NCBI RefSeq assembly: GCF_000970205.1
Contig: NZ_CP009512.1
Location: 620,001 to 684,000 of the forward strand
Length of the DNA: 64,000 nucleotides
Origin: Methanosarcina mazei S-6
Lineage (GTDB): Archaea; Halobacteriota; Methanosarcinia; Methanosarcinales; Methanosarcinaceae
Direction: 5' to 3'
The position numbers were made by a program, and so were the translations under genes. Positions 1 to 64,000 of this stretch are shown piece after piece. The notes beneath the pieces were generated by a model. That model ran no database searches and was not told the DNA's origin. It saw only the letters and a list, made by a program, of their open reading frames with translations. How positions within the stretch are numbered: the stretch's first letter is position 1; the number at the start of each line of letters is the position of its first letter.

Positions 1-1
1 T

Positions 2-502
2 GCAATTAAAATTCTAAATAAAAAAGATTGTGGAGATACATTTGTAGACGTTGAACTCTCTTGGCCATTGGTACCTGATTGCAATGAACCATATTGGCAC
101 TTTAGGATGACTCTTGGGAATGAAGTTTTTATCGGTGCAAATTCCGGCACTGGTGGTTGCCACAAATTCAAGGAGCTTTTAAATAACACGCAAAAAATGG
201 AAATGACTAATACAAAAATTAATGATATAAATATTAAAGTTGGTGAGAGGACAAAAGTTGAACTAGAAGACAATGGTGGATCAACTGGTTATTCTTGGGT
301 TATTGGTCACAAACCAGATTCTCTCTGGCTCATAGAATCTTATTATATACCTCCTGAAGACCCGATACCGGGTAAACCTGGAACAAGAGTTTTCACATTC
401 TATGGTGCTGAAAAATGTCAGGATTCAATTCAATTCATTCATGTGCAATTATGGAATAAAGAAAGTGCAGAGATTATAGATTGCGCAGTCAAAATAAGTT
501 AA
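2..502 (+). CDS. PepSY-like / chagasin (I42) inhibitor-like protein, 5' partial
   Basis: The frame is open from base 2, so the gene starts before the window. An internal TTG at 68 could be called as a start but would cut a continuous domain. Residues 1-55 resemble the end of a PepSY domain (PYWHF, then VFIGANSGT, like the usual DA-TGE ending). The second half matches the chagasin/I42 cysteine-protease-inhibitor fold: loop GGSTGYSW corresponds to the NPTTGY loop, GKPGTRVFTF to the central loop and QLWNK to the RPW loop, although the last is degenerate. Proteins of this kind are usually secreted, but any signal peptide would lie outside the window. The inhibitor assignment is moderately sure; the PepSY part is inference. 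Confidence 0.55.
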   Translation, partial: AIKILNKKDCGDTFVDVELSWPLVPDCNEPYWHFRMTLGNEVFIGANSGTGGCHKFKELLNNTQKMEMTNTKINDINIKVGERTKVELEDNGGSTGYSWVIGHKPDSLWLIESYYIPPEDPIPGKPGTRVFTFYGAEKCQDSIQFIHVQLWNKESAEIIDCAVKIS

Positions 503-560
503 TGAGTAAGTATTTTTACAATATTTTCAGGTCTGTTACGAAATAACCTATAAAACATAT

Positions 561-689
561 GAGCTTATTCCAAAATCCATTTTTAATCTCAATTCTCAGA
601 ATTATTCAGGATTGTTTTCACAATCAGAAGCGCCTGGTAACTTAAAATATGAGACTTAAGAAGCAAATTTTGGGTTTTGGGATAAGCTC
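561..689. repeat. MITE-like dispersed repeat, copy 1
   Basis: A 129-bp stretch is bounded by inverted repeats GAGCTTATTCCAAAA (561-575) and TTTTGGGATAAGCTC (675-689), 14 of 15 positions complementary. A similar element of almost the same length lies at 54658-54786, with the same ends and a related interior (TTCAGGA.TGTTTT followed by .ATCAGA). No coding capacity is seen. This looks like a small non-autonomous element. Confidence 0.55.
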
Positions 690-750
690 TATAAGTAAAC
701 TTAATCATACATAGATAGTTGCATTTCTCTTTTGAGACGGAATTGAAATA

Positions 751-1740
751 ATGAATTCAGGAAATATGCAAGATACTCTGGATCTCGAAAAAAAGCTCCG
801 CGGCTACCTTTTCGGCACAGCCTGTGCTGATGCTCTCGGCCGCCCCGTAGAACACCTGACCCTTAAGCAGATTAAAGAGAAGTATGGAGAAAAAGGAATC
901 CTTGAGCTTCCTCCAAACTCTTCCTGGACAGATGATACTCAGTTAATGCTTGTGCTTGCCAGAGGACTTCTTCATGGAGCAGAATTTGAACTTCCTGAGC
1001 TTATGAAACATATAGCGGGAGAGCTTGTCCTTTGGCTGAAAGAGCCTGACCTCGGGGCAGGAGCAACAACAAAAGGTGCAGCTTTAAGTCTTAAGGACGG
1101 AATTCACTGGAGCGAATCCGGACTAAATTCAAAAACCTGCGGAAGCCTCATGCGGGTTGGTATTCTTGGCTTCATCTTCAGTAATGATCCTGATAAATTG
1201 ATTGAAGCTGCTTCCCTTTCCGGCAGAATAACTCATAACCATCCGACAGCAGATGCTGCATCGGTTGCAGGTGCATATGCTGTGAAACTGGCTCTTGACG
1301 GGATAGCTCCCGAAGACATGTTTTTACCTCTTCTCAGGGTAACGGAAGGAATTTCGGATGAATTTACCGAAGCCCTCAAACATTCTTATGAACTTGCTCA
1401 CAGTAACCTGAGCGACGAAGAAGCTCTTCAAAAACTCGGGCAGGGCTGGTATGCGGATGAGACTTTTGCACTTGCTTATTTCTGCATCCTGCGGTATCCT
1501 GATAACTATAAAAAAGCAGTCCAGACCGGAGTGAACATAACAGGAGATTCGGATTCAGTGGGCAGTGTTGCAGGCGGGATTCTCGGGGCAAGGCTTGGGA
1601 TTGAAGCAGTACCGGTTTCCTGGGTTGAATCTCTGAAGGAAAAAGAGATAATTGAGGAAATGGTAGAGCCCCTGATTGAGAAGTATCTTGAAGTTTCCGA
1701 AAACAAACATCAGGTCTCTGAAGACGGGTTTGGAGCCTGA
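751..1740 (+). CDS. ADP-ribosylglycohydrolase (DraG/ARH) family protein
   Basis: This 329-aa protein belongs to the ADP-ribosyl-glycohydrolase family, which removes ADP-ribose from modified proteins or small molecules using a two-metal centre. Visible hallmarks are the N-terminal RGYLFGTACADALGRPVE segment, WTDDTQLML (metal-binding T-D-D, near residue 58), a central ITHNHPTADAASVAGAYAVKLAL segment and the C-terminal ITGDSDSVGSVAGGILGARLG segment (D-x-D-S-x-G metal ligands). Length is normal for the family. It is followed after 15 bp by a GIY-YIG gene on the same strand, so the two may be co-transcribed. No nitrogenase genes are adjacent, so a DraG role in nitrogenase control is not implied. 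Confidence 0.9.
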   Translation: MNSGNMQDTLDLEKKLRGYLFGTACADALGRPVEHLTLKQIKEKYGEKGILELPPNSSWTDDTQLMLVLARGLLHGAEFELPELMKHIAGELVLWLKEPDLGAGATTKGAALSLKDGIHWSESGLNSKTCGSLMRVGILGFIFSNDPDKLIEAASLSGRITHNHPTADAASVAGAYAVKLALDGIAPEDMFLPLLRVTEGISDEFTEALKHSYELAHSNLSDEEALQKLGQGWYADETFALAYFCILRYPDNYKKAVQTGVNITGDSDSVGSVAGGILGARLGIEAVPVSWVESLKEKEIIEEMVEPLIEKYLEVSENKHQVSEDGFGA

Positions 1741-1755
1741 AATTGAGGTTACCAA

Positions 1756-2193
1756 ATGGATTTTTCCGAAAAAGGTGTTTACTGTCTGGTGTTTGAAAAC
1801 CGGGGCTGTGTGGTAGAGGTCGGGAAAAAAGGAACTTTTTCTTTTCCTGAGGGCTTTCATATTTATGTGGGGTCAGCTCTTGGGTCAGGGGGAATGAAGC
1901 GGGTAAAAAGGCATATTGAGCTATCTTTAAAGAAGGATAAAAACCCCAGGTGGCATGTGGATTATCTACACCTGAATCCTTCATTCAAATTGCTGGGGGC
2001 TGTCTGTGCCAGTACTTCTGACAGGTTTGAATGTAAAATTGCTTGCAAGCTCGGGAGTGATTCAGCTCCGGGGTTCGGGTGCACGGATTGTGCCTGTATA
2101 TCCCATCTTTTTTACAGAAGAGAAGATCCCTTTCCTGAAATCACAGCAGTTTTTGAAGCACTTGGGTTGCTTCCGATCGCTTTTGAGTGTTAA
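1756..2193 (+). CDS. GIY-YIG / DUF123 family protein
   Basis: The 145-aa protein starts MDFSEKGVYCLVFE and contains GFHIYVGSALGSGGMKRVKRHI, the degenerate GIY-YIG core typical of DUF123. Then come KNPRWHVDYL and a C-terminal cysteine cluster GFGCTDCACISHLF. DUF123 domains occur alone or fused to endonuclease III in archaea and bacteria, and a nucleic-acid role is presumed from the fold. The start ATG follows a short gap after the ADP-ribosylglycohydrolase gene (GAGGTTACCAA before ATG), suggesting an operon of two. Catalytic activity is not established for this subfamily. Confidence 0.85.
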   Translation: MDFSEKGVYCLVFENRGCVVEVGKKGTFSFPEGFHIYVGSALGSGGMKRVKRHIELSLKKDKNPRWHVDYLHLNPSFKLLGAVCASTSDRFECKIACKLGSDSAPGFGCTDCACISHLFYRREDPFPEITAVFEALGLLPIAFEC

Positions 2194-2345
2194 ATTTCTA
2201 TTTAATCTGTTAAATAGATTCTATTAAATACTGAATTTTTTATTATTCCTTTTTTCTTTCTCACAGGTACAGGAAAGTTTAAAGTAAGGCAGGATTTTAT
2301 TTTAATTATCAGAAAAAACGTTCCAATCTGATCAGGGGATGTTTC

Positions 2346-3875
2346 ATGGAACAGTTCTCTTTTATTGCCTCAATGCCTGATGAGCCAGGAGCACTTCACA
2401 GGGCAGCCGAAATTATCACACGGTATAAAGGAAACATCAACCGGATCCAGTATGACCGGAGAATTGACAGGAACATTGTCTTCTTTGAGGTAGCTGCTGC
2501 TTCAGAGGTTTATGAAAAAATTCGTGAGGAGCTGGAAAGAATAGGTTACCTCCAGACCTCTCTGCATCCCGTAGCTTTCCTTAAATTCAATGTTTATCTC
2601 CCTAACTGCCCCGGAGCTTTATTTGATTTCCTGAACCATACCACTTCTTCAGGGGCAAATATTACTTTCCTTGATTTCGATGATAGGGGACATCATCCCG
2701 AAAGGCTTGTCGTGAGCCTGAATATTGAAAATACTGACCTTATAGATTCTCTCCTTAACAGGCTCAAGTCAAAGTACAGGCTTGAGATTGTAGAGTATGA
2801 TACAACAGGCGAAAAGCTCGATGATACGGTTTTTTACCTCAGGCTTGCCCAGAAATTGAGGTACTATCTTGGAAATGCTGAAGACGATTTTTTAATGAAA
2901 TTTCTCCATGATATCAACCACATCGCTCAGGAGCTCTCAAACCTGAAAAAAGATCCTGTAGAGGTCTTTGAGAATATCCTTAAAGTCGGGGAAACCCTCC
3001 GCAGGACCTCAGGTGAAGGGTTTTATGCCGATGTGCAGAGGGTCAGGATAAATAAAGAGATTGAACTTTTCTGCTTTCAGCTTCCCTGTGGGGGAAATAT
3101 CTATCTTTTCGATACCCCTGGAGAAAAGGTCATGATTGATGCCGGTTATGGAATATACCAGCCTGATGTCGTGAACATGCTCCAGCACTATGGGCTTGGG
3201 GACCTGAGCCTGCTTAAAAGGATCTATATTACTCATGCAGATGCTGACCACTGCGGAGCTGCCGGCTTTTTCTCTGCCCCTTCCTATCTGAACCGGGAAA
3301 CCCTGAAAATTACACAGGAAACCAGCAGGGCTTATGGGTCCAGCAACCAGGGATGTATCCTGGAAGAAGTTTATACGAAAATGATTAACCTCTTCTCAAG
3401 GTTCACCCCTCCTTCAAATGTAATCCTTTTTCCGGAAATTTCATACCAGGATAAGGAAATAGAGAAAAGGGGAGCTTTTCCGGTTGTTTCCCGTTTCACG
3501 ATAGGAGATCTTGAGTTTGAAGCTCTTCAGGGCCTTGGAGGACATATGTATGGGGAAATATTCTATCTCTGCCCTGAAGAAGGCCTGCTTTTCCCTCAGG
3601 ACGCGGTGATTAATTTCAGGAGTTTGAGCCCGGAGAGGACGGAATATAATGTTCTGGCTGACTATCTTATGACTTCGGTAAATGTGGACAGCAGCCTTGC
3701 AAAAGAGGAAAGGAATGCTCTACTTTCTCTTATACAGGAACTGGATTCCGAACTTGTTAAAAAAGGCAGGAAGTGTCTTGTTTGCTGCGGTCACGGTTCC
3801 ATATCCGTGCTTGAAAACGGGAAACTTGTTGAACATTCTAGCTCAGAGAGGTACTTTGCAAGAAAAGCTCTGTAA
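2346..3875 (+). CDS. ACT-domain metallo-beta-lactamase-fold hydrolase
   Basis: The 509-aa protein has two ACT-type repeats at the N-terminus (SMPDEPGALHRAAEIITRYKGNINRIQYD, then VYLPNCPGALFDFLNHTTSSGANITFLDF). ACT domains usually bind amino acids or other small ligands. After a helical linker comes a metallo-beta-lactamase fold with YITHADADHCG (HxHxDH-like metal motif with the first His replaced: H-A-D-A-D-H) near residue 297, GGHMYGEIFYL, FPQDAVINF and CCGHGS. This suggests a ligand-regulated hydrolase or oxidoreductase of unknown substrate. The gene stands alone and is followed by a hairpin terminator at about 3990. Confidence 0.75.
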   Translation: MEQFSFIASMPDEPGALHRAAEIITRYKGNINRIQYDRRIDRNIVFFEVAAASEVYEKIREELERIGYLQTSLHPVAFLKFNVYLPNCPGALFDFLNHTTSSGANITFLDFDDRGHHPERLVVSLNIENTDLIDSLLNRLKSKYRLEIVEYDTTGEKLDDTVFYLRLAQKLRYYLGNAEDDFLMKFLHDINHIAQELSNLKKDPVEVFENILKVGETLRRTSGEGFYADVQRVRINKEIELFCFQLPCGGNIYLFDTPGEKVMIDAGYGIYQPDVVNMLQHYGLGDLSLLKRIYITHADADHCGAAGFFSAPSYLNRETLKITQETSRAYGSSNQGCILEEVYTKMINLFSRFTPPSNVILFPEISYQDKEIEKRGAFPVVSRFTIGDLEFEALQGLGGHMYGEIFYLCPEEGLLFPQDAVINFRSLSPERTEYNVLADYLMTSVNVDSSLAKEERNALLSLIQELDSELVKKGRKCLVCCGHGSISVLENGKLVEHSSSERYFARKAL

Positions 3876-3982
3876 ATTTTAATGGATATTAATAAATAAT
3901 AATGGATAATAATGAACAATTATTCTTCTGATATCCCTAAAACCTACTATCAGTTTTACTGACAAATGACTGAAGCAGGTTC

Positions 3983-4014
3983 AAAATCGGATAAATGGGA
4001 AATCCGATTTTTTT
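3983..4014 (+). terminator. hairpin plus U-tract terminator
   Basis: A 10-bp inverted repeat (AAAATCGGAT at 3983-3992 with ATCCGATTTT at 4002-4011) runs into further T residues. It lies 108 bp after the ACT-hydrolase stop codon. Archaeal termination needs mainly the U-tract, so the hairpin may instead stabilise the 3' end. Confidence 0.5.
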
Positions 4015-4101
4015 CTGTGGTTAAGTTTTCTGCGAATGGGTTATGAATAACTCATACAATATCGTATTAAAAATTTAGATCTCGGTTACTTTAAATATAA
4101 G

Positions 4102-4186
4102 TGCGAGGGGTGCGATTCGAACGCACGAATTCCTACGAAAATGGGTCCTAAGCCCATCGCCTTTGACCTGGCTGGGCAACCCTCGC
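4102..4186 (-). tRNA. tRNA-Leu (anticodon TAG)
   Basis: Read on the minus strand, the 7-bp acceptor stem is GCGAGGG with CCCTCGC, discriminator A. The anticodon stem is TGGGC/GCCCA around loop CTTAGGA (anticodon TAG), followed by a long variable arm typical of class II tRNAs and a T-loop GTTCGAATC. CCA is not encoded. No intron is seen. Confidence 0.95.
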
Positions 4187-4254
4187 ACTAATGTTGTTTA
4201 GTTTATACAAAACAGTAAGAAAAGATAGTTTAAAACTAATTGAAAAATATTAAA

Positions 4255-4326
4255 TGCGCCGACCGGGATTCGAACCCGGGTTTTGGGCTTGGAAGGCCCA
4301 AGTCATAGCCGCTAGACCATCAACGC
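4255..4326 (-). tRNA. tRNA-Gly (anticodon TCC)
   Basis: Read on the minus strand, acceptor GCGTTGA pairs with TCGGCGC (two G-U pairs), discriminator A. The anticodon stem TGGGC/GCCCA encloses CTTCCAA (anticodon TCC), and the T-arm is CCGGGTTCGAATCCCGG. It lies just upstream of tRNA-Leu on the same strand, so the two may share a transcript. Confidence 0.95.
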
Positions 4327-5223
4327 AAACTGCAACACACTAGAGGTATTTGTCAAATATAACGTTTTCGCTTGAAATTGCCTACTTTTTATACATCTCA
4401 AAGTTTTTGTAGTTTTTTTCCTTCTTTTACTTCCTTTTTTCTTCTTTTTTATTTATTTCACTGTGTTTATAGACTTTCGTGATCGTCTCTGAAAATCCTC
4501 TTCTTTAATTTCGGGTGGCCCCGGTTATTTAGCTGGCAGGTTGATCAGGATCAACTTGCTGGTTGTTCCGTATTTCTGGAAATTTTCTTTCTGGGTTTCA
4601 TCCTGCAATTTGAATTTCTGGCTTATCCGGTTTCATTCAGGAAAATGCTCCTTTTCAGGAAGATACTATGATGTTGATTTCTCAAAAACCATATCTATGT
4701 ATTTATCTATCATATCTATCTATCATATCTATCTATCATACCTATTGTTCTTTTCCCGGTATTTTTGTTCCTTTTCATATGTTTGGTATTTTGTTTCTTT
4801 TCATATGTTTTTCTCCATGCTGCATGCAGCTTCTCATGCCTTCAAGTTATAGTTATTATGCCGGACTTTGATTACAGGTTGCTAAATCTTCTTATTATTA
4901 TATATTTTAGTTTTATATGGACAATTATATTTTATTGTTAACCTTGCTTGCCGTAAAAATAGAATTTTTAATACAAATATCCTGGAGTAAATTACACCAA
5001 ATATATCTTTAACTGAACAATATATTTTCTCCTTATAATTAACCGGTTTTTCAGTTAAACTCTCTATTTTTGCTACATTATGGAAAAAAAGTACTTAATT
5101 TCAATAGTTTTCTTTGTAAATAATCTAAATTATAATTATTCACCCCTGATGCTTTTACTGTGAAAACAATATTCTTCTCTTCCAGGGAAAGTCGATGTTA
5201 TTATTCCAAAGGTTAAGAAGTAA
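4327..5223. other. AT-rich intergenic region
   Basis: No gene could be supported. The stretch is pyrimidine-rich on the plus strand (TTTTTCTTC runs) and includes a short TATCTATCA-type tandem run at about 4690-4745. Open frames at 4541-4871 are low in complexity and are not believed. The region may hold the promoters of the divergent tRNAs and of the ccm genes. Confidence 0.5.
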
Positions 5224-5379
5224 ACCTTGCTTTTTTTCTGCTATCCTATCAATTTATTTCTTGATAAGGAATATATACTCTTATATAGGGCCAGACATAA
5301 GTTCTCAAAACCATCTTTCTTCTCTTATGCTGCCCTGGCTCCAGTAGAAGTTGAAGAAACTGATAATGTAAAGACGTGA
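5224..5379 (+). pseudogene. possible C-terminal remnant of a ccmC-like gene
   Basis: An open stretch without a start codon, bounded by TAA at 5221 and TGA at 5377, encodes a hydrophobic segment (TLLFFCYP) followed by ILLYRARHKFSK and an acidic tail ending EVEETDNVKT. A hydrophobic helix, then a basic patch, then a polar tail is how CcmC proteins end, and ccmC normally sits just before ccmD. The position makes a decayed ccmC plausible, but no diagnostic CcmC motif (the WWD domain) is present. This is inference only. Confidence 0.25.
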
Positions 5380-5384
5380 TATGA

Positions 5385-5489
5385 ATGGAACCCTCAATTC
5401 TGGCATTTGCAGTAAGCTGGATTCTTATATTTGCATACCTCCTTTCGCTATTCAGGACATATGCAGAGCTTAACAAAAGGTTAATGTAA
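5385..5489 (+). CDS. ccmD: CcmD-like small membrane protein
   Basis: A 34-residue frame reads MEPSILAFAVSW, a single hydrophobic helix, then LLSLFRTYAELNKRLM and stop. One transmembrane helix followed by a short basic cytoplasmic tail, and the Y-L-L-S-L-F-R-T-Y arrangement, fit CcmD. CcmD assists release of haem-loaded CcmE from the CcmABC transporter in cytochrome c maturation. The gene lies 25 bp before ccmE on the same strand, as in bacterial ccm operons. It is easily missed because of its size. The assignment rests on topology, tail and neighbour. Confidence 0.6.
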   Translation: MEPSILAFAVSWILIFAYLLSLFRTYAELNKRLM

Positions 5490-5514
5490 TGATTGAGTCA
5501 TACGGGATTTTAGT

Positions 5515-5895
5515 ATGAATAAAAAAAAGAAATCATTGCTTGCAGTTTCTTTTATTGCTGGTGTGATTCTTATAGGGCTCTATGGAGTTGACTCTTCGGA
5601 AAGATACATCGCAGTATCTGAGCTCCTCGCCAATCCCCAGGACTACTCCGGGCAGAATATAAATGCTATGGGAGTTGTAGAAGACAGGAGCCTTCATAAA
5701 GACCCCGGTGTGACATCATTCGACCTGAAAGATGAAAACGATGAAAACCTTAAGATACATGTAAATTATGTAGGGAACTTACCTTCCAACCTTGCTGAAG
5801 GAAAACAGGTGACCATCAGAGGATCAATGATTTCCGAATCTACCTTTGAGGCAAATAAGATAGTTACCGGATGCCCGTCAAAGTACACGGAGTAA
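5515..5895 (+). CDS. ccmE: CcmE-type haem chaperone, CxxxY variant
   Basis: The 126-aa protein begins with a lysine-rich tail and one hydrophobic anchor (SLLAVSFIAGVILIGLYG), then an OB-fold domain with VSELLANPQDYSGQNINAMGVV and VTIRGSMISESTFEANKIVTGCPSKY. CcmE carries haem to apocytochrome c outside the membrane. Classical CcmE attaches haem through His in an HxxxY motif; here the corresponding place is C-P-S-K-Y. The CxxxY form is known from archaea and Desulfovibrio-type system I variants. A ccmD-like gene precedes it, but ccmA, ccmB, an intact ccmC and ccmF are not in the window. Its stop codon directly follows the GGAG ribosome site of the next gene, so the two are probably co-transcribed. 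Confidence 0.8.
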   Translation: MNKKKKSLLAVSFIAGVILIGLYGVDSSERYIAVSELLANPQDYSGQNINAMGVVEDRSLHKDPGVTSFDLKDENDENLKIHVNYVGNLPSNLAEGKQVTIRGSMISESTFEANKIVTGCPSKYTE

Positions 5896-5900
5896 TACTG

Positions 5901-6758
5901 ATGAATATTGAAGAATGGGAAGAATACAGATATGTAGAAGCCGGAATAAAAGAATCTATCACTCTTATAGAGGATCCTGGCTTAAAAAAAATGGTTGAGC
6001 ATGTCTGTCATTCCGGAGGAAAAAGAATTCGGCCAATTATCCTCCTTCTGGTCAGCGAGATCTGTTCAGGCTCGTATTCCCGGAGCCTTAATGCAGCTCT
6101 GGCAGTTGAAATGATGCATTCGGCTTCCTTAATTCACGATGACCTGCTGGATCAGGGGCTTGTCCGAAGAAACCTGCCTTCGGCTCCTGAAAAATTCGGG
6201 CCTTCAGGAGCCCTGCTCTGCGGAGACTATCTTATTGCAAAATCAATTGCTTTCATTTCTCCTTATGGGGAAAAAGTTATTCAGGACTTTGGGAAAGCAG
6301 GGATGGACATGGCAGAAGGAGAAGTCCTTGACCTGAAGCTTGAAGATGAGAGTTTCGGAGAAAATGATTACTTTAAATGCATCTATAAAAAGACGGCTTC
6401 TCTATTCGCAATCAGTGCATCCATCGGGGCTTATACGGGCGGAGCTGAAGAAGAGCTTGCAGAACGTTTCAGTCATTTCGGAAATGCCCTCGGAACGGCA
6501 TACCAGATTGTTGATGATATCCTTGAATTCCTTGAGGTTGTCGAGGGAAAGGAGTCTAAATTCACATCCGAAACCCTGCCGCACATCTATATGAAAAGCA
6601 CGTCAAAGGAAGAAGCTCTCAAAAAGTCAATTGACTGCGTAAAGTTGCATGTTGCTGCCGCAAAAGAAACCCTCGAAACGTTCAGAGAATGTCCTGCAAG
6701 AGACAAGCTGTTCCAGATTACGGATTATATAACCGTCGACATGCTTGAGAACCTCTGA
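5901..6758 (+). CDS. polyprenyl diphosphate synthase
   Basis: This 285-aa trans-isoprenyl diphosphate synthase adds isopentenyl diphosphate units to an allylic primer. Seen are GGKRIRP near residue 40, the first Asp-rich motif in SLIHDDLLDQG (near residue 79) with RRNLPSAP after it, GDYLIAKS, the K-T-A-S segment, and a second motif QIVDDILEF near residue 203 (DDxxE rather than DDxxD). The start ATG at 5901 has GGAG 8 bp upstream; an upstream frame extension to 5871 overlaps ccmE and is less likely. In Methanosarcina such enzymes make archaeal lipid chains or the C25 side chain of methanophenazine. The chain length cannot be read from the sequence with certainty. Confidence 0.85.
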   Translation: MNIEEWEEYRYVEAGIKESITLIEDPGLKKMVEHVCHSGGKRIRPIILLLVSEICSGSYSRSLNAALAVEMMHSASLIHDDLLDQGLVRRNLPSAPEKFGPSGALLCGDYLIAKSIAFISPYGEKVIQDFGKAGMDMAEGEVLDLKLEDESFGENDYFKCIYKKTASLFAISASIGAYTGGAEEELAERFSHFGNALGTAYQIVDDILEFLEVVEGKESKFTSETLPHIYMKSTSKEEALKKSIDCVKLHVAAAKETLETFRECPARDKLFQITDYITVDMLENL

Positions 6759-6781
6759 CAAACCTTAAACTGTCCTGAAAA

Positions 6782-6937
6782 ATGAATTGGTTCTTTAAAA
6801 TGAATTGGTTCTTTAAAATGAATTGGTTCTTTAAAATGAATTGGTTCTTTAAAATGAATTGGTTCTTTAAAATGAATTGGTTCTTTAAAATGAATTGGTT
6901 CTCTAAAATGAATTGGTTCTCTAAAATGAATTGGTTC
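6782..6937. repeat. 18-bp tandem repeat array
   Basis: Eight direct copies of ATGAATTGGTTCTTTAAA plus a partial ninth follow the polyprenyl synthase stop. The first six are identical; the last two full copies read TTCTCTAAA. The period is a multiple of three, so a frame of repeated MNWFFK residues exists, but it has no ribosome site and no other coding character. Treated as an intergenic minisatellite. Confidence 0.95.
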
Positions 6938-7040
6938 TATCTAATTTCTACATCTACAATCTTAGAATGATATTATTTGATCTCTTAACTAAAAACCCTG
7001 GCAGGCTTCAGCTTTGCCATTAACTTTACCAGGTGTATCC

Positions 7041-8222
7041 ATGAAAGTGTATGATAGTCCGGTGATTAAGGTAAACGCCAGCACTGAAAATGAAAAGGTG
7101 GTGCTCGACGCAGAAGGACCTCTTTCCCATATTGTAAAACCCTTTCTGAAACGTATAAATAATATTTTTTCGGAAGAAAAACCAATTTCAATAAACGAAG
7201 ACGAGATTATATTTTCTACCTGGATTCCTCCTATTCCCGGCCCTGTTTTTAGCCGGGTTATAAGCGCTGAAATTGCAGCCATAAGGAAAAAACGTGTCCC
7301 GGATCAATTTACAATAGGGATTACTGCCCGATGTCCAAATAACTGTATCCACTGTGGGGCAGCCGGCATAAAGCCTGAAAAGGAATTGACGCTTGATGAA
7401 ATCTGCAATGCTGTTGATCAGAGCATTGAACTTGGGTCCTATCTGGTCGCCTTCGACGGCGGAGAGACGATGATCAGAAACGATCTCGTTGATATGGTCT
7501 CAAGGGTAGACAAAACAAAAGCAATTGCCACATGTTTGACTTCAGGCTTCAAACTATCCGAAGAGCGAGCTGCTGCACTTAAAGCTGCAGGCCTGTATGC
7601 CGCCAGGATCAGCCTGGACAGTCCTCTTGAAGCCGAGCATGACCGTATCAGAGGTCGTAACGGCGCATACAGAGACGCGATCGACGGGATTAAAAATGCA
7701 GATGCTGCCGGAATCCTTACAGACATGTTTGTTGTTGTTTCCCCGCACAATATTGATGATCTTGAAGATTTCTATTCCCTCGCAGCTGAGCTGAACGTAA
7801 AAGAAATGTCAATTTATGAAATCATTGCAGTAGGACGCTGGCTTGAACACGAGGATGAAGTAATAAGCGATAAGGATGTATCCAGGCTTAAGGATTTCCA
7901 GATAACAATGAACAACAAACCTGAAGGTCCCAGGGTCACAGCTTTTCCCTATTTTATGGGTCCTGAGCTTTTCGGGTGCTTTGCTGGAAGGCGCTGGATG
8001 CATGTTGCATCTGACGGAGAGGTCATGCCCTGTGCGTATACTCCGCTTTCTTTTGGAAACATATGCGAGGAGCCTCTGGAAACTATCTGGAAGCGCATGG
8101 GTAAACACAGCGCGTATAAGAAAGATAATGCAGCTTACTGCATGATGCGAAATCCGGATTTCAGGAAGAAGTATATACATACCATCCCCACCGGATCCAG
8201 AATTCCATACAGGGTTAAATAA
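7041..8222 (+). CDS. radical SAM protein with C-terminal SPASM-like region
   Basis: The 393-aa protein has the radical SAM motif C-P-N-N-C-I-H-C (CxxxCxxC) near residue 102, preceded by FTIGITARC, and FDGGET as the SAM-contacting GGE-like motif. RISLDSPLEAEHDRIRGRNGAY is typical of SPASM-type enzymes. Near the C-terminus, CFAGRRWMHVASDGEVMPCAYTPLSFGNI is SPASM-like, with further cysteine at YCMMRNP. The ATG at 7041 is preceded by AGGTG at suitable distance; an earlier in-frame ATG at 7014 lacks such a site. It follows the polyprenyl synthase on the same strand across the 18-bp repeats. The substrate is unknown; a role in lipid or methanophenazine modification is only a guess from position. 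Confidence 0.8.
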   Translation: MKVYDSPVIKVNASTENEKVVLDAEGPLSHIVKPFLKRINNIFSEEKPISINEDEIIFSTWIPPIPGPVFSRVISAEIAAIRKKRVPDQFTIGITARCPNNCIHCGAAGIKPEKELTLDEICNAVDQSIELGSYLVAFDGGETMIRNDLVDMVSRVDKTKAIATCLTSGFKLSEERAAALKAAGLYAARISLDSPLEAEHDRIRGRNGAYRDAIDGIKNADAAGILTDMFVVVSPHNIDDLEDFYSLAAELNVKEMSIYEIIAVGRWLEHEDEVISDKDVSRLKDFQITMNNKPEGPRVTAFPYFMGPELFGCFAGRRWMHVASDGEVMPCAYTPLSFGNICEEPLETIWKRMGKHSAYKKDNAAYCMMRNPDFRKKYIHTIPTGSRIPYRVK

Positions 8223-8846
8223 AACCTTTTAAGTTAATTAAATCTTTAAAATTTAATTAAAGATTTTAATTCACTTATTTTAATTAATCTATTTTTAATT
8301 CACTTATTTTAACTAATATATTTTTAATTAAATTATTTTAATTAATTTATTTTTAATTAATTTATTTTTAATTAATTTTTAAAAAGTTTCTATTTATCTA
8401 TCACTTCTTACTAATTTTTACAAATTTGAATTGATTTCTCACTTTTAATTAATTTTTATATATTTTAATTAATTATGCTTTCAGTCGATTTTTTTCATGT
8501 TTTAATTAATTTTTCTCTCTAATTATTTTTTAAAGATTTTTTAAAATTTTATAAAAATTTTAATTTCCTTTCAAAAGAGATTTACCTGTTCCCTGTCTTT
8601 TTTCTTTGGCTTTGATCAGGAAGTTTTTTCTTTTTGTCATCCCTTACCCCCTTTTCTCTCCTGCAGTTTTTTTCCTGGTTTTAAAGCCAGGTTTAAATTT
8701 CCAGTAATTATATTATCATTTTCTTTCTAAAATATTGTTCATTCATTAACCCTTTATCCTGTCTCCTTTTTATTTCAACGGGGTTCTTTAACCTCAGAAT
8801 TTGTGGAAATATTTTTATTACAAGGGAGCGCAGAGGGTCACGAATA
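8223..8846. other. very AT-rich spacer
   Basis: No gene is seen. Bases 8223-8560 consist mostly of TTTTAATTAATTTATTTT-type sequence, which would give the preceding transcript many U-tracts for termination. From about 8580 the composition becomes more mixed up to the IS200-type left hairpin. Confidence 0.6.
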
Positions 8847-9525
8847 CCCCAACCTTTAGGTTGGGGATGAAGTGAACCCTCGCCTCTTCGTTTTTCACTT
8901 TAAATATCTAAATCCTTACTTTTTTTGTAAAATGAGCTTGATTTGGCACCATGACCATAGGAGGTGCCAGCCGCCTATAGCCTGGATGTGATACACGTTG
9001 GAATTGAACAGTTTTAGCCATGGCTATGGTCAGATTACCTACCATCTCGTGTTGGTGCCAAAGTATCGATACAATATATTCTACAGCAAGCAAATTAAAA
9101 AGGATTGTGAGTTGATCCTCAATAACATTTGTATTGAGCAAGGCTACAAGCTTCATGCTCTTGAAATTGTAGATGATCACGTTCACTTGTTTGTGGAATT
9201 TCATCCAAGCAACTCCTTGTCAGAAGTAATTCAATACTTGAAAGGAGGAAGTTCTTACAGGCTTTTCAAACTTCATCCTGAACTTAAAAAACGATATTGG
9301 GGTGGAAGTCTATGGTCAAGTGGCAAATTCTATCGATCAGTTGGAAATGTAACAGCTGACACAATCAAACATTATATAAAGGAATCACAGAAAAAACCGA
9401 AAACAGAAGTCAAGTCCTCTAAATCAGCAAAACCTGATCAAAGAATTATTGATGATTTCTGACCCCAGAAACCGGGCGGGCGGCCCGAAGCATACCCCAT
9501 CCTTTAGGGTGGGGTGGCCGCCCGC
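8847..9525 (+). mobile_element. IS200/IS605-type element (tnpA only)
   Basis: The element is bracketed by two matching hairpins: CCCCAACC-TTTA-GGTTGGGG at 8847-8866 and CCCCATCC-TTTA-GGGTGGGG at 9495-9514. Subterminal hairpins of this kind are the recognition structures of HUH transposases. The right one sits inside a further 10-bp GC-rich stem (9476-9485 with 9516-9525). One transposase gene lies between, with no tnpB, so this is an IS200-type arrangement. The exact cleavage ends lie a little outside the hairpins and were not fixed. Confidence 0.8.
8998..9462 (+). CDS. tnpA: IS200-type Y1 HUH transposase TnpA
   Basis: The 154-aa transposase has the HUH motif DDHVHLFVEF near residue 62, the catalytic Tyr in KHYIKESQ near residue 125, and the family opening GQITYHLVLVPKYRYNIF. 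Enzymes of this type cut and rejoin single-stranded DNA at hairpin ends, moving by a peel-and-paste route. No ATG lies in frame before the conserved region, so TTG at 8998 is taken as start. All catalytic residues and both terminal hairpins are present, so the copy may be active. Confidence 0.92.
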   Translation: MELNSFSHGYGQITYHLVLVPKYRYNIFYSKQIKKDCELILNNICIEQGYKLHALEIVDDHVHLFVEFHPSNSLSEVIQYLKGGSSYRLFKLHPELKKRYWGGSLWSSGKFYRSVGNVTADTIKHYIKESQKKPKTEVKSSKSAKPDQRIIDDF

Positions 9526-10208
9526 AATTTGATTTTTAGAATTCCACAATTTATTTCTGTTTAACGGATCTATTTAAATAAGTTTTATTTCTTCCTAAAA
9601 TAATATTCACACTCTGTGGAGAAAAGGTCTGAGCCTTCAGGCTCTAAATTATTTGATTACCCGTATTGTAATAATTCCTTACTGTTAATAAATTTATTTT
9701 TTTCTTTTTTAAATCTGCTTTAAATATTCTGATCCTGAGCGCAGTGAGAGATATGTTTTCTTACTAATTCTTAATTTGAAATTTATTTTACAAAGTCTTA
9801 CGTCAATTCAGTAACTTCTTATTTATTTTAAAAAGATCCTTAAAAGCATCTCCTGAATACAGGTTTGGAGAATAGATTTATTCCGTACTCTGATCTTTTT
9901 TTTTGGTGGTGAAACCTGATTTTTTATCATTTAATTATATTCTACTGTTTCTATTTAATTATTTTTTACTGTTATATTTAATCTTTTGGATTTTAACCAT
10001 ATATTTTGTTATTTATATTTTTTAATTTCTTAATAATTTCTTGCAAATTTAATATATCATGAATAATCATTACAGTTATTTTAATCCTCTTCGATAAAAC
10101 CGAAGCTGTTATATAGTTCTTTCACGAAGGATTTGTTAACTACCTCCATTGGAGTAGGGATTTTTAATTATTAATTTATATATTAAATTTTGAGAGACGG
10201 AGATTCAC
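9526..10208. other. intergenic region upstream of the ATP synthase operon
   Basis: No gene is seen in this AT-rich stretch of 680 bp. It must contain the promoter and leader of the ATP synthase operon. Candidate TATA-like tracts are TTATATAG near 10110 and TTTATATATTAA near 10176, followed by GAGACGGAG just before the ahaH start. The transcription start cannot be set from sequence. Confidence 0.5.
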
Positions 10209-10538
10209 ATGGCTAAAAATGAAATCTTATCCGAAATAAAAAAAGCGGAAGAGAGCGCTAAATTAATGGTTGATGAAGCCATTGAAGCGAAAAACAAGCG
10301 CATCTCCGATGCCAGGGCCGAAGCCAGGGAGATCCTGAAACAGGCCGAAATTGATGCACATAAAGCTGCACAAGACTCTTTTAAAGTAGGTGAAGAAAAG
10401 ATCCTGGAGGAAAGAGATAAGATCGTCAACGATGGTGAAAAAAACGCAATAGCCATGTCCCAAAAAGCTCAAGCTAATATCGACAAATCCGTCAATTACC
10501 TAGTACAGGAGTTTGAGAGGGCGGTCCTTAATGAGTAG
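10209..10538 (+). CDS. ahaH: A1AO ATP synthase subunit H
   Basis: The 109-aa protein is almost entirely a charged helix ([20 protein letters not shown], later [19 protein letters not shown]), as expected for the peripheral-stalk subunit H that forms a coiled coil with subunit E and links A1 to subunit I. It is the first gene of the operon, with GAGACGGAG before the ATG. Its end overlaps the start of ahaI by 8 bp, suggesting translational coupling. Confidence 0.92.
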
Positions 10539-12480
10539 ACCTAAAGAGATGACAAGGGCCGTTATTGTCGGGCATAAAAGCATTTTAGAAGAAACCATCG
10601 ATGCATTACATGATATTAATCTCTTTCACATAGAAGATTTTGTCGAAGACGAGTCTGGTTTTAAGATCAGCAAGCCATTTAAAAACGGAGAAGAAGTCTC
10701 GAAAAAGCTTGTGAAGATCCGTTCCATCGCCAATTATTTGGGGATTGAAAGCAAAAAACCGGTAGTTCAGAAATCTGACGCTGTTCTGCGCGAACTTGAC
10801 ACGAAGTTGAATGAACTGGATAGGACAATTTCAGCTAAGACGGAAACAATCTCCCAGCTTGAAAATGAATTGAAAGACCTGGATGCCCAGAAAAGGGAAA
10901 TCCTGCCTTATCTGTCCATTAATCTCGACTTCGAATATTACCGTGGCTACGAAAGCCTCAAGGTTTTCGCAGGTACTGTAAAAGGTAGCCTGGAAGAAAG
11001 TCAGATTTCGAGCATCACCAAAGCTTACGAGCTGTACTATGACCCTCAGTCAAAAGCAGTTGTACTGTTTGTAGCTAAAAATGATGCCGACAAAGTTTAC
11101 GAATTACTTCAGGGTCTTGGATTCAAAGAACTTAGAGTTCCGGAAAGAGGTGGTGTCCCAAGCGAGCTGTTAAGGTTCATTGAACAGAAAGAAGCCGAAG
11201 TCACCAGAAGGATCGAATCCTTAAAAGGCGAAATCGAGTCCTTGAAAGTCAAGTACGCCGATTTCATCCTTGCCAGCGACGAGGTTCTGAGTATCGAGAG
11301 TCAGAAAGCAGAACTGCCTCTTAGAATAGCTACATCTGCAAACGCATTCATAATCGACGGATGGACTGCCACCGAGGATTTTGATAAGATTGTAAGTGTA
11401 GTTAACAGTGCCACTAATGGCAAGGCATATGTTACAAGCCTCGAACTTCATCACGAGGAAGAAGAACATGCCCCTGTCAAATACAACAATTCAAAAGTTG
11501 TGGCACCGATGCAGGAAATTATGGATCTGTATTCCAGGCCCAAATATACTGAACTCGACCCATCTTCAGCGATTTTCATAACCTTCCCGCTGATATATGG
11601 TATGATTCTCGGAGACATCGGATATGCAATAATATTGGGGTCACTTGCTCTGGCAATTAAAAAACTGGTAAAGTCAGATGCAGTGAAGCCTCTAATGAAT
11701 ATTCTTATCTATTGTCAGATATGGACAATTATCTTTGGAGTTCTTTATGGTGAGTTCCTTGGATTCTCGCTTGCAAGTTCACATACCGCACATGGTATGG
11801 CAGCAGGTTTGATTCCGGGCTGGGAAACTATAACTCTCTTCGAAAGCATAGGAGGCGAGGAATTTACTTTCCCAATCCACAGGTCTCACATGGTAATGAC
11901 TATGATAGCAATAAGTGTCTTGGTAGGACTGATTCACTTAAATCTCGGTTTCCTGTTCGGGTTTTCAAACATCGCCAGGCACCACGGGATTAAACACGCG
12001 GTCCTAGAAAAAGGCAGTTGGATCATTATCGAGCTTGGTGTGCTCGTTGCAGTTCTCGGCTATTTTGGCGGCATTCAAGTGTTCACCTATGCAGGTGCTC
12101 TTATTCTAGTTATCGGAGTTGTGATGCTCACCATGGGTGAAGGTATCAAAGGTCCGATCGAGTTGCCATCTCTTATGGGTAATGCACTTTCGTATGCTCG
12201 TATTATCGCAGTCGGTCTGTCTTCGATTTACATTGCAGGTACGGTAAATGATATTGCTTTCGAAATGATTTGGCCTGATCACTCTCAGATCGGTGCCGCA
12301 GCAATAGCTGCAATAATTGTATTCATACTCGGACATGGTCTTAACACTATTCTGAGTATCATCGCTCCTGGACTGCACGCACTCAGGTTGCAGTATGTAG
12401 AATTCTTTGGAAAATTCTATGAAGGCGGGGGCAGAAAATTCAATCCATTCGGATACATAAGAAAATACACGGAGGAATAA
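10531..12480 (+). CDS. ahaI: A1AO ATP synthase subunit I (a-type membrane subunit)
   Basis: At 649 aa this is the large AO stator subunit that carries the half-channels for the coupling ion. Residues up to about 330 are soluble and coiled-coil rich ([20 protein letters not shown]). From [20 protein letters not shown] on there are about seven to eight membrane helices. The essential Arg lies in [15 protein letters not shown] near residue 555. The start ATG at 10531 (MSRPKEM) overlaps ahaH; an upstream GTG-type extension is unnecessary. It acts in the cytoplasmic membrane with the K ring. Confidence 0.95.
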
Positions 12481-12484
12481 AAAC

Positions 12485-12727
12485 ATGGTAGACGCAGCAT
12501 CAACAGGTCTCTTTTTGGACGCAGCAGGAATGAAAGCACTCGGTGCAGCAATCGCAATCGCAGTAACTGGTCTTGCATCTGCAATAGCTGAAAAAGACAT
12601 CGGTACAGCAGCAATCGGCGCAATGGCAGAAAACGAAGGATTATTCGGTAAGGGTCTTATTCTTACTGTCATTCCAGAAACCATCGTTATCTTCGGTCTT
12701 GTCGTTGCATTGCTTATCAACCAGTGA
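12485..12727 (+). CDS. ahaK: A1AO ATP synthase proteolipid subunit K (c-type)
   Basis: This 80-aa, two-helix proteolipid forms the rotor ring. Helix 1 is GAAIAIAVTGLASAIAEKD, the polar loop contains AENEGLFGKG and helix 2 holds the ion-binding carboxylate in VIPETIVIFG (Glu65). The length is that of a single-hairpin c subunit, not the duplicated forms of some methanogens. The Glu-Thr pair after proline is a position used in Na+-binding rings, but ion choice cannot be decided by eye. The gene is followed by a strong hairpin, fitting the need for many copies per enzyme. Confidence 0.95.
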   Translation: MVDAASTGLFLDAAGMKALGAAIAIAVTGLASAIAEKDIGTAAIGAMAENEGLFGKGLILTVIPETIVIFGLVVALLINQ

Positions 12728-12735
12728 TTTTACTT

Positions 12736-12916
12736 AAATTTAAGAGCGTATTTCGCTCTTAAATTTCTTAGAGCATTGCTTTAAGTTTACCTGGACTTTT
12801 TTCTCTACCAGGCAGACCTGGAGCGTTAATAATGCTCTAAGTTCCCCTTAGGTATCGTTGCACTCTAAGCAGCTTAGAGTTTTGCTCTAGGCTTTAGAGC
12901 ACTTTTTTGCTCTAAA
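12736..12916 (+). promoter_or_regulatory. hairpin cluster between ahaK and ahaE
   Basis: The 208-bp gap within an otherwise tightly packed operon holds four inverted repeats. The first is a perfect 13-bp stem with 5-nt loop at 12736-12766. A 10-bp stem joins 12768-12777 to 12831-12840 and encloses a smaller CCTGG/CCAGG stem. An 8-bp stem with loop CAG lies at 12862-12880, and a 9-bp stem (TTTAGAGCA/TGCTCTAAA) at 12893-12916, just before the GGAGGTG of ahaE. All share the element TTAGAGC/GCTCTAA. Processing, stabilisation of the upstream ahaHIK message or attenuation of ahaECFABDG would set subunit ratios; that function is inference. Confidence 0.75.
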
Positions 12917-12935
12917 TTTATTTGGAGGTGTAAGC

Positions 12936-13487
12936 ATGGGACTAGAGATCGTTGTAAAAGACATCCAAGAGGGTGCAAGAGCTGAGGTTTCCCGTATTAA
13001 AGCCGAAGGCGATGCAAAGGCCTCCGAGATAATTAATGAAGCTAAAGAAATTCAGAAGAAGACGCTCGGAGACAGCCTTGCCAAGGCGGAAGAGGACCTC
13101 CAAAGTCTGCACCAGCAGGTCATATCAAGTGCAAACCTGGAAGTTAAAAGAATTACGCTTAACAAGCGTAAGGAACTTCTAGATACCGTTTATAACCAGA
13201 CAGTTGAAAATATTAAGTCAATGCCGGCATCCAAAAAAGAAGAGCTGTTAAAAAGTATTCTCGACAAGCATGAAGCTAGCGGCGCTAGAGCTTATTCTTC
13301 TAAGGAGTCAGAAGAGCTTGTTAAGAAGTTAACTTCTCTATCTTATGCTGGCAATATAGATTCTATTGGCGGAATTGTTCTGGAAAACGAGGACAGGACA
13401 GTCAGGTTAGATTTCACATACGATTCAATCCTGAAAAGCGTTTATGAACGTTCATTGAAGCAGATATCTGATATATTATACGGGTGA
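12936..13487 (+). CDS. ahaE: A1AO ATP synthase subunit E
   Basis: The 183-aa peripheral-stalk protein has a long N-terminal helix (IQEGARAEVSRIKAEGDAKA) that pairs with subunit H, and a C-terminal globular part ending TYDSILKSVYERSLKQISDILYG, which contacts the A1 head. A strong GGAGGTG site precedes the ATG, the best in the operon. It follows the hairpin cluster, so its translation could be tuned by that structure. Confidence 0.93.
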   Translation: MGLEIVVKDIQEGARAEVSRIKAEGDAKASEIINEAKEIQKKTLGDSLAKAEEDLQSLHQQVISSANLEVKRITLNKRKELLDTVYNQTVENIKSMPASKKEELLKSILDKHEASGARAYSSKESEELVKKLTSLSYAGNIDSIGGIVLENEDRTVRLDFTYDSILKSVYERSLKQISDILYG

Positions 13488-13493
13488 TGTTCG

Positions 13494-14576
13494 ATGCGGC
13501 TTTTGGAGAATCTCTGGGGGAAAAAACCCTCACGAAAATCCGATAAAAAGAAAAAGGGCAGTTCAAACTATGCTTATGCCGTAACCCGTGTCCGCGCGAT
13601 GAAAAGTAAGTTGCTCCCTAAAGAATCGTATCCCCGGCTTCTCAACATGGGAATCGATGAAATTACCCGCTTTATCCAAGAGTCTGAATACAAAAACGAC
13701 GTTGACGAACTGGCAATGAAATACAGTGGTGGCGACCTGGCAGAACACGCATTGAACAGGAATCTTGCGCTCACTTATGATAAGTTGGTAAGAATTACCT
13801 CCGGAGAATTAAATTATCTGATTGTCGCATATCTGAAAAGATACGACATCTGGAACATTAAAACACTTCTCCGTGGGAAAATCTACAACGCATCTGTTGA
13901 AGATATCCTGGAATCTCTTATTGCTGCCGGGGAGTTTACTTACACTTCTATGTCAGAACTTGCAGCCAAGGCCACATATCAGGAAATCGTTGAGGCCCTG
14001 AAACATACTGAGTACTATCCCCTGCTGCAGAAGTTTGACGGAACTAACCTAGCATACATAGAAAACGAACTTGACAAGATATATTATGCAGACTTGTTTG
14101 AAGCAATCGGGAAACCAAGATCTAAGGACCGTAAGCTTTTCGCTCAGGTTGTCAGATTGGAAGTAGACGTTAAGAATCTAATCAACCTGTTCAGGCTGAA
14201 AAAAGCAGGTGTTATGCAGCCTGATGAAATCATGCCTCTCATGATTGAAGGTGGTCTCGAGCTAAAGATCGAGAAACTGGCAGCTCTACCATATGACGAA
14301 TTTGTCAATGAGCTTCAAAGAACTCAATACTGGGAAGCGATTTCAGGCGTTGTAGGTCCGGATATGATTTCTCTGACTACCCTTGAAAGCAGGCTCACTA
14401 GATATTATCTTGAATCTTCAACAATTCTTTCGCATGTATCTCCGATCACAGTTGTACCTATTCTGGACTATATCATTCATAAAAATAATGAGGCTACAAA
14501 TCTCCGGATCATTTTCAGGGGTAAAGAGACTGGCCTCAGTGATGAGTTAATCAAAGACCAGTTGGTGATTATCTAA
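13494..14576 (+). CDS. ahaC: A1AO ATP synthase subunit C (d-type)
   Basis: The 360-aa protein is the cone-shaped socket that links the central stalk to the K ring. Helical segments with the family pattern are visible: [81 protein letters not shown] and [23 protein letters not shown]. The N-terminal 20 residues are unusually basic. It starts 6 bp after ahaE and its stop overlaps the ATG of ahaF (TAATG). Confidence 0.95.
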
Positions 14577-14881
14577 TGGAGTTAGCAGTGATCGGAAAGA
14601 GCGAATTCGTTACAGGGTTCAGGCTGGCCGGCATCAGTAAGGTTTATGAAACCCCTGATATCCCGGCTACTGAGTCAGCTGTAAGGTCTGTGCTTGAGGA
14701 TAAAAGTGTCGGGATTCTTGTAATGCATAATGATGACATTGGTAATCTGCCGGAAGTTCTAAGGAAGAACTTAAACGAGTCTGTCCAGCCTACAGTAGTA
14801 GCGCTAGGAGGCAGCGGATCAGGCTCAACGAGTTTAAGAGAAAAAATAAAACAAGCGGTAGGTGTTGATCTGTGGAAGTAA
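14576..14881 (+). CDS. ahaF: A1AO ATP synthase subunit F
   Basis: The 101-aa central-stalk protein contains [20 protein letters not shown] and later [21 protein letters not shown], the normal F-subunit pattern with a Rossmann-like core and C-terminal helix. It shares one base with the ahaC stop and overlaps the GTG start of ahaA by 10 bp, so translation of the three genes is probably coupled. Confidence 0.94.
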
Positions 14882-16608
14882 AAGGTGAAATTTATCGTGT
14901 GGCTGGGCCTGTCGTCACCGCTATCGGCTTGGATGCAAAGATGTATGACCTTTGCAAAGTCGGTAACGAAGGGCTGATGGGCGAAGTCATCCAAATAGTA
15001 GGAGACAAAACCATCATCCAGGTATACGAAGAGACAGGCGGCGTCAGGCCGGGAGAACCCTGTGTCACTACAGGTATGTCTCTTGCCGTGGAGCTTGGTC
15101 CAGGTCTTCTTTCCAGTATTTATGATGGGGTTCAGAGGCCACTGCATGTCCTTCTGGAAAGGACGGGCGGTTTTATTGGTAGAGGTGTCACTGCAGATGG
15201 GCTTGACCACAAAAAACTCTGGGAGTTTAAGCCCGTTGTCAAAAAAGGCGACCGTGTAATTGGTGGAGATGTTATCGGTGTTGTACAGGAAACTGTGAAC
15301 ATTGAACACAAAATTATGGTTCGTCCTGACATTTCCGGAACAGTCGCCGACATAAAGAGCGGAAGCTTCACTGTCGTAGATACCATCTGTACCTTGACTG
15401 ATGGAACAGAACTGCAGATGATGCAGAGATGGCCAGTCAGAAAACCAAGGCCGGTAAAGAGAAAACTTACTCCTGAAAAGCCTCTGGTCACAGGGCAGAG
15501 AATCCTTGACGGACTTTTCCCTGTCGCAAAGGGAGGAACTGCTGCAATTCCAGGACCTTTCGGGTCGGGCAAAACCGTTACTCAGCAGCAGCTTTCAAAG
15601 TGGAGTGACACTGAGATTGTGGTCTACATCGGCTGCGGTGAACGTGGAAACGAGATGGCAGATGTTCTGTGGGAGTTCCCGGAACTTGAAGACCCGCAGA
15701 CCGGAAGGCCGCTCATGGAGCGTACCATCCTTGTCGCTAACACTTCAAACATGCCTGTGGCTGCAAGAGAAGCATCTGTTTATACAGGAATGACACTTGC
15801 GGAATACTTCCGTGACATGGGCTATGACGTCTCCCTGATGGCAGACTCCACCTCAAGGTGGGCAGAAGCCATGAGAGAAATTTCCTCCCGTCTTGAAGAA
15901 ATGCCTGGTGAAGAAGGTTACCCGGCATACCTGTCTGCAAGGCTGGCAGAATTCTACGAGCGTGCCGGTGTTGCCGAAACACTCTGCGGTGAGAAAGGTT
16001 CAATTACTGCTATCGGTGCAGTATCTCCACCTGGCGGTGACTTCTCCGAACCTGTTACTCAGAACACTCTGCGTATCGTGAAGGTGTTCTGGGCTCTGGA
16101 TGCAAAGTTATCCCAGAAGCGCCACTTCCCGGCAATTAACTGGCTGAACAGCTACAGCCTGTATAAGGAAGACCTCAATGACTGGTTTACCGAAAATGTG
16201 GCTCCGGACTACGTCCCTATGAGAGAAAGGGCAATGGATATGCTGCAGACAGAATCCGAATTGCAGGAAATCGTGCAGCTTGTCGGTTCTGATGCTCTGC
16301 CTGAAGAACAGCAGCTTCTGCTTGAAATTACCCGTATGATAAGGGAAATCTTCTTGCAGCAGAATGCATTCCACCCGATCGACACATACAGCCCGTTCGA
16401 AAAACAGTATAAGATCATGAAAGCCATCATGAAATGGGGAGACGCTGCAATGGACGCCCTGAAATCAGGTGTACTTTCTTCGGAAATTCTCAAGATGCAG
16501 TCAAAGGACGAGCTTCCCAAAGTTAAGTTCGAAGAGGACTTCGAAGGCTCTTTGAATGCTGTTCTTGCAAAGATGGATAAAGAGTTTGCAGCCCTGGGAG
16601 GTAAATAA
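14872..16608 (+). CDS. ahaA: A1AO ATP synthase catalytic subunit A
   Basis: The 578-aa catalytic subunit has the phosphate-binding loop [12 protein letters not shown] near residue 230, the A-type insertion domain before it ([17 protein letters not shown]), the GERGNEM segment with its catalytic glutamate, and [34 protein letters not shown]. It hydrolyses or makes ATP at the A/B interface. The start is GTG at 14872, overlapping ahaF; no ATG is nearby in frame before the conserved [14 protein letters not shown]. Confidence 0.97.
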
Positions 16609-16609
16609 G

Positions 16610-17992
16610 ATGGCAAAAGAGTACAAGACGATCACTCAGATTGCAGGGCCTCTTATTTTTGTCGAGAAAACAGAGCCTGTAGGTTATAATGAAATCGTTA
16701 ACATTAAGATGGGTGATGGAACTGTTCGCAGAGGACAGGTGCTGGACTCTTCCGCTGACATTGTGGTTGTCCAGGTTTTCGAAGGTACTGGTGGGCTTGA
16801 CAAGGACTGCGGTGTAATTTTCACCGGTGAAACTCTGAAGCTTCCCGCATCCGTCGATCTTCTCGGCAGGATCCTGTCCGGTTCAGGAGAACCAAGGGAC
16901 GGTGGACCTAGGATCGTTCCAGACCAGTTGCTGGACATCAACGGTGCCGCAATGAACCCTTACGCCAGGCTGCCTCCAAAGGACTTTATCCAGACAGGTA
17001 TCTCCACAATTGACGGGACAAATACCCTGGTTCGTGGGCAGAAACTGCCTATTTTCTCAGCATCAGGTCTCCCACACAATGAAATCGCCCTGCAGATTGC
17101 AAGGCAGGCTTCTGTGCCCGGTTCCGAATCTGCTTTCGCAGTAGTTTTCGCAGCAATGGGTATCACCAATGAAGAAGCCCAGTATTTCATGAGCGACTTT
17201 GAGAAAACCGGCGCACTGGAAAGGGCAGTTGTGTTCCTTAACCTTGCAGACGACCCTGCTGTCGAACGTATCGTTACCCCGCGTATGGCTCTCACAGCAG
17301 CCGAATACCTCGCGTACGAACACGGCATGCACGTTCTCGTAATTCTGACTGACATTACAAACTATGCAGAAGCTCTCCGTCAGATGGGTGCCGCCCGTAA
17401 CGAAGTTCCTGGTCGCCGTGGGTATCCGGGTTACATGTATACTGACCTTGCAACCCTCTACGAGCGTGCAGGTATTGTCAAAGGTGCCAAGGGATCCGTT
17501 ACTCAGATTCCGATCCTCTCAATGCCTGGTGATGACATTACCCACCCGATTCCTGACCTGTCCGGTTATATTACCGAAGGCCAGATTGTGGTTGCCAGGG
17601 AACTGCACAGGAAGGGTATTTACCCGCCAATTAATGTGCTGCCGTCCCTGTCAAGGCTGATGAACTCCGGTATCGGAGCCGGCAAAACAAGAGAAGACCA
17701 CAAGGCGGTTTCTGACCAGATGTATGCAGGTTATGCAGAAGGGCGTGACCTGAGAGGTCTGGTGGCAATCGTCGGTAAGGAAGCTCTGTCAGAAAGAGAC
17801 ACCAAGTTCCTCGAGTTTGCCGACCTGTTTGAGGACAAGTTTGTCCGTCAGGGCAGAAACGAAAACAGGACAATCGAGGATACTCTGGAGATCGGATGGC
17901 AGATTCTCACTCACCTTCCTGAAAACCAGTTGGGTAGGATTGACAACAAATATATCCAGAAATATCACCCGGCACACAGAAAGGCTAAGTGA
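16610..17992 (+). CDS. ahaB: A1AO ATP synthase regulatory subunit B
   Basis: The 460-aa non-catalytic nucleotide-binding subunit begins [20 protein letters not shown] at ATG 16610, with GGGAGG 9 bp before it. Typical segments are [36 protein letters not shown] (degenerate P-loop, as in all B subunits), [42 protein letters not shown] and [12 protein letters not shown]. An upstream frame extension inside ahaA is not used. It follows ahaA after one base. Confidence 0.97.
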
Positions 17993-17997
17993 TTGCC

Positions 17998-18627
17998 ATG
18001 GCTCAGCAGGACGTAAAACCAACTCGTTCGGAGTTAATTAATCTCAAGAAAAAGATCAAGCTCTCTGAAAGTGGGCACAAGCTCCTGAAGATGAAAAGAG
18101 ACGGTCTGATCCTTGAGTTCTTCAAGATCCTTAACGAAGCAAGGAATGTCAGAACCGAGCTGGATGCTGCCTTTGCAAAGAGTACTGAAAAAATCAATCT
18201 TGCCTCTGCTGTAAATGGAATGGTTGCAGTAAGGTCAACCGCCTTTACAGCAAAAGAATCCCCTGAAATCCAGCTTTCAGGGCACAACATCATGGGTGTT
18301 GTGGTGCCAAAGATCAGCTCTACAGGTGTCCGCAAGTCCCTCTATGAGAGGGGATATGGTATTATCGGAACAAATTCATATATTGATGAAACTGCTGATG
18401 CCTACGAGGACCTTGTAGAAAAGATCATCACTGCAGCAGAGCTTGAGACTACAATGAAAAGGCTCCTTGATGAGATCGAGAAGACCAAGAGGCGTGTTAA
18501 CGCTCTGGAATTCAAGGTGATTCCCGAACTCATTGATACCATGAAGTACATCCGCTTCATGCTTGAAGAGATGGAAAGAGAAAACACCTTCAGGCTGAAG
18601 AGAGTCAAGGCAAGAATGAGAGATTAA
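17998..18627 (+). CDS. ahaD: A1AO ATP synthase subunit D
   Basis: This central-stalk (gamma-like) subunit of 209 aa has the expected pair of long terminal helices: VKPTRSELINLKKKIKLSESGHKLLKMKRDGLI at the start, and LDEIEKTKRRVNALEFKVIPEL followed by IRFMLEEMERENTFRLKRVK at the end. ATG at 17998 is preferred; a GTG three codons earlier, overlapping the ahaB stop, is possible. Confidence 0.95.
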   Translation: MAQQDVKPTRSELINLKKKIKLSESGHKLLKMKRDGLILEFFKILNEARNVRTELDAAFAKSTEKINLASAVNGMVAVRSTAFTAKESPEIQLSGHNIMGVVVPKISSTGVRKSLYERGYGIIGTNSYIDETADAYEDLVEKIITAAELETTMKRLLDEIEKTKRRVNALEFKVIPELIDTMKYIRFMLEEMERENTFRLKRVKARMRD

Positions 18628-18640
18628 GTTTGATTTGAAC

Positions 18641-18808
18641 ATGGCAGAATGCGACGATCGACCTAATCTGGTTGAAAGAGCAGTAATGAAGTTAGGTGAA
18701 CCCAAAAACCAGGCCCGCCTGTTGCAGGTGGCCTGGAGGATTTCCCTTTTAATGATGGTTATAGGGTTCATCATTATAATTAAAACAATTTCTCCAAATT
18801 TTATGTGA
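18641..18808 (+). CDS. ahaG: A1AO ATP synthase small subunit AhaG
   Basis: A 55-aa frame begins MAECDDRPNLVERAVMKL and ends with one hydrophobic helix (ISLLMMVIGFIIIIKTI) before SPNFM. It starts 13 bp after ahaD and is the last gene of the operon. Methanosarcina aha operons are known to end with ahaG, a small protein not conserved in most other archaea, and whose role is unclear. One C-terminal membrane helix suggests a membrane-attached accessory or assembly factor. The stop codon lies inside a terminator-like hairpin. Confidence 0.85.
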   Translation: MAECDDRPNLVERAVMKLGEPKNQARLLQVAWRISLLMMVIGFIIIIKTISPNFM

Positions 18809-18843
18809 CATGACAGGGCAATTTTATCCTGAATCATGTCACA
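18804..18843 (+). terminator. hairpin at the end of the ATP synthase operon
   Basis: A 10-bp perfect inverted repeat (TGTGACATGA at 18804-18813, TCATGTCACA at 18834-18843) contains an inner CAGG/CCTG stem and is followed by AATTTTTG. It overlaps the ahaG stop codon, so it could serve as terminator or 3'-end stabiliser. Confidence 0.7.
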
Positions 18844-18956
18844 AATTTTTGTTTCAGGCTCTCCAATTATACTTGTAATTATTATGCTTTTTTAGTCCAA
18901 GTTATCAGTTTTTCTAAACAGTTTTATCGTTTTTCCTTGATAATGTTGTCATTTTT

Positions 18957-19132
18957 CCTGAATTGTGTTATTGTTTTTCCTGAATTGTGTTATTGTTTTT
19001 CCTGAATTGTGTTATTGTTTTTCCTGAATTGTGTTATTGTTTTTCCTGAATTGTGTTATTGTTTTTCCTGAATTGTGTTATTGTTTTTCCTTATATTGTT
19101 ATCGTTTTTCCTGAATATTGTTATTGTTTTTT
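18957..19132. repeat. 22-bp tandem repeat rich in T-tracts
   Basis: Six identical 22-bp units (18957-19088), each CCTGAATTGTGTTATTG followed by five T residues, continue into two or three degenerate units to about 19132, and one degenerate unit precedes. Each unit supplies a T5 tract on the coding strand of the ATP synthase operon, 110-320 bp after ahaG. The array could act as a serial U-tract terminator; this is inference. Confidence 0.9.
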
Positions 19133-19283
19133 CTGTTCACCTGATTGTAACTTGCGTGTTTTCTACGCATTCAATCCCTGGTTCATATTTTAATCTATTA
19201 ATGATATATTACTAATGATGTATTGCTGGATGTTTTTATTATTTAGAAAGCTATTTTAATGACAAACGGTAATCTTTGCATAT

Positions 19284-21602
19284 ATGCAAAACGAGTCAAG
19301 GCTTCTCCATATTACCGGTATTGTACAGGGTGTAGGTTTTCGCCCTTTTATATATCAGCTTGCAAAAGCCAATGGGCTTTCCGGATACGTGAAAAATCTG
19401 GGAAACTACGTGGAAATCCTTATAGAAGGAGATCGGGAATGCCTTGATAATTTTCTTAAAGAACTTCCTGAAAAAAAACCTCCTCTTGCTAAAATTACTG
19501 AACTCAGAACAAAGAACGTGCCTTTTTCAGGATATTCCGGATTTATTATCGTTCCCAGTGAATCCGGAGTATTTGAAAATTCCATAATTCCTCCAGATAC
19601 GGCTATTTGTGAACAGTGCAGGTCTGAGATTTTCGATCCTTCTTCCAGGTATTACCATTATCCTTTTACCGTATGCACAAATTGCGGGCCCAGGTATACA
19701 ACAGTAAGAACCCTACCTTACGACCGGGAAAATACCACTATGGCAGATTTTCCCCTCTGTCCGGAGTGCGAAAAAGAGTATACTGACCCTCTTAATCGAA
19801 GGTATCACGCGCAGCCTGTTTGCTGCCCGAAGTGCGGGCCTGAGATCTGGCTTTCCGATCGTGAAGGAAATGTACTGTCAAGAGGTTATGAAGCAATTGC
19901 CAGTGCCTCAGACCTCCTTCAGGAAGGCTCGATTCTTGCTGTAAAAGGCTTCGGAGGTTTCCATATTGCCTGCAACGCACGACAGGAAGAACCCGTAAAT
20001 GAGCTCAGGAGACGGTTAAAGCGTCCGGAGCAACCTTTTGCGGTCATGGCAAAAAATGCAGGTGTTGCGGAATCTTTTGCAGATCTTGAAGGCGCAGGCA
20101 GGGAATATCTCACCTCTCACCGCCGGCCTATCACAGTGCTTCCCAGGTCAGAAGAATTCAATCTGGCAGATTCGGTTTCTCCCGGACTGCACAATATAGG
20201 GGTCATGCTCCCCTACACAGGCACACAGAATCTGCTTTTTGACCGTGTGCCTGATGCTGTATATGTTATGACCTCGGCGAATCTCCCGGGAAGGCCAATG
20301 GTCGTTGATAACAGGGAGGCTCTCGAAAAACTGAAAGGAATCGTCGACTTTTACCTTCTGCACAACAGGGTCATTGCAAACAGGAACGATGATACGGTTA
20401 TCCGTATTGTAAATGGGCAGGCTGCCTTTATCCGGCGTTCCCGCGGATATGTGCCTGAACCCGTGGAACTGCCTTTTGAAATAGAAGCTTCTATAGGGGT
20501 TGGCGCTGAGATGAATTCTACCGTTACCGTGGCAAAGGGAAAACTTGCCTATATATCCCAGTATATAGGAAATACCAGCCATGTGGAAACCTACAGGTAT
20601 CACTCCGAGGTTGTCAGGCACCTTATCCGGCTTACCGGAATTGAACCTCTCCACTGGAGCTGTGACCTTCACCCTTCATTCAACACAACCCGTTTTGCGC
20701 TGAAAATGGGAGGGGAGAATACACTCAAGATCCAGCATCATTACGCCCATATGCTGGCACTCATGGCTGACAACTCCCTGCCTCTGGGTTCCAGAATTCT
20801 CGGAATCGCTCTTGATGGGGTAGGATATGGAGGTGACGGGACAATCTGGGGCGGAGAACTCTTTGAATCATCTTACTTCGGATACGAACGTATAGGGCAT
20901 TTACTCCCTCAACCAATGCCGGGCGGAGACCTTGCTTCCAGGGTACCTTCAAGGATGGTCCTTGGTATCCTTTTCGAGAAGCTTGGGAGACCAGAACTGG
21001 AAAAACTCCCCCTTGTTTTTCCTCAGGGGGACAGGGAGCTTTCAACTGTGTTGAAACAGCTTGAAACCGGGATAAATGTTGTCCAGAGCAGCAGTACCGG
21101 GAGAGTACTTGATGCCGCCTCTGCACTTCTTGAAATCTGCAAAATAAGGACCTATGATGGAGAGCCTGCAATGAAGCTCGAATCTGCCGCAAAGAAAAGC
21201 ACGCATGTTGTCGATCTTCCCATAGTATTCAAAAAATACGGGGGCTCAGGAGTTCCTGTGCTTGATACTACCGAGCTTCTTCTTGGGGCATATGAGCTTT
21301 CCGGTAAGTATTCTCCTGAAAATCTTGCTTTTGCGGTTGAGGAAAGCCTTGCAAAGGGAATTTCAGAACTTTCCTTATCTCTTGCCGCAAAAAGAGGGCT
21401 TGAGAAGATAGGTCTGAGCGGAGGAGTTGCCTATAATGATCACATCACCTCGTGCATTGCAGGAACTGTTGCAGAAGCAGGTTTTGAGTTCCTCGCCCAC
21501 CGCCAGGCGCCGTGCGGAGACGGATGTATTTCATTCGGGCAGGCAATAGCAGGCGGGCTCAGAACAGATCCAGAAAGTAATCAGGTTCCGGAGAGAGTTT
21601 AA
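19284..21602 (+). CDS. hypF: hydrogenase maturation carbamoyltransferase HypF
   Basis: HypF (772 aa) makes thiocarboxamide on HypE from carbamoyl phosphate, the source of the cyanide ligands of NiFe hydrogenases. All parts are seen: the N-terminal acylphosphatase domain (ITGIVQGVGFRPFIYQLA), two zinc-finger pairs (CEQC/CTNC and CPEC/CPKC, residues 107-190), a YrdC-like domain (AVKGFGGFHIACNA to MTSANLPGRPMV) and a C-terminal Kae1-like domain (IQHHYAHMLALMADN, GIALDGVGYGGDGTIWGGE, LSGGVAYND). No other hyp genes lie next to it; the AIR-synthase-type gene at 57332 is methanogenesis marker 2, not HypE. Confidence 0.96.
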   Translation: MQNESRLLHITGIVQGVGFRPFIYQLAKANGLSGYVKNLGNYVEILIEGDRECLDNFLKELPEKKPPLAKITELRTKNVPFSGYSGFIIVPSESGVFENSIIPPDTAICEQCRSEIFDPSSRYYHYPFTVCTNCGPRYTTVRTLPYDRENTTMADFPLCPECEKEYTDPLNRRYHAQPVCCPKCGPEIWLSDREGNVLSRGYEAIASASDLLQEGSILAVKGFGGFHIACNARQEEPVNELRRRLKRPEQPFAVMAKNAGVAESFADLEGAGREYLTSHRRPITVLPRSEEFNLADSVSPGLHNIGVMLPYTGTQNLLFDRVPDAVYVMTSANLPGRPMVVDNREALEKLKGIVDFYLLHNRVIANRNDDTVIRIVNGQAAFIRRSRGYVPEPVELPFEIEASIGVGAEMNSTVTVAKGKLAYISQYIGNTSHVETYRYHSEVVRHLIRLTGIEPLHWSCDLHPSFNTTRFALKMGGENTLKIQHHYAHMLALMADNSLPLGSRILGIALDGVGYGGDGTIWGGELFESSYFGYERIGHLLPQPMPGGDLASRVPSRMVLGILFEKLGRPELEKLPLVFPQGDRELSTVLKQLETGINVVQSSSTGRVLDAASALLEICKIRTYDGEPAMKLESAAKKSTHVVDLPIVFKKYGGSGVPVLDTTELLLGAYELSGKYSPENLAFAVEESLAKGISELSLSLAAKRGLEKIGLSGGVAYNDHITSCIAGTVAEAGFEFLAHRQAPCGDGCISFGQAIAGGLRTDPESNQVPERV

Positions 21603-21744
21603 TAGAGGAAATAACCAACTTTCACAGCTTCTGATGTTTCCCGTCAGGGGCTTACTCATCCAACATACTGAAATTTGATCCTGAAAACTGGAATACAAAA
21701 TTAAATAAATGATCCGTGCTTACATATAGGAGTGGGAGCATAAA

Positions 21745-22200
21745 ATGGGGCTAGGTAGTATACGAATTAGAGTGGTAACAAACAGGGATGAAATCCCTAG
21801 CCTTGAACAGGAAGAGAGGGCAGTACATCTCGCTTTTCGGCCCTCGGATAAGGATCTTTTCAGTCTTGTCAAGACATGTCCTTCAATTGAGATACTTCAG
21901 CTTCCAGCGTCTTCCTATGACGGGCTCTCAAAATTTATAAAAATGTATTTATCCTCTTCGGGCATCCATCTTGTAAAGGGGGATGTCAGCGGGCACTGGC
22001 ATGACCTTAATAATTATTTTGTAATCCCTTCTTATGTGCTTGAAAAAATAAAGGAACTGGAGGTTCAGGGAAGGACCGAAGAAGAAATTATTGGTGAGGT
22101 AACGAACCTCAGGAAAATCAGCCCTGATATGATTCTCCATCTGCTTCACAGTTCTTTCCTTTCACCGGGCTCTGAAAGACCGGAAATGAATAGAGTTTAA
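21745..22200 (+). CDS. DUF1699 family protein, copy A
   Basis: The 151-aa protein shares the family core with two others in the window: IRVVTNRDEI, then ERAVHLAFRPSDKDLFSLVKTCPSIEILQLP, GDVSGHWHDLNNYFVIP and a helical end. It is the most divergent of the three, with an extra N-terminus (MGLGS) and a longer tail. DUF1699 is found mainly in Methanosarcinales. As I recall, one family member, MreA of M. acetivorans, has been reported as a regulator of methanogenic pathways; I cannot verify that here. A regulatory role is therefore possible. GGAGTGGGAG precedes the ATG. Confidence 0.75.
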   Translation: MGLGSIRIRVVTNRDEIPSLEQEERAVHLAFRPSDKDLFSLVKTCPSIEILQLPASSYDGLSKFIKMYLSSSGIHLVKGDVSGHWHDLNNYFVIPSYVLEKIKELEVQGRTEEEIIGEVTNLRKISPDMILHLLHSSFLSPGSERPEMNRV

Positions 22201-22239
22201 GTTTTGAAGCCAGTTTTAAGAAAAAGTGTTATTTCAGGC

Positions 22240-23796
22240 TTAAAGGCGTTTCCACCACTTCTTTGAGGCTTTTTGCTCTTCTATCTGCTTTAATCCTTCA
22301 GATGAATATTTCTGCTGCAGCCTGTATCTTCTGTTTTCTTCGTTAAGCCGGGAAACTTCTTCTTCTTTACTTACGAGCGTTCTTTTAAGCTGTTTTACCA
22401 GCTCGTCTTTTTCCATCAGCTCTTCTGCGAGTTTTTCTTCCCCTTTATATTCCGAGATCTGCTTTTCGAGCTTTTTTACTCTTTCTCCGCTCGTTGCAAG
22501 CATGGATTCCAGTGTATTTATCTTTCTCTCTTTAGCGGTCAGTTTTTCCTCAATTCTCTTCATTTCCCCGCTCTTTGTGATTACCTCGTCAGCAAGAGTT
22601 TTAATGTCCCTGTCCCTCACTGAAATGCTTTCTTCAAGCTTTTCCACAGCTCTTTCTTTTTCAAGGAATTTTTCATGAATGACTTTTATTTCTTCTATTT
22701 TTGCCCTGAGTGACTCCTCAAGGTTACTTTTCTCCTGTTCTTTTTCATCAAGCCTGGACTCAAGTTCTTCTATTCCTTTATTCCTGTCTGAAATAGTCTC
22801 ACTCAGTTCCTGAATTCTTGAGCCTTTTTCCTGAATATCCTTTTCATAAACGGTTATGGCTTCTTCCCTTTCATTCAGCCGGGATTTTAGTTCTTCAAGA
22901 ACACTGCTTTTTTGAGCGATCCTGCTTTCGAGTCCATTTATTGCTTCCTCTTTTTTAATGAGCTGACCTTCCAGGTCTTTTACAGCTTCGTCCCTTTTAG
23001 CAAGGCAATTCCGAAGGTTTCCTATTTCTTCTTCCTTTTCAATTCTTTCCTGTTCGAATTTCCCGATTTTATCTGCCTTTTCAGAAGTAAGTCTGTCAAT
23101 TTCTTTGATCTCTATTTCTTTCTCTTTAATCTTTTCTTCAAAGTCTTTTATGATTTCCTGTGAGCTCGACAGGGATTTCTCAAGAATATTCACGTTTCCT
23201 GTTTTTGCTTCGAGCCCTTCTTTCAGGGTGGCAATCTCCCTGTCCCTGCCTGCAACCTGTTCTTCAAGTTCTTCAATTCTCTGCAGGCTTTCCGAAAGCT
23301 TTGTTTCCAGGCTGTTTAGCTCGGAATCCTTTTTTAAAAGCTGGATATTAAGGGCATTTATAAACTCTCCCTTTTCTCTTCCTTCTTTTTCTGTAAGAAG
23401 GACGAGCTGCCCCCTCGTGTTTTCGCAGATTTCAGCCCAGTCGAGAATAGAGGCTATTGATGTTATCCTCTTAAATACGGTTTCTCCTGTTTTGCAGCCG
23501 TAGACTTCACTGGCAATATACCCTTCAACGGTGTTCAGGTCAAGGTTTGTATCTCCCAGCCTTGAGCCTGTCGCATTTCCTTTTTTTGCCTTTCCACCAT
23601 TTTTTTGAAGGAAATTAACTGTCTCGTAAAATGCTCTCCATGGGAGAAAAGGCTGATTTTTCAGGTTGTCAACATAGATTCCGTCATTTTCGGCTCGGGC
23701 TTCAAAAAACTGCTTCCCGCTCATAAGCGGAATCTTTGCCGGATTTCCTTTCTTATCAAACTGGTTTTTTATTCTTGAGATAACAGGATCTTCCAT
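22240..23796 (-). CDS. long coiled-coil protein of unknown function
   Basis: Residues 1-145 of this 518-aa protein form a compact region with PLMSGKQFFEARAENDGIYVDNL, PFLPWRAFYETVNFLQKNGG and SEVYGCKTGETVFKRITSIASILDWAEICENTRG. Residues 160-490 are an almost unbroken heptad-rich coiled coil made of repeats such as KEEAINGLESRIAQKSSVLEEL. The C-terminus is basic (KASKKWWKRL). There are no Walker motifs, so it is not an SMC ATPase. The N-terminal domain could bind DNA or a partner, but I do not recognise it. The gene is convergent with copy A of the DUF1699 family. Confidence 0.7.
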   Translation of the reverse strand: MEDPVISRIKNQFDKKGNPAKIPLMSGKQFFEARAENDGIYVDNLKNQPFLPWRAFYETVNFLQKNGGKAKKGNATGSRLGDTNLDLNTVEGYIASEVYGCKTGETVFKRITSIASILDWAEICENTRGQLVLLTEKEGREKGEFINALNIQLLKKDSELNSLETKLSESLQRIEELEEQVAGRDREIATLKEGLEAKTGNVNILEKSLSSSQEIIKDFEEKIKEKEIEIKEIDRLTSEKADKIGKFEQERIEKEEEIGNLRNCLAKRDEAVKDLEGQLIKKEEAINGLESRIAQKSSVLEELKSRLNEREEAITVYEKDIQEKGSRIQELSETISDRNKGIEELESRLDEKEQEKSNLEESLRAKIEEIKVIHEKFLEKERAVEKLEESISVRDRDIKTLADEVITKSGEMKRIEEKLTAKERKINTLESMLATSGERVKKLEKQISEYKGEEKLAEELMEKDELVKQLKRTLVSKEEEVSRLNEENRRYRLQQKYSSEGLKQIEEQKASKKWWKRL

Positions 23797-24834
23797 GCAT
23801 GAGCCTCTTTAAAGTAGTGTCTGAAGTATAATGAACACGACATTTTATAAAAGTTATGTGACTTTCAGGGCATTTTTAAAGTTAGCCAGTTGCATTTTTC
23901 AGAAGAAGCTCTCCTGCCTTTTGAAAGATCCATTATTCAATCTGAAGTTCAATCTGACAGGCGCAAAACACGGCAGTTATGGAAATATATAAATATTTTT
24001 TAGGCGCGGGCAGAACTACATTCTTACTTTTCCACTATCGTACAAAATGGATACATTTATTAAAGATTATTTTATTGATAACAGATCAAATATGTCCTGA
24101 GAAATCGAGTATCTGCTCAGATTTTTTCCTTTTCGTTATACTTGCTTTTTGCCTGCAAAAAAGAGTATTCAGATGGTTTAGAAAATTTGATTCATAAATA
24201 CGAAAACTATTATAATTAATTGAGTTTCAGCCGGAAAATACGTGATTAAACGTGATTAAGTTAGATCGGATAATCCGGCTATTTAATCATATATCTCCTA
24301 TTTGCCTGTTTATTATCAAAAGTTGCCTATCTATAGTTGCCTGTCTATAGCATGACATTTATGTCTATTTAATGAGGCAGTTGTCTCTTATATTGGGGGA
24401 CCTGTCTCTAGTAAATATTGAGTAACTACTTTCTGGAGGGTTGAACTTCTCTCGAGAACCTCAGTAATACTTCACATACCGTGAGAGTTTTCATAAAATA
24501 CAGGGGTTTATCCAGAGTTTGCATCAATACGCGGTAAAATATTATAGATGCCCTGACCTGTGACAAAAGAAATAAAATTTCACTATATTCTGGTTTTTTC
24601 TTAGTTTTACTCCCCATGGTTTTCAGAATGTAGTATTCTCTATTTATTTAGTATGTTTAACTAAGTGGGGCACTAGATATCGTTTATATAAATATATCTG
24701 AAAACTGCCAAAACTAAAAGAAAGTATGTAAATACTAGTTCTTTACAAATAAATCATGTAGTTATAGAAAAATATTTAATGAAGAATTTTTTATCTTCAG
24801 ATGAAAAAAAATCAATAGATCGGGAGGACAAACT
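23797..24834. other. intergenic region, about 1 kb
   Basis: This region is mostly without genes. A minus-strand frame at 24426-24617 (63 aa, beginning MGSKTKKKPEYSEILFLLSQ) has a helical, slightly regulator-like start and an ATG, but no clear ribosome site and no recognised family, so it is left as doubtful. Another plus-strand frame at 23979 looks random. The promoter of the next DUF1699 gene must lie near 24650-24780. Confidence 0.4.
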
Positions 24835-25242
24835 TTGAAAATAAGGGTTGTGAGTTCTAGAGAAGAAATATTTACATTGAATCCCAACGAAAGAATAGTT
24901 CACCTGGCATTCAGGCCTTCAAACAAAGATATTTTCTCTTTGGTTGAGAACTGCCCGAAGATTGAGGTAATACAGCTTCCTAAATCTTACAGGCGCACGG
25001 TGTCGAAGTCCATAGAGATGTTCCTTGAAATGCAGCGCATTCAGCTCATAGAAGGAGATGTCTGGGGACACAGAAAAGACATAAACGAATATTATCGCAT
25101 TCCTTCCTCTATAATTGAGGAGATAAGGGAATTGAAGGTTGAAGGCAAATCCACTGAGGCTATTGAAGAAAAAGTCTCAAGGGAGAGCAAACTTAACCCC
25201 GAAATGGTTGCTTACATCCTCAGAAAGGATGTCAGTGCCTGA
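24835..25242 (+). CDS. DUF1699 family protein, copy B
   Basis: The 135-aa protein is about four-fifths identical by eye to copy C at 26759-27166, with identical blocks VVSSREEIFTLNPNER, VHLAFRPSNKDIF, KIEVIQLPKSY and EGDVWGHRKDINEYY. The start is TTG at 24835, supported by GGGAGG 7 bp upstream. The C-terminal half (IPSSIIEEIRELKVEGKSTEAI, ESKLNPEMVAYIL) is helical and could form a DNA-binding unit. Copies B and C face each other across 1.5 kb, suggesting an inverted duplication. Confidence 0.75.
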   Translation: MKIRVVSSREEIFTLNPNERIVHLAFRPSNKDIFSLVENCPKIEVIQLPKSYRRTVSKSIEMFLEMQRIQLIEGDVWGHRKDINEYYRIPSSIIEEIRELKVEGKSTEAIEEKVSRESKLNPEMVAYILRKDVSA

Positions 25243-25908
25243 GCCTCAAAAGTTTATTTTAAGGCTCCCATTTCATTTTTCTTTTAATTTTTATTGCTTT
25301 GTAATTTTATTATTTTTTCATTTTGTGTTACTTTTTAAGTGCAACCTCATAACGCTTTATTACTTTTAAATTTTTATTATCACTTTATTTTTACTACTTT
25401 TTATTTTTAATTACTTTTTTATTCTTGTTGGCATCAGTTTTATAATACTTCTTTTTTAAACCCCCTGTTATGGTGAATATTTAATTTCCCTAATCTTGAA
25501 AAAGTAACAGTTTACTGGAAGGAAAAAAGCTTAAGATCTGAAGTATTCAGAAAGGATTAAAGTATTCAGGGAGGACCAAAGTATTCAAGGAGGACTGAAT
25601 GTGGTAGTTACAGATGTGCTTTCTGTACTGGATATTCCCGCAATCTACAGTTTTTTCCGAGGTAGATTAAGTCGAATATGGTGGAGTTCGTGATCTGAAA
25701 ATGCTGTATCTGTGGATAAATAAAATTGTGTGATTCTGAGAACGAATGAGTGGTCCAAGTTAATGGATAAAAGAATTGTATGATAAATCTTTTTTACCTT
25801 TTTCTAAAGGAGACTGCCCTGAAAGAAAACCTCCATTCTATAAACAACTAAAATCCCAGAAACTAAACCGGAATTCCAAAAACCGATTATAAATTTGAAT
25901 ATCAAATT
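25243..25908. other. AT-rich intergenic region with short repeats
   Basis: No gene is seen. Three imperfect copies of AAGTATTCAGGGAGGA-like sequence lie at 25541-25600. A GGAGGACTGAATGTGG site near 25588 resembles a ribosome site plus start, but the frame closes after a few codons. Confidence 0.5.
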
Positions 25909-26154
25909 TCAGTCCTTTTCTACCCAGTTACCTTCAGAATTCTTTTCATATTTCTTTTTAACCGCACTCCAGGCAACCCTGTGTGCCGTTTCTTCCCTTG
26001 AAGAATCCCTTTTTCTTTCCGAAGGGTCTTTATATTCTTCCCACGCACTGTTATAAGCTTCTCTATAAATATCCTGGCCGTGCCCGGGCAGATTATCTTT
26101 CACACTGTCTGGAAGTTCAGAATTATTTTTATATGGTATTTGTTTCTCCGGCAT
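25909..26154 (-). CDS. ChaB-domain small protein
   Basis: The 81-aa protein matches the ChaB fold: SELPDSVKDNLPGHGQDIYREAYNSAWEEYKDP followed by REETAHRVAWSAVKKKYEKNSEGNWV. ChaB domains are small helical domains named from an E. coli cation-transport locus, and are also found fused to Rho-type domains; their biochemical role is unclear. A GGGGGAAACAA stretch precedes the ATG on the minus strand. Confidence 0.8.
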   Translation of the reverse strand: MPEKQIPYKNNSELPDSVKDNLPGHGQDIYREAYNSAWEEYKDPSERKRDSSREETAHRVAWSAVKKKYEKNSEGNWVEKD

Positions 26155-26758
26155 TTGTTTCCCCCATTTTCTGCAGGAGACTATTTTTTAAAAACATTCT
26201 TGCGGTTCTGCGGTCATTTTTATTACTTAATTGAGCATGGGATGCGGTCAGGACTATTAACAGGTCCCTTAGAGCATCAGGTTATGATGAAACAATCAAA
26301 AAAAAGTATTTGATAGGGTTTGACAAAATTTGATAGGGCTTCACAAAAATAGTAAGAAGAAACCCAGAGGCACTGTATCCTTGCCGTATCCCCCAATACA
26401 GTCTCCAAATCAATATATGCTCCCCCAAGCATGTGGATTTGAAGAAGGATCAGCGACCCCCAGGTGATTCTTTATGTGGTAGATTGTACCCCTCTACTTC
26501 CCAACTCCAATCTATAATAAATAACATAAATTATTTTAAATTAATTATATCAAAAATCATCCCCTCGAATAATATTTCTTAATACTGAAAATTTCAAAGC
26601 AAACGGCCTGGATATGTACTCTGGCAATCTCAGTCACTCAATCAGGGATACAGAATTAATAAATCAATTTAAGCTGGAGACCGGATGACATAAGGCCTGC
26701 ACGCTGCTGTCTATCCAGTCCCCAGTAAGAGACTCACCAGCTTTTTTCGCATTTGAAC
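26155..26758. other. intergenic region
   Basis: I see no gene. A short direct repeat (TTTGATAGGGTTTGACAAAA then TTTGATAGGGCTTCACAAAA) is at 26309-26350. The rest is unremarkable. Confidence 0.45.
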
Positions 26759-27166
26759 TCAGAAAGAAGCTTCTTTGTTCATGATATAAGCGACCATCCC
26801 GGGGTTAAGCTTGCTTTCCCGTGCAATTTTTTTCTCAATCTCCTCAGCAGCTTTTCCTTCATTTTTCATTTCCTTGATTTTTTCAATCACTGAGGACGGA
26901 ATTGCATAATATTCGTTTATGTCCTTTCTGTGTCCCCAGACGTCCCCTTCTATGAGCTGAACCCTCTGCATCTGAAGGAACATTTCTATGGACTTTGAGA
27001 CAGTAGCCATATACGATTTTGGTAACTGAATTACCTCAATCTTCGGACAGGTTTCAACCAGTCCAAAGATATCTTTGTTGGACGGCCTGAATGCCAGGTG
27101 AACAAGTCGCTCATTCGGATTAAGTGTAAAGATTTCTTCTCTTGAACTTACTACTCGTATTCTCAT
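26759..27166 (-). CDS. DUF1699 family protein, copy C
   Basis: This is the 135-aa close paralogue of copy B, differing mainly at scattered positions in the C-terminal half (KIKEMKNEGKAAEEIEKKIARESKLNPGMVAYIMNKEASF). ATG start with GGGGGA upstream. Its strong conservation in the first 85 residues implies selection on that part, perhaps a ligand- or protein-binding surface. It may share a regulatory role with the other copies. Confidence 0.75.
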   Translation of the reverse strand: MRIRVVSSREEIFTLNPNERLVHLAFRPSNKDIFGLVETCPKIEVIQLPKSYMATVSKSIEMFLQMQRVQLIEGDVWGHRKDINEYYAIPSSVIEKIKEMKNEGKAAEEIEKKIARESKLNPGMVAYIMNKEASF

Positions 27167-27637
27167 ATTTTTCCCCCACTGTCAGGTTCTTTTTTGATTG
27201 TTCTTTGATATAAAGTACATACACTTATTATAAATAGTTATCTCATTAAGCTAATATTATTTAGATAGTATTCCTGGGAGATCATCCATATTATATTTGT
27301 TTAATTGATATTTGAAGTCAAAAGCAGGTATTAGAGACTATTTAGTATTATTTCCCTTTTATTCTCCTCTCGATTTCTATTCTTTTTCATGCTATAATTT
27401 TTTCCCACAACTGATAAATTTATTTTGATCAATACTTCTTTCAGCTTCAGATTTTCATCAGGCTTTCCTGTCCATTCAGGCTGAGGAAAAACAATCTCAG
27501 GGTCAGGCACGAAAATAAAAAAGAATGGTTTAAAATGTTAGTTTTTTAAAATTGATAGTTTTAAAATCGATAGCCTTGAAACCTATATAATGAGTTATTC
27601 TCTTTTTAAGCCTGAAAAAATGAGTAAATTCCAATTT
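27167..27637. other. intergenic region
   Basis: No gene is seen. The segment contains the promoter of the DUF1699 copy C (reading left) and the 3' end of the DHH gene. TTTTAAAATTGATAGTTTTAAAATCGATAG at 27541-27570 is a short tandem duplication. Confidence 0.4.
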
Positions 27638-28531
27638 TCAGACCTGACTAAAAAGCAGGCCTGGAAAATCTATATTCTTTTTCTGGAACCCGGCTGCGTT
27701 CTTATGTCCTCCACCGCCATACTGCTGAGCAATTTTGGCACAATCGGGTGAGTCCGGATTTCCCGAGTCAGACCTCAGGCTGAATACTATCATGTCCTCT
27801 ACAGCCTGCCACATTACGGCAATATCATATTCAGGCTTCCTGTATATAAATTCTCCAAGTTCGGAAATATTCCCTGTGGTGTTAACAAGCCTAGCTTTCC
27901 AGTTATGAAAAGTATAATCCACTCCCCGGTCAAATGCTTTCTGAAGCTTGTAATTCTGGGATTCCAGGAGTAATTCACCAATTGATATCATTCTGTTTAC
28001 GGTTTCTTTATATCCGGAACCGAGAAGCATGTCCCATAATGGGTCATCAGGGGTTTTTACCATCAGACTGAAGCCTGCACTGAAAGCTCTGGTCTCAGGG
28101 TATTCAAACCTCCACATGTCCTTATCCCCGATATAGGCGACAGCTTCAGGAGGTGAAACATGATCTGGATGCGTGTACTCCCATGTAAGTACACAGGCTG
28201 CCTTTTCAATGGACCTTATTCCAGGAATGCTTTCCGAAGTCCACAGGTCCGGAAATTTCTCCATAGCTGTCCTGTGGTGATCTATCCATATCAGCTTGGA
28301 CCCGCAAACCTCTGCGAATTCTTCCATTTTATCGCTTGTGAAGTCAAGAAGCCATACCTTTTCTGCTGCCCTTATTTCTTCCTCATTCCATGACTCTTTA
28401 CCGTAATTTATAGCAACGAACTTTATGGCAAATTCATTCCGGTCATAGATATTTCCAGCCACTGCAGCCGAACAGCATCCGTCATTATCATCATGGTAAT
28501 AAATTAAAACGGTACATTTGTTATCGGTTAT
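27638..28531 (-). CDS. DHH-family phosphoesterase with non-standard start
   Basis: DHH/DHHA1 phosphoesterases cleave phosphodiester or phosphoanhydride bonds of oligonucleotides or nucleotides. Motifs seen are YYHDDNDGC (motif I, residues 11-19), LLDFTSD, IWIDHHRTA (the DHH motif), GDKDMWRF and the DHHA1 end QYGGGGHKNAAGF. The first ATG- or GTG-type start inside the frame (28462) would remove motif I, which is encoded further upstream in the same open frame. The only place with a ribosome site (GGGGG, 7-nt spacer) is an ATA codon at 28531. I therefore extend to it; a mutated ATG is the likely explanation. If ATA is not used the gene is damaged. Confidence 0.75.
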   Translation of the reverse strand: MTDNKCTVLIYYHDDNDGCCSAAVAGNIYDRNEFAIKFVAINYGKESWNEEEIRAAEKVWLLDFTSDKMEEFAEVCGSKLIWIDHHRTAMEKFPDLWTSESIPGIRSIEKAACVLTWEYTHPDHVSPPEAVAYIGDKDMWRFEYPETRAFSAGFSLMVKTPDDPLWDMLLGSGYKETVNRMISIGELLLESQNYKLQKAFDRGVDYTFHNWKARLVNTTGNISELGEFIYRKPEYDIAVMWQAVEDMIVFSLRSDSGNPDSPDCAKIAQQYGGGGHKNAAGFQKKNIDFPGLLFSQV

Positions 28532-29198
28532 TTTTATTCCCCCTTGTTTTACAGTATGTCCTCAATATATCGTATTTTCTATTGCTGTTTTATTCCATAA
28601 TACTATTTTCTAACCTTTCGAGCTGAAAAAAGCTATATCATAACCGTTCAAACTACTCGGGGAAGGAAAAACATTACTCTCATTACTGATAAAGATATTG
28701 AGCAAGCGGAGAATCCTGTACAGTTTTAAATTTCAGGTTTGTAGATTTTAAATTTCAGATTTGAAGATGCTGATTAGGATCTGCAGATGTGAGGTGCGAA
28801 TTTTATCTTAGAGACGGTTAAAAATAAAAGCAGGCGCGCAAACAATGATGCCGTTTTAAGAACGGAAGGTAATATGCTGATTAAGGATTCGTGCCGGCTT
28901 TCCGGAGAGTTGATGCAAGCGTTTTCTTCCGGAAACAATGAATGATAAGAAAATGTATAATTAAATGAGATCACTCATCAAGTCGAGTATTAAATGAGAT
29001 CACTCCTCACATCTTAAACGAGATCACCAATCAAGTAATGAGCCCGGTAGGAAGTCTGACTTAACCTCATTTTTGAAATCGGCTCAATAAGAAATATGGA
29101 ATGGATTCCTGTTGCAGGCGCTTTTACAGCTCCGGAATCCTTTCAAATATAGTTTATAAATAAACTGGTCTCAATAAATGTTTAAAAATATTGTTTGT
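28532..29198. other. intergenic region with 22-bp imperfect direct repeats
   Basis: There is no gene. Three imperfect copies of TTAAATGAGATCACTCATCA lie at 28961-29036. The upstream part shows two TTTTAAATTTCAG.TTTG copies near 28725-28760. A short minus frame at 28774-28974 is not supported. Confidence 0.5.
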
Positions 29199-29774
29199 TT
29201 AATCCTGCATAATTTCAGGGACTTCATAGGTAGCCAGGTAGTCCGGCCTCGAGTAGATTGACTCAGCCCAGGAAACAACTCCTTCTATCTCAGTAAACGA
29301 TACAGGGCGATACTCTGTAGCCTCCATTGAGATATTTATTGTTTTCCTTTCGCGGTCCACAAAGGGGTGCTTTTGAAGATCGTGGCTGTAATTGTGTGCG
29401 TGGATTATCCAGCCGTCAAAATCTTCCGGAGCATCTGCAGGGTTATGTACAAGGCAGAAGTGCCTGCCGCCAATGTCTACATTCACATAATCCAGCAGGA
29501 ATTCTATTTCGTCAGAGAAATCATAGTCTCCTTTTATAAATACAATATTTCCTGACAGACGTTTTAACCAGTAATCTATGTTTTTTGCGCTTTCTCCATA
29601 AGATATGTCGCCCAGGAAATAAACGATATCGTCAGAGCAAACGGTATCGTTCCAGTTCCTGAGCAACAATTTATTCATTTCTTCCACGTTCATAAATGGG
29701 CGATTGTTGCGCCTTATAATGTTGTTATATCCGAGGTATAGATCTGCTGCCACGTAGACTTCGGATTGACACAT
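29199..29774 (-). CDS. metallophosphoesterase-like protein with altered metal ligands
   Basis: The 191-aa calcineurin-fold protein follows the small archaeal/bacterial phosphoesterase pattern: ADLYLGYNNIIRRNNRPF, NWNDTVCSDDIVYFLGDISYG, LSGNIVFIKGDYDF, CLVHNPADAP, IIHAHNY and TINISMEATEYRPVS. Where the family has D-x-H, GH, GNHD and HGHxH, this protein has D-L-Y, GY, GDYD and HAHNY, so several metal-binding histidines are tyrosines. Activity is doubtful or altered. The start at 29774 (MCQSEVYV) has GGTGAT upstream; a longer frame to 29966 lacks family similarity. Confidence 0.8.
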   Translation of the reverse strand: MCQSEVYVAADLYLGYNNIIRRNNRPFMNVEEMNKLLLRNWNDTVCSDDIVYFLGDISYGESAKNIDYWLKRLSGNIVFIKGDYDFSDEIEFLLDYVNVDIGGRHFCLVHNPADAPEDFDGWIIHAHNYSHDLQKHPFVDRERKTINISMEATEYRPVSFTEIEGVVSWAESIYSRPDYLATYEVPEIMQD

Positions 29775-30350
29775 ACAGAGATCACCAGATATATAATGAT
29801 TTTTAATTATAAATAAAGATTTCATAATAAATTCCAGAATAAATATACAAACTTGAACTGTTTTGTCAAAACTGTACATAAGCCAGAATTCTGTTAGTGG
29901 ATGGAATGAATGCAAATTAATCCCTATAGAGCTGTAATTCAAAAACCGGGGTCGGATAAAAATCATATTTTTATTAACAGGATTTTTTTAATTCTATTGT
30001 GTTCTCAACTCTAAATATAAGTTTATTTTTTAAGTTCAGCTGGTTTTTTCAATTATTTCATTAAAAATAGACTTTAAAATGTATGAAATAAAAAAAGAAA
30101 AGAGCCTCGGGAGGGATTTGAACCTGGACCTTGTCAGTCTCAGGGACAAAGTAAATCAAAAAAATTAGAAATAAGCCTCAATTTATAATTTAAGACTCAA
30201 TTTTCCTTCTTTTAACTCCAAATTTATTTTATTTTTTCCAGTTGAAATAACGGTGGGAAACTGGGAAATCGTCTCATTCTGTTTTTTCTCTTAAATTTAC
30301 CATATTTTTTGAATTTATCCAAAAAATAAGGAAAAATTGTTATGTCTGTG
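29775..30350. other. intergenic region holding an att-like tRNA fragment
   Basis: No gene is seen. The region contains the left-most tRNA-Thr-like fragment (30091-30126) and AT-rich sequence on both sides. It marks the boundary between core genes and the accessory region. Confidence 0.5.
30091..30126. repeat. att-like direct repeat 1 (tRNA-Thr 3'-end fragment)
   Basis: These 36 bp are identical to 35111-35146. The core GCCTCGGGAGGGATTTGAAC corresponds to the acceptor 3' strand and T-arm of the intact tRNA-Thr at 54843, with two substitutions over 25 bp (C to A and C to T, both in the T-stem). It is too short to be a tRNA gene. Such displaced 3' ends are typical of integration at tRNA genes. 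Confidence 0.75.
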
Positions 30351-31286
30351 TTAATTAGCAGTCTTGACCTTCCCTGGCAACCTGATCCATGAACCCATGG
30401 TTTCGTCCCACTCGGGAGGATTGAACGTTGTGTGCCCACTGTCATGATAAAAAGTCAGTTCACCAAAATAGATTTTCTCGCCGACTACATAAAGATCAAC
30501 ACGTACATGCGGTATTCCTGCGGAGAGATTTTTTGCAATAGTCAGCATTTCTTTCAGGACAACCGGTTTCTCAACTTTTGTCTCAGGTGATGTTGGATAC
30601 AGGATCGACATTGGGACATATTCCCACGAGGGAGTGTAAATATTCCTTTGATGATTATCCGTGAACCTGTTGAAATCCACATGAATCAGTTTCGGCACAC
30701 CATCGAAACAAAATATTTTGTAATCCTTCAATTCATACCCGGACTCATCTACAATGTATTTCTGGGCGATAACACGCGGTTTTACATCTTTATATGGCCA
30801 TTCACGTCCCGAATAATAATAATTACGGTGAAGGGCTGCATTTAGTTTTTTAATTGCCTTATTCCGGGAAAATGTTTCTTTATCTGTACAGATCACGCAA
30901 CATCCTGAGTCATGAGTGGGTTTAAGAACAAATTGATCCGGCAGTTTATCAAACTCGATATCATCTGCACTATCCCATATTCCCAGTAGAGGTATCAAAT
31001 ACTTTTTACCAATTTTTTTGGATACGTATTGATAGACTTCATACTTGTCCACCATTTGCGAATAGACGGGATCTCTATCATATAATTTAAGCCACTGGAG
31101 TTTTTCATTATATGTAACCGGATTGTCCAGATCAAGTTTTTTGCCGTGGCGGGCTTTAAAATCAATTTCTAAAAGTGTTTTGTCCGGCAACCATTTTAAC
31201 AATCCATAATAATTCATGGCAGAAATAATCATCAGTGGATGTGTCATCGATTTTTTAGCATACTTGATAAATTCATGCTTTTTCAT
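30351..31286 (-). CDS. ATP-grasp protein of TupA type
   Basis: The 311-aa protein has the opening of polysaccharide-modifying ATP-grasp proteins (FKARHGKKLDLDNPVTYNEKLQWLKLYDRDP, then DKYEVYQYVSKKIGKKYLIPLLG). Next come FVLKPTHDSGCCVIC (nucleotide-binding strand and loop), YELKDYKIFCFDGVPKLI and VRVDLYVVGEKIYFGELTFYHDSG (metal-binding acidic residues). These TupA-like proteins occur in cell-surface glycan clusters, where they form amide bonds between amino acids and sugars. No glycosyltransferase neighbour is present here, so it may be an orphan brought in with the island. Confidence 0.8.
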   Translation of the reverse strand: MKKHEFIKYAKKSMTHPLMIISAMNYYGLLKWLPDKTLLEIDFKARHGKKLDLDNPVTYNEKLQWLKLYDRDPVYSQMVDKYEVYQYVSKKIGKKYLIPLLGIWDSADDIEFDKLPDQFVLKPTHDSGCCVICTDKETFSRNKAIKKLNAALHRNYYYSGREWPYKDVKPRVIAQKYIVDESGYELKDYKIFCFDGVPKLIHVDFNRFTDNHQRNIYTPSWEYVPMSILYPTSPETKVEKPVVLKEMLTIAKNLSAGIPHVRVDLYVVGEKIYFGELTFYHDSGHTTFNPPEWDETMGSWIRLPGKVKTAN

Positions 31287-31819
31287 ATCATTCCACTCCT
31301 TAAATGGAGGGTCATTTCGGTGTCTTTAGACTTTCCAAGATACTTAATTTAGGCATCACACGTATATAGATTACGGCCATTAAATTTCTAAAAAATCATA
31401 TGTGGGGGTGAACTCATAAAATATCTTCCTGAAATTATTAACCTCCCTCTTAATCGCGAACATATCCCAAATTTTAATAAGTACAAATGAACTCGGCAGC
31501 AAGAAACTCGAATTAATTCTTGATGCATAAACTATTGACGGTCCATTGAAGGGCAGTATTCGGAGCTTAAACTGCAACCTTGATTTCTGAAAAACTTCTG
31601 CTTAAAGTTTCTACAAGATATAGATGAACTCTAATAATGAAAATACTGAATTAAGTGACAACAGATTAAAATATCAATATTTTTAAATATCTGTTTTGAT
31701 ATAAACAATATATGGGCCTGGAAAATAGGTGATACTTAAGTGAAAAACGGGGAAACTAATACCTTTTAAGGGCTTGACAAGAGATTTTTTGAGAATCTAT
31801 CTGGAATAGAGGCGACATA
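31287..31819. other. intergenic region between divergent genes
   Basis: This is the divergent promoter region of the ATP-grasp gene and the zinc-ribbon gene. A minus-strand frame at 31380-31577 (65 aa) has no recognisable family and is not called. TTTTTAAATATCTG near 31680 and GATATAAACAATATATGG near 31696 are AT-rich promoter-like tracts. Confidence 0.4.
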
Positions 31820-32185
31820 ATGAAGGGAGGCGAAAAAATAAAAGAATTTTGTAATATTTGCGGTCGGGAACTGATGGAGGACGTGCTGGTAGTGGATACC
31901 AGCCAGGACATGAAACCAATAAAATTCCAGGACGTTCACGGGGATAAGTCCGATCTGATATGTATAGAGTGTGCAGCTGACTCGGTTGAGAATCCACCCT
32001 TCTTATGTTCGAGATGCGGTCAGCCGGTAGAATTCGGTGAGCACTTCTATATGTTAAGGATGGGAATCGTAAAGCCGGGCTGTCTCAAAGTGGACTTTAA
32101 AGAGGTATCCCCCGACGATAAGTGTATATGTCTTACGTGCTTTGAAGAGTTTATGAACCCTGAAGCTGAAGAAGAGGGAGACTGA
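31820..32185 (+). CDS. small multi-zinc-ribbon protein
   Basis: The 121-aa protein contains four CxxC knuckles: FCNICGRE (residues 10-17), ICIECAAD, LCSRCGQP and CLTCFEE, so it could bind two zinc ions. The acidic C-terminus reads NPEAEEEGD. Paired CxxC knuckles of this type are common in archaeal adaptors and nucleic-acid-binding proteins, but I do not recognise the family. GAGGCGA precedes the ATG. It lies alone between the ATP-grasp gene and the TnpB element. Confidence 0.65.
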   Translation: MKGGEKIKEFCNICGRELMEDVLVVDTSQDMKPIKFQDVHGDKSDLICIECAADSVENPPFLCSRCGQPVEFGEHFYMLRMGIVKPGCLKVDFKEVSPDDKCICLTCFEEFMNPEAEEEGD

Positions 32186-32336
32186 ACAGGCATCTCTAAA
32201 CTTTGTTCCCTGGTTCACCCTTATTTTTAATACTCAGGCAAATCAGGGTTAAGTTCGAGATCTTCTGGGCATGAAAATGCAGAACTTAAAAATCAGTTCT
32301 GTTTATTTACTTTTTTCTTTTTTTTATTTCTATTAA

Positions 32337-32475
32337 TTGACTTCTTCTTTTTATTTTTATTAATTGACTTCTTCTTTTTATTTTTATTAATTGACTTCTT
32401 CTTTTTATTTTTATTAATTGACTTCTTCTTTTTATTTTTATTAATTGACTTCTTCTTCTTCTTCTTCTTTTTAGT
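32337..32475. repeat. 27-bp pyrimidine-rich tandem repeat
   Basis: Four complete 27-bp units beginning TTGACTTCTTCTTTTTATTT (starts at 32337, 32364, 32391 and 32418) are followed by a fifth, expanded unit with extra CTT triplets. It lies downstream of the zinc-ribbon gene and gives its transcript many U-tracts. Confidence 0.93.
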
Positions 32476-32639
32476 TTTATTAAACTTTTTCTTCTTTTCA
32501 GCCCTCTTGGTTGGTTTTTCTTTCCCTACTCTTTTTTAGCTTTTTTTCTTCTTTTCTTTTTCCCAGCCCTGTTGTTTTCTCTGTCCTTTATTTTTTATAT
32601 TTACAGGTTAACCTTATTCATAGAAAGAAGGCAGGAAAC

Positions 32640-33862
32640 CCCTAAGTCTTTAGCTTAGGGAGTAATGCCGTTAACTTCCCGCTTTTACACTTCCTTCAAG
32701 TATATAATCTATTGGCATTAATACATGAATGTGGATAGAACGATTAAACTTAAACTCAGTGTTTCTGAGGAAGATAAAGAATACCTCAAAAAAACCATTA
32801 CTCTTTTTAACACTGTGTTTAACGAAGTCGCTAAATATGGCTTTGAACACAAAACCCACAGCAAGGTATCTATCCATCACGCTACCTATAAAGACATCCG
32901 AGAAAAGTATCCAGAACTCCCTTCTTCTCTTGTTCAAGGTGCAAGAGACATCGCGTGTGAGGCTCTTAAAGGAGTTGAACTTAAACTCCTTCCAGTAGCC
33001 AAACCATTCTCTTCCATTAGATATAATCAGAGGGTAATTACCTATTACCTGCAATACGGGAGAGTGAGCATTGCTACTATTAATGGAAGAGTTAAAGCGA
33101 CTTTCAATATTCCTGGATATTATCAAGAGTATGTTAATTGGGAAGTCAGAAGTTCTACTTTGAAATATGATGCCATTAAAGGTGCTTTTTTTCTGCATGT
33201 AATTTTCAGAACAGAATCTCCTGAACCATCTGGAAATAAAGTTCTCGGAATTGATAGAGGTATCGTGAATATTGCAGTTTGCTCTAACAATGTTTTCTTT
33301 AATGGAAATCAGATTAAAAATGTTAGAGGCAAATATGCACATCTCCGTAAACAATTGCAGTCCAAAGGCACTAAGTCGGCTAAACGTCTTCTTCGGAAGA
33401 TCAGTCGAAAAGAAAGACGGTTCGTGACTGATACTAATCACTGCATCTCGAAAACCATTGTTAATATGCCCTTTGACATCTTTGCACTCGAAGATCTGAC
33501 AAGCATTAGAGTTCAGAACCGGAAGGGTAAAGCCTTCAACCGGAAGCTTAATTCTTGGGCTTTCTATCAGCTTGCTCAGTTCCTTGAGTACAAAGTGGAA
33601 ACTCTTGGTAAGAGAGTTATCTATGTTGATCCTCGTTTCTCTTCTCAGAAATGCTCCAAATGTGGAGATATTCGGAAGAGTAACCGGAACGGTAGTTCTT
33701 ACCATTGTAGAGATTGTGGTTTTCAGATACATGCTGATCTTAATGCCGCTTTGAACATTGCTCAAGCAGGTATATCTTGCCTGAGTAGGGTTTCTGTCAA
33801 TAACCCAAACGTAGCAACCATTTAACGGTTAGTTACAAGCCCCTGAGTCTTTAGCTCAGGGG
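32640..33862 (+). mobile_element. TnpB-only IS605-type (IS1341-like) element
   Basis: Two hairpins with the same loop TCTTTAG bracket one tnpB gene: CCCTAAG/CTTAGGG at 32640-32660 and CCCCTGAG/CTCAGGGG at 33840-33862. There is no tnpA. Elements of this type depend on a TnpA acting in trans. The 3' part of tnpB and the right end usually encode the guide (omega) RNA, with the guide reading into flanking DNA after the right end. Confidence 0.8.
32725..33825 (+). CDS. tnpB: TnpB RNA-guided nuclease
   Basis: At 366 aa this TnpB is near full length. RuvC-like catalytic residues are visible as D in VLGIDRGIVNIAV (near residue 176), E in FALEDLTSI (near 256) and D in IHADLNAALNIA (near 338). The zinc finger CSKCG...CRDCG lies near 310-333. 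TnpB proteins are omega-RNA-guided DNA nucleases, ancestors of Cas12. No stop or frameshift interrupts the frame, so it may be functional even though the element lacks its own transposase. Starts at ATG 32725. Confidence 0.93.
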   Translation: MNVDRTIKLKLSVSEEDKEYLKKTITLFNTVFNEVAKYGFEHKTHSKVSIHHATYKDIREKYPELPSSLVQGARDIACEALKGVELKLLPVAKPFSSIRYNQRVITYYLQYGRVSIATINGRVKATFNIPGYYQEYVNWEVRSSTLKYDAIKGAFFLHVIFRTESPEPSGNKVLGIDRGIVNIAVCSNNVFFNGNQIKNVRGKYAHLRKQLQSKGTKSAKRLLRKISRKERRFVTDTNHCISKTIVNMPFDIFALEDLTSIRVQNRKGKAFNRKLNSWAFYQLAQFLEYKVETLGKRVIYVDPRFSSQKCSKCGDIRKSNRNGSSYHCRDCGFQIHADLNAALNIAQAGISCLSRVSVNNPNVATI

Positions 33863-34063
33863 TAATTGACTTCTCAATTCTACCGCACGAGTTCTGCACT
33901 AAAGGCCTGAGGAGCTTTTATATTTCAGGAAAACTCCAGAAAGTTCCGGGAACTGGCTAAAAAAAGGAAATAGAAAACGATCAGATTCAGAAACATTATA
34001 AAGAATCAGATGTTTATACCTGAATAGTTTTTGATTAATATACATGTTTCCGGTGTTCACAAT

Positions 34064-34996
34064 ATGGGTTTGGTTGACTTTTTTAAAAATAAAGTAAAAC
34101 ACTCTCAAAAATCCCCCAAATTGAATTATTCTACAAACGGCACTTCTATATCAATAGGTGAGTTTACAGGGGAATATCATCAGTCATCAAAAGGTAGGTT
34201 CATTTTAGCGTGGAAAAGTTCAGGTGACAACGGAAAATACATTTTGCTGGATCGAGGGAAGATAAAACTTCAGGCTAAGATGAGGCACCCTGATAATGGA
34301 ATGGTTTCAAACTCGGGAGTGTTTATACTCAGCGACCTGACCTCCAAGGGCATGTATGGCGTATTCCACGTAATTAATTCTGATGGAGAAACTCTGATAA
34401 AACAAAGGTGCAGGGCAAATCTGGGTTCTGCCGGAATTTCAGATGATGGGCGTTTTGCTGTTTGTCAGGCTCTGGAAAGTACCAGCAAGTCGGATAGCTG
34501 CAAACTTTTTTTCTTTGATATAAAGAACAGAAAACTATTGTGGAAAAAAGTGCCTGAAACTATAGGAGCCGAGCTTAACTGGGCAAAAAGCTACCGTTTT
34601 GATACTAAAAGAAAAGCCCTGTATCTGATACACGATAAGAATAGGACTTACCGCTACACCTTCGAAGGGACTTTCCTTGATTCTAAACTATACTGGCATG
34701 ACTGCATCAATTCTGGAAATGATATCGAATTTCTTGAAGCACTTAATGGGTTAAAATCAGAGCTCTCTGAAAGTACCGACCCTCAAGAGTATGTTGACCT
34801 TATAGTTCCTCTGGAAAAAGGATTGAAAAGGTTCTCTGACAGGGATACCAGGTCAAAAATCCACAGGGTTCTGGGGGAAATATCCCTTTTGCAGGGAAAT
34901 AATGCAGAAGCGATAAAGCATTTTGAAACCGCATTGAAACTTAATCCCAGGGCGGGAGTGAAGAGGACACTCGAAAAATTAAAGAAAATTGGTTAA
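34064..34996 (+). CDS. beta-strand-rich protein with C-terminal TPR
   Basis: The 310-aa protein starts MGLVDFFKNKVKHS. Residues 35-225 consist of short repeated strands resembling a partial beta-propeller (ISIGEFTGEYHQSSKGRFILAW, GVFILSDLTSKGMYGVFHVINSDGE, AGISDDGRFAVCQALE). Residues 270-310 form a TPR-like helix pair (SKIHRVLGEISLLQGNNAEAIKHFETALKLNPRAG). It is probably a protein-interaction scaffold. A longer start at 34031 is possible but lacks a ribosome site. It sits between the TnpB element and the att-like repeat. Confidence 0.6.
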   Translation: MGLVDFFKNKVKHSQKSPKLNYSTNGTSISIGEFTGEYHQSSKGRFILAWKSSGDNGKYILLDRGKIKLQAKMRHPDNGMVSNSGVFILSDLTSKGMYGVFHVINSDGETLIKQRCRANLGSAGISDDGRFAVCQALESTSKSDSCKLFFFDIKNRKLLWKKVPETIGAELNWAKSYRFDTKRKALYLIHDKNRTYRYTFEGTFLDSKLYWHDCINSGNDIEFLEALNGLKSELSESTDPQEYVDLIVPLEKGLKRFSDRDTRSKIHRVLGEISLLQGNNAEAIKHFETALKLNPRAGVKRTLEKLKKIG

Positions 34997-35110
34997 TCTG
35001 ACAGTGTTATATTGGAGTGTACGAACGAGAATTAAATTTCATTTTTTGAATTTATGAGATTTTTCCACTAAAAAATACTCTCGAAGTCTGATCCTTTAAT
35101 ATGAAAAACA

Positions 35111-35146
35111 AAAAAAGAAAAGAGCCTCGGGAGGGATTTGAACCTG
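35111..35146. repeat. att-like direct repeat 2 (tRNA-Thr 3'-end fragment)
   Basis: Identical over 36 bp to 30091-30126 and ending 91 bp before the recombinase gene. It is the expected displaced attachment site for the 35.1-54.8 kb island, whose other end would be the intact tRNA-Thr at 54843. Confidence 0.75.
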
Positions 35147-35237
35147 CTTACTGCTATCGATTTGGGCTTCAGATATCAACTCGTATGTAGGGATTTGATA
35201 ACCTCCACACAACGAAATCGAGAGGAGGGGCCTGCAT

Positions 35238-36185
35238 ATGCCAAAAAAAGAACGGGAACTGTACGGCCTAGATATAGAACATCGAATATCACAACTGCAA
35301 AAATGCGAAATGTCTAAAAAAAATAAAGAGATAATTCTAACTTTTCTTGAAGAGCTGTACGCTCAAGGAATGACAGACCACAGGGTCGCTAAATACATCT
35401 CCAGTATGAAAAGAATATTCTTGGATATAGGAAAAGACTTCGATACCGTAACAGAGCAGGATCTCAAAAGGTATGTCGGAAAGCTGGAGAGATCGGATCT
35501 GAAAGACTGGACTAAGCATGATCGAAAAATAATTCTACGCATTATCTACAAATGGCAATTCGGGAAAGAGCTCACATGGGTGCACACAAAAATACCGCGC
35601 CATAAACGGAAGCTCCCAACCGAACTTATTACTGAAGATGAAGTGCAGAGAATGATAGGGCAGGCATGGAACCCACGAGACCGAGCCATGATCGCACTAC
35701 TGTGGGATGCAGGGCTGAGGATAGGAGAACTTGCCAGCATGAAAATTGGATCATTTCAACCTGACGAAAAAGGTGCAGTAATATTCATCTCAGGAAAAAC
35801 AGGCATGAGGAGAATAAGAACCGTATTCTCGGTCCCGTACATGCTGGCATGGATAGAGAAACACCCTGAAAAAGAGAACCCACATGCACCTCTATGGATC
35901 GTCATCGGAAAGCGGGATGGAAAGTGGGAAACTGTAACATACTACACTATACGGTCACAGCTGCAGAAAATTGCCACACGAGCTGGAGTTAAAAAAAATG
36001 TCAATCCACATCAGTTCCGACATTCCAGGGCAACGTACATGGCATCATACATGACCCCATCCCAGCTATGCACCTACTTTGGATGGACACCTGATTCCGA
36101 TATGCCTGGAGTATACGTTCACCTATCAGGTACGGATCTAGATGATATCGTTTTCAAGGCTAACGGTACACGAAATATAGAGTAA
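35238..36185 (+). CDS. tyrosine recombinase / integrase
   Basis: This 315-aa integrase of the XerC/phage type has an N-terminal SAM-like core-binding domain (LTFLEELYAQGMTDHRVAKYISSMKRI). Its catalytic domain contains ALLWDAGLRIGELASMKIG (first Arg), HQFRHSRATYMA (H-x-x-R) and the nucleophile region MPGVYVHLSG (Tyr). It presumably catalyses integration at the tRNA-Thr end lying 91 bp upstream. GAGGAGGGG precedes the ATG. A 23-bp periodic repeat array follows the gene. Confidence 0.93.
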   Translation: MPKKERELYGLDIEHRISQLQKCEMSKKNKEIILTFLEELYAQGMTDHRVAKYISSMKRIFLDIGKDFDTVTEQDLKRYVGKLERSDLKDWTKHDRKIILRIIYKWQFGKELTWVHTKIPRHKRKLPTELITEDEVQRMIGQAWNPRDRAMIALLWDAGLRIGELASMKIGSFQPDEKGAVIFISGKTGMRRIRTVFSVPYMLAWIEKHPEKENPHAPLWIVIGKRDGKWETVTYYTIRSQLQKIATRAGVKKNVNPHQFRHSRATYMASYMTPSQLCTYFGWTPDSDMPGVYVHLSGTDLDDIVFKANGTRNIE

Positions 36186-36238
36186 TTCATACTATAGTTC
36201 AGGAAGCCACACCAGCAACGGATCAGAGGAAAATAATG

Positions 36239-36445
36239 GATGTCCTAGCAAGATGATACGGGATGCCTCATCAACAAAAACTGGGATGCCGTAACTAATG
36301 AGAACAAGAATGCCCTAGGAATGAACCAAGGATGCCCCATGAGATGAACCAGGGATGCCCTAGGAAATGAACCAAAGATGCTCATGATAACTGATCATAG
36401 ATGCCGTAACTGACAAGAATGGGACGTCTTAGAAAATAACTGCAT
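36239..36445. repeat. degenerate array with 23-bp period after the integrase gene
   Basis: The word GATGCC or a close variant (GATGTCC, AATGCCC, GATGCTC, GACGTCT) recurs at 36239, 36262, 36285, 36309, 36331, 36354, 36377, 36400 and 36423: nine times with spacings of 22-24, mostly 23 bp. Second-half similarity (TGAACCA) is clear in four units. The period is not a multiple of three and the frames are closed, so it is not coding. Possible arm-type recombinase binding sites or an old minisatellite. Confidence 0.75.
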
Positions 36446-36455
36446 GAATTACCGA

Positions 36456-36809
36456 TTAGAAAGAAAGGTTAATTTTGTCACCTTGGGATTTCATAAATTT
36501 CAACGCAAATAATCCATCCTCTGTGATCATATACTCTTTTTCCTTTTTGCTTCCTTTTTTATATCCTTCCTCAACTAGGCCCCACTCAATTAGGCTTGAG
36601 ATTAGTTTTGTAAGAACCCCACCAGTTAGTTTTCGCTCATCTTTTCCTTTTAGTTCCCTTACTGGTTTATATTCATCTTTAAGTTTTTTGAAAAGTTGGA
36701 TTCTTGAAAGCTTGTTTTCAGGAGACCTTTTGAGGATTTCAAGTATATTGACATAATTCCTATTTGATGATAAACCCAGAAAGTAACATTTTAGCCATTT
36801 AGAAGACAT
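36456..36809 (-). CDS. winged-helix protein at the end of the CBASS operon
   Basis: The 117-aa protein looks like a winged helix: NYVNILEILKRSPENKLSRIQLFKKL, LTGGVLTKLISSLIEWGLVEEGYKKGSKKEKEYMITEDGLFALKF. This is the shape of a MarR/PadR-like or replication-type wHTH. Its start overlaps the 3' end of cap4 by 19 bp, so it is the fifth gene of the operon. Extra transcription factors are not a fixed part of CBASS operons; autoregulation is a reasonable guess. The family is not recognised beyond the fold. Confidence 0.65.
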   Translation of the reverse strand: MSSKWLKCYFLGLSSNRNYVNILEILKRSPENKLSRIQLFKKLKDEYKPVRELKGKDERKLTGGVLTKLISSLIEWGLVEEGYKKGSKKEKEYMITEDGLFALKFMKSQGDKINLSF

Positions 36810-38230
36810 GTTGGCACATACTTATTAGGTCTTATCCACTCGTAACACTGGATCTTAGCTGTTGCGTTCATTCTATGCCCCAAAAATAATGCTAGAATAG
36901 ACGGACCTGCAAAAAATAGATCTATAGTTTCAAAATCCCCTTCAACCAAGGTGTCAGATATTAACTTTTTTATTTCCCTCACAGCTAGGTTTGCTTGTCT
37001 GTCTGAAGTTATTGGCTGATCTGAAGTTATAGTTAATATTGATTCATTTCTATTTCCTTCCACTGATAAGTAATTGGTTACTTCCTCTTTAATATCTTTC
37101 ATAATTCCTATAGCAATCGCTAACCTATCACTTTGTTTATTTTCAAAACTAGAAGATAATGGATATTCTGGTGTTGAATCGTTGGGGTGAGAATCTGTTC
37201 TAAAGAGGTTATCCCTGATTTTTAGTTCCAACGAATATCCTGATACAGCTGAAAAAACAAATCCTAAAGCTAGAGATGTAGAAATTCTACGATTTCCAAG
37301 TAAATGTATTTCTTTTAGATCATAATTGTGTGAAATCCATCTTTTCGTTTCTTCGAGTTCCGAAATCAAAATTTCATTCCACTGCTTAGTTGGGGGATAT
37401 TTTTTCCCGTTCCAACCAAAAAAAGACTCCCAATTGAAGCAAAGCTCTTTTTCTCTTTTATTTTTATTTTTAATTAAAGTGTTGATTACAATTGGTTTTG
37501 AGGTAATTTGAGATTTTTCTTTAATTGTATCCAGAATTTGTTTCTCCAATTCCATTCGGTAGATAGGCTCATTTTTTCTGGACTTTATAAGTTTAAATAA
37601 ATTAGAATATATGTTTTCAATTTCACTCGGAAGTATTTTGTAGTGTGGAAAATTTTTAAAAAACTCCCCCAAAAAGACTCCAACAACTTGTTCATGAGGA
37701 TTCCAGTTTGAATCAAAGAGTACCTTTCTAAAGAGAAAATCGGCCATTTTTTCATCTTTGTCCATGCCAAGTACAATATCTTTAAAAGCTTCATATGAAC
37801 TTTCAATGATACTTGAGTTTTCGGGATAAAAATTATATGGACTACGAATTCTTCTTAAACCGTTAATTAAAGGGTGAATTTCTTTAGATATGCTAGGTGA
37901 GACAAGTGTAAACCACAAATATAAATCGGAATTTTCTGAATTGATCTTCTGAAATCTTTCCATTTCCTCCCAAAACTCTTTTGGTGTTACATTGTGATCC
38001 TTTACTTCAAAAGCCTCAATTTTTTCACCTACTCCTGGAGCAAAATATTTTACTTCGATATCTCCGATGGATTCATAGGTCAAAACGGTAAAACCTTGAA
38101 ATGAAAGAAAATGGGGTATCTTTGTTACTAAATAATTCTCTTGGAACTCAAACCCTGATGAAGCTATGTCTCCTCCTCGTGATTCGGGTTCCAAAAGTGA
38201 TACTGTTTTGGACTCATTATTACATCCCAT
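36791..38230 (-). CDS. cap4: CBASS effector Cap4-like: DUF4297-type nuclease plus SAVED
   Basis: Residues 15-110 of this 479-aa protein carry the DUF4297/restriction-like nuclease signature: ESRGGDIASSGFEFQENYLV, SIGDIEVKYF and EAFEVKDHN (D...ExK). The C-terminal 200 residues resemble a SAVED domain, which binds cyclic oligonucleotides: LKEIHLLGNRRISTSLALGFVFSAVSGYSLEL and TIDLFFAGPSILALFLGHRMNATAKIQCYEW. Cap4 proteins become DNA endonucleases on binding the CD-NTase product and kill the infected cell. Its start lies 2 bp from the cap3 stop. The SAVED call is from pattern and context, not a search. Confidence 0.8.
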   Translation of the reverse strand: MGCNNESKTVSLLEPESRGGDIASSGFEFQENYLVTKIPHFLSFQGFTVLTYESIGDIEVKYFAPGVGEKIEAFEVKDHNVTPKEFWEEMERFQKINSENSDLYLWFTLVSPSISKEIHPLINGLRRIRSPYNFYPENSSIIESSYEAFKDIVLGMDKDEKMADFLFRKVLFDSNWNPHEQVVGVFLGEFFKNFPHYKILPSEIENIYSNLFKLIKSRKNEPIYRMELEKQILDTIKEKSQITSKPIVINTLIKNKNKREKELCFNWESFFGWNGKKYPPTKQWNEILISELEETKRWISHNYDLKEIHLLGNRRISTSLALGFVFSAVSGYSLELKIRDNLFRTDSHPNDSTPEYPLSSSFENKQSDRLAIAIGIMKDIKEEVTNYLSVEGNRNESILTITSDQPITSDRQANLAVREIKKLISDTLVEGDFETIDLFFAGPSILALFLGHRMNATAKIQCYEWIRPNKYVPTCLLNG

Positions 38231-38232
38231 TA

Positions 38233-38700
38233 TTATTTCTCCTCTACCAATTTTCCTTGAAAAATAGGGAAACCAGGAACAAAAGCATTTACACCACCTT
38301 TTAGATTTTCATTGTTTAACTTAACTATAAGAAGTACTACAAAGAGAGCACCAACCTCAGGATCATTTACTATTTCCCACATAGTGGACTGATCTTTTTT
38401 ACTCGGAATCAGAGGAAATGAGGGGTGAGAGTGCCATTCTCCTAGATAATTGTATTTTTCATAATCATGATCAAATTCTTCAAAAAAAAGTTCAAGTTCT
38501 TCTTTTGCTTTATCTCCCATTTGCCTTACAAAACAATTTATATCCCCTCCTTCTCTTTGGACAGTCAGATGAGAGATCCTAAAAACGTTTTCATAAACAT
38601 ACTCTCCCATCAAAAGACCACCTATTTCACGCCCATTCGACTCCTTTAATTCACTTATTAAACGAGAAGTTAGTTTTTCACTTATCAGTATCGTGAACAT
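38233..38700 (-). CDS. cap3: CBASS Cap3-like JAB/JAMM isopeptidase
   Basis: The 155-aa JAMM protease has the catalytic Glu in GREIGGLLMGEY (near residue 26) and the zinc motif GEWHSHPSFPLIPSKKD (HxH...S..D) near residues 92-108. In type II CBASS, Cap3 removes the CD-NTase from proteins to which Cap2 has joined it. The start overlaps the end of cap2 by 23 bp. The motif is complete, so the enzyme is likely active although its partner Cap2 is interrupted. Confidence 0.88.
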   Translation of the reverse strand: MFTILISEKLTSRLISELKESNGREIGGLLMGEYVYENVFRISHLTVQREGGDINCFVRQMGDKAKEELELFFEEFDHDYEKYNYLGEWHSHPSFPLIPSKKDQSTMWEIVNDPEVGALFVVLLIVKLNNENLKGGVNAFVPGFPIFQGKLVEEK

Positions 38701-39540
38701 GGTTTGAATTCTCGATTAAATCCGTTAAAAAATTGACAACATCACTTAGTTCTTTTTCATTTAATTTGGGAATATTCTCTTCTATTTCCAGGCCAGCTGT
38801 CGCGATTGGTATCGTGCAGAAGGGTTGGTCGAAGACCCAGGCATTAGATATTCCAATCAAATACAAAGAATAGGGATACATTGAGACTTCGGAGTCAAGT
38901 ATTGTATCAATAGCAAATCTGGTTAAATGAGCTGAGATCACAGAAACGTCTGCATCCGAAGCGGTAAAGATTTGCCCAGAAGCATCTTCTGCAGCATAAT
39001 CTCCAATTGTTTTATGTTCAGAAAAGGGATTTTCAATGATGTAGTTATTATAAGCTTCTCTTATGAGTTTGGGAGCTGGATCTTTGCTGTAGCGGCTCCG
39101 TGCAATCATTCCTCCAATTCCACCTGCAAAAACTTCACACCACATTATTGATTTTCCATAGACCCGATATATTGCAGACAAAATATTGAAAACTGTAGGA
39201 TTTGCTGTACAATCAATTATAAGATCGTATTGACCTAATTTAGTTAAAGTATGGTTAAGATATGTGTTTGATTCTTGCGCAACTAAATTTATTATTTCAC
39301 TCTCAACTTGGATATTAGGTGAGATATATGCTAAAATTTTTTCTAACGCTTTGGCCTTATGCTCGCCTACATTTCTCCAGTCTAATACATGGCGCTGAAT
39401 ATTCGCGGAGTAAAATAGGTCTTCATCAATTAGATAAAATTGATTTATTCCCGCTCGTGCTAAAGAAACTGCAACTTTGCTACCAACAGAACCCAAACCT
39501 ACAATTCCAACTTTTTTTGAGGCTATGTTTGCTAAATAAC
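38678..39540 (-). pseudogene. cap2: cap2 3' part: E1-like (ThiF-fold) domain, separated by an IS
   Basis: This fragment encodes the adenylating E1 domain: KKVGIVGLGSVGSKVAVSLARAGINQFYLIDED (nucleotide-binding GxGxxG), NIQRHVLDWRNVGEHKAKALEKIL, YDLIIDCTANPTV and a C-terminal ISNAWVFDQPFCTIPIATAG. No suitable start codon precedes the GxGxxG motif; a TTG inside it (39496) would destroy it. The reading frame continues to the IS630 boundary at 39540/39541. Joined to the 40718-41586 segment through one TA, it forms a 577-aa E2-E1 protein. Cap2 conjugates the CD-NTase C-terminus to targets. Confidence 0.88.
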
Positions 39541-39559
39541 TAGTGTCATGACCATTTAA

Positions 39560-40219
39560 TTATTTCACATAATACTTTGACATTTTCTCATCTGCATTCT
39601 TCCTTGTAAACTTCCATTCAATTTTCCTTTTGTGTTCATTCCTTCTCTTTGTCCATGAATCCACTTCATTTTTAAGCGTCTCGATGTCCCCGATCCTTCT
39701 TCCTGTACATTCGATATCCATGACATTGATCTCGATTTCAGCAGCATTGAGCCAGCTTGCATGTTTTGGCGTGTAATGGAACTCTATCTTGTCCAGAATC
39801 TTCTTTGCTTCCTCTTCTGAGAATGCTTCGTAGAATGACTTCTCTTTATGGATATTGAGATTATCCGTAACCAGTCTGATGACTTCTGCTTCAGAATATT
39901 CTTCTGTGACAAGAATCTTCATGAATTGTGCAAAATCCTTCATTGTTCTTCTTTTGGTTACCTGAGTTACCCTTTTTCCTGCTTTGAACTCTACCGCCAT
40001 GAATATGTTTGCTGTTCCGTTTCTGACATACTCATAATCATATTTTTCTGAACTTCCAAGCTTCATAGGAATGCTCATTCTTTTATCCCTGAGCAGTTGC
40101 TTAGGCTTCTCGTCAAGACAGATAAGAGGTTTTTTAGGATCATAATCCTCTTCATACAGACTAAGAATGTCATACATCCTGTCTCTATATTCAGTATCGA
40201 TAGTCTGAATACACCACAT
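39560..40219 (-). CDS. IS630 transposase, DDE catalytic part
   Basis: The 219-aa segment carries the DDE triad: D in LICLDEKPKQ, D in IRLVTDNLNIH and E in PKHASWLNAAEIEIN. It lies in the -1 frame relative to the upstream HTH part. Readthrough of this frame upstream gives KPWLRRMWCIQ, so the separate ATG is probably not the natural start. A -1 frameshift near the A-rich stretch at about 40235 would yield the full transposase, as in other IS630 members. Catalytic residues are intact. Confidence 0.88.
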   Translation of the reverse strand: MWCIQTIDTEYRDRMYDILSLYEEDYDPKKPLICLDEKPKQLLRDKRMSIPMKLGSSEKYDYEYVRNGTANIFMAVEFKAGKRVTQVTKRRTMKDFAQFMKILVTEEYSEAEVIRLVTDNLNIHKEKSFYEAFSEEEAKKILDKIEFHYTPKHASWLNAAEIEINVMDIECTGRRIGDIETLKNEVDSWTKRRNEHKRKIEWKFTRKNADEKMSKYYVK

Positions 40220-40224
40220 CCGTC

Positions 40225-40656
40225 TTAACCAAGGTTTAGTTTTGCTTTTTTCAAAATAAGCCTGACACTCTCTTTACCTATAGTTTCAAATCCTTCTTTT
40301 TTCCTAAGTTCTTCAGTAAGCAGGGAAAGAGACCATCTTTTGCTTCCATCAGGGGAACTGCTGCAGGCTAAAGCGATTACTTCTGCAACATGTTTTTCAG
40401 TGTATTTTATAGGTTGACCAGATCTTGATTTGTCAAAAAGAGCATTGGGGAGACCTTCATCAAGGTATCTTTTCCGTATATTCAAAGTGGTACTCCTGGA
40501 AATACCTAATATTTTCACGATTTCAGTGATTTCTGTTTGCTGGTTTGATAGAAGGAGAATACGGGCTCGAGTTAGTTCTCTTGCGCTTTTACGTCCTTTT
40601 CTCACAAAATCCTGAAGGAAATTTACTTCATTATCTGCAAGTTGAATCTGTAGCAT
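40225..40656 (-). CDS. IS630 transposase, N-terminal HTH part
   Basis: The 143-aa segment has the paired helix-turn-helix of IS630 transposases (ELTRARILLLSNQQTEITEIVKILGISRSTTLNIRKRYLDEGLPNAL, then GQPIKYTEKHVAEVIALA) and the segment RWSLSLLTEELRKKEGFETIGKESVRLILKKAKL just before the frameshift point. It binds the terminal repeats. Confidence 0.88.
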   Translation of the reverse strand: MLQIQLADNEVNFLQDFVRKGRKSARELTRARILLLSNQQTEITEIVKILGISRSTTLNIRKRYLDEGLPNALFDKSRSGQPIKYTEKHVAEVIALACSSSPDGSKRWSLSLLTEELRKKEGFETIGKESVRLILKKAKLNLG

Positions 40657-40717
40657 GAAGGTATAAAAGTATTCAACGTTTATAATGATGACTAATAATT
40701 AAATGGTTGAGACACTA

Positions 40718-41586
40718 GGATTTCTGTTCGTATGATCATTATCTTCAATAATTGATACACTGTAAACTTTATCGTTAGCTCTCCATAAGCAAACAATATC
40801 ATTTTCTTGAGTTAGAAAGGTCAACAAATCTATTTTTTGCATATTTCTGGTTTCTGGATCTTTGACTTCATTCAGAACTATATTTGCACCAACTTCTTTT
40901 TGGATAATGGCTTCAATTTCTTCAAACAAGGTAATTTTTGAAAATTGATCTTTATTTACATTTATATGGCATATTATTCCATATTGATAACTAAATAAGT
41001 CTTTGTCTTGGAGTTTTAGAGGTATTTTTCCATTAGTCCAGGTACTGTCTGATAAAATTATTTTTGTAATATGGAATGTCCAACTGTCATTACCTGGACT
41101 ATAAACTGCAGTAAACGGAATTATTTCAGATATAGGGAGGCTTCTAATAAGGTTAACAACTTCATTATCTAAAACAAGACGAAGGTATTTTCCTCGGTTT
41201 ACTTGACCATCAGTTAGAAAATGCCTCGATGGTACTGCTTGATGTTCATTGTCGTTTCCATGGGGATTCTCAGTCTCAATTAGTTTATACATACTGTTCA
41301 GCATATCTGCAGCAGTAACATCACTCCGCCAGTTGTCTGGACCCCACTCCAAGCAGAGAGTTCCACTTAAATATTGGTGGCTGGACCATCTAACATCTTT
41401 TTCTACAGGTGTTACCATTATTGGAGTATCTGGAAAAAGAGGTGGATATGCTAACTTAACTTTGTAAATATGGCTATGAATTAACAGATCAGCAAACAAA
41501 ACAAGAACAGAACCTTCTATATCCCACTTATCTCCACAAAGCCACAATTCCTCTTTTTTTATTTTTTCTACTTCTTCAATTTCCAT
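40718..41586 (-). pseudogene. cap2: cap2 5' part: E2-like (UBC) domain, truncated by an IS
   Basis: The intact 5' end of cap2 encodes an E2 ubiquitin-conjugating fold: VKLAYPPLFPDTPIMVTP, SSHQYLSGTLCLEWGPDNWRSDVTAADMLNSMYKLI, with the catalytic Cys near residue 78. Residues 130-285 form the linker to E1. The frame runs 6 codons into the IS (NPSVSTI) and stops at 40699. A truncated E2 protein may still be made, but it lacks the adenylating domain needed to activate its substrate. It starts 38 bp after the CD-NTase gene. Confidence 0.88.
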
Positions 41587-41624
41587 TTGCAGGCGAGCAA
41601 GGTCTTTTAAGTACCAAATATTCG

Positions 41625-42614
41625 TTAGGCAAACCCCCCTGGTTTTCTCGGCTGAACAGGCTTCTTTGGAAATGACAAGGGCGGTACATATGCTTCTGTC
41701 AATAAAGAGCTAGCGTTGCAAGATAAACAAAAACGATCTCCAAAAATACTAGACCACAACTCCAAAGAACTCTTTTCATCCTCAACTACAATTGCTTTTC
41801 TCCCAATCTCAGCATGATTCTTTACTTTATTGTAGAATCCTTCAAATGCAGCAAAACTCATACCATCAGTCACATTATTTCCTGAAACTGAAGGATCTTC
41901 GATGTGAGGAACATTTCCTAGCCGTATATCTGTAGAATAGTTTGAGACTATGTTTTCAAACATCCCAACAAACAGTTCTGGATATTGGTCCACATCAGGG
42001 TCCATACATTCTGCAGCAATACATTCAAGCACAAAACCTTTTGGTTTTTTATTAATTGTTGGGTTTTCTCGACGCCACCACTTAAAAAGCTTTACGGTTG
42101 GCTTAAATCGGCCGTCAAAATTTTTGTTAATTTCTGTTGTCCATTCAGTGTGCCCAGGTGGATTTGTTTCTAACCAGTTATCCAGTTTTCTGTCTGGTAT
42201 GTACAATTTACTATTTAGGCCAAATGGTGCAATTATCGGTACGACATCCATATCCACAGTGCTGGTAGTAATTCCCACTGAACGGCTCTGTTTGCGGATA
42301 TCAGGGTATTTGTTTTTCAAAGTATTGTATAATAAAGTGATTACTTCTTGAGGATCATCGCTTAATGTGTGGTTTGTGACGACAATGATATCAATATCAG
42401 GGCGCTCCTTTTCTCCATCTCTAGTTTTTGGTCGAATTGCAGTATTTCTTTTGTACGAACCCGAAAGAAAAGTTTTAACGTGATATTCTTTAAAAATTTC
42501 ATGGTCTTGTAAAAAGGAACGTAAGTTTTCATGAGCAGACTTAGCACTTGCTTTTGTGCTGTCACTTGGCTCAATATCACTTAGAAATCTTAGAAAACTT
42601 GATTGGCCAATCAT
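41625..42614 (-). CDS. CBASS CD-NTase (cGAS/DncV-like nucleotidyltransferase)
   Basis: This 329-aa nucleotidyltransferase makes a cyclic oligonucleotide signal. The active site is seen as [14 protein letters not shown] (GS motif, near residue 50), RPDIDIIVV (DxD, near residue 72) and STVDMDVVP (third Asp, near 118), followed by a PAP/OAS1-type helical part ([30 protein letters not shown]). A cysteine pair CLSCNA is near residue 297. The tail is flexible, ending [12 protein letters not shown]; in type II CBASS the extreme C-terminus is what Cap2 joins to other proteins. The synthase clade and nucleotide product cannot be fixed by eye. Confidence 0.88.
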
Positions 42615-42735
42615 ATTTTATTCCTCAATCTAACTATTATATACCCCATCACAATTTCATACAAAATATCTTCTTTATGTAGTTCTCCATCTTTCGTAAT
42701 TCAAGCTATCGAATTTCTTCACCGTATGTTCCTTC

Positions 42736-43047
42736 TTATCTCCTTGACATTGCCACATACCATTTTAAGCCTGCAACAGTTGTACCTGCAGCAACTGTAA
42801 GAAGTACCTGATAGACCGAAGTTGGGGGTAAGGCACTGAAAATAAAGTATTCAAAGAAAGCTTCTATGAAGTTCCCTGAAAGTATTTCATGAAATGTATT
42901 CAGAAATGTCAGAATGACTCCCCCAAAAGCATACATTGACAAGAAACCGACTATCGTCAGTGGCGTATTCACACAGTATTTCACAAGGCCCGTTTCTAAA
43001 CTCAATTTAGTTCTCCCTAGATTTCTGATTGAAATTACAATATGCAT
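42736..43047 (-). CDS. small membrane protein between CARF gene and CBASS operon
   Basis: The 103-aa protein has about three hydrophobic segments: NTPLTIVGFLSMYAFGGVIL, FIEAFFEYFIFSALPP and VYQVLLTVAAGTTVAGLKW, ending in basic residues. No family is recognised. It lies 121 bp upstream of the CD-NTase gene on the same strand and 91 bp from the divergent CARF gene. It may be an additional CBASS-associated membrane component or simply a neighbour. ATG start at 43047. Confidence 0.5.
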   Translation of the reverse strand: MHIVISIRNLGRTKLSLETGLVKYCVNTPLTIVGFLSMYAFGGVILTFLNTFHEILSGNFIEAFFEYFIFSALPPTSVYQVLLTVAAGTTVAGLKWYVAMSRR

Positions 43048-43138
43048 AATATTTGAGTGACTATAACTACATGTGGTGACACATTATCACAAAATTTAAT
43101 AAATATCATGAAAAATATATGAAAATAAGGGAAAAGTA

Positions 43139-43927
43139 ATGGCAATTCATATAGTTCCTATAGGTTTGGATTCACCAGAGAGATTTGTTGAGGGGTTCCG
43201 TAAGTTCCCACCATCAAAAGTTATTCTTTTGACAGGGACTATGCAGAATGATATCGAAAAAGAGGTCAAAAATATAAAATCTGAGGTTATAAAAGGGATC
43301 GGGAAACATGTACAAGTTGAAGAAGAATCGGCAAACTTATTAGATTTCGCAAACTGTATCAAAATTTTGGCAAAAATTATTTCGAGAGAAAGGGAAGATA
43401 CTGAAGGCGAAATGATTTACATAAATATTTCCTCTTCCACGAAAATAATGACTCAGGCCTCATACATGGCGGCTTCGCTTTTTTCTGCGAGGATATATTA
43501 TGTTCCTGTAGTCAGTTATCTTTCACTTGAGTTAATTCCCCTTTTAAATAACCATACCGATGATTCCTCGCAAAAGATTATTAATGACTTACTTCAAAAT
43601 AAAAGATATCTTAGCACTGGCGTAAAAGAGCCCATTGAGATTCCTGTTCTGAAAATGGAGCCACCTGATAAAGATGAACTTGATGTGTTAAAGGCAATAA
43701 GTAGTGCCAAAAAAGAAAAATACAATTCTCTTAAGTCTTTGGTGGAAGATGGACTTCATATTGAGTATACTGGTTCAAACAGAAACAAGTATTCTCAAGT
43801 TATAAAAAAATTAGAAACGCACGGTTTCGTTTCAACAAACAGAAGTGGAAGGGAAAAAGGAATTAAGCTGACAGGATCAGGAGATGTAATTGCTAAAATC
43901 AGCTGCATTCTTGAAAACAGAAAATGA
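43139..43927 (+). CDS. CARF-domain winged-helix regulator (HFX_2341/DUF6293-like)
   Basis: The N-terminal half of this 262-aa protein is a CARF-type Rossmann fold: IHIVPIGLDSPERFVEGFRKFPPSKVILLTG, then MIYINISSSTKIMTQASYMAASLFSARIYYVPV, the N-x-S-x-T-K ligand loop pattern near residue 101. The C-terminal 85 residues form a winged helix (DELDVLKAISSAKKEKYNSLKSLVE, SQVIKKLETHGFVSTNRSGREKGIKLTGSGDVI). CARF domains bind cyclic oligoadenylates in type III CRISPR systems; no CRISPR array or cas gene is in the window. The gene is divergent from the small membrane gene and CBASS operon, as for a local regulator. GGGAAAAG precedes the ATG. Confidence 0.8.
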   Translation: MAIHIVPIGLDSPERFVEGFRKFPPSKVILLTGTMQNDIEKEVKNIKSEVIKGIGKHVQVEEESANLLDFANCIKILAKIISREREDTEGEMIYINISSSTKIMTQASYMAASLFSARIYYVPVVSYLSLELIPLLNNHTDDSSQKIINDLLQNKRYLSTGVKEPIEIPVLKMEPPDKDELDVLKAISSAKKEKYNSLKSLVEDGLHIEYTGSNRNKYSQVIKKLETHGFVSTNRSGREKGIKLTGSGDVIAKISCILENRK

Positions 43928-44689
43928 ACAAGGTGTCAATTAGAAAATCTTCGACGACCTCTTGATATTTTGTCTAGTCCGATTTAGAGCGAGTTACTTT
44001 ATATTCGATCCAATTTACAGACCTTTGCACTCGCTATTCCGTAGCATTTCTTTGGCAAATTTACTATAATTTCCCTGCTTTTTGCATTTCTAGCAATAAT
44101 ATTAAGAATCTGTCCGAAAAGTCAGCAATGTATGTCGAAACACCATAATAGGTCTATAATATCAAAGTAGTCGTTGCGGTTTTGCATGTCGCATATTGTA
44201 AAAGTTACTGCAGGTAACCACTTTTCGGATAGACATTTATTCTTAATACTGAGCAAGAGTTACTCTGACAAGTTATTAATGCAGCTAAAGGTGCTAGAAT
44301 CCAAATATATGATAATTGGGCAGTTTTGGTATCTCAAGGACTTTATAAGACTTTATAGATCTTTGTTCGAAATTGCACGCTTTCTTTGTGTTGCACTAAG
44401 ATCCGCAACTAATAACCTATGCAGTTTACCCTTCATTTGTATCCAATAGTTTTTCTTGTTTGTGAAAGCATTTGATTTAGTACAAGAAATGTCTTTTGGA
44501 GCACAGCTTTTTCAAGCTCAGATTCACAGGCGTCCATGGCGCCTCAAGTTTTATCTTCCAGACTCGCTTCTCAACAGTACTAAAACCTCATAATATTCAT
44601 ATAGTTGCAGGAGCATACTTTTAAAGACATTTATTACTGTTTTGGTTTATACATTAATCCAATATAATTGAGAATATGGGGAAATTCAT
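43928..44689. other. intergenic region in the defence island
   Basis: No gene is supported. A plus frame at 44174-44449 (91 aa) is composed of unrelated hydrophobic runs without a ribosome site. The region could hold a decayed gene. The promoter of the following gene probably lies near 44590-44660 (AT-rich, TTTATTACTG). Confidence 0.4.
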
Positions 44690-45490
44690 ATGAAAATAAA
44701 ATGCAGTGAAGATAGTGTGATAAATTCAGGGATGCAGTCGTGTATGGAAGGCGTCTTAAAAAAGTACAATACTTTGTTAAAAATTAAAAGCGATACAAAG
44801 CTTCCTTTTTATGGAATTGAAGGTAAAGATTTTAAAAGAATGTGGCTTCCTCATAAAAGTGAAAATGAATGCGAGTTTTGGAGATCTATTCTTCAGAAAG
44901 ATTTTATCCACAACGAAAATCTCAACAGTGAAGTTCTTTGGCAGATATGCAGAGGAACATCTGAAAAATCCATAATCGCGTTTGTATCTGATATAAAGTA
45001 TATCCATACTGCAGAGACTGCAGAAAGAAAAGGATTAAACATTATCCAATCTCCAGGAATATATATCGATAAAGAAGAAATAAGGAATGTAGATAAATCA
45101 ATTTATGAATTTGCATTATGCCATAATTTGATACTAGCGGAAACATACTACTTATCCAATAGAGTAGAAGCTGTTAAGACTTTAAACTCCAGTGACAATG
45201 AGTATGGTTATTTTAAGTCATTTATTAACTCTTTTTTGACTCTTCGTCTAATGTATGAATTTAATAAAGAGAAAGCAATGGAGGTCATGAAACATTCTGA
45301 TCAATTAGCAGGAAGCTGGAAAATACCATTGCTCAAATTAAAAAATATTGAACAAAAGAGATTGAAAACAGTGATCAAGAATGGGGATATTGTTAATTGT
45401 GAGTATAAAGTAATCGATGGAACGGCTGATGAAAGTTATGGTAACGACCTGAGGAAGATCCTTCAAGATATTGATTTTGAATTTCCATAG
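44690..45490 (+). CDS. unrecognised 266-aa protein in the defence island
   Basis: I do not recognise this protein. It begins MKIKCSEDSVINSGMQSCMEGVLKKYNTLLKIKSD, has WQICRGTSEKSIIAFVSDIKYIHTAETAERKGLNIIQSPGIYIDKEEI in the middle and a helical second half (FFLTLRLMYEFNKEKAMEVMKHSD-like region, then KNGDIVNCEYKVIDG). It is soluble with no signal peptide. GGGGAAATTCAT precedes the ATG at 44690. It lies alone between the CARF gene and hsdR and faces hsdR convergently. A defence or counter-defence role is suggested only by position. Confidence 0.6.
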   Translation: MKIKCSEDSVINSGMQSCMEGVLKKYNTLLKIKSDTKLPFYGIEGKDFKRMWLPHKSENECEFWRSILQKDFIHNENLNSEVLWQICRGTSEKSIIAFVSDIKYIHTAETAERKGLNIIQSPGIYIDKEEIRNVDKSIYEFALCHNLILAETYYLSNRVEAVKTLNSSDNEYGYFKSFINSFLTLRLMYEFNKEKAMEVMKHSDQLAGSWKIPLLKLKNIEQKRLKTVIKNGDIVNCEYKVIDGTADESYGNDLRKILQDIDFEFP

Positions 45491-45716
45491 AAACTTTGAG
45501 ATTATAAAGTCCACACAAATGTTGTTCAAACAACATTTCTCTTCATGCATCTTCGGTTAAGTGACAAATCGTGATAAATTGCCTCCATTTTCGCAACAGT
45601 TCCCCAAAATTTTACCATCTAATGGGCTGGAATTGGGTATCGATTTCATGTAAAAAGGCCAAAATTTAAGGCAGCCTTCTGGTACAAAATCGATAGCTTT
45701 CAGGCAAGAAAATTCC

Positions 45717-48700
45717 TTAACTGATAACCAATGAATCCTTACTTACAAGCTTCTTGTATACATTATTCAATAACATTTCTTTGACTAACTTTCCGAAATC
45801 TGCATCATCTTTTATTTTGGAATAAAGGTCAATATTCACTTCGATAAGTTCATTGAGTTCATCTGAAACGATCTCCTTGAATACAAGATCAAAATCTTCT
45901 TTTTTGTTGACTGCAGGATTTGCTGCAGCTACAAGGCGTGGATTTTCGGTCAGGTTTTTTTCCAGATAACCAAGTGCTTGTCCAACTTTATCTTCTTCAG
46001 TGAAATCGGTTCCAAAGTGTTCATTGATCTCTTCAATTATCTCAGAGAGAGGAGTCAATTCATCTTCTATTGAATGGATTGCACCTGGTTCGGGAACAGG
46101 GCGCAGGCGTCCATCATCGTCAGAAAGAAGGATGCTACCCTTGCTTGTTTCTTGTATCCTGAAGGAGCTCATATTGACTTTTTCCGTTATTTCAGTTGGC
46201 AACCTGTCAAGACCCACGTGGAGTTCCTTTACAAGGTACTTTGAGTATTGGTAAAACTTTTCAAGTTTCTCATCAAAGAACGGGATAATTTGTGAGAGAA
46301 AAGCATATTGACGTACAAAGGTTGCCATCCTCTTCTTGAAATCCCGCTTTTCGTCGTCTTCAAGCCTACCCCATCTTTCAATTGCAGGACGGAGGGAGGT
46401 GTATAATACTGTCTGCTTTCCTTTACTTGAAAAATATTCTACTGCAAATTTATTGATATCAGAGTTGTCGAATACAGCAAAATCTTTCAACTGGTTCTCA
46501 TAATCGTACAATCTGTTTGGGTCAGTGGGTTCAGTAAGAATGGTCTTGACATGATACCTTTGAAATGGTTCTCTAATCATCTCAGCGTCGTTTACAAAAT
46601 CCAGTACCATGGTATCAGATTTTTCTGGATGTCTACGATTCAGACGACTTAAAGTTTGTACAGCTTCTACCCCTCCAAGTTTTTTGTCCACATACATTGT
46701 ATGTAACAGAGGTTGGTCAAAGCCTGTCTGAAATTTGTTGGCTACTATCAAAATCCTGTACTTATCTTCTTTGAATTTTTCCGCTGTGTGTTTTTCAGGG
46801 AAACCGTTCTCACCAGATTCTGTGAAGTCTTTTCCCGTATAGACTTTACGGACATTTTCACCTTTTACAGTCCCTGAAAACGCGACGAGGACTTCAAATG
46901 GGTACTCTTTTTCTTTAACCTGTTTTTTGAATTCCAGTTCGTATCGGATAGCGTTTGCTCTGGAGCTTGTAACTACCATTGCCTTGGACCGACCGCCGAT
47001 ACGGTCCTTTGTTCCTGTCCAGAAATGATTCAACATTAATTCAGTTTTTTTCCTGATGGCATACTCACTCGAACCGACATAGGACTTAAGAAGGGAAGAT
47101 GCAATCGTTTTTTTGTACTGAGGATCATCTTTAATTTTTTTCATCAACTCGAAGTACATAGTGTATGTGGTGTAGTTCTGAAGAACATCGAGGATAAATC
47201 CTTCTTCAATTGCCTGTTTCATGGAATACAGATGGAAAGGTTCGAAAGTTCCGTCTGGCTGCCTTTCCCCGAACATTTCCAGAGTTTTGTTCTTGGGAGT
47301 AGCGGTGAACGCATAGAAACTGATGTTTTTGGGTTGAAGTTTCAGGTCCGTAGTAATTTCTTCCATTTTTTCATTGATGATATCTTCTACGTCCTTTTCC
47401 TGTTCATCCTCGTATTCTACTGAGTCCTCAGTTACAAGTACTCTCCTGAGATCACGTGCAGTATCTCCTGTCTGAGATGAATGTGCTTCATCAATAACAA
47501 CAGCAAACCGTTTACCTGGGGTTTTGTGGAAGAAATCAATTGCAAATGGGAACGTCTGCAATGTAACAATAATAATTTTTACATTACTCTCAATAGCTTT
47601 CGCGAGATTTTTGGCTTTGTCTTTCTCAATACTCACTATCGTACCTTCGACATGCTCATGCCCGAGTATAGTCTGGCTGAGCTGATCATCAAGGACACGC
47701 CTATCGGTAATGACAATGATGGAATCGAAAATGTTTTTATTGCTCTCGTCATGCAGACCTGATAGCTTATCGCAAAGACGTGAGATGGTATAACTTTTAC
47801 CGCTGCCCGCACTATGCTCTATCAGGTATTTTCTACCAGCGCCATTAATTCTTGTATTTTCTACCAGGAGATTGACCGCATCAAGTTGATGATATCTCGG
47901 AAAAATTAACTGAGTAGAAATGGCTCCATTTTGTCCTTTTTTGCTGACGATCTGAAGGAAATTCTGCATGATGTCCAGCAACATATCCTTTTTCCAGATC
48001 TCTTCCCATAAGTAGGCCGTATCGTAATTATCTTCACCATACGCTGGAGGGTTACCTGCACCGTACTGATACCCCTTATTGAAAGGCAGAAACTCCGTAG
48101 ACTCCCCCATCACCTTTGTAGTCATAAACACAAGGCGTGGATCCACTGCAAAATGTGCAAAACACCTGCCAAAACTTAACAGAGGCTCAGTTGAGTCGCG
48201 CTCCTTATATTGGTTGATTGCATGTTCAATATTCTGCCCATTAAGAGGACTCTTGAGTTCAGCAGTAATAATAGGTATACCGTTTATAAACAGAACCATA
48301 TCAATGGATTTTTTAGGGGTTTTCGTACTATAATGTAGCTGACGGATGACTGAAAATATATTTGCACGGTATTTATCTTGGTGTTCTACATTAAGTCCAT
48401 TTTCGGGTTTGAAATATACAAGGTCGAAATGGCACCCAACATCCTTTACACCAGTTCTAAGAACCTTGAGTGTGCCACGCTTTTTAATGTCTTTGGTCAA
48501 CCTGTCAAGAAACTTTTCTTTAACATCCATCCCATGTCTGGATTTGAGCTTTTTCCATTCTTCAGACTGGGTTGCCCTGATAAAATCAAACAGCATATCA
48601 GGGTCCAAACAAAGATCGGGATCGTAGTTACTGCTCGTGCGTTTAACGTATTTATTATTGCGGATGAGTGATAATTCGATATCTTCTTCGAACTTATATT

Positions 48701-48737
48701 CATAAGGCTTACTCACAAACAGTCCCCCTGACATCAA
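45717..48737 (-). CDS. hsdR: type I restriction enzyme R subunit
   Basis: HsdR (1006 aa) is the translocating and cutting subunit. The N-terminal nuclease has D...ExK in MVLFINGIPIITAELKSPL (near residue 155). Walker A is EHSAGSGKSYTISRL near 315, the DEAH box VVIDEAHSSQ near 420, then SFYAFTATPKNKTLEMFG and helicase motif VI QTLSRLNRRHP. The C-terminal helical region contacts the methylase core. It overlaps the end of hsdS by 29 bp. Frame and motifs are intact. Confidence 0.96.
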   Translation of the reverse strand: MMSGGLFVSKPYEYKFEEDIELSLIRNNKYVKRTSSNYDPDLCLDPDMLFDFIRATQSEEWKKLKSRHGMDVKEKFLDRLTKDIKKRGTLKVLRTGVKDVGCHFDLVYFKPENGLNVEHQDKYRANIFSVIRQLHYSTKTPKKSIDMVLFINGIPIITAELKSPLNGQNIEHAINQYKERDSTEPLLSFGRCFAHFAVDPRLVFMTTKVMGESTEFLPFNKGYQYGAGNPPAYGEDNYDTAYLWEEIWKKDMLLDIMQNFLQIVSKKGQNGAISTQLIFPRYHQLDAVNLLVENTRINGAGRKYLIEHSAGSGKSYTISRLCDKLSGLHDESNKNIFDSIIVITDRRVLDDQLSQTILGHEHVEGTIVSIEKDKAKNLAKAIESNVKIIIVTLQTFPFAIDFFHKTPGKRFAVVIDEAHSSQTGDTARDLRRVLVTEDSVEYEDEQEKDVEDIINEKMEEITTDLKLQPKNISFYAFTATPKNKTLEMFGERQPDGTFEPFHLYSMKQAIEEGFILDVLQNYTTYTMYFELMKKIKDDPQYKKTIASSLLKSYVGSSEYAIRKKTELMLNHFWTGTKDRIGGRSKAMVVTSSRANAIRYELEFKKQVKEKEYPFEVLVAFSGTVKGENVRKVYTGKDFTESGENGFPEKHTAEKFKEDKYRILIVANKFQTGFDQPLLHTMYVDKKLGGVEAVQTLSRLNRRHPEKSDTMVLDFVNDAEMIREPFQRYHVKTILTEPTDPNRLYDYENQLKDFAVFDNSDINKFAVEYFSSKGKQTVLYTSLRPAIERWGRLEDDEKRDFKKRMATFVRQYAFLSQIIPFFDEKLEKFYQYSKYLVKELHVGLDRLPTEITEKVNMSSFRIQETSKGSILLSDDDGRLRPVPEPGAIHSIEDELTPLSEIIEEINEHFGTDFTEEDKVGQALGYLEKNLTENPRLVAAANPAVNKKEDFDLVFKEIVSDELNELIEVNIDLYSKIKDDADFGKLVKEMLLNNVYKKLVSKDSLVIS

Positions 48738-50079
48738 TTTTCCCCGTCACAGCACCAGAAATCAGTGCTGTACGGTATTCTTTGAGGTGTTCAATAGATT
48801 GTTTAATTTTTTCTATGAGAGTATCAATTTGGGCGGTTTCACGGTCAAGGTATGAGGCTATGGCTTGTTGCTCAGGAAGGGATGGAACAGGAATTTCAAT
48901 ATTTTTGATAAATTCCCAACTTGCGCGTGGCATTTTTGTTCCGTATGTAGCCCCATCAACAAGTGAAATGAATTCATGCGTAAGTATACGATAAAGTAAG
49001 AATTTACTTTCAAGAAGTGTTTCCTGTATCCTAAAAACAAGCAATTCTCCAACTGCCACACCTTCTGAAGGAGCAATAACTGCTTTACAGAGATACGGTC
49101 TCAGCTTATTGAAAAGGACATCCCCTTCTTTGATTATTGTCCCATCACCTTCAAAATCAGAATAAGAATTAAGCAATTTACCTGTAAAACTTTCAATATT
49201 TTCTAATGCAATTTTTGTAGAATAATTAATAACATTATTAGTTTTTTCGTTTCTTAAATTTACCAAATATTTCAATTTTGTAATATGCCATCCTATTGGG
49301 ATCTTACCTACCCACTCAATACCCGAATTTGTCATAGATACATCAGGGTCGAGCCCTTTCGTGACTGCATGACTGATCAGAGCTGATCGTTTTTCTTTCA
49401 GAAGTTCGATAAAGCGCTGTTTTTTTTCTATAAGTGTATCGATTCGGGATGTTTCTCTGTCAAGGAAAACAACTATTTCGTTAATTTCATATTCATCTGG
49501 CGGCAATGGGATTGAAATATTACCTACTGTTTCAGTATTAAGGTTTAGTTGAGTTCCTAATTTGCCCAACCCTTTGTATGGTTCTCCACTGGTGAATATA
49601 TAGTATAAGTATTCGGAGTTCAGTTTTAAATAAGGAAACCAAACAAAACCATCGTGAATACAACATTTTATCTTTGTAATAATTGGTTTTCCTACAGATC
49701 CAGCAATACTCACGAAAAAATCTCCAGGGTATTGCTTTACGCTTAGAGAACTCCCTAACTTAGAAAGTTTCTGTGTAGTTTCTTCCAAATAACGTTCACT
49801 TGATGTTACATCAGCAATTCGAACCCAAGAAAAATCTCCATCATCATCAAAATATATTGGATTGTCAATAGGTCTTGGAGATGCTCCTCGTTTTACTGGT
49901 GACAACCATTTAATTCTAACTGTATCCCATTCCTTTGGAATCTCTCCAATCCATTCAACGCCAGAATTTTTATACTCTGGATAGAGATCTAGCTCTGAGA
50001 TACCTATACATTTAACTTGGGAATCGCTCCTCGCTTCAACCTGGAAGTCGCTCACTGTTTCAATCTGGAAATCACTCAT
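48709..50079 (-). CDS. hsdS: type I restriction specificity subunit S
   Basis: The 456-aa S subunit has the standard two target-recognition domains separated by conserved helices. Both halves begin alike (NSGVEWIGEIPKEWDTVRIKWL; NSGIEWVGKIPIGWHITKLKYL) and end alike (DRETSRIDTLIEKKQRFIELLKEKRSALISHAV; DRETAQIDTLIEKIKQSIEHLKEYRTALISGAV). The first 25 residues are three imperfect SDFQ(I/V)E repeats, an unusual leader. The ATG overlaps the hsdM stop (ATGA). It sets the bipartite target site, which cannot be read from sequence. Confidence 0.95.
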   Translation of the reverse strand: MSDFQIETVSDFQVEARSDSQVKCIGISELDLYPEYKNSGVEWIGEIPKEWDTVRIKWLSPVKRGASPRPIDNPIYFDDDGDFSWVRIADVTSSERYLEETTQKLSKLGSSLSVKQYPGDFFVSIAGSVGKPIITKIKCCIHDGFVWFPYLKLNSEYLYYIFTSGEPYKGLGKLGTQLNLNTETVGNISIPLPPDEYEINEIVVFLDRETSRIDTLIEKKQRFIELLKEKRSALISHAVTKGLDPDVSMTNSGIEWVGKIPIGWHITKLKYLVNLRNEKTNNVINYSTKIALENIESFTGKLLNSYSDFEGDGTIIKEGDVLFNKLRPYLCKAVIAPSEGVAVGELLVFRIQETLLESKFLLYRILTHEFISLVDGATYGTKMPRASWEFIKNIEIPVPSLPEQQAIASYLDRETAQIDTLIEKIKQSIEHLKEYRTALISGAVTGKIDVRGTVCE

Positions 50080-52118
50080 TGCCTCATCACTCCCAGCATA
50101 TCCAAAATTTCGCTTTCTAGGCTGTTGATATCGTTTTCGATTTCCTTTAAAGAACGCGGGGGCTGGTATTCATAAAAATACTGGTTGAAATTGATAATAT
50201 AACCTACCTTACCGACTTTACCATCCTTCTCGTCAGTTATTGATTCGTTTATCCAGGAATCGGGGGCGTAAGGTTTGACTTCACGTTCGAAATATTCATG
50301 AATATCTTCACTCAGAGGTACATTCTCATAATCCCGAAGATCTGAGTCATACTCAACATTACCCTTACTATCCTTACAAATATCAGCAGTTTCGTCTCTT
50401 TCCGACATTACGGAAAAAATAGCCTTTTTCACAGGTGATTCTATTGATAATCCTGCGTTTTTCAGGCTTTTATTCAGAACCTTGGCAAACTCATCGCGGT
50501 TCTTATACACAATAGTTTTATCCATTCCCGATAAAACTTTTAAGACAGATTCCTGTAATCTTCTACCTTCAGCTTCTTCCTTTTCTTTTTCTTCATTATT
50601 CTTTCGTTTTTTACTTACTGAGATATTCTGGAATGCTGTCTGTTCTTTCAGCATCTCGATACAGTTATCGGTTACTTGGAAACTTAACTTGAGAGGTCTG
50701 TCGATGGTAATCTTACGGTAGCCGAACTCATTATTATTATGAATTTGAGAATGCTCATTTTCGTTGAAGCTGTTGTGTATAAGCGTTAGATATTCTATCT
50801 GTTCAGATGAAATTTCGTGCCTTTTGTTACCAAGACTTTTTCGCATATTTACAAAGAATGTAGTTCCGTTGATAAGTTGAACTTTACCTTCCCTGCGTTC
50901 TTCTTTGCGGTTTGTAAGTATCCAGACATAACTGAAAATACCTGTATTGTAGAATAACTGGTCAGGTAGTGCTACAATCGCTTCTAAATAATCTTTCTCA
51001 ATGATCCATCTCCTAATTTCACTCTCACCAGATCCTGCATCACCTGTGAAGAGTGGAGATCCGTTCATTACAATAGCAACACGACCTCCACCTTCTTCAG
51101 GAGCCCTCATTTTTGAGATCATAGTCTGTAGGAACAAAAGTTGACCATCACTTTTACGCGGAAGCCCTGCACCAAAACGGCCACTAAAACCCTTCTTTGC
51201 TTCTTCTTCAACCTTCTCCTTATCCTTTGACCAGTCTTTACCAAAAGGTGGATTAGCAAGCTGGTAGTGGAAGGTCATAGTCGGATGTGCATCACTAGAA
51301 AGTGTTGATTTTTCCTTTATGTTTTCGGCATCACGACCGTCTCCTTTGAGCAATAATTCGGATTTGGCGATGGCATAGGTTTCAGGGTTGACTTCCTGGC
51401 CGTAAAGGTGCAGGTCTGCATCTGGATTGATGAAGTCACGAACATAGTCCTTAGAAACTGTTAACATCCCTCCAGTCCCACACGCTGGATCGTATACAGT
51501 ACGTACTGGGTGACTCTGGCTAAGAATATCCTTGTCCTGGTAGAACAAAAGGTGTACCATCAGGGCAATTACTTCACGTGGGGTGAAGTGCTCACCAGGA
51601 TTTTCGTTCATGCTTTCGTTGAATTTCCGAAGCAATTCTTCGAAAATGTACCCCATCTGGATATTACTGACTTCATCTGGATGCAGGTCAACATTGGAAA
51701 ATTTACTGATTAATAGGTAAAGAAGGTTGTTTTCATCAAGTTGGTCGATATATGTTTCAATTTTGAATTTAGATATGATCTCCTTGACATTTTCAGAAAA
51801 AGCATCGATATATGCCAGGAAATTCTTTTTTATGTTTTTCGAGTCGTCAAGGAGCTTTTTCATATCATACTCGGAAGTATTGTAGAACCTTTGTTTGGAC
51901 TCACGACATAGGGCACTTTCCCTATCCTTGACCTTGCCTTTCAATTCTTCATTTTTCTGGATTACTTTTTCCTTGGTGGGTTCAAGTACACATTCAAGCC
52001 TCCTTATGACTGTGAATGGCAATATTACATCCCTATATTTCCCTGATTTTAAGTCGTCCCTTAAAACTTCGTCTGCTACACTCCATATGAAATTGGCCTT
52101 GTCCTGGAAATTATTCAA
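50076..52118 (-). CDS. hsdM: type I modification methylase M subunit
   Basis: The 680-aa N6-adenine methylase has an N-terminal helical domain, EHFTPREVIALMVHLLF, SAM motif I VYDPACGTGGMLTVSKDY near residue 200, and catalytic motif IV LANPPFGKDW near residue 285. The region ESEIRRWIIEKDYLEAIVALPDQLFYNTGIFSYVWILTN is typical of HsdM. A long C-terminal extension (about residues 480-680) contains a KKRKNNEEKEKEEAEGRR linker. It couples to hsdS by a 4-bp overlap. Confidence 0.96.
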   Translation of the reverse strand: MNNFQDKANFIWSVADEVLRDDLKSGKYRDVILPFTVIRRLECVLEPTKEKVIQKNEELKGKVKDRESALCRESKQRFYNTSEYDMKKLLDDSKNIKKNFLAYIDAFSENVKEIISKFKIETYIDQLDENNLLYLLISKFSNVDLHPDEVSNIQMGYIFEELLRKFNESMNENPGEHFTPREVIALMVHLLFYQDKDILSQSHPVRTVYDPACGTGGMLTVSKDYVRDFINPDADLHLYGQEVNPETYAIAKSELLLKGDGRDAENIKEKSTLSSDAHPTMTFHYQLANPPFGKDWSKDKEKVEEEAKKGFSGRFGAGLPRKSDGQLLFLQTMISKMRAPEEGGGRVAIVMNGSPLFTGDAGSGESEIRRWIIEKDYLEAIVALPDQLFYNTGIFSYVWILTNRKEERREGKVQLINGTTFFVNMRKSLGNKRHEISSEQIEYLTLIHNSFNENEHSQIHNNNEFGYRKITIDRPLKLSFQVTDNCIEMLKEQTAFQNISVSKKRKNNEEKEKEEAEGRRLQESVLKVLSGMDKTIVYKNRDEFAKVLNKSLKNAGLSIESPVKKAIFSVMSERDETADICKDSKGNVEYDSDLRDYENVPLSEDIHEYFEREVKPYAPDSWINESITDEKDGKVGKVGYIINFNQYFYEYQPPRSLKEIENDINSLESEILDMLGVMRQ

Positions 52119-52166
52119 GATATCACGATCCTCATAAATATATGTTAATTGTAAACTTTCAAGAGT

Positions 52167-53633
52167 TTATTCATCCTGGTCAAACTTATTTATAATATCC
52201 CCAATTTCTTCAAGCAATTCTTCTCTCTCATTCTTCAAATTGCGTATTTTCTGCAATGTTTGGGTTATATCCACAGTCTCGATTTCGGATTCAGTGTCAA
52301 CATAAAGTGAAAAGTTTAGTGAGTAATCGTTATCCCTGATCTCTTCAAGGTTCACTACTCTACAGAACTTTTCGATATCCTTGTAAATTCTGTATGCATC
52401 AACAATTTTTGCAATATTCTCGTCACTCAAAATGTTTTGACGCTTTGTTTCTTCATACTCCCGCTCTGCTGAAACAAACAGGATTGAACCACGCCTTTCT
52501 TCGGGCTTGTCCATGTTAATAACTGTAATTATCGTAGGGATTCCTGTATTAAGGAATAGGCCTGATGGAAGCAGAATTATCGCTTCTATTATATCGCTCT
52601 GTACCATGTTCTTTCGAATACGAGCTTCAGGACCACTTCTGAAAAGGATGCCCTCAGGAGATACCATCACACCCTTTCCGCTATTTTTGAGACATGCTAT
52701 CATATGTTGTAGAAACGCAAAATCTCCCGAGTTTTTAGGTGGTATTCCATAACGGAAACGAGCATACTGGTCACGTTCCGCAATTTCATATCCCCACTTT
52801 TGTTTTCCAAAAGGAGGCACTGAAATTACCCTATCGAACTGTCTCAAACTATTATTCTCAACAAAGGCAGGATAGAGTATTGAATCCTCATTCGCCACAA
52901 TAGAATCTTTGAAGCCGTTCAATATGAGGGAAAGCTTGCAATACATCCATGTGCTATCATTAATTTCCTGACCGTAAAGAGAAAGATGACCGCCTGAATA
53001 TTTATTGGCATACCTTTCACACTCTAGCAATAATCCTCCCGTTCCACAGAATGGATCCAGAACGGTCATGTTGTCTCTGGGATCGGCTATTGATGCCAAC
53101 AATTTTGAAATTTGGCTAGGAGTATAAAATTCACCATAATAGCACTCTTTCATTATATGGGCCAGTATTTTGTCAGAAACTTCCTGGAATTGGGAATCCC
53201 CTAAATAGGCTCTGCTCATCTGAATTAATGAAAGTTCATGAATCACTCGGAAGTAATCATTTTCAAGTTTTCTGTCCTTCATTATAGCATAAACTTGATT
53301 TTCAATTGGTGAAAACACGCCTTCCAGAAACTCGTTATTTTTCTCGAGTTCTTTAAATGATTCCATGAGGAAATCTCCGAGGTAATTTTTAGTCCTCATC
53401 AAATTTCCCCATCTGGCAATTTCGGGAACAAAAATGTCATGGAACCGAGGTTGGTTCCATGCCTTATCATCGTCTTTTGTTTCACTGTAAATTGCTTTTG
53501 CTTCTTCTTCGAATATGTCTGACATCCTTTTTCTGGATACTAGGGGCCAAAAAATATTTTTACATCTTTCGTCTCTGGGCATAGATTCATATATACGGAT
53601 AATCTTGGAGGCCACTTTATCTGATTCAGTCAT
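52167..53633 (-). CDS. second HsdM-like methylase with altered motif IV
   Basis: The 488-aa HsdM-type protein has ECYYGEFYTPSQISKLLASI, SAM motif I VLDPFCGTGGLLLECERY and QSDIIEAIILLPSGLFLNTGIPTIITVIN, all typical of M subunits. The catalytic motif IV, normally NPPF, reads ISVPPFGKQKWG: valine replaces the asparagine that positions the target adenine. The protein may bind SAM and DNA yet not methylate. ATG at 53633 follows the upstream half-S gene stop after 2 bp. It precedes hsdM by 48 bp, so all five R-M genes may form one operon. Confidence 0.85.
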   Translation of the reverse strand: MTESDKVASKIIRIYESMPRDERCKNIFWPLVSRKRMSDIFEEEAKAIYSETKDDDKAWNQPRFHDIFVPEIARWGNLMRTKNYLGDFLMESFKELEKNNEFLEGVFSPIENQVYAIMKDRKLENDYFRVIHELSLIQMSRAYLGDSQFQEVSDKILAHIMKECYYGEFYTPSQISKLLASIADPRDNMTVLDPFCGTGGLLLECERYANKYSGGHLSLYGQEINDSTWMYCKLSLILNGFKDSIVANEDSILYPAFVENNSLRQFDRVISVPPFGKQKWGYEIAERDQYARFRYGIPPKNSGDFAFLQHMIACLKNSGKGVMVSPEGILFRSGPEARIRKNMVQSDIIEAIILLPSGLFLNTGIPTIITVINMDKPEERRGSILFVSAEREYEETKRQNILSDENIAKIVDAYRIYKDIEKFCRVVNLEEIRDNDYSLNFSLYVDTESEIETVDITQTLQKIRNLKNEREELLEEIGDIINKFDQDE

Positions 53634-53635
53634 TT

Positions 53636-54229
53636 TTAGATCCCTAACCTTTTCACAATAAATGACTCTCTCATGTTGTCCCAAAGCTTCAATTCCTTCA
53701 CAAGGTTCTTCCTGTACTCACTGGATAATTTAATGAATCTTAATATTATCTCTTGTTCCTCTATTGGTTTAAGTGGAACAGGAACTTCTTTCAGCCTTTC
53801 CATGTTAAGGGAAAGCATGGTAGTTCCACCTGCTCTTTTGTTTAATTCTCTCTGCCCAATTGGACCATTAAAGTATGCAGCTACGATTTCAGGTTTGATC
53901 TTTTCATTAAGTGTAAGGGCTATAAGATTAGCACTAATAACATATCCGTCTACAGAATTATCAGCAACGGCGGCCTTTATATATGAGCCTCTTAAAGAAA
54001 GTATAAGATCTCCTTTATTAACAGTTGCTTTTTTTACTGTATCTATTTCTTGAATTTTTATCCAATCTACGCTATTAGTATCGATATATCCTTCCTGTAC
54101 TGCTTTCACTCCAATTATAGGAACTTCGACAGCCCCCTCATTTTTCTCATCCAAGCGTTGAGCTGGAATTCCTCTTTTCACCAGTTTGATGCAGTCCTTC
54201 ATTAGTATATTGTTTGTTCTATTAGTCAT
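53636..54229 (-). CDS. single-TRD (half-size) type I specificity protein
   Basis: The 197-aa protein corresponds to one half of an S subunit: one recognition domain (DCIKLVKRGIPAQRLDEKNEGAVEVPIIGVKAVQEGYID to ERLKEVPVPLKPIEEQEII) and one conserved helix (LRFIKLSSEYRKNLVKELKLWDNMRESFI). Half-S proteins can dimerise to recognise palindromic bipartite sites. It is the first gene of the predicted five-gene R-M operon, upstream of the second HsdM-like gene. Confidence 0.85.
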   Translation of the reverse strand: MTNRTNNILMKDCIKLVKRGIPAQRLDEKNEGAVEVPIIGVKAVQEGYIDTNSVDWIKIQEIDTVKKATVNKGDLILSLRGSYIKAAVADNSVDGYVISANLIALTLNEKIKPEIVAAYFNGPIGQRELNKRAGGTTMLSLNMERLKEVPVPLKPIEEQEIILRFIKLSSEYRKNLVKELKLWDNMRESFIVKRLGI

Positions 54230-54842
54230 GCTGTAACTCCTTTATGCGTTAACAATATTCAATTTACTCTTTTTGTGTAGACGTCCTACACGTTGACTAT
54301 TTACAATGTAAGCTCTCATACTATTTAAATATATCCTAAAAGCTCACTTTGCCTGTAAATCGCATTTACCTTGAAAATACGCTATGAACACTAGATAGAA
54401 GGGATAGATACAAAACCCACATAACATTTTAAAATCCCTTTCCCCATCAAATAGCGATTTCTAGCCCGTTTCTCATACATCATTCAGTTTAATGTGTATG
54501 ACTATTTTTAAGATGTATAGATGAAAAATAATTTTTATATTCACGTATGCCAAAAAGTTTGATCACGTTTCAACAAAAGTTTTTGAAACTAAAGATAGGT
54601 AAAAAACGAAAAAAACCACATGTTTCACTTCTCAGATTCTCAATGAGTTTCATAATAAGCCTATCCCAAAACCTATTTTATTCCGAATTAGTAAGATTTC
54701 AGGACTGTTTTTCATGATCAGATATTCGATTGACTATCCCAAAAGAAAATTCAAAAATCAAATTTTGAGTTTAGGGATAGGCTCTTCAACAAAAAAATAG
54801 GCTTTGAATACGGTATATAAAGAATAAACAAAAATAAAAAAG
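54230..54842. other. island edge, non-coding
   Basis: No gene is seen. It holds the promoter of the R-M operon (reading left), AT-rich sequence, the second MITE-like repeat and the start of the tRNA-Thr flank. Confidence 0.5.
54658..54786. repeat. MITE-like dispersed repeat, copy 2
   Basis: About 128 bp with terminal inverted repeats AAGCCTATCCC (54658-54668) and GGGATAGGCTC (54775-54785). Ends, length and interior words match the element at 561-689. It lies 57 bp from the tRNA-Thr 3' end, inside the island border. Confidence 0.55.
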
Positions 54843-54914
54843 AGCCTCGGGCGGGATTTGAACCCGCGACCTCGTCCTTACCAAGGACGCGCTATACCCC
54901 TAAGCCACCAAGGC
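54843..54914 (-). tRNA. tRNA-Thr (anticodon GGT)
   Basis: Read on the minus strand, acceptor GCCTTGG pairs with CCGAGGC (one G-U), discriminator T. The anticodon stem is GTCC/GGAC around TTGGTAA (anticodon GGT), and the T-arm is CGCGGGTTCAAATCCCG. Its 3' end points into the island, and two copies of that end occur at 35122 and 30102. It is the probable integration target. Confidence 0.95.
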
Positions 54915-55100
54915 ACTGTTGCTGTAAGAGCATCTCCAAAATATCATACTACAGATATAAAGGTTTCGACTGAAGCGGCTTCAAACAGGAAAATATTCCT
55001 GAACTGGCTAAAAATCCGGGGATTTTGCTTGAAAAAATTGAGAAACTGGCAGGAAAAATTGCCTGTTTCTTCTACAGTTGGCTTTTGAAAGCCTGGCTTT

Positions 55101-55613
55101 TTAGAGTTTCCAGCGCGCATCTATAGGGAAGCGCTCGTTGATCCACATGAGGACGTGGTTATTGTGGACGATTTTGTAGGTGCGGGAAAGTATGGGGGTC
55201 CCGTCAAAGGTGGGTTCGCCCTCAAGAATCTCTAACTCTACCATGTCCCGCCTGGTTTCAAGGTTGTGGGTGCGCAGGATCCTGCCGATAGGGATGTCTG
55301 CCCTTATGAGCTGGTCACGCATGGTCTGGGGCATACGCTCCAGAGGGGCGAGGGACTTTGCGTGCACAAAAACCGTATCTCCTGCGTAAAGCCTGACTGT
55401 CCTGTTGTTTATTTCGCTTCCTTCTTCTACCCCCAGGAGCTCAGCCAGTTCCCTGTCGGCTTTAACGATGTATTGAGACTCTGTTTTTACGGTCACCGGC
55501 TTTCGGGACATAATTTCCAGAAGAAAGGTTACGGAACCGTCAGTCCCACAGCAGACCCGGAGGCAGGTGGGAATTTCAAGGCTTTTCAGTTTTTCAAGGA
55601 AATCTCCTTCCAG
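55101..55613 (-). CDS. DUF98 chorismate-lyase-like protein with apparent CTG start
   Basis: The 170-aa protein matches the DUF98 / Rv2949c-type chorismate pyruvate-lyase family: VCCGTDGSVTFLLE, then ELAELLGVEEGSEINNRTVRL, ADIPIGRILRTHNLETRRDMVELEI and the end SRTYKIVHNNHVLMWINERFPID. The family makes 4-hydroxybenzoate in bacteria, and in methanogens it could supply a methanopterin precursor (inference). An internal ATG (55511) would drop the conserved GTDGSVT segment. Upstream, in the same open frame, the only site with GGAGGTG at proper distance is CTG at 55613. Confidence 0.8.
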   Translation of the reverse strand: MEGDFLEKLKSLEIPTCLRVCCGTDGSVTFLLEIMSRKPVTVKTESQYIVKADRELAELLGVEEGSEINNRTVRLYAGDTVFVHAKSLAPLERMPQTMRDQLIRADIPIGRILRTHNLETRRDMVELEILEGEPTFDGTPILSRTYKIVHNNHVLMWINERFPIDARWKL

Positions 55614-55682
55614 AACGACACCTCCAGGTAAATGCTGCAGGATATTATTTATTATGTGAAATAAGAACGAGCGGTCAGGAGG

Positions 55683-55997
55683 TTATGCCTCTCCGACATC
55701 TTTTTTCGCCATTTTCAGGCGCTCTTTTGCCGTGTAGCCCGTAGACTTTAAGAGAAAGTCTCTGTAAGCTTTGTTGGTCTGAAGGATAGTTTCATCTTCC
55801 TTCACAGCCGCATCGGAAACCGTTTCCACACAGAGTTTTTTGTCTTCTATCCAGACCGTTATCTTTGACAGTGCCCCGTATGAGGCCTCGAATCTGTCCC
55901 CATTACGGGAAATTTCAACAGGGAAGCTTTCCTGCATTGCCTGGTATATTCTCTCAGGTTCAGGTTTAAAGCCGCGTTTCAACTTGTATTGCTGCAT
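55683..55997 (-). CDS. DUF5611-like small conserved protein
   Basis: The 104-aa protein starts MQQYKLKRGFKPEPERIYQAMQESFP, continues with EASYGALSKITVWIEDKKLCVET and ends with NKAYRDFLLKSTGYTAKERLKMAKKDVGEA. It resembles small methanogen proteins annotated as DUF5611; no function is known. ATG at 55997 has AGAGGA 6 bp upstream; a start nine codons earlier is possible but less well placed. Confidence 0.65.
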   Translation of the reverse strand: MQQYKLKRGFKPEPERIYQAMQESFPVEISRNGDRFEASYGALSKITVWIEDKKLCVETVSDAAVKEDETILQTNKAYRDFLLKSTGYTAKERLKMAKKDVGEA

Positions 55998-56910
55998 TGC
56001 TATCCTCTTATAAGATATTTTCATCTCAGATAAAGTTTGCCAGAGCCTTTTTATCCGGAATATACAGGGATAATCCGGATCATTCGGGCAGATGATCCCG
56101 GAAGAAGGGCATGTACTCTGGAGCCGGTCTTCATATTTTTATGCTTCAGGTATTCCGGCTGTTATCACTTGAATATTGCTGATTTACGGTTATTGATGTC
56201 GTTTCAGCTTGAATTAACAATCTATATTTATTTGAATACTGGTCTCAACCGTTATCAAGTTGATTGTACATATGTATTTTCCTGTTTCATAACTGTAATT
56301 TTTATTTATAACTATAATTTTTATTTCTACATCTGCTATTAACCTGTAAAGTTGCCAGACATATTTATAATCTTGAAATCAAAAATAGTCTTAAAAGCAA
56401 AGAAAATACTAAACTCAAAAATGATCTTGAAACTAAAGGCGATCTTGAAATAAAGATGATCTTGAAATAAAGATGATCTTGAAATAAAGATGATCTTGAA
56501 ATAAAGATGATCTTGAAATAAAGATGATCTTGAAATAAAGATGATCTTGAAATAAAGATGATCTCGAAATAAAGATACCCGGTTCTAAATAGATTTAGTA
56601 CCACATAGTCTAACCTTTTTTATATCTGTTTTCTGGATCTTTCTGGCATAACCGGATATGCAGTTCACAAGAAGCAACCATAAATATGAGTATATTTATC
56701 ATAGGTTCATGCAAAAAAGAGATATGACTGGACATCATTTTTCCAGATCATAAGGAAGATTTTAAAACTCTTCAAGCTATTCGATACGCCTGATAAGTTG
56801 CTTTAATATATGTAAACAAAAATTAATTCATTTACCTGTTAAAATCAACCTGTCACTGATAAATAAAAACCAGTAATTATAATCAATAAAAATAAGAAGG
56901 TGATCCCTGG
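55998..56910. other. intergenic region, about 0.9 kb
   Basis: No gene is seen other than chance frames (56037-56342 plus; 56365-56604 minus, created by the 17-bp repeats). AT-rich with a promoter-like stretch before 56911. Confidence 0.5.
56442..56577. repeat. 17-bp tandem repeat array
   Basis: Eight contiguous copies of GATCTTGAAATAAAGAT occupy exactly 136 bp; only the last has a single change (GATCTCG). Two degenerate units precede it (from about 56404). The near-identity implies recent expansion. It is non-coding. Confidence 0.95.
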
Positions 56911-57213
56911 ATGCACAGAACACTCAATCTTGATGATTTAATCGCCCAGAAGGCTAAAAAGGATGTTGAAAAAGACCCCGAAATGACAAATGAAAGTCTC
57001 TACGACCTGATTATTCCCCCCGGGACAGTTGTATCAATCATCTATGATATCGTGGAAGAATTTGATCTTGAACCTATAACCCGGAAGATGCCTGTTAGCA
57101 TTGCAAACAGTGAAGAAAGAGAAATTCTCGTACTTCGCGGGCCTCTTGAAAAGGTTCAGGCTGCAGAAGCGTTCCTCTATGAAGAAATGAAATCCTGGAT
57201 TGAAAACCAGTAA
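56911..57213 (+). CDS. conserved small protein of unknown function
   Basis: The 100-aa acidic protein begins MHRTLNLDDLIAQKAKKDVEKDPEMTNESL. Its second half, GTVVSIIYDIVEEFDLEPITRKMPVSI, EREILVLRGPLEKVQAAEAFLYEEM, resembles a small ferredoxin-like alpha-beta fold. No family is recognised. GAAGGTGATCC lies before the ATG. Convergent with the methanogenesis marker 2 gene. Confidence 0.65.
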   Translation: MHRTLNLDDLIAQKAKKDVEKDPEMTNESLYDLIIPPGTVVSIIYDIVEEFDLEPITRKMPVSIANSEEREILVLRGPLEKVQAAEAFLYEEMKSWIENQ

Positions 57214-57331
57214 ACGACTCGTCAGGATAAAAATAATAAAATAAACAGGAGCAGATGCTGGATAAGTAAAATAATAACTTTTCAGCAGAACAATATTTTT
57301 GAAGTAAATATTTCAAGCAGAAAGGTCCCGT

Positions 57332-58312
57332 TTATTCGGAACCTATGCCTGTAATACTGTCCTTTGAGAAGTCAAAAACGGTTACTCTGCCTGTTTTATC
57401 ATACATGTCAAGCTTTAACCCCTCTTCAATTTTTCCTACTACTGCAGCTGTAAGCCCTGCCTTTTCAAACACAGCCACACACTCTCCGGCTTTTTCCGGG
57501 TCTGCAGTAAACACATAACCAGTTCCCGGGTGCACTTTCAGCCACTGCTCAAAATCCACGCCTTCAGGTCTCGGGACTTTTTCCAGATCGACAGAGGCTC
57601 CTACCCTGCTCGTCTCACAGAGCATCCCGAGAGTTCCTATCAGCCCGGGGTTGCTGATGTCCTTTCCGGCGCTTGCAAGCTTTTTCTGTGCTATTTCCTG
57701 GGTTACAAGGTAGCTTTCCCTGAGCACGGAAGGCTCTTTAAAAGATGTCGTGTCCCAGCTATAAGGGGAATTAGGGCCGATTTTTCCGTCCATATCATAG
57801 GCTGCAATTACAAGGTCGCCTGGTTTTGCAGTATCACTTCTGATCACACAGTCTTTTTTGACGATTCCTATTATGGCAACGGAAAGGGAATTGTACTTTG
57901 TATCCGGGTGGACATGCCCTCCAACAACAGGGACTCCGAATTTTCTTACTCCTTCAGCCAGGCCTTCCATCAGTTCCCTGCATGCTTTTGGGGAATTTGC
58001 AGAGGCGATATCCACCATGGCAAGTGGTTTTCCTCCCATCGCTGCAATGTCATTTACGTTCACAACAACAGCCCCGTAACCTGCCCACCAGGGGCTCGCG
58101 TCTAGAAGCCGTCCCCAGATACCATCAGCTGCAAAGAGGATAACGTCATCTCCTCCTATGTCAATTACTGCAGCATCGTCCCCGAAATCAACGATAGCGT
58201 TCCCGTATTCCGGGCGGACGGCTTCAAAGATAGAGACTATATCCTCGATCTGTTTTTTTCGGGTAACCCCTTCGAAACTCCTTATCCTTTCTGCTAGCTG
58301 TTCCAGGTTCAA
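57332..58312 (-). CDS. methanogenesis marker protein 2 (AIR-synthase-like)
   Basis: The 326-aa protein of the PurM/SelD/HypE superfamily has DFGDDAAVIDIGGDDVILFAADGI, AGYGAVVVNVNDIAAMGGKPLAMVDI (ATP-binding glycine-rich motif), VPVVGGHVHPDTKYNSLSVAIIGIV and ISNPGLIGTLGMLCETSRVGASVDL. This arrangement matches methanogenesis marker 2 proteins, found in nearly all methanogens and of unestablished function. HypE is excluded by the lack of a C-terminal Pro-Arg-Ile-Cys tail (it ends SITGIGSE). Confidence 0.88.
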   Translation of the reverse strand: MNLEQLAERIRSFEGVTRKKQIEDIVSIFEAVRPEYGNAIVDFGDDAAVIDIGGDDVILFAADGIWGRLLDASPWWAGYGAVVVNVNDIAAMGGKPLAMVDIASANSPKACRELMEGLAEGVRKFGVPVVGGHVHPDTKYNSLSVAIIGIVKKDCVIRSDTAKPGDLVIAAYDMDGKIGPNSPYSWDTTSFKEPSVLRESYLVTQEIAQKKLASAGKDISNPGLIGTLGMLCETSRVGASVDLEKVPRPEGVDFEQWLKVHPGTGYVFTADPEKAGECVAVFEKAGLTAAVVGKIEEGLKLDMYDKTGRVTVFDFSKDSITGIGSE

Positions 58313-58797
58313 TCAATGGCTCCTGTTTGTTTTTTTACTTGTATTGGGCTATCTAGTAGTTAATATTAAGATCAGATTTACAGTAATTTGATCTTACTGT
58401 TATCTGATCAGATCAAATTATGGCAGGACAATAAATGTATTAATAAATGTATTGTTACAGTTCAAGAGCTATAATAAGTTCTTAAAACCAGCTGTGAGGT
58501 TTTCATAAGTTAATTATAAACTTATTGCGGGTTGATGGTCGGACATATAATCATGGAATTCGTTATGGGCTGATATCAGCAACTGCAATATTTGTATCTT
58601 TGATTTTTCCGTTTATCTCTACCCTTGAAGTAAGGAATTATGCAGCAATACGTAATTCAGTTATCCTTTATCTCTTTTTTTCTTTGTTTCCGGAATGGAA
58701 GCGACAGCTTTTTATAAATTATTATCTCCTTGTATGTCAACCTTCTATATTTTCGACTCTATAAAAATCCCCCTTGTTTAAATAAGGAGTGAAAAAC
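58313..58797. other. intergenic region between divergent genes
   Basis: No gene is supported; a plus frame at 58525-58764 has no ribosome site. The region includes promoters of marker 2 (leftward) and ferredoxin (rightward), and inverted copies of GATCAAATTA and TTTGATC near 58386-58420. Confidence 0.45.
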
Positions 58798-58974
58798 ATG
58801 GTAGCAAAAATCGATGCCGATGCCTGTACAGGCTGTGGAACCTGTGTAGATGAATGCCCAGCAGCTGCAATCTCCCTCAATGACGATGACATTGCAGTTG
58901 TAGACGAAGATGAATGCCTTGACTGCGGTGCATGTGTAGATGCCTGCCCGAACGGGGCAATCACTCTCGAGTAA
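58798..58974 (+). CDS. 2[4Fe-4S] ferredoxin
   Basis: The 58-aa ferredoxin has two complete cluster motifs, [12 protein letters not shown] and [12 protein letters not shown], in the standard symmetric arrangement, and is strongly acidic. It would carry low-potential electrons, for example in acetate- or CO-linked methanogenesis or for the neighbouring radical SAM enzymes. AAGGAGTG lies 8 bp before ATG 58798. Confidence 0.95.
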
Positions 58975-59101
58975 CGTTTTTAAAAATAAGTTCTGAAAAG
59001 CGGGGTTTCCAAACTCCGCCATTCAGGCCAGGGTTTTTGAGCTTTTCTTATTTCAGGTCTTTTCCTGAACCCGGGCTGAAATAATAAAATTATTAAGTTA
59101 C

Positions 59102-60109
59102 TCAGGACTCTTCTTTCCCGTTCTTATTCAGAGTCTCTTTTGCTTTTTCAAGGTCTTCTCTTATCTGGATTTTTATAAGGTTTCTGCGCTCCTCGCTCAT
59201 CTGTGACATGTCCTGATCAATGTAACCATAGGCATCGGCTCGGCATTGCCTGCAATGGCGCATCTGTCTAACATAGGGTTCGCAAGCGTCCTGGGTTGCC
59301 TGCCTTTCTTCCGGGGTCGGGGCTCTTATATGAGCAAAGGCTCCCTGGGGGATCAGGGACATAATATTCATAATATATACTTCTCTTTCTCTAACTGCTT
59401 TTGCAATTTCCACTACGTGCCCGTCATTTATTCCCGGTACAAGCACAGTATTGACCTTGATAACAATCCCTTCCCGGACAGCAGCCTCGATACCGTCAAG
59501 CTGGTTTTTTATCTGGATTCTTGCCCCTTCTACTCCTCTGTAAATCTTGCCATGGTAATTGACGTATTCACATATCTGTCCCTGGATTTCGGGGTCAACA
59601 GCGTTGATGGTTACGGTCAGGGTTGCGACTCCAAGCTTTACAAGTTCCGGGAGTTTTTCCGGGAGCATGAGTCCGTTTGTGCTCATACAAAATGTGATAT
59701 TAGGGAACTCCTGCCTTACAAGCCTGAGGGCTTCGAAAGTCTCTTCGTTTGCTAACGGATCACCGGGCCCGGCAACCCCTATTACTTTGATAAACGGATA
59801 GTCTGAAAGGGCTTGTCTTACTTTTTCAAGTGCTTCGGCTGGTGTTAAGATCTCCATGGTCACTCCAGGCCTGTTTTCGTTTACGCAGGCAAAGTCCCTG
59901 ACGCAGAAATTGCACTGGATATTACATTTGGGGGCTACTGCAAGGTGCATTCTTCCGAACCTGTGCCTGGCGTTTTCACTATAGCAGGGGTGTTCGGCTA
60001 TGATTCTATAACGGTCACGGTCAAATGTGAAGTTTTCTTCTTCTAACAAATTTTTTCCTCCGGCAGATGGGTCCTGGAGTGAGCAATCAGATGCACTCGG
60101 GAAAGGCAC
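59102..60109 (-). CDS. NifB-type radical SAM protein, copy 2
   Basis: The 335-aa protein has HPCYSENARHRFGRMHLAVAPKCNIQCNFC (radical SAM CxxxCxxC), VNENRPGVT, GVAGPGDPLAN and the NifB C-terminal motif MRHCRQCRADAYG. NifB joins two [4Fe-4S] units with a carbide to form the nitrogenase cofactor precursor. Like other archaeal forms it lacks the NifX domain. The N-terminus carries about 30 extra residues compared with copy 1. The two copies are about two-thirds identical by eye and lie 384 bp apart. No nif structural genes are in the window. Confidence 0.85.
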   Translation of the reverse strand: MPFPSASDCSLQDPSAGGKNLLEEENFTFDRDRYRIIAEHPCYSENARHRFGRMHLAVAPKCNIQCNFCVRDFACVNENRPGVTMEILTPAEALEKVRQALSDYPFIKVIGVAGPGDPLANEETFEALRLVRQEFPNITFCMSTNGLMLPEKLPELVKLGVATLTVTINAVDPEIQGQICEYVNYHGKIYRGVEGARIQIKNQLDGIEAAVREGIVIKVNTVLVPGINDGHVVEIAKAVREREVYIMNIMSLIPQGAFAHIRAPTPEERQATQDACEPYVRQMRHCRQCRADAYGYIDQDMSQMSEERRNLIKIQIREDLEKAKETLNKNGKEES

Positions 60110-60493
60110 AATATTTTCACCAATTATGCATATTTATGCATAATATATAATTCATACGGTTTTTGCGCCGGATGCAGTTTTCGGAAAGATGACAGGTCTA
60201 AAAAGTAAGCAGCATGTTTAAGAAAGAAATAGCAGGTCCTCAGAAAAAACAGCGATTTTGAGAAGCGAATAACAGTCCTGTAAAGGAAAGCATTTGTAAG
60301 GAAAAGATACCCTTCGCCCTGGAAAAAAGCACTGTATGCTAAAAATCCTGCATGCACAAGAAAGAAACCCATAGCCATTGAGTCTGCAGCTCGAGTAAAA
60401 AAGATGACTAAGCCGGCTCGATGAACCAGAATCCGAGCCGGTTGAATAATTCTTTTAAAAGCCGGAAGTCTTTTGGAGCAGGATAAGTCAGAT
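60110..60493. other. spacer between the two NifB-type genes
   Basis: No gene is supported in these 384 bp. A TGCATATTTATGCATAATATATAA tract (60126-60149, containing the palindrome TATGCATAATA-like words) just upstream of copy 2 could be its promoter or an operator. Confidence 0.4.
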
Positions 60494-61480
60494 TCAGGCT
60501 TTTTTGCCTTCAGCTTCTTCTTTCCCGTTCGTTTTCAGAACTTCTTTTGCTTTTTCAAAGTCTTCTTTTGTTTGGATTTTTATAAGGTTTCTGCGCTCCT
60601 CACTCATCTGTGACATGTCCTGGGCAAGGAGTCCGTAAGCATCGGATCTGCACTGTCTGCAGTGGCGCATCTGCATAACATAAGGTTCGCAGGCTTCCTG
60701 AACGGCTTTCCGCTCTTCGGCAGTTGGAGGCTCAAGATGTGCAAATGCTCCCTGGTTGATCAGAGGCATGACATTCATGATGTAGACCCCGAGCTCATTG
60801 AGCTTTCTGGCAATCTCTACCACATGCTTATCATTAATTCCCGGTATAAGCACGGTATTGACCTTGACAACGATTCCTGCATCAATAGCCGCCTTTATTC
60901 CCTCAAGCTGGTTTTTGATCTGAATCTCGGCAGCTTCGACTCCTCTGTAGACTTTTCCGTGATATACTACATGGTTCACTATTTTTGCCTGGATTTCGGG
61001 ATCGATTGCGTTTACCGTAACTGTCAGAGTGGAAACCCCAACACGCAGCATGTCCGGAAGTTTTTCAGGGAGCATAAGCCCGTTTGTGCTCATGCAGAGG
61101 GTCACCTCAGGAAATTCCTTCCTTATAAGTTCAAATGTCTCAAATGTTTCATCGTTAGCCAGAGGGTCGCCAGGTCCTGCAATTGCAACAACTTTGATGA
61201 ACGGATAATCTGCCAGGATCTGCCTGGTTTTTTCAAGGGCTTCCCGAGGACTCAGGACTTTACTTGTAACTCCCGGACGGCTCTCGTTTACGCAGTCAAA
61301 TTCCCTTACACAAAAATTACACTGGATGTTGCACTTGGGGGCTACAGCAAGGTGGATTCTCCCAAACTTATGCTGAGCATTTTTATCGTAACAGGGGTGT
61401 TCGGAGATCTTTCTGCGGATTTCCTCTCCAAGTATGGGGCCTTTATTCGCATTGTCTACAGATTGATTTTCTTCTGGCAA
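60494..61480 (-). CDS. nifB: NifB-type radical SAM protein, copy 1
   Basis: The 328-aa protein shows the same motifs: HPCYDKNAQHKFGRIHLAVAPKCNIQCNFC, CVNESRPGVTS, AIAGPGDPLAN, MRHCRQCRSDAYG. CVNESRPGVTS is the commoner NifB wording, so this copy is the better candidate for the canonical enzyme. It ends with a lysine-rich tail. It is the first of a tandem pair on the minus strand and lies about 550 bp from queD. Confidence 0.85.
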   Translation of the reverse strand: MPEENQSVDNANKGPILGEEIRRKISEHPCYDKNAQHKFGRIHLAVAPKCNIQCNFCVREFDCVNESRPGVTSKVLSPREALEKTRQILADYPFIKVVAIAGPGDPLANDETFETFELIRKEFPEVTLCMSTNGLMLPEKLPDMLRVGVSTLTVTVNAIDPEIQAKIVNHVVYHGKVYRGVEAAEIQIKNQLEGIKAAIDAGIVVKVNTVLIPGINDKHVVEIARKLNELGVYIMNVMPLINQGAFAHLEPPTAEERKAVQEACEPYVMQMRHCRQCRSDAYGLLAQDMSQMSEERRNLIKIQTKEDFEKAKEVLKTNGKEEAEGKKA

Positions 61481-62044
61481 ATCTTTCTCCTCCGTTCGAA
61501 ATGTAAAATGAATGTGAGATTCTACACTAAATAAGGATTCTACTCCAGTAGGGATTCTACACTAAATAGGGATTCTATGTTAAATAGAGATTCTACACCA
61601 AATAGGGATTTTTGAATGTCTAAATCACCTATGAGATAGCTCCCTGATATACATTGTGGAATAGTTTCAGGGTTTCATAACTATTCTGAAGTTTTATTTC
61701 ATAACTATTCCAAGTTTTATTTCATAACTATTTTGAAGTTTTTTCGAAATTGTTCCAAAACAATTTCTTTATTATCCCTGAACCTTTTGAAATACGATTA
61801 AATAGTTACAAAATTTTTCCAAAATTCCCCTAAAATTGCTTTGATTTCCTTCTTAATGTAAAGGTGTATCTTCTTTAATGAATCTTTCAATTCTTCTTTT
61901 TTATTACTGTTTGAGCATTCCAGGATCGGGATCTGATCTATATATTTAAATATCCTGCTACTATTAAAATATCTCCATTTATATTAAAATCCCACATTTA
62001 TACAATGGTCTGTACACAGATCATTTTTGCCCCACATTTTTCAA
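61481..62044. other. intergenic region with two minisatellites
   Basis: There is no gene. It contains about five imperfect 18-bp units of ATTCTACACTAAATAGGG (61519-61607) and three units of about 24 bp beginning TTTCATAACTATTCTGAAG (61674-61745). The remainder is AT-rich. Confidence 0.7.
61519..61745. repeat. two adjacent tandem repeats (18 bp and about 24 bp)
   Basis: The first array has five units with several substitutions between copies (AAATAAGG, CCAGTAGGG, AAATAGGG, AAATAGAG, AAATAGGG endings). The second has three units differing at CTGAAG/CCAAG/TTGAAG. Both lie upstream of the nifB copy 1 gene, in the likely leader or promoter zone. Confidence 0.8.
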
Positions 62045-62395
62045 TCAGGAGAAATTATCCATTTCGCACCATTTGCCTTCCCCTTCCCATACCCTCACCA
62101 GAAGTGGAAAGCCAAATCTCTCCAGAAGGCGGGAATGAATGTGCTGGCAGAGGTGCTCGGAGCTGGGGAAGTCAAGGATATCATTTAACAGGGTATGGTC
62201 ATACTCCTGAAGAGTCTCCTTTATGCCTTTTTTCAGGTCATAGAAATCTATCACCATACCGTTTTCCCTTACCTCTCCTTCCACTACCACTTCTATTTTA
62301 TATGTGTGTCCATGAACTCTTCCGCACTTCCCGTGCCCTGGAAGGTAATGTGCGCTGTCAATATAATCAATAACTCCCAATCTCATATTTGCCAT
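62045..62395 (-). CDS. queD: 6-carboxytetrahydropterin synthase QueD
   Basis: The 116-aa enzyme converts dihydroneopterin triphosphate to 6-carboxytetrahydropterin in preQ0 synthesis. Zinc ligands and catalytic residues are visible: DSAHYLPGHGKCGRVHGHTYKIEV (His, catalytic Cys, HGH), DFYDLKK, EYDHTLLND and VWEGEGKWCE. In archaea preQ0 feeds archaeosine in tRNA. It lies 21 bp after queE on the same strand. Confidence 0.93.
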   Translation of the reverse strand: MANMRLGVIDYIDSAHYLPGHGKCGRVHGHTYKIEVVVEGEVRENGMVIDFYDLKKGIKETLQEYDHTLLNDILDFPSSEHLCQHIHSRLLERFGFPLLVRVWEGEGKWCEMDNFS

Positions 62396-62416
62396 TTTAT
62401 TCGTCCCCCTTTTCGA

Positions 62417-63184
62417 TTACAGGCAACCCCACATTCTGTGAGTCTGCGGAATGATTCGCGTGTCGGTTAGCTTTAGCAGGTTTTTCTGCAGTTTTAGAAT
62501 ACCCCTTATCGATGCCTGATTGAACCGCGGAGTCCTTACCGCACTTCCCAGAGGCGTTTCGGGCTGGAGAACTATGCAGGATACATAGGATCCTATTGCT
62601 TCTGCAGCCAGAGATACCGTATCTGTGTTTGTATCCCTGCCTATTACAATTTTGCAAAAACAGTCTCTTGAATTATTTTTTCTAAGGAGCCTGAAGCACT
62701 CAATAGTGTTTTCCATATGTGCTTCCCTGGTTTCCGGGGAGATGTCTTTGAGAGCTTCCGGGAGCTTGAAATCTCCTGCCACGTACGCAACATTTTCGCG
62801 CAGTTTTCTTGCCTGCTCAGGCAGAGTCATATTGGATTCAAGGTACAGAGGCACGGAAAGGTTCAGTTTCTCTATGAAATCCGCATGCAAAAGAGGCTCT
62901 CCTCCTGTCAGGGATACAGAATGGAGATCTTTGAAAGGCTGAAGCATGGATTCCAGCTTTTCTATGTTTACGGGGTTTGAGACCTTTTCGAAAACTCCAC
63001 TGCCTTCAACCCTCTCGTAATCGCAGGTTCCAGGATTTCTGAAATTAGTATCACAGTAGTTGCAGCTGAGGTTGCAGCCTGAAAACCGGACAAAAGCCTG
63101 CCTCATGCCGACATACGGGCCTTCTCCCTGCACGGAACAGAAGACTTCTCTTAAGTTAGCGGGTTCATGGTTTGAAGATGACAT
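62417..63184 (-). CDS. queE: 7-carboxy-7-deazaguanine synthase QueE
   Basis: The 255-aa radical SAM enzyme contracts the pterin ring to 7-carboxy-7-deazaguanine. Seen are [36 protein letters not shown] (CxxxCxxC), [10 protein letters not shown] and a shortened core usual for QueE. The start ATG directly follows the DUF366 stop (TAAATG). It acts between QueD and QueC. Confidence 0.94.
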
Positions 63185-63745
63185 TTACGCCACTCCGAGA
63201 GGTCTGGACTTCCTGAGGTCCTTTTCTATATCCCCAAATTCACTTACATAAGCTTCCCCGATACCCTGCATCAGCCGTACAATATTTTCCTCGCCCTCAA
63301 TTCCGGCTTCTTTCAGGTTTCCGTATACCTCATGCGAGACGTTAATGCCGAAATGGATTTTCTGGGAAATAGCCGAGGTGCTGGCAATAGATACGGTCAG
63401 CTTCTTTCCTTTAAAAAACAGGTCGTCTCCTGCTCTTGAAGTGTTGATCCCAAGCTCTTCAAGGTATTCTCTGACTATTGCAGTAAACAGGCGCTGGCGT
63501 GAATAAATCAGTTTCATGTCGGTGGAATCGAAATGTTCTATTATGAAACTCAGCATGTCTTCAGACCAGATAGACTCGTTTGCTCTCCGGTCTTCAAGGT
63601 CAATCATATGCTCGATTTTAACGTCACACGCACCTCTAAAAACAATAACTGAATCTTCCTGCACTCCAAAGCTGCTATAAGCCCACAGGGAAGAAATCTG
63701 GCTTCCGTCGTAGTCAAGTTTTTCGGGTAAAATAATACACTTCAT
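63185..63745 (-). CDS. DUF366 family protein
   Basis: The 186-aa protein begins MKCIILPEKLDYDGSQISSLWAYSSFG, has DVKIEHMIDLEDRRANESIWSEDMLSFIIEHF and RQRLFTAIVREYLEELG in the middle, and LTVSIASTSAISQKIHFGINVS near the C-terminus. DUF366 proteins are archaeal (and some bacterial) and commonly neighbour queuosine/archaeosine genes, as here between queC and queE. Function is not established. Confidence 0.82.
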   Translation of the reverse strand: MKCIILPEKLDYDGSQISSLWAYSSFGVQEDSVIVFRGACDVKIEHMIDLEDRRANESIWSEDMLSFIIEHFDSTDMKLIYSRQRLFTAIVREYLEELGINTSRAGDDLFFKGKKLTVSIASTSAISQKIHFGINVSHEVYGNLKEAGIEGEENIVRLMQGIGEAYVSEFGDIEKDLRKSRPLGVA

Positions 63746-63859
63746 GGAACTCTCTCTGCAATCTCTAAAATTGTTTCTTTATTTTCTCTACCGGATCTCA
63801 GCAGTGCCGTAATATCATAATTCTCAATTTGTTCATACTCCCTGTTCGGACCCGGTACT

Positions 63860-64000
63860 TCAGATCCCCAACCTTTCCAGAAGCGGGTCCTTTATACCAA
63901 TATTTTTGAATGCCCTTGCCCTGCGCACGCAGCTTTCACACTTTCCGCAGGGGATTTCCCCTCCGTGATAGCAGCTCCAGCTGTATTCAAGCGGAGCTTC
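63860..64000 (-). CDS. queC: 7-cyano-7-deazaguanine synthase QueC, 3' part only
   Basis: The last 46 codons are in the window: [13 protein letters not shown], then [15 protein letters not shown] with the four zinc-binding cysteines of QueC (SC...C..C..C), ending [10 protein letters not shown]. QueC makes preQ0 from 7-carboxy-7-deazaguanine using ATP and ammonia. The gene continues beyond the right edge. It precedes DUF366 by about 115 bp. Confidence 0.9.

Follow-up and report, generated by a model that had tools for sequence, protein, structure and literature searches.

A conserved RNA hairpin array between ahaK and ahaE in the ATP synthase operon of Methanosarcina

Why does the aha operon, with its closely packed genes, contain one gap of 208 nt? 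In the 64-kb window (the whole stretch of DNA analysed here) the operon extends from ahaH (10209) to ahaD (18627). The first-pass annotation had stated that its remaining gaps are small, and they are indeed at most ~6 nt or overlapping: ahaI-ahaK is 4 nt and ahaE-ahaC 6 nt, ahaC-ahaF and ahaF-ahaA overlap, ahaA-ahaB is ~1 nt, and ahaB-ahaD is ~5 nt or overlapping. The long gap (12728..12935, + strand) lies between ahaK (12485..12727, +), which encodes the proteolipid (c) subunit (Pfam PF00137, E 4e-16), and ahaE (12936..13487, +; Pfam PF01991, E 2e-18), the first A1 subunit gene of the operon. It bears on how archaea make unequal amounts of ATP synthase subunits from one operon. We find that the gap is a conserved RNA structure that occurs only at this site, is under selection on the sense strand, and keeps its place between a stop codon and a ribosome site.

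The predicted fold energy of positions 12720-12960 is -83.9 kcal/mol, compared to -56.4 (sd 4.4) for dinucleotide shuffles (z -6.3; 0 of 200 shuffles as stable). The first hairpin, S1 (12736..12766, +), begins 8 nt past the ahaK stop codon and has a perfect 13-bp stem formed by AAATTTAAGAGCG and CGCTCTTAAATTT; it is the longest perfect short-loop hairpin in the window. Next is a long hairpin, S2 (12767..12841, +), with an outer stem (12767-12777/12831-12841), an inner stem (12778-12794/12808-12824) and a U6 run (12797-12802). The conserved linker that follows, TTCCCCTTAGGTATCGTTGC (12842..12861, +), is invariant at 11 of 20 positions in 18 species, and may pair weakly with 12866-12870 in the modelled structure. 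The 3′ block (12862-12916) consists of successive words with alternative pairings: H-a (ACTCTAAGC-A-GCTTAGAGT; 12862..12880, +), which excludes H-b; H-b (GCTTAGAG..CTCTAGGC; 12872..12892, +), which excludes both H-a and H-c and is in the RNAalifold consensus; H-c (12883-12901); and the terminator-like H-d (TTTAGAGCA-CTTTTT-TGCTCTAAA; 12893..12916, +), with another U6 run (12903..12908, +) in and beside its loop. Because several of these hairpins are mutually exclusive, at most ~4-5 stems of the gap can coexist. H-d is the last stem before the ahaE ribosome site and stops 7 nt 5′ of its Shine-Dalgarno sequence GGAGGTG (12924..12930, +), which is invariant in core species, so the annotation correctly placed the end of one stem just before this site. 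Its description of four stems with TTAGAGC/GCTCTAA in common holds in part: the stems are related in their words, but each exact word occurs only twice, and other stems use the variants TTAAGAGC/GCTCTTAA, CTTAGAG/CTCTAGG and CTCTAAG.

Tandem, related palindromes in an intergenic region recall palindromic repeats of the REP/BIME or MITE type. Unlike these, the gap hairpins are not dispersed. The pattern TTAGAGC-N3-14-GCTCTAA has a single occurrence in the 4.14-Mb single-contig genome, at the ahaK-ahaE gap, and the same is true of TTAAGAGC-N3-14-GCTCTTAA. The gap sequence itself is single copy in the source genome and, weak matches aside, single copy at ahaK-ahaE in the other Methanosarcina genomes searched. 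Among 112 genomes of the family, TTAAGAGC-N3-16-GCTCTTAA was identified in 62, with exactly one copy in each, and a reversed control pattern in none. Wherever positions were compared, the TTAAGAGC..GCTCTTAA stem follows the ahaK match of the genome concerned by no more than ~75 nt. A mobile or dispersed palindromic repeat is rejected, since no species searched has more than one such locus in its genome. An Rfam search of the gap returned nothing near a gathering score. The case shows that an RNA element located inside an operon and missing from Rfam can remain at one locus across an entire family. Three Methanosarcina genomes (G003, G005 and G015) encode a second ahaK copy, 86-95% identical (L128, L129 and L130); no ahaE and no hairpin array were found 3′ of these copies.

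All Methanosarcinaceae loci examined that have both genes, from 14 genera, carry a hairpin downstream of the ahaK stop codon and upstream of the ahaE ribosome site; these loci come from a selection of the genomes left after setting aside those with no match or with broken contigs. Three other families sampled from the same class have a gap of 6-30 nt and no such hairpin. The gap in the single-hairpin genera of Methanosarcinaceae mostly measures 44-64 nt, with 105-125 nt in g9 and in a single g13 genome; the hairpin is usually ATTTAAGAGC-loop-GCTCTTAAAT. Its stem mostly begins 0-5 nt past the stop codon and ends 7-9 nt before GGTG. The stem sequence is changed in genera g6, g8, g9 and g13, with pairing kept. 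In Methanosarcina and genera g4 and g5 the gap extends over 175-267 nt and span-limited folds show four to seven hairpins; the array is present at all loci of this clade where both genes were found. S1 corresponds to the lone hairpin of the single-hairpin genera and shares its sequence; most array hairpins are variants of one core.

On a tree of AhaE (95 rows), the three states require two changes, the minimum possible, with no losses, and the array is gained once (support for the array clade, 100/96). AhaE identity to the named Methanosarcina relatives is 84-91%. The hairpin thus probably arose once, as a single copy, in the ancestor of Methanosarcinaceae, and a single local multiplication would have followed in the common ancestor of Methanosarcina and its two sister genera. 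Versions with zero, one and many hairpins exist naturally, in a clear evolutionary order, and the locus is a small, precise natural test object in a genetically tractable methanogen. Around the start of the array (12716-12735), TAA abuts or opens the first stem in many species. The C-terminus of AhaK differs between species because the stop codon shifts relative to S1.

The pattern of substitution indicates that the RNA structure is under selection. All 14 array loci tested have fold energies below those of shuffles (z -3.4 to -10.4). In S2, 7 pairs have changes on both sides (17 such cells in the S1+S2 structure, a count reached by 0 of 500 shuffles), and the family hairpin has 6 cells changed on both sides (again 0 of 500 shuffles). 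Slid controls for the family hairpin give similar double-change counts, but pairing of only 32-54%, compared to 93%. This covariation removes the doubt, raised with the annotation, that pairing might not be conserved across relatives. One-sided changes in the stems favor G-U over A-C (single hairpins, 15:3; deep arrays, 33:4), although in these and other species counts the species are related and so not independent. The excess points to selection on sense RNA pairing rather than on DNA. A DNA operator, i.e., a palindromic protein site, is rejected because the arm deviations are strand-biased in these ratios. In the 3′ block, H-a has one compensatory change (U-A to C-G) in a sister genus; H-b has slightly higher pairing than H-a, and varies mainly from A-U to G-U. 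The mean major-base frequency over the last 74 nt of the gap is 0.98, compared to 0.90 for fourfold sites of ahaE (18 core species).

What, then, might the structure do? The order of stop codon, 0-5 nt, stem, 7-9 nt and GGTG, at the AO/A1 junction, suggests an element that uncouples two parts of an mRNA. We propose, with moderate confidence, that the gap is a boundary element that separates the fates of the ahaHIK and ahaECFABD mRNA through protected ends after cleavage and translational insulation. It would divide the membrane-sector genes ahaHIK from the catalytic-sector genes ahaECFABD on one polycistronic mRNA. Endonucleolytic cleavage could occur in the A/U-rich linkers between hairpins, after which a hairpin would cap the 3′ end of the ahaHIK mRNA against 3′-5′ decay, and the 5′ end of the ahaECFABD mRNA would be similarly capped against 5′-3′ decay. 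The hairpins would also prevent ribosomes that have finished the heavily translated ahaK from continuing into ahaE, and ahaE would keep an accessible ribosome site. Most likely, the two halves of one mRNA would be expressed at different levels.

There is precedent for such a function. In bacterial operons, with E. coli unc among those listed, subunit ratios are set by selective RNA processing and stabilisation (SRPS) with stem-loops (PMC4423207). As in SRPS elements (cip-cel of Clostridium; puf, unc and malEFG; PMC4423207), the gap has intercistronic stem-loops where products are needed unequally, with hairpins at the 3′ end of the most-needed gene, and a stable stem-loop lies between genes of one protein-complex operon. 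It differs in being archaeal, in having a tandem array of related hairpins and a locus-locked stem sequence, and in that processing is a proposal here. According to an older microarray result for M. acetivorans cited in PMC2838876, ahaECFABD is two-fold up on acetate and ahaHIK is not; the break as reported there falls exactly at the ahaK-ahaE gap, and counts for the boundary element. However, RT-PCR of ahaI, ahaC and ahaB indicated a general rise, with aha transcripts ~two-fold higher on acetate (PMC2838876). This result shows no sign of a break between ahaK and ahaE, conflicts with the microarray, and counts against the boundary element. Also against it, boosting the entire ahaHIK segment would raise H and I, which are needed in few copies, and the stem sequence is conserved beyond pairing, although pairing alone would suffice for a simple exonuclease barrier or insulator.

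The first-pass annotation linked the gap to the many copies of subunit K that the enzyme needs, and proposed processing or attenuation as the means. Processing or differential stability at the gap is plausible. The copy-number rationale is doubtful: sister families also need the c-ring yet lack the element, so a universal need of it for many K copies is unlikely. There is also no internal termination in the ATP synthase operon of Methanococcus maripaludis (PMC10450193) and, together with the absence of the element from related families, this makes K dosage alone an insufficient reason.

The position of the hairpin would also suit a purely translational insulator, in which a stop-proximal hairpin blocks re-initiation from ahaK to ahaE and plays no role at mRNA ends. 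The stem starts within 5 nt of the ahaK stop in most single-hairpin species, and in most Methanosarcina the first stem begins with the stop codon or directly beside it (the distance is 8 nt in the window). Insulating structure of this type is known in bacteria: in a synthetic operon of E. coli, hairpins near the stop codon insulate translation (PMC7518266). Like this ribosome termination structure, the gap has a stable structure that directly follows a stop codon and precedes the ribosome site of the next gene. However, the former is a general structural signal of bacteria, and the gap is sequence-conserved, confined to a single locus and expanded to an array. A single hairpin would suffice for insulation, so the expansion to several is unexplained, as is the conserved stem sequence. 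We consider insulation alone possible but unlikely.

As the stems are conserved in sequence and not only in pairing, a dedicated binding factor is conceivable. The AGAGC-loop-GCTCT stems could be protein recognition sites, possibly for an ATP synthase subunit acting on its own mRNA, and the array would then multiply the sites. Both 9-nt arms are identical in 25 of 46 single hairpins, across genera, the stem occurs only at the ahaK-ahaE locus, and most array hairpins vary on the same core. On the other hand, there is no candidate binder, and the loops vary, so the stem itself would have to be recognised; stem sequences are, moreover, altered in genera g6, g8 and g13. This reading, drawn from sequence comparison, seems to us somewhat less probable even than insulation alone. 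If true, a dedicated RNA-binding factor, possibly itself a subunit of A1AO, would adjust the AO:A1 ratio of the ATP synthase, and Methanosarcina would have amplified one site to a multi-site array, a case of autogenous ATP synthase control in archaea.

Attenuation, the other means proposed in the annotation, finds little in the gap. Partial termination of transcription, or attenuation, between the two genes would act via the U-runs, and three sense-strand matches to a stem plus T-run are present in the gap, compared to 0.6 expected for the region. U6 or longer runs were found in 33 of 33 array gaps, and internal termination is common in M. maripaludis operons (PMC10450193). However, U6 is about equally frequent in shuffled gaps (0.54-0.95), so the conserved U-tract enrichment of archaeal terminators is not seen, and U6 is mostly missing from the single-hairpin species. 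Archaeal terminators do not require hairpins, and the minimal aCPSF1 site is two U4 tracts (PMC8716108), which are not a conserved feature of the gap hairpins. The internal operon terminators (ioTTS) of M. maripaludis (PMC10450193) resemble the gap as cis elements inside an archaeal operon with proposed unequal expression, but they act through U-tracts and aCPSF1, and the gap is not enriched in U-tracts. Terminators inserted at the K-E and F-A junctions approximately halve the growth rate of M. maripaludis (PMC10450193). We therefore regard termination at the gap as improbable. A TTATAAT-like stretch near 12828-12833, which might have indicated an internal ahaE promoter, is not consistently conserved (by eye).

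Finally, the related stem words had been read as a switch. In a model of this kind, TTGCACTCTAAG (12858-12869) would alternate between two pairing partners, the ahaE ribosome site and GCTTAGAG. TTGCACTCTAAG is strictly conserved in core species and is the favored partner of the ribosome site in most of them, and the RNAalifold consensus pairs the two. However, the ribosome site is sequestered to the same extent in shuffled gaps (in the window, unpaired 0.20 observed and 0.18 shuffled), and 238 of 300 shuffles form a duplex with it at least as strong as the best one in the window. For core species the duplex is weaker than in most shuffles, and the TTGCACTCTAAG-ribosome site helix has no informative covariation. 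As shuffled gaps sequester the site equally and form duplexes at least as strong, we do not accept the switch, and consider it very improbable. In most species the ribosome site shows chance-level or lower complementarity, as would be expected of a site that must stay open.

The start of ahaE also carries a sequence that resembles the hairpin word. Codons 3-4 (12942-12947) are CTA GAG in all loci read from core Methanosarcina, g4 and g5; the deep Methanosarcina group has CTA GAT, and sister genera mostly have CTT/CTC GAA. CTA makes up 3% of Leu codons in nine neighbouring genes. Pairing of the hairpins with these invariant CTAGAG codons is limited to 5-6 bp.

Several other features were identified near the operon. 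Directly 3′ of ahaD is a small ORF (18641-18805, ~55 codons), hydrophobic in its C-terminal half and without a Pfam match. Upstream of the operon, an IS200-type transposase gene (8998-9462; Pfam Y1_Tnp, E 5e-36) is flanked by short G/C-rich hairpins (near 8850 and at 9495-9515), as in an IS200/IS605-like element. Very A/T-rich tandem repeats of the TTTTAATTAATTTAT type (8252-8540) are located between a gene ending at 8222 and this element. Downstream of the operon, a tandem array (18924-19135) comprises 9.7 copies of the 22-bp unit TTATTGTTTTTCCTGAATTGTG.
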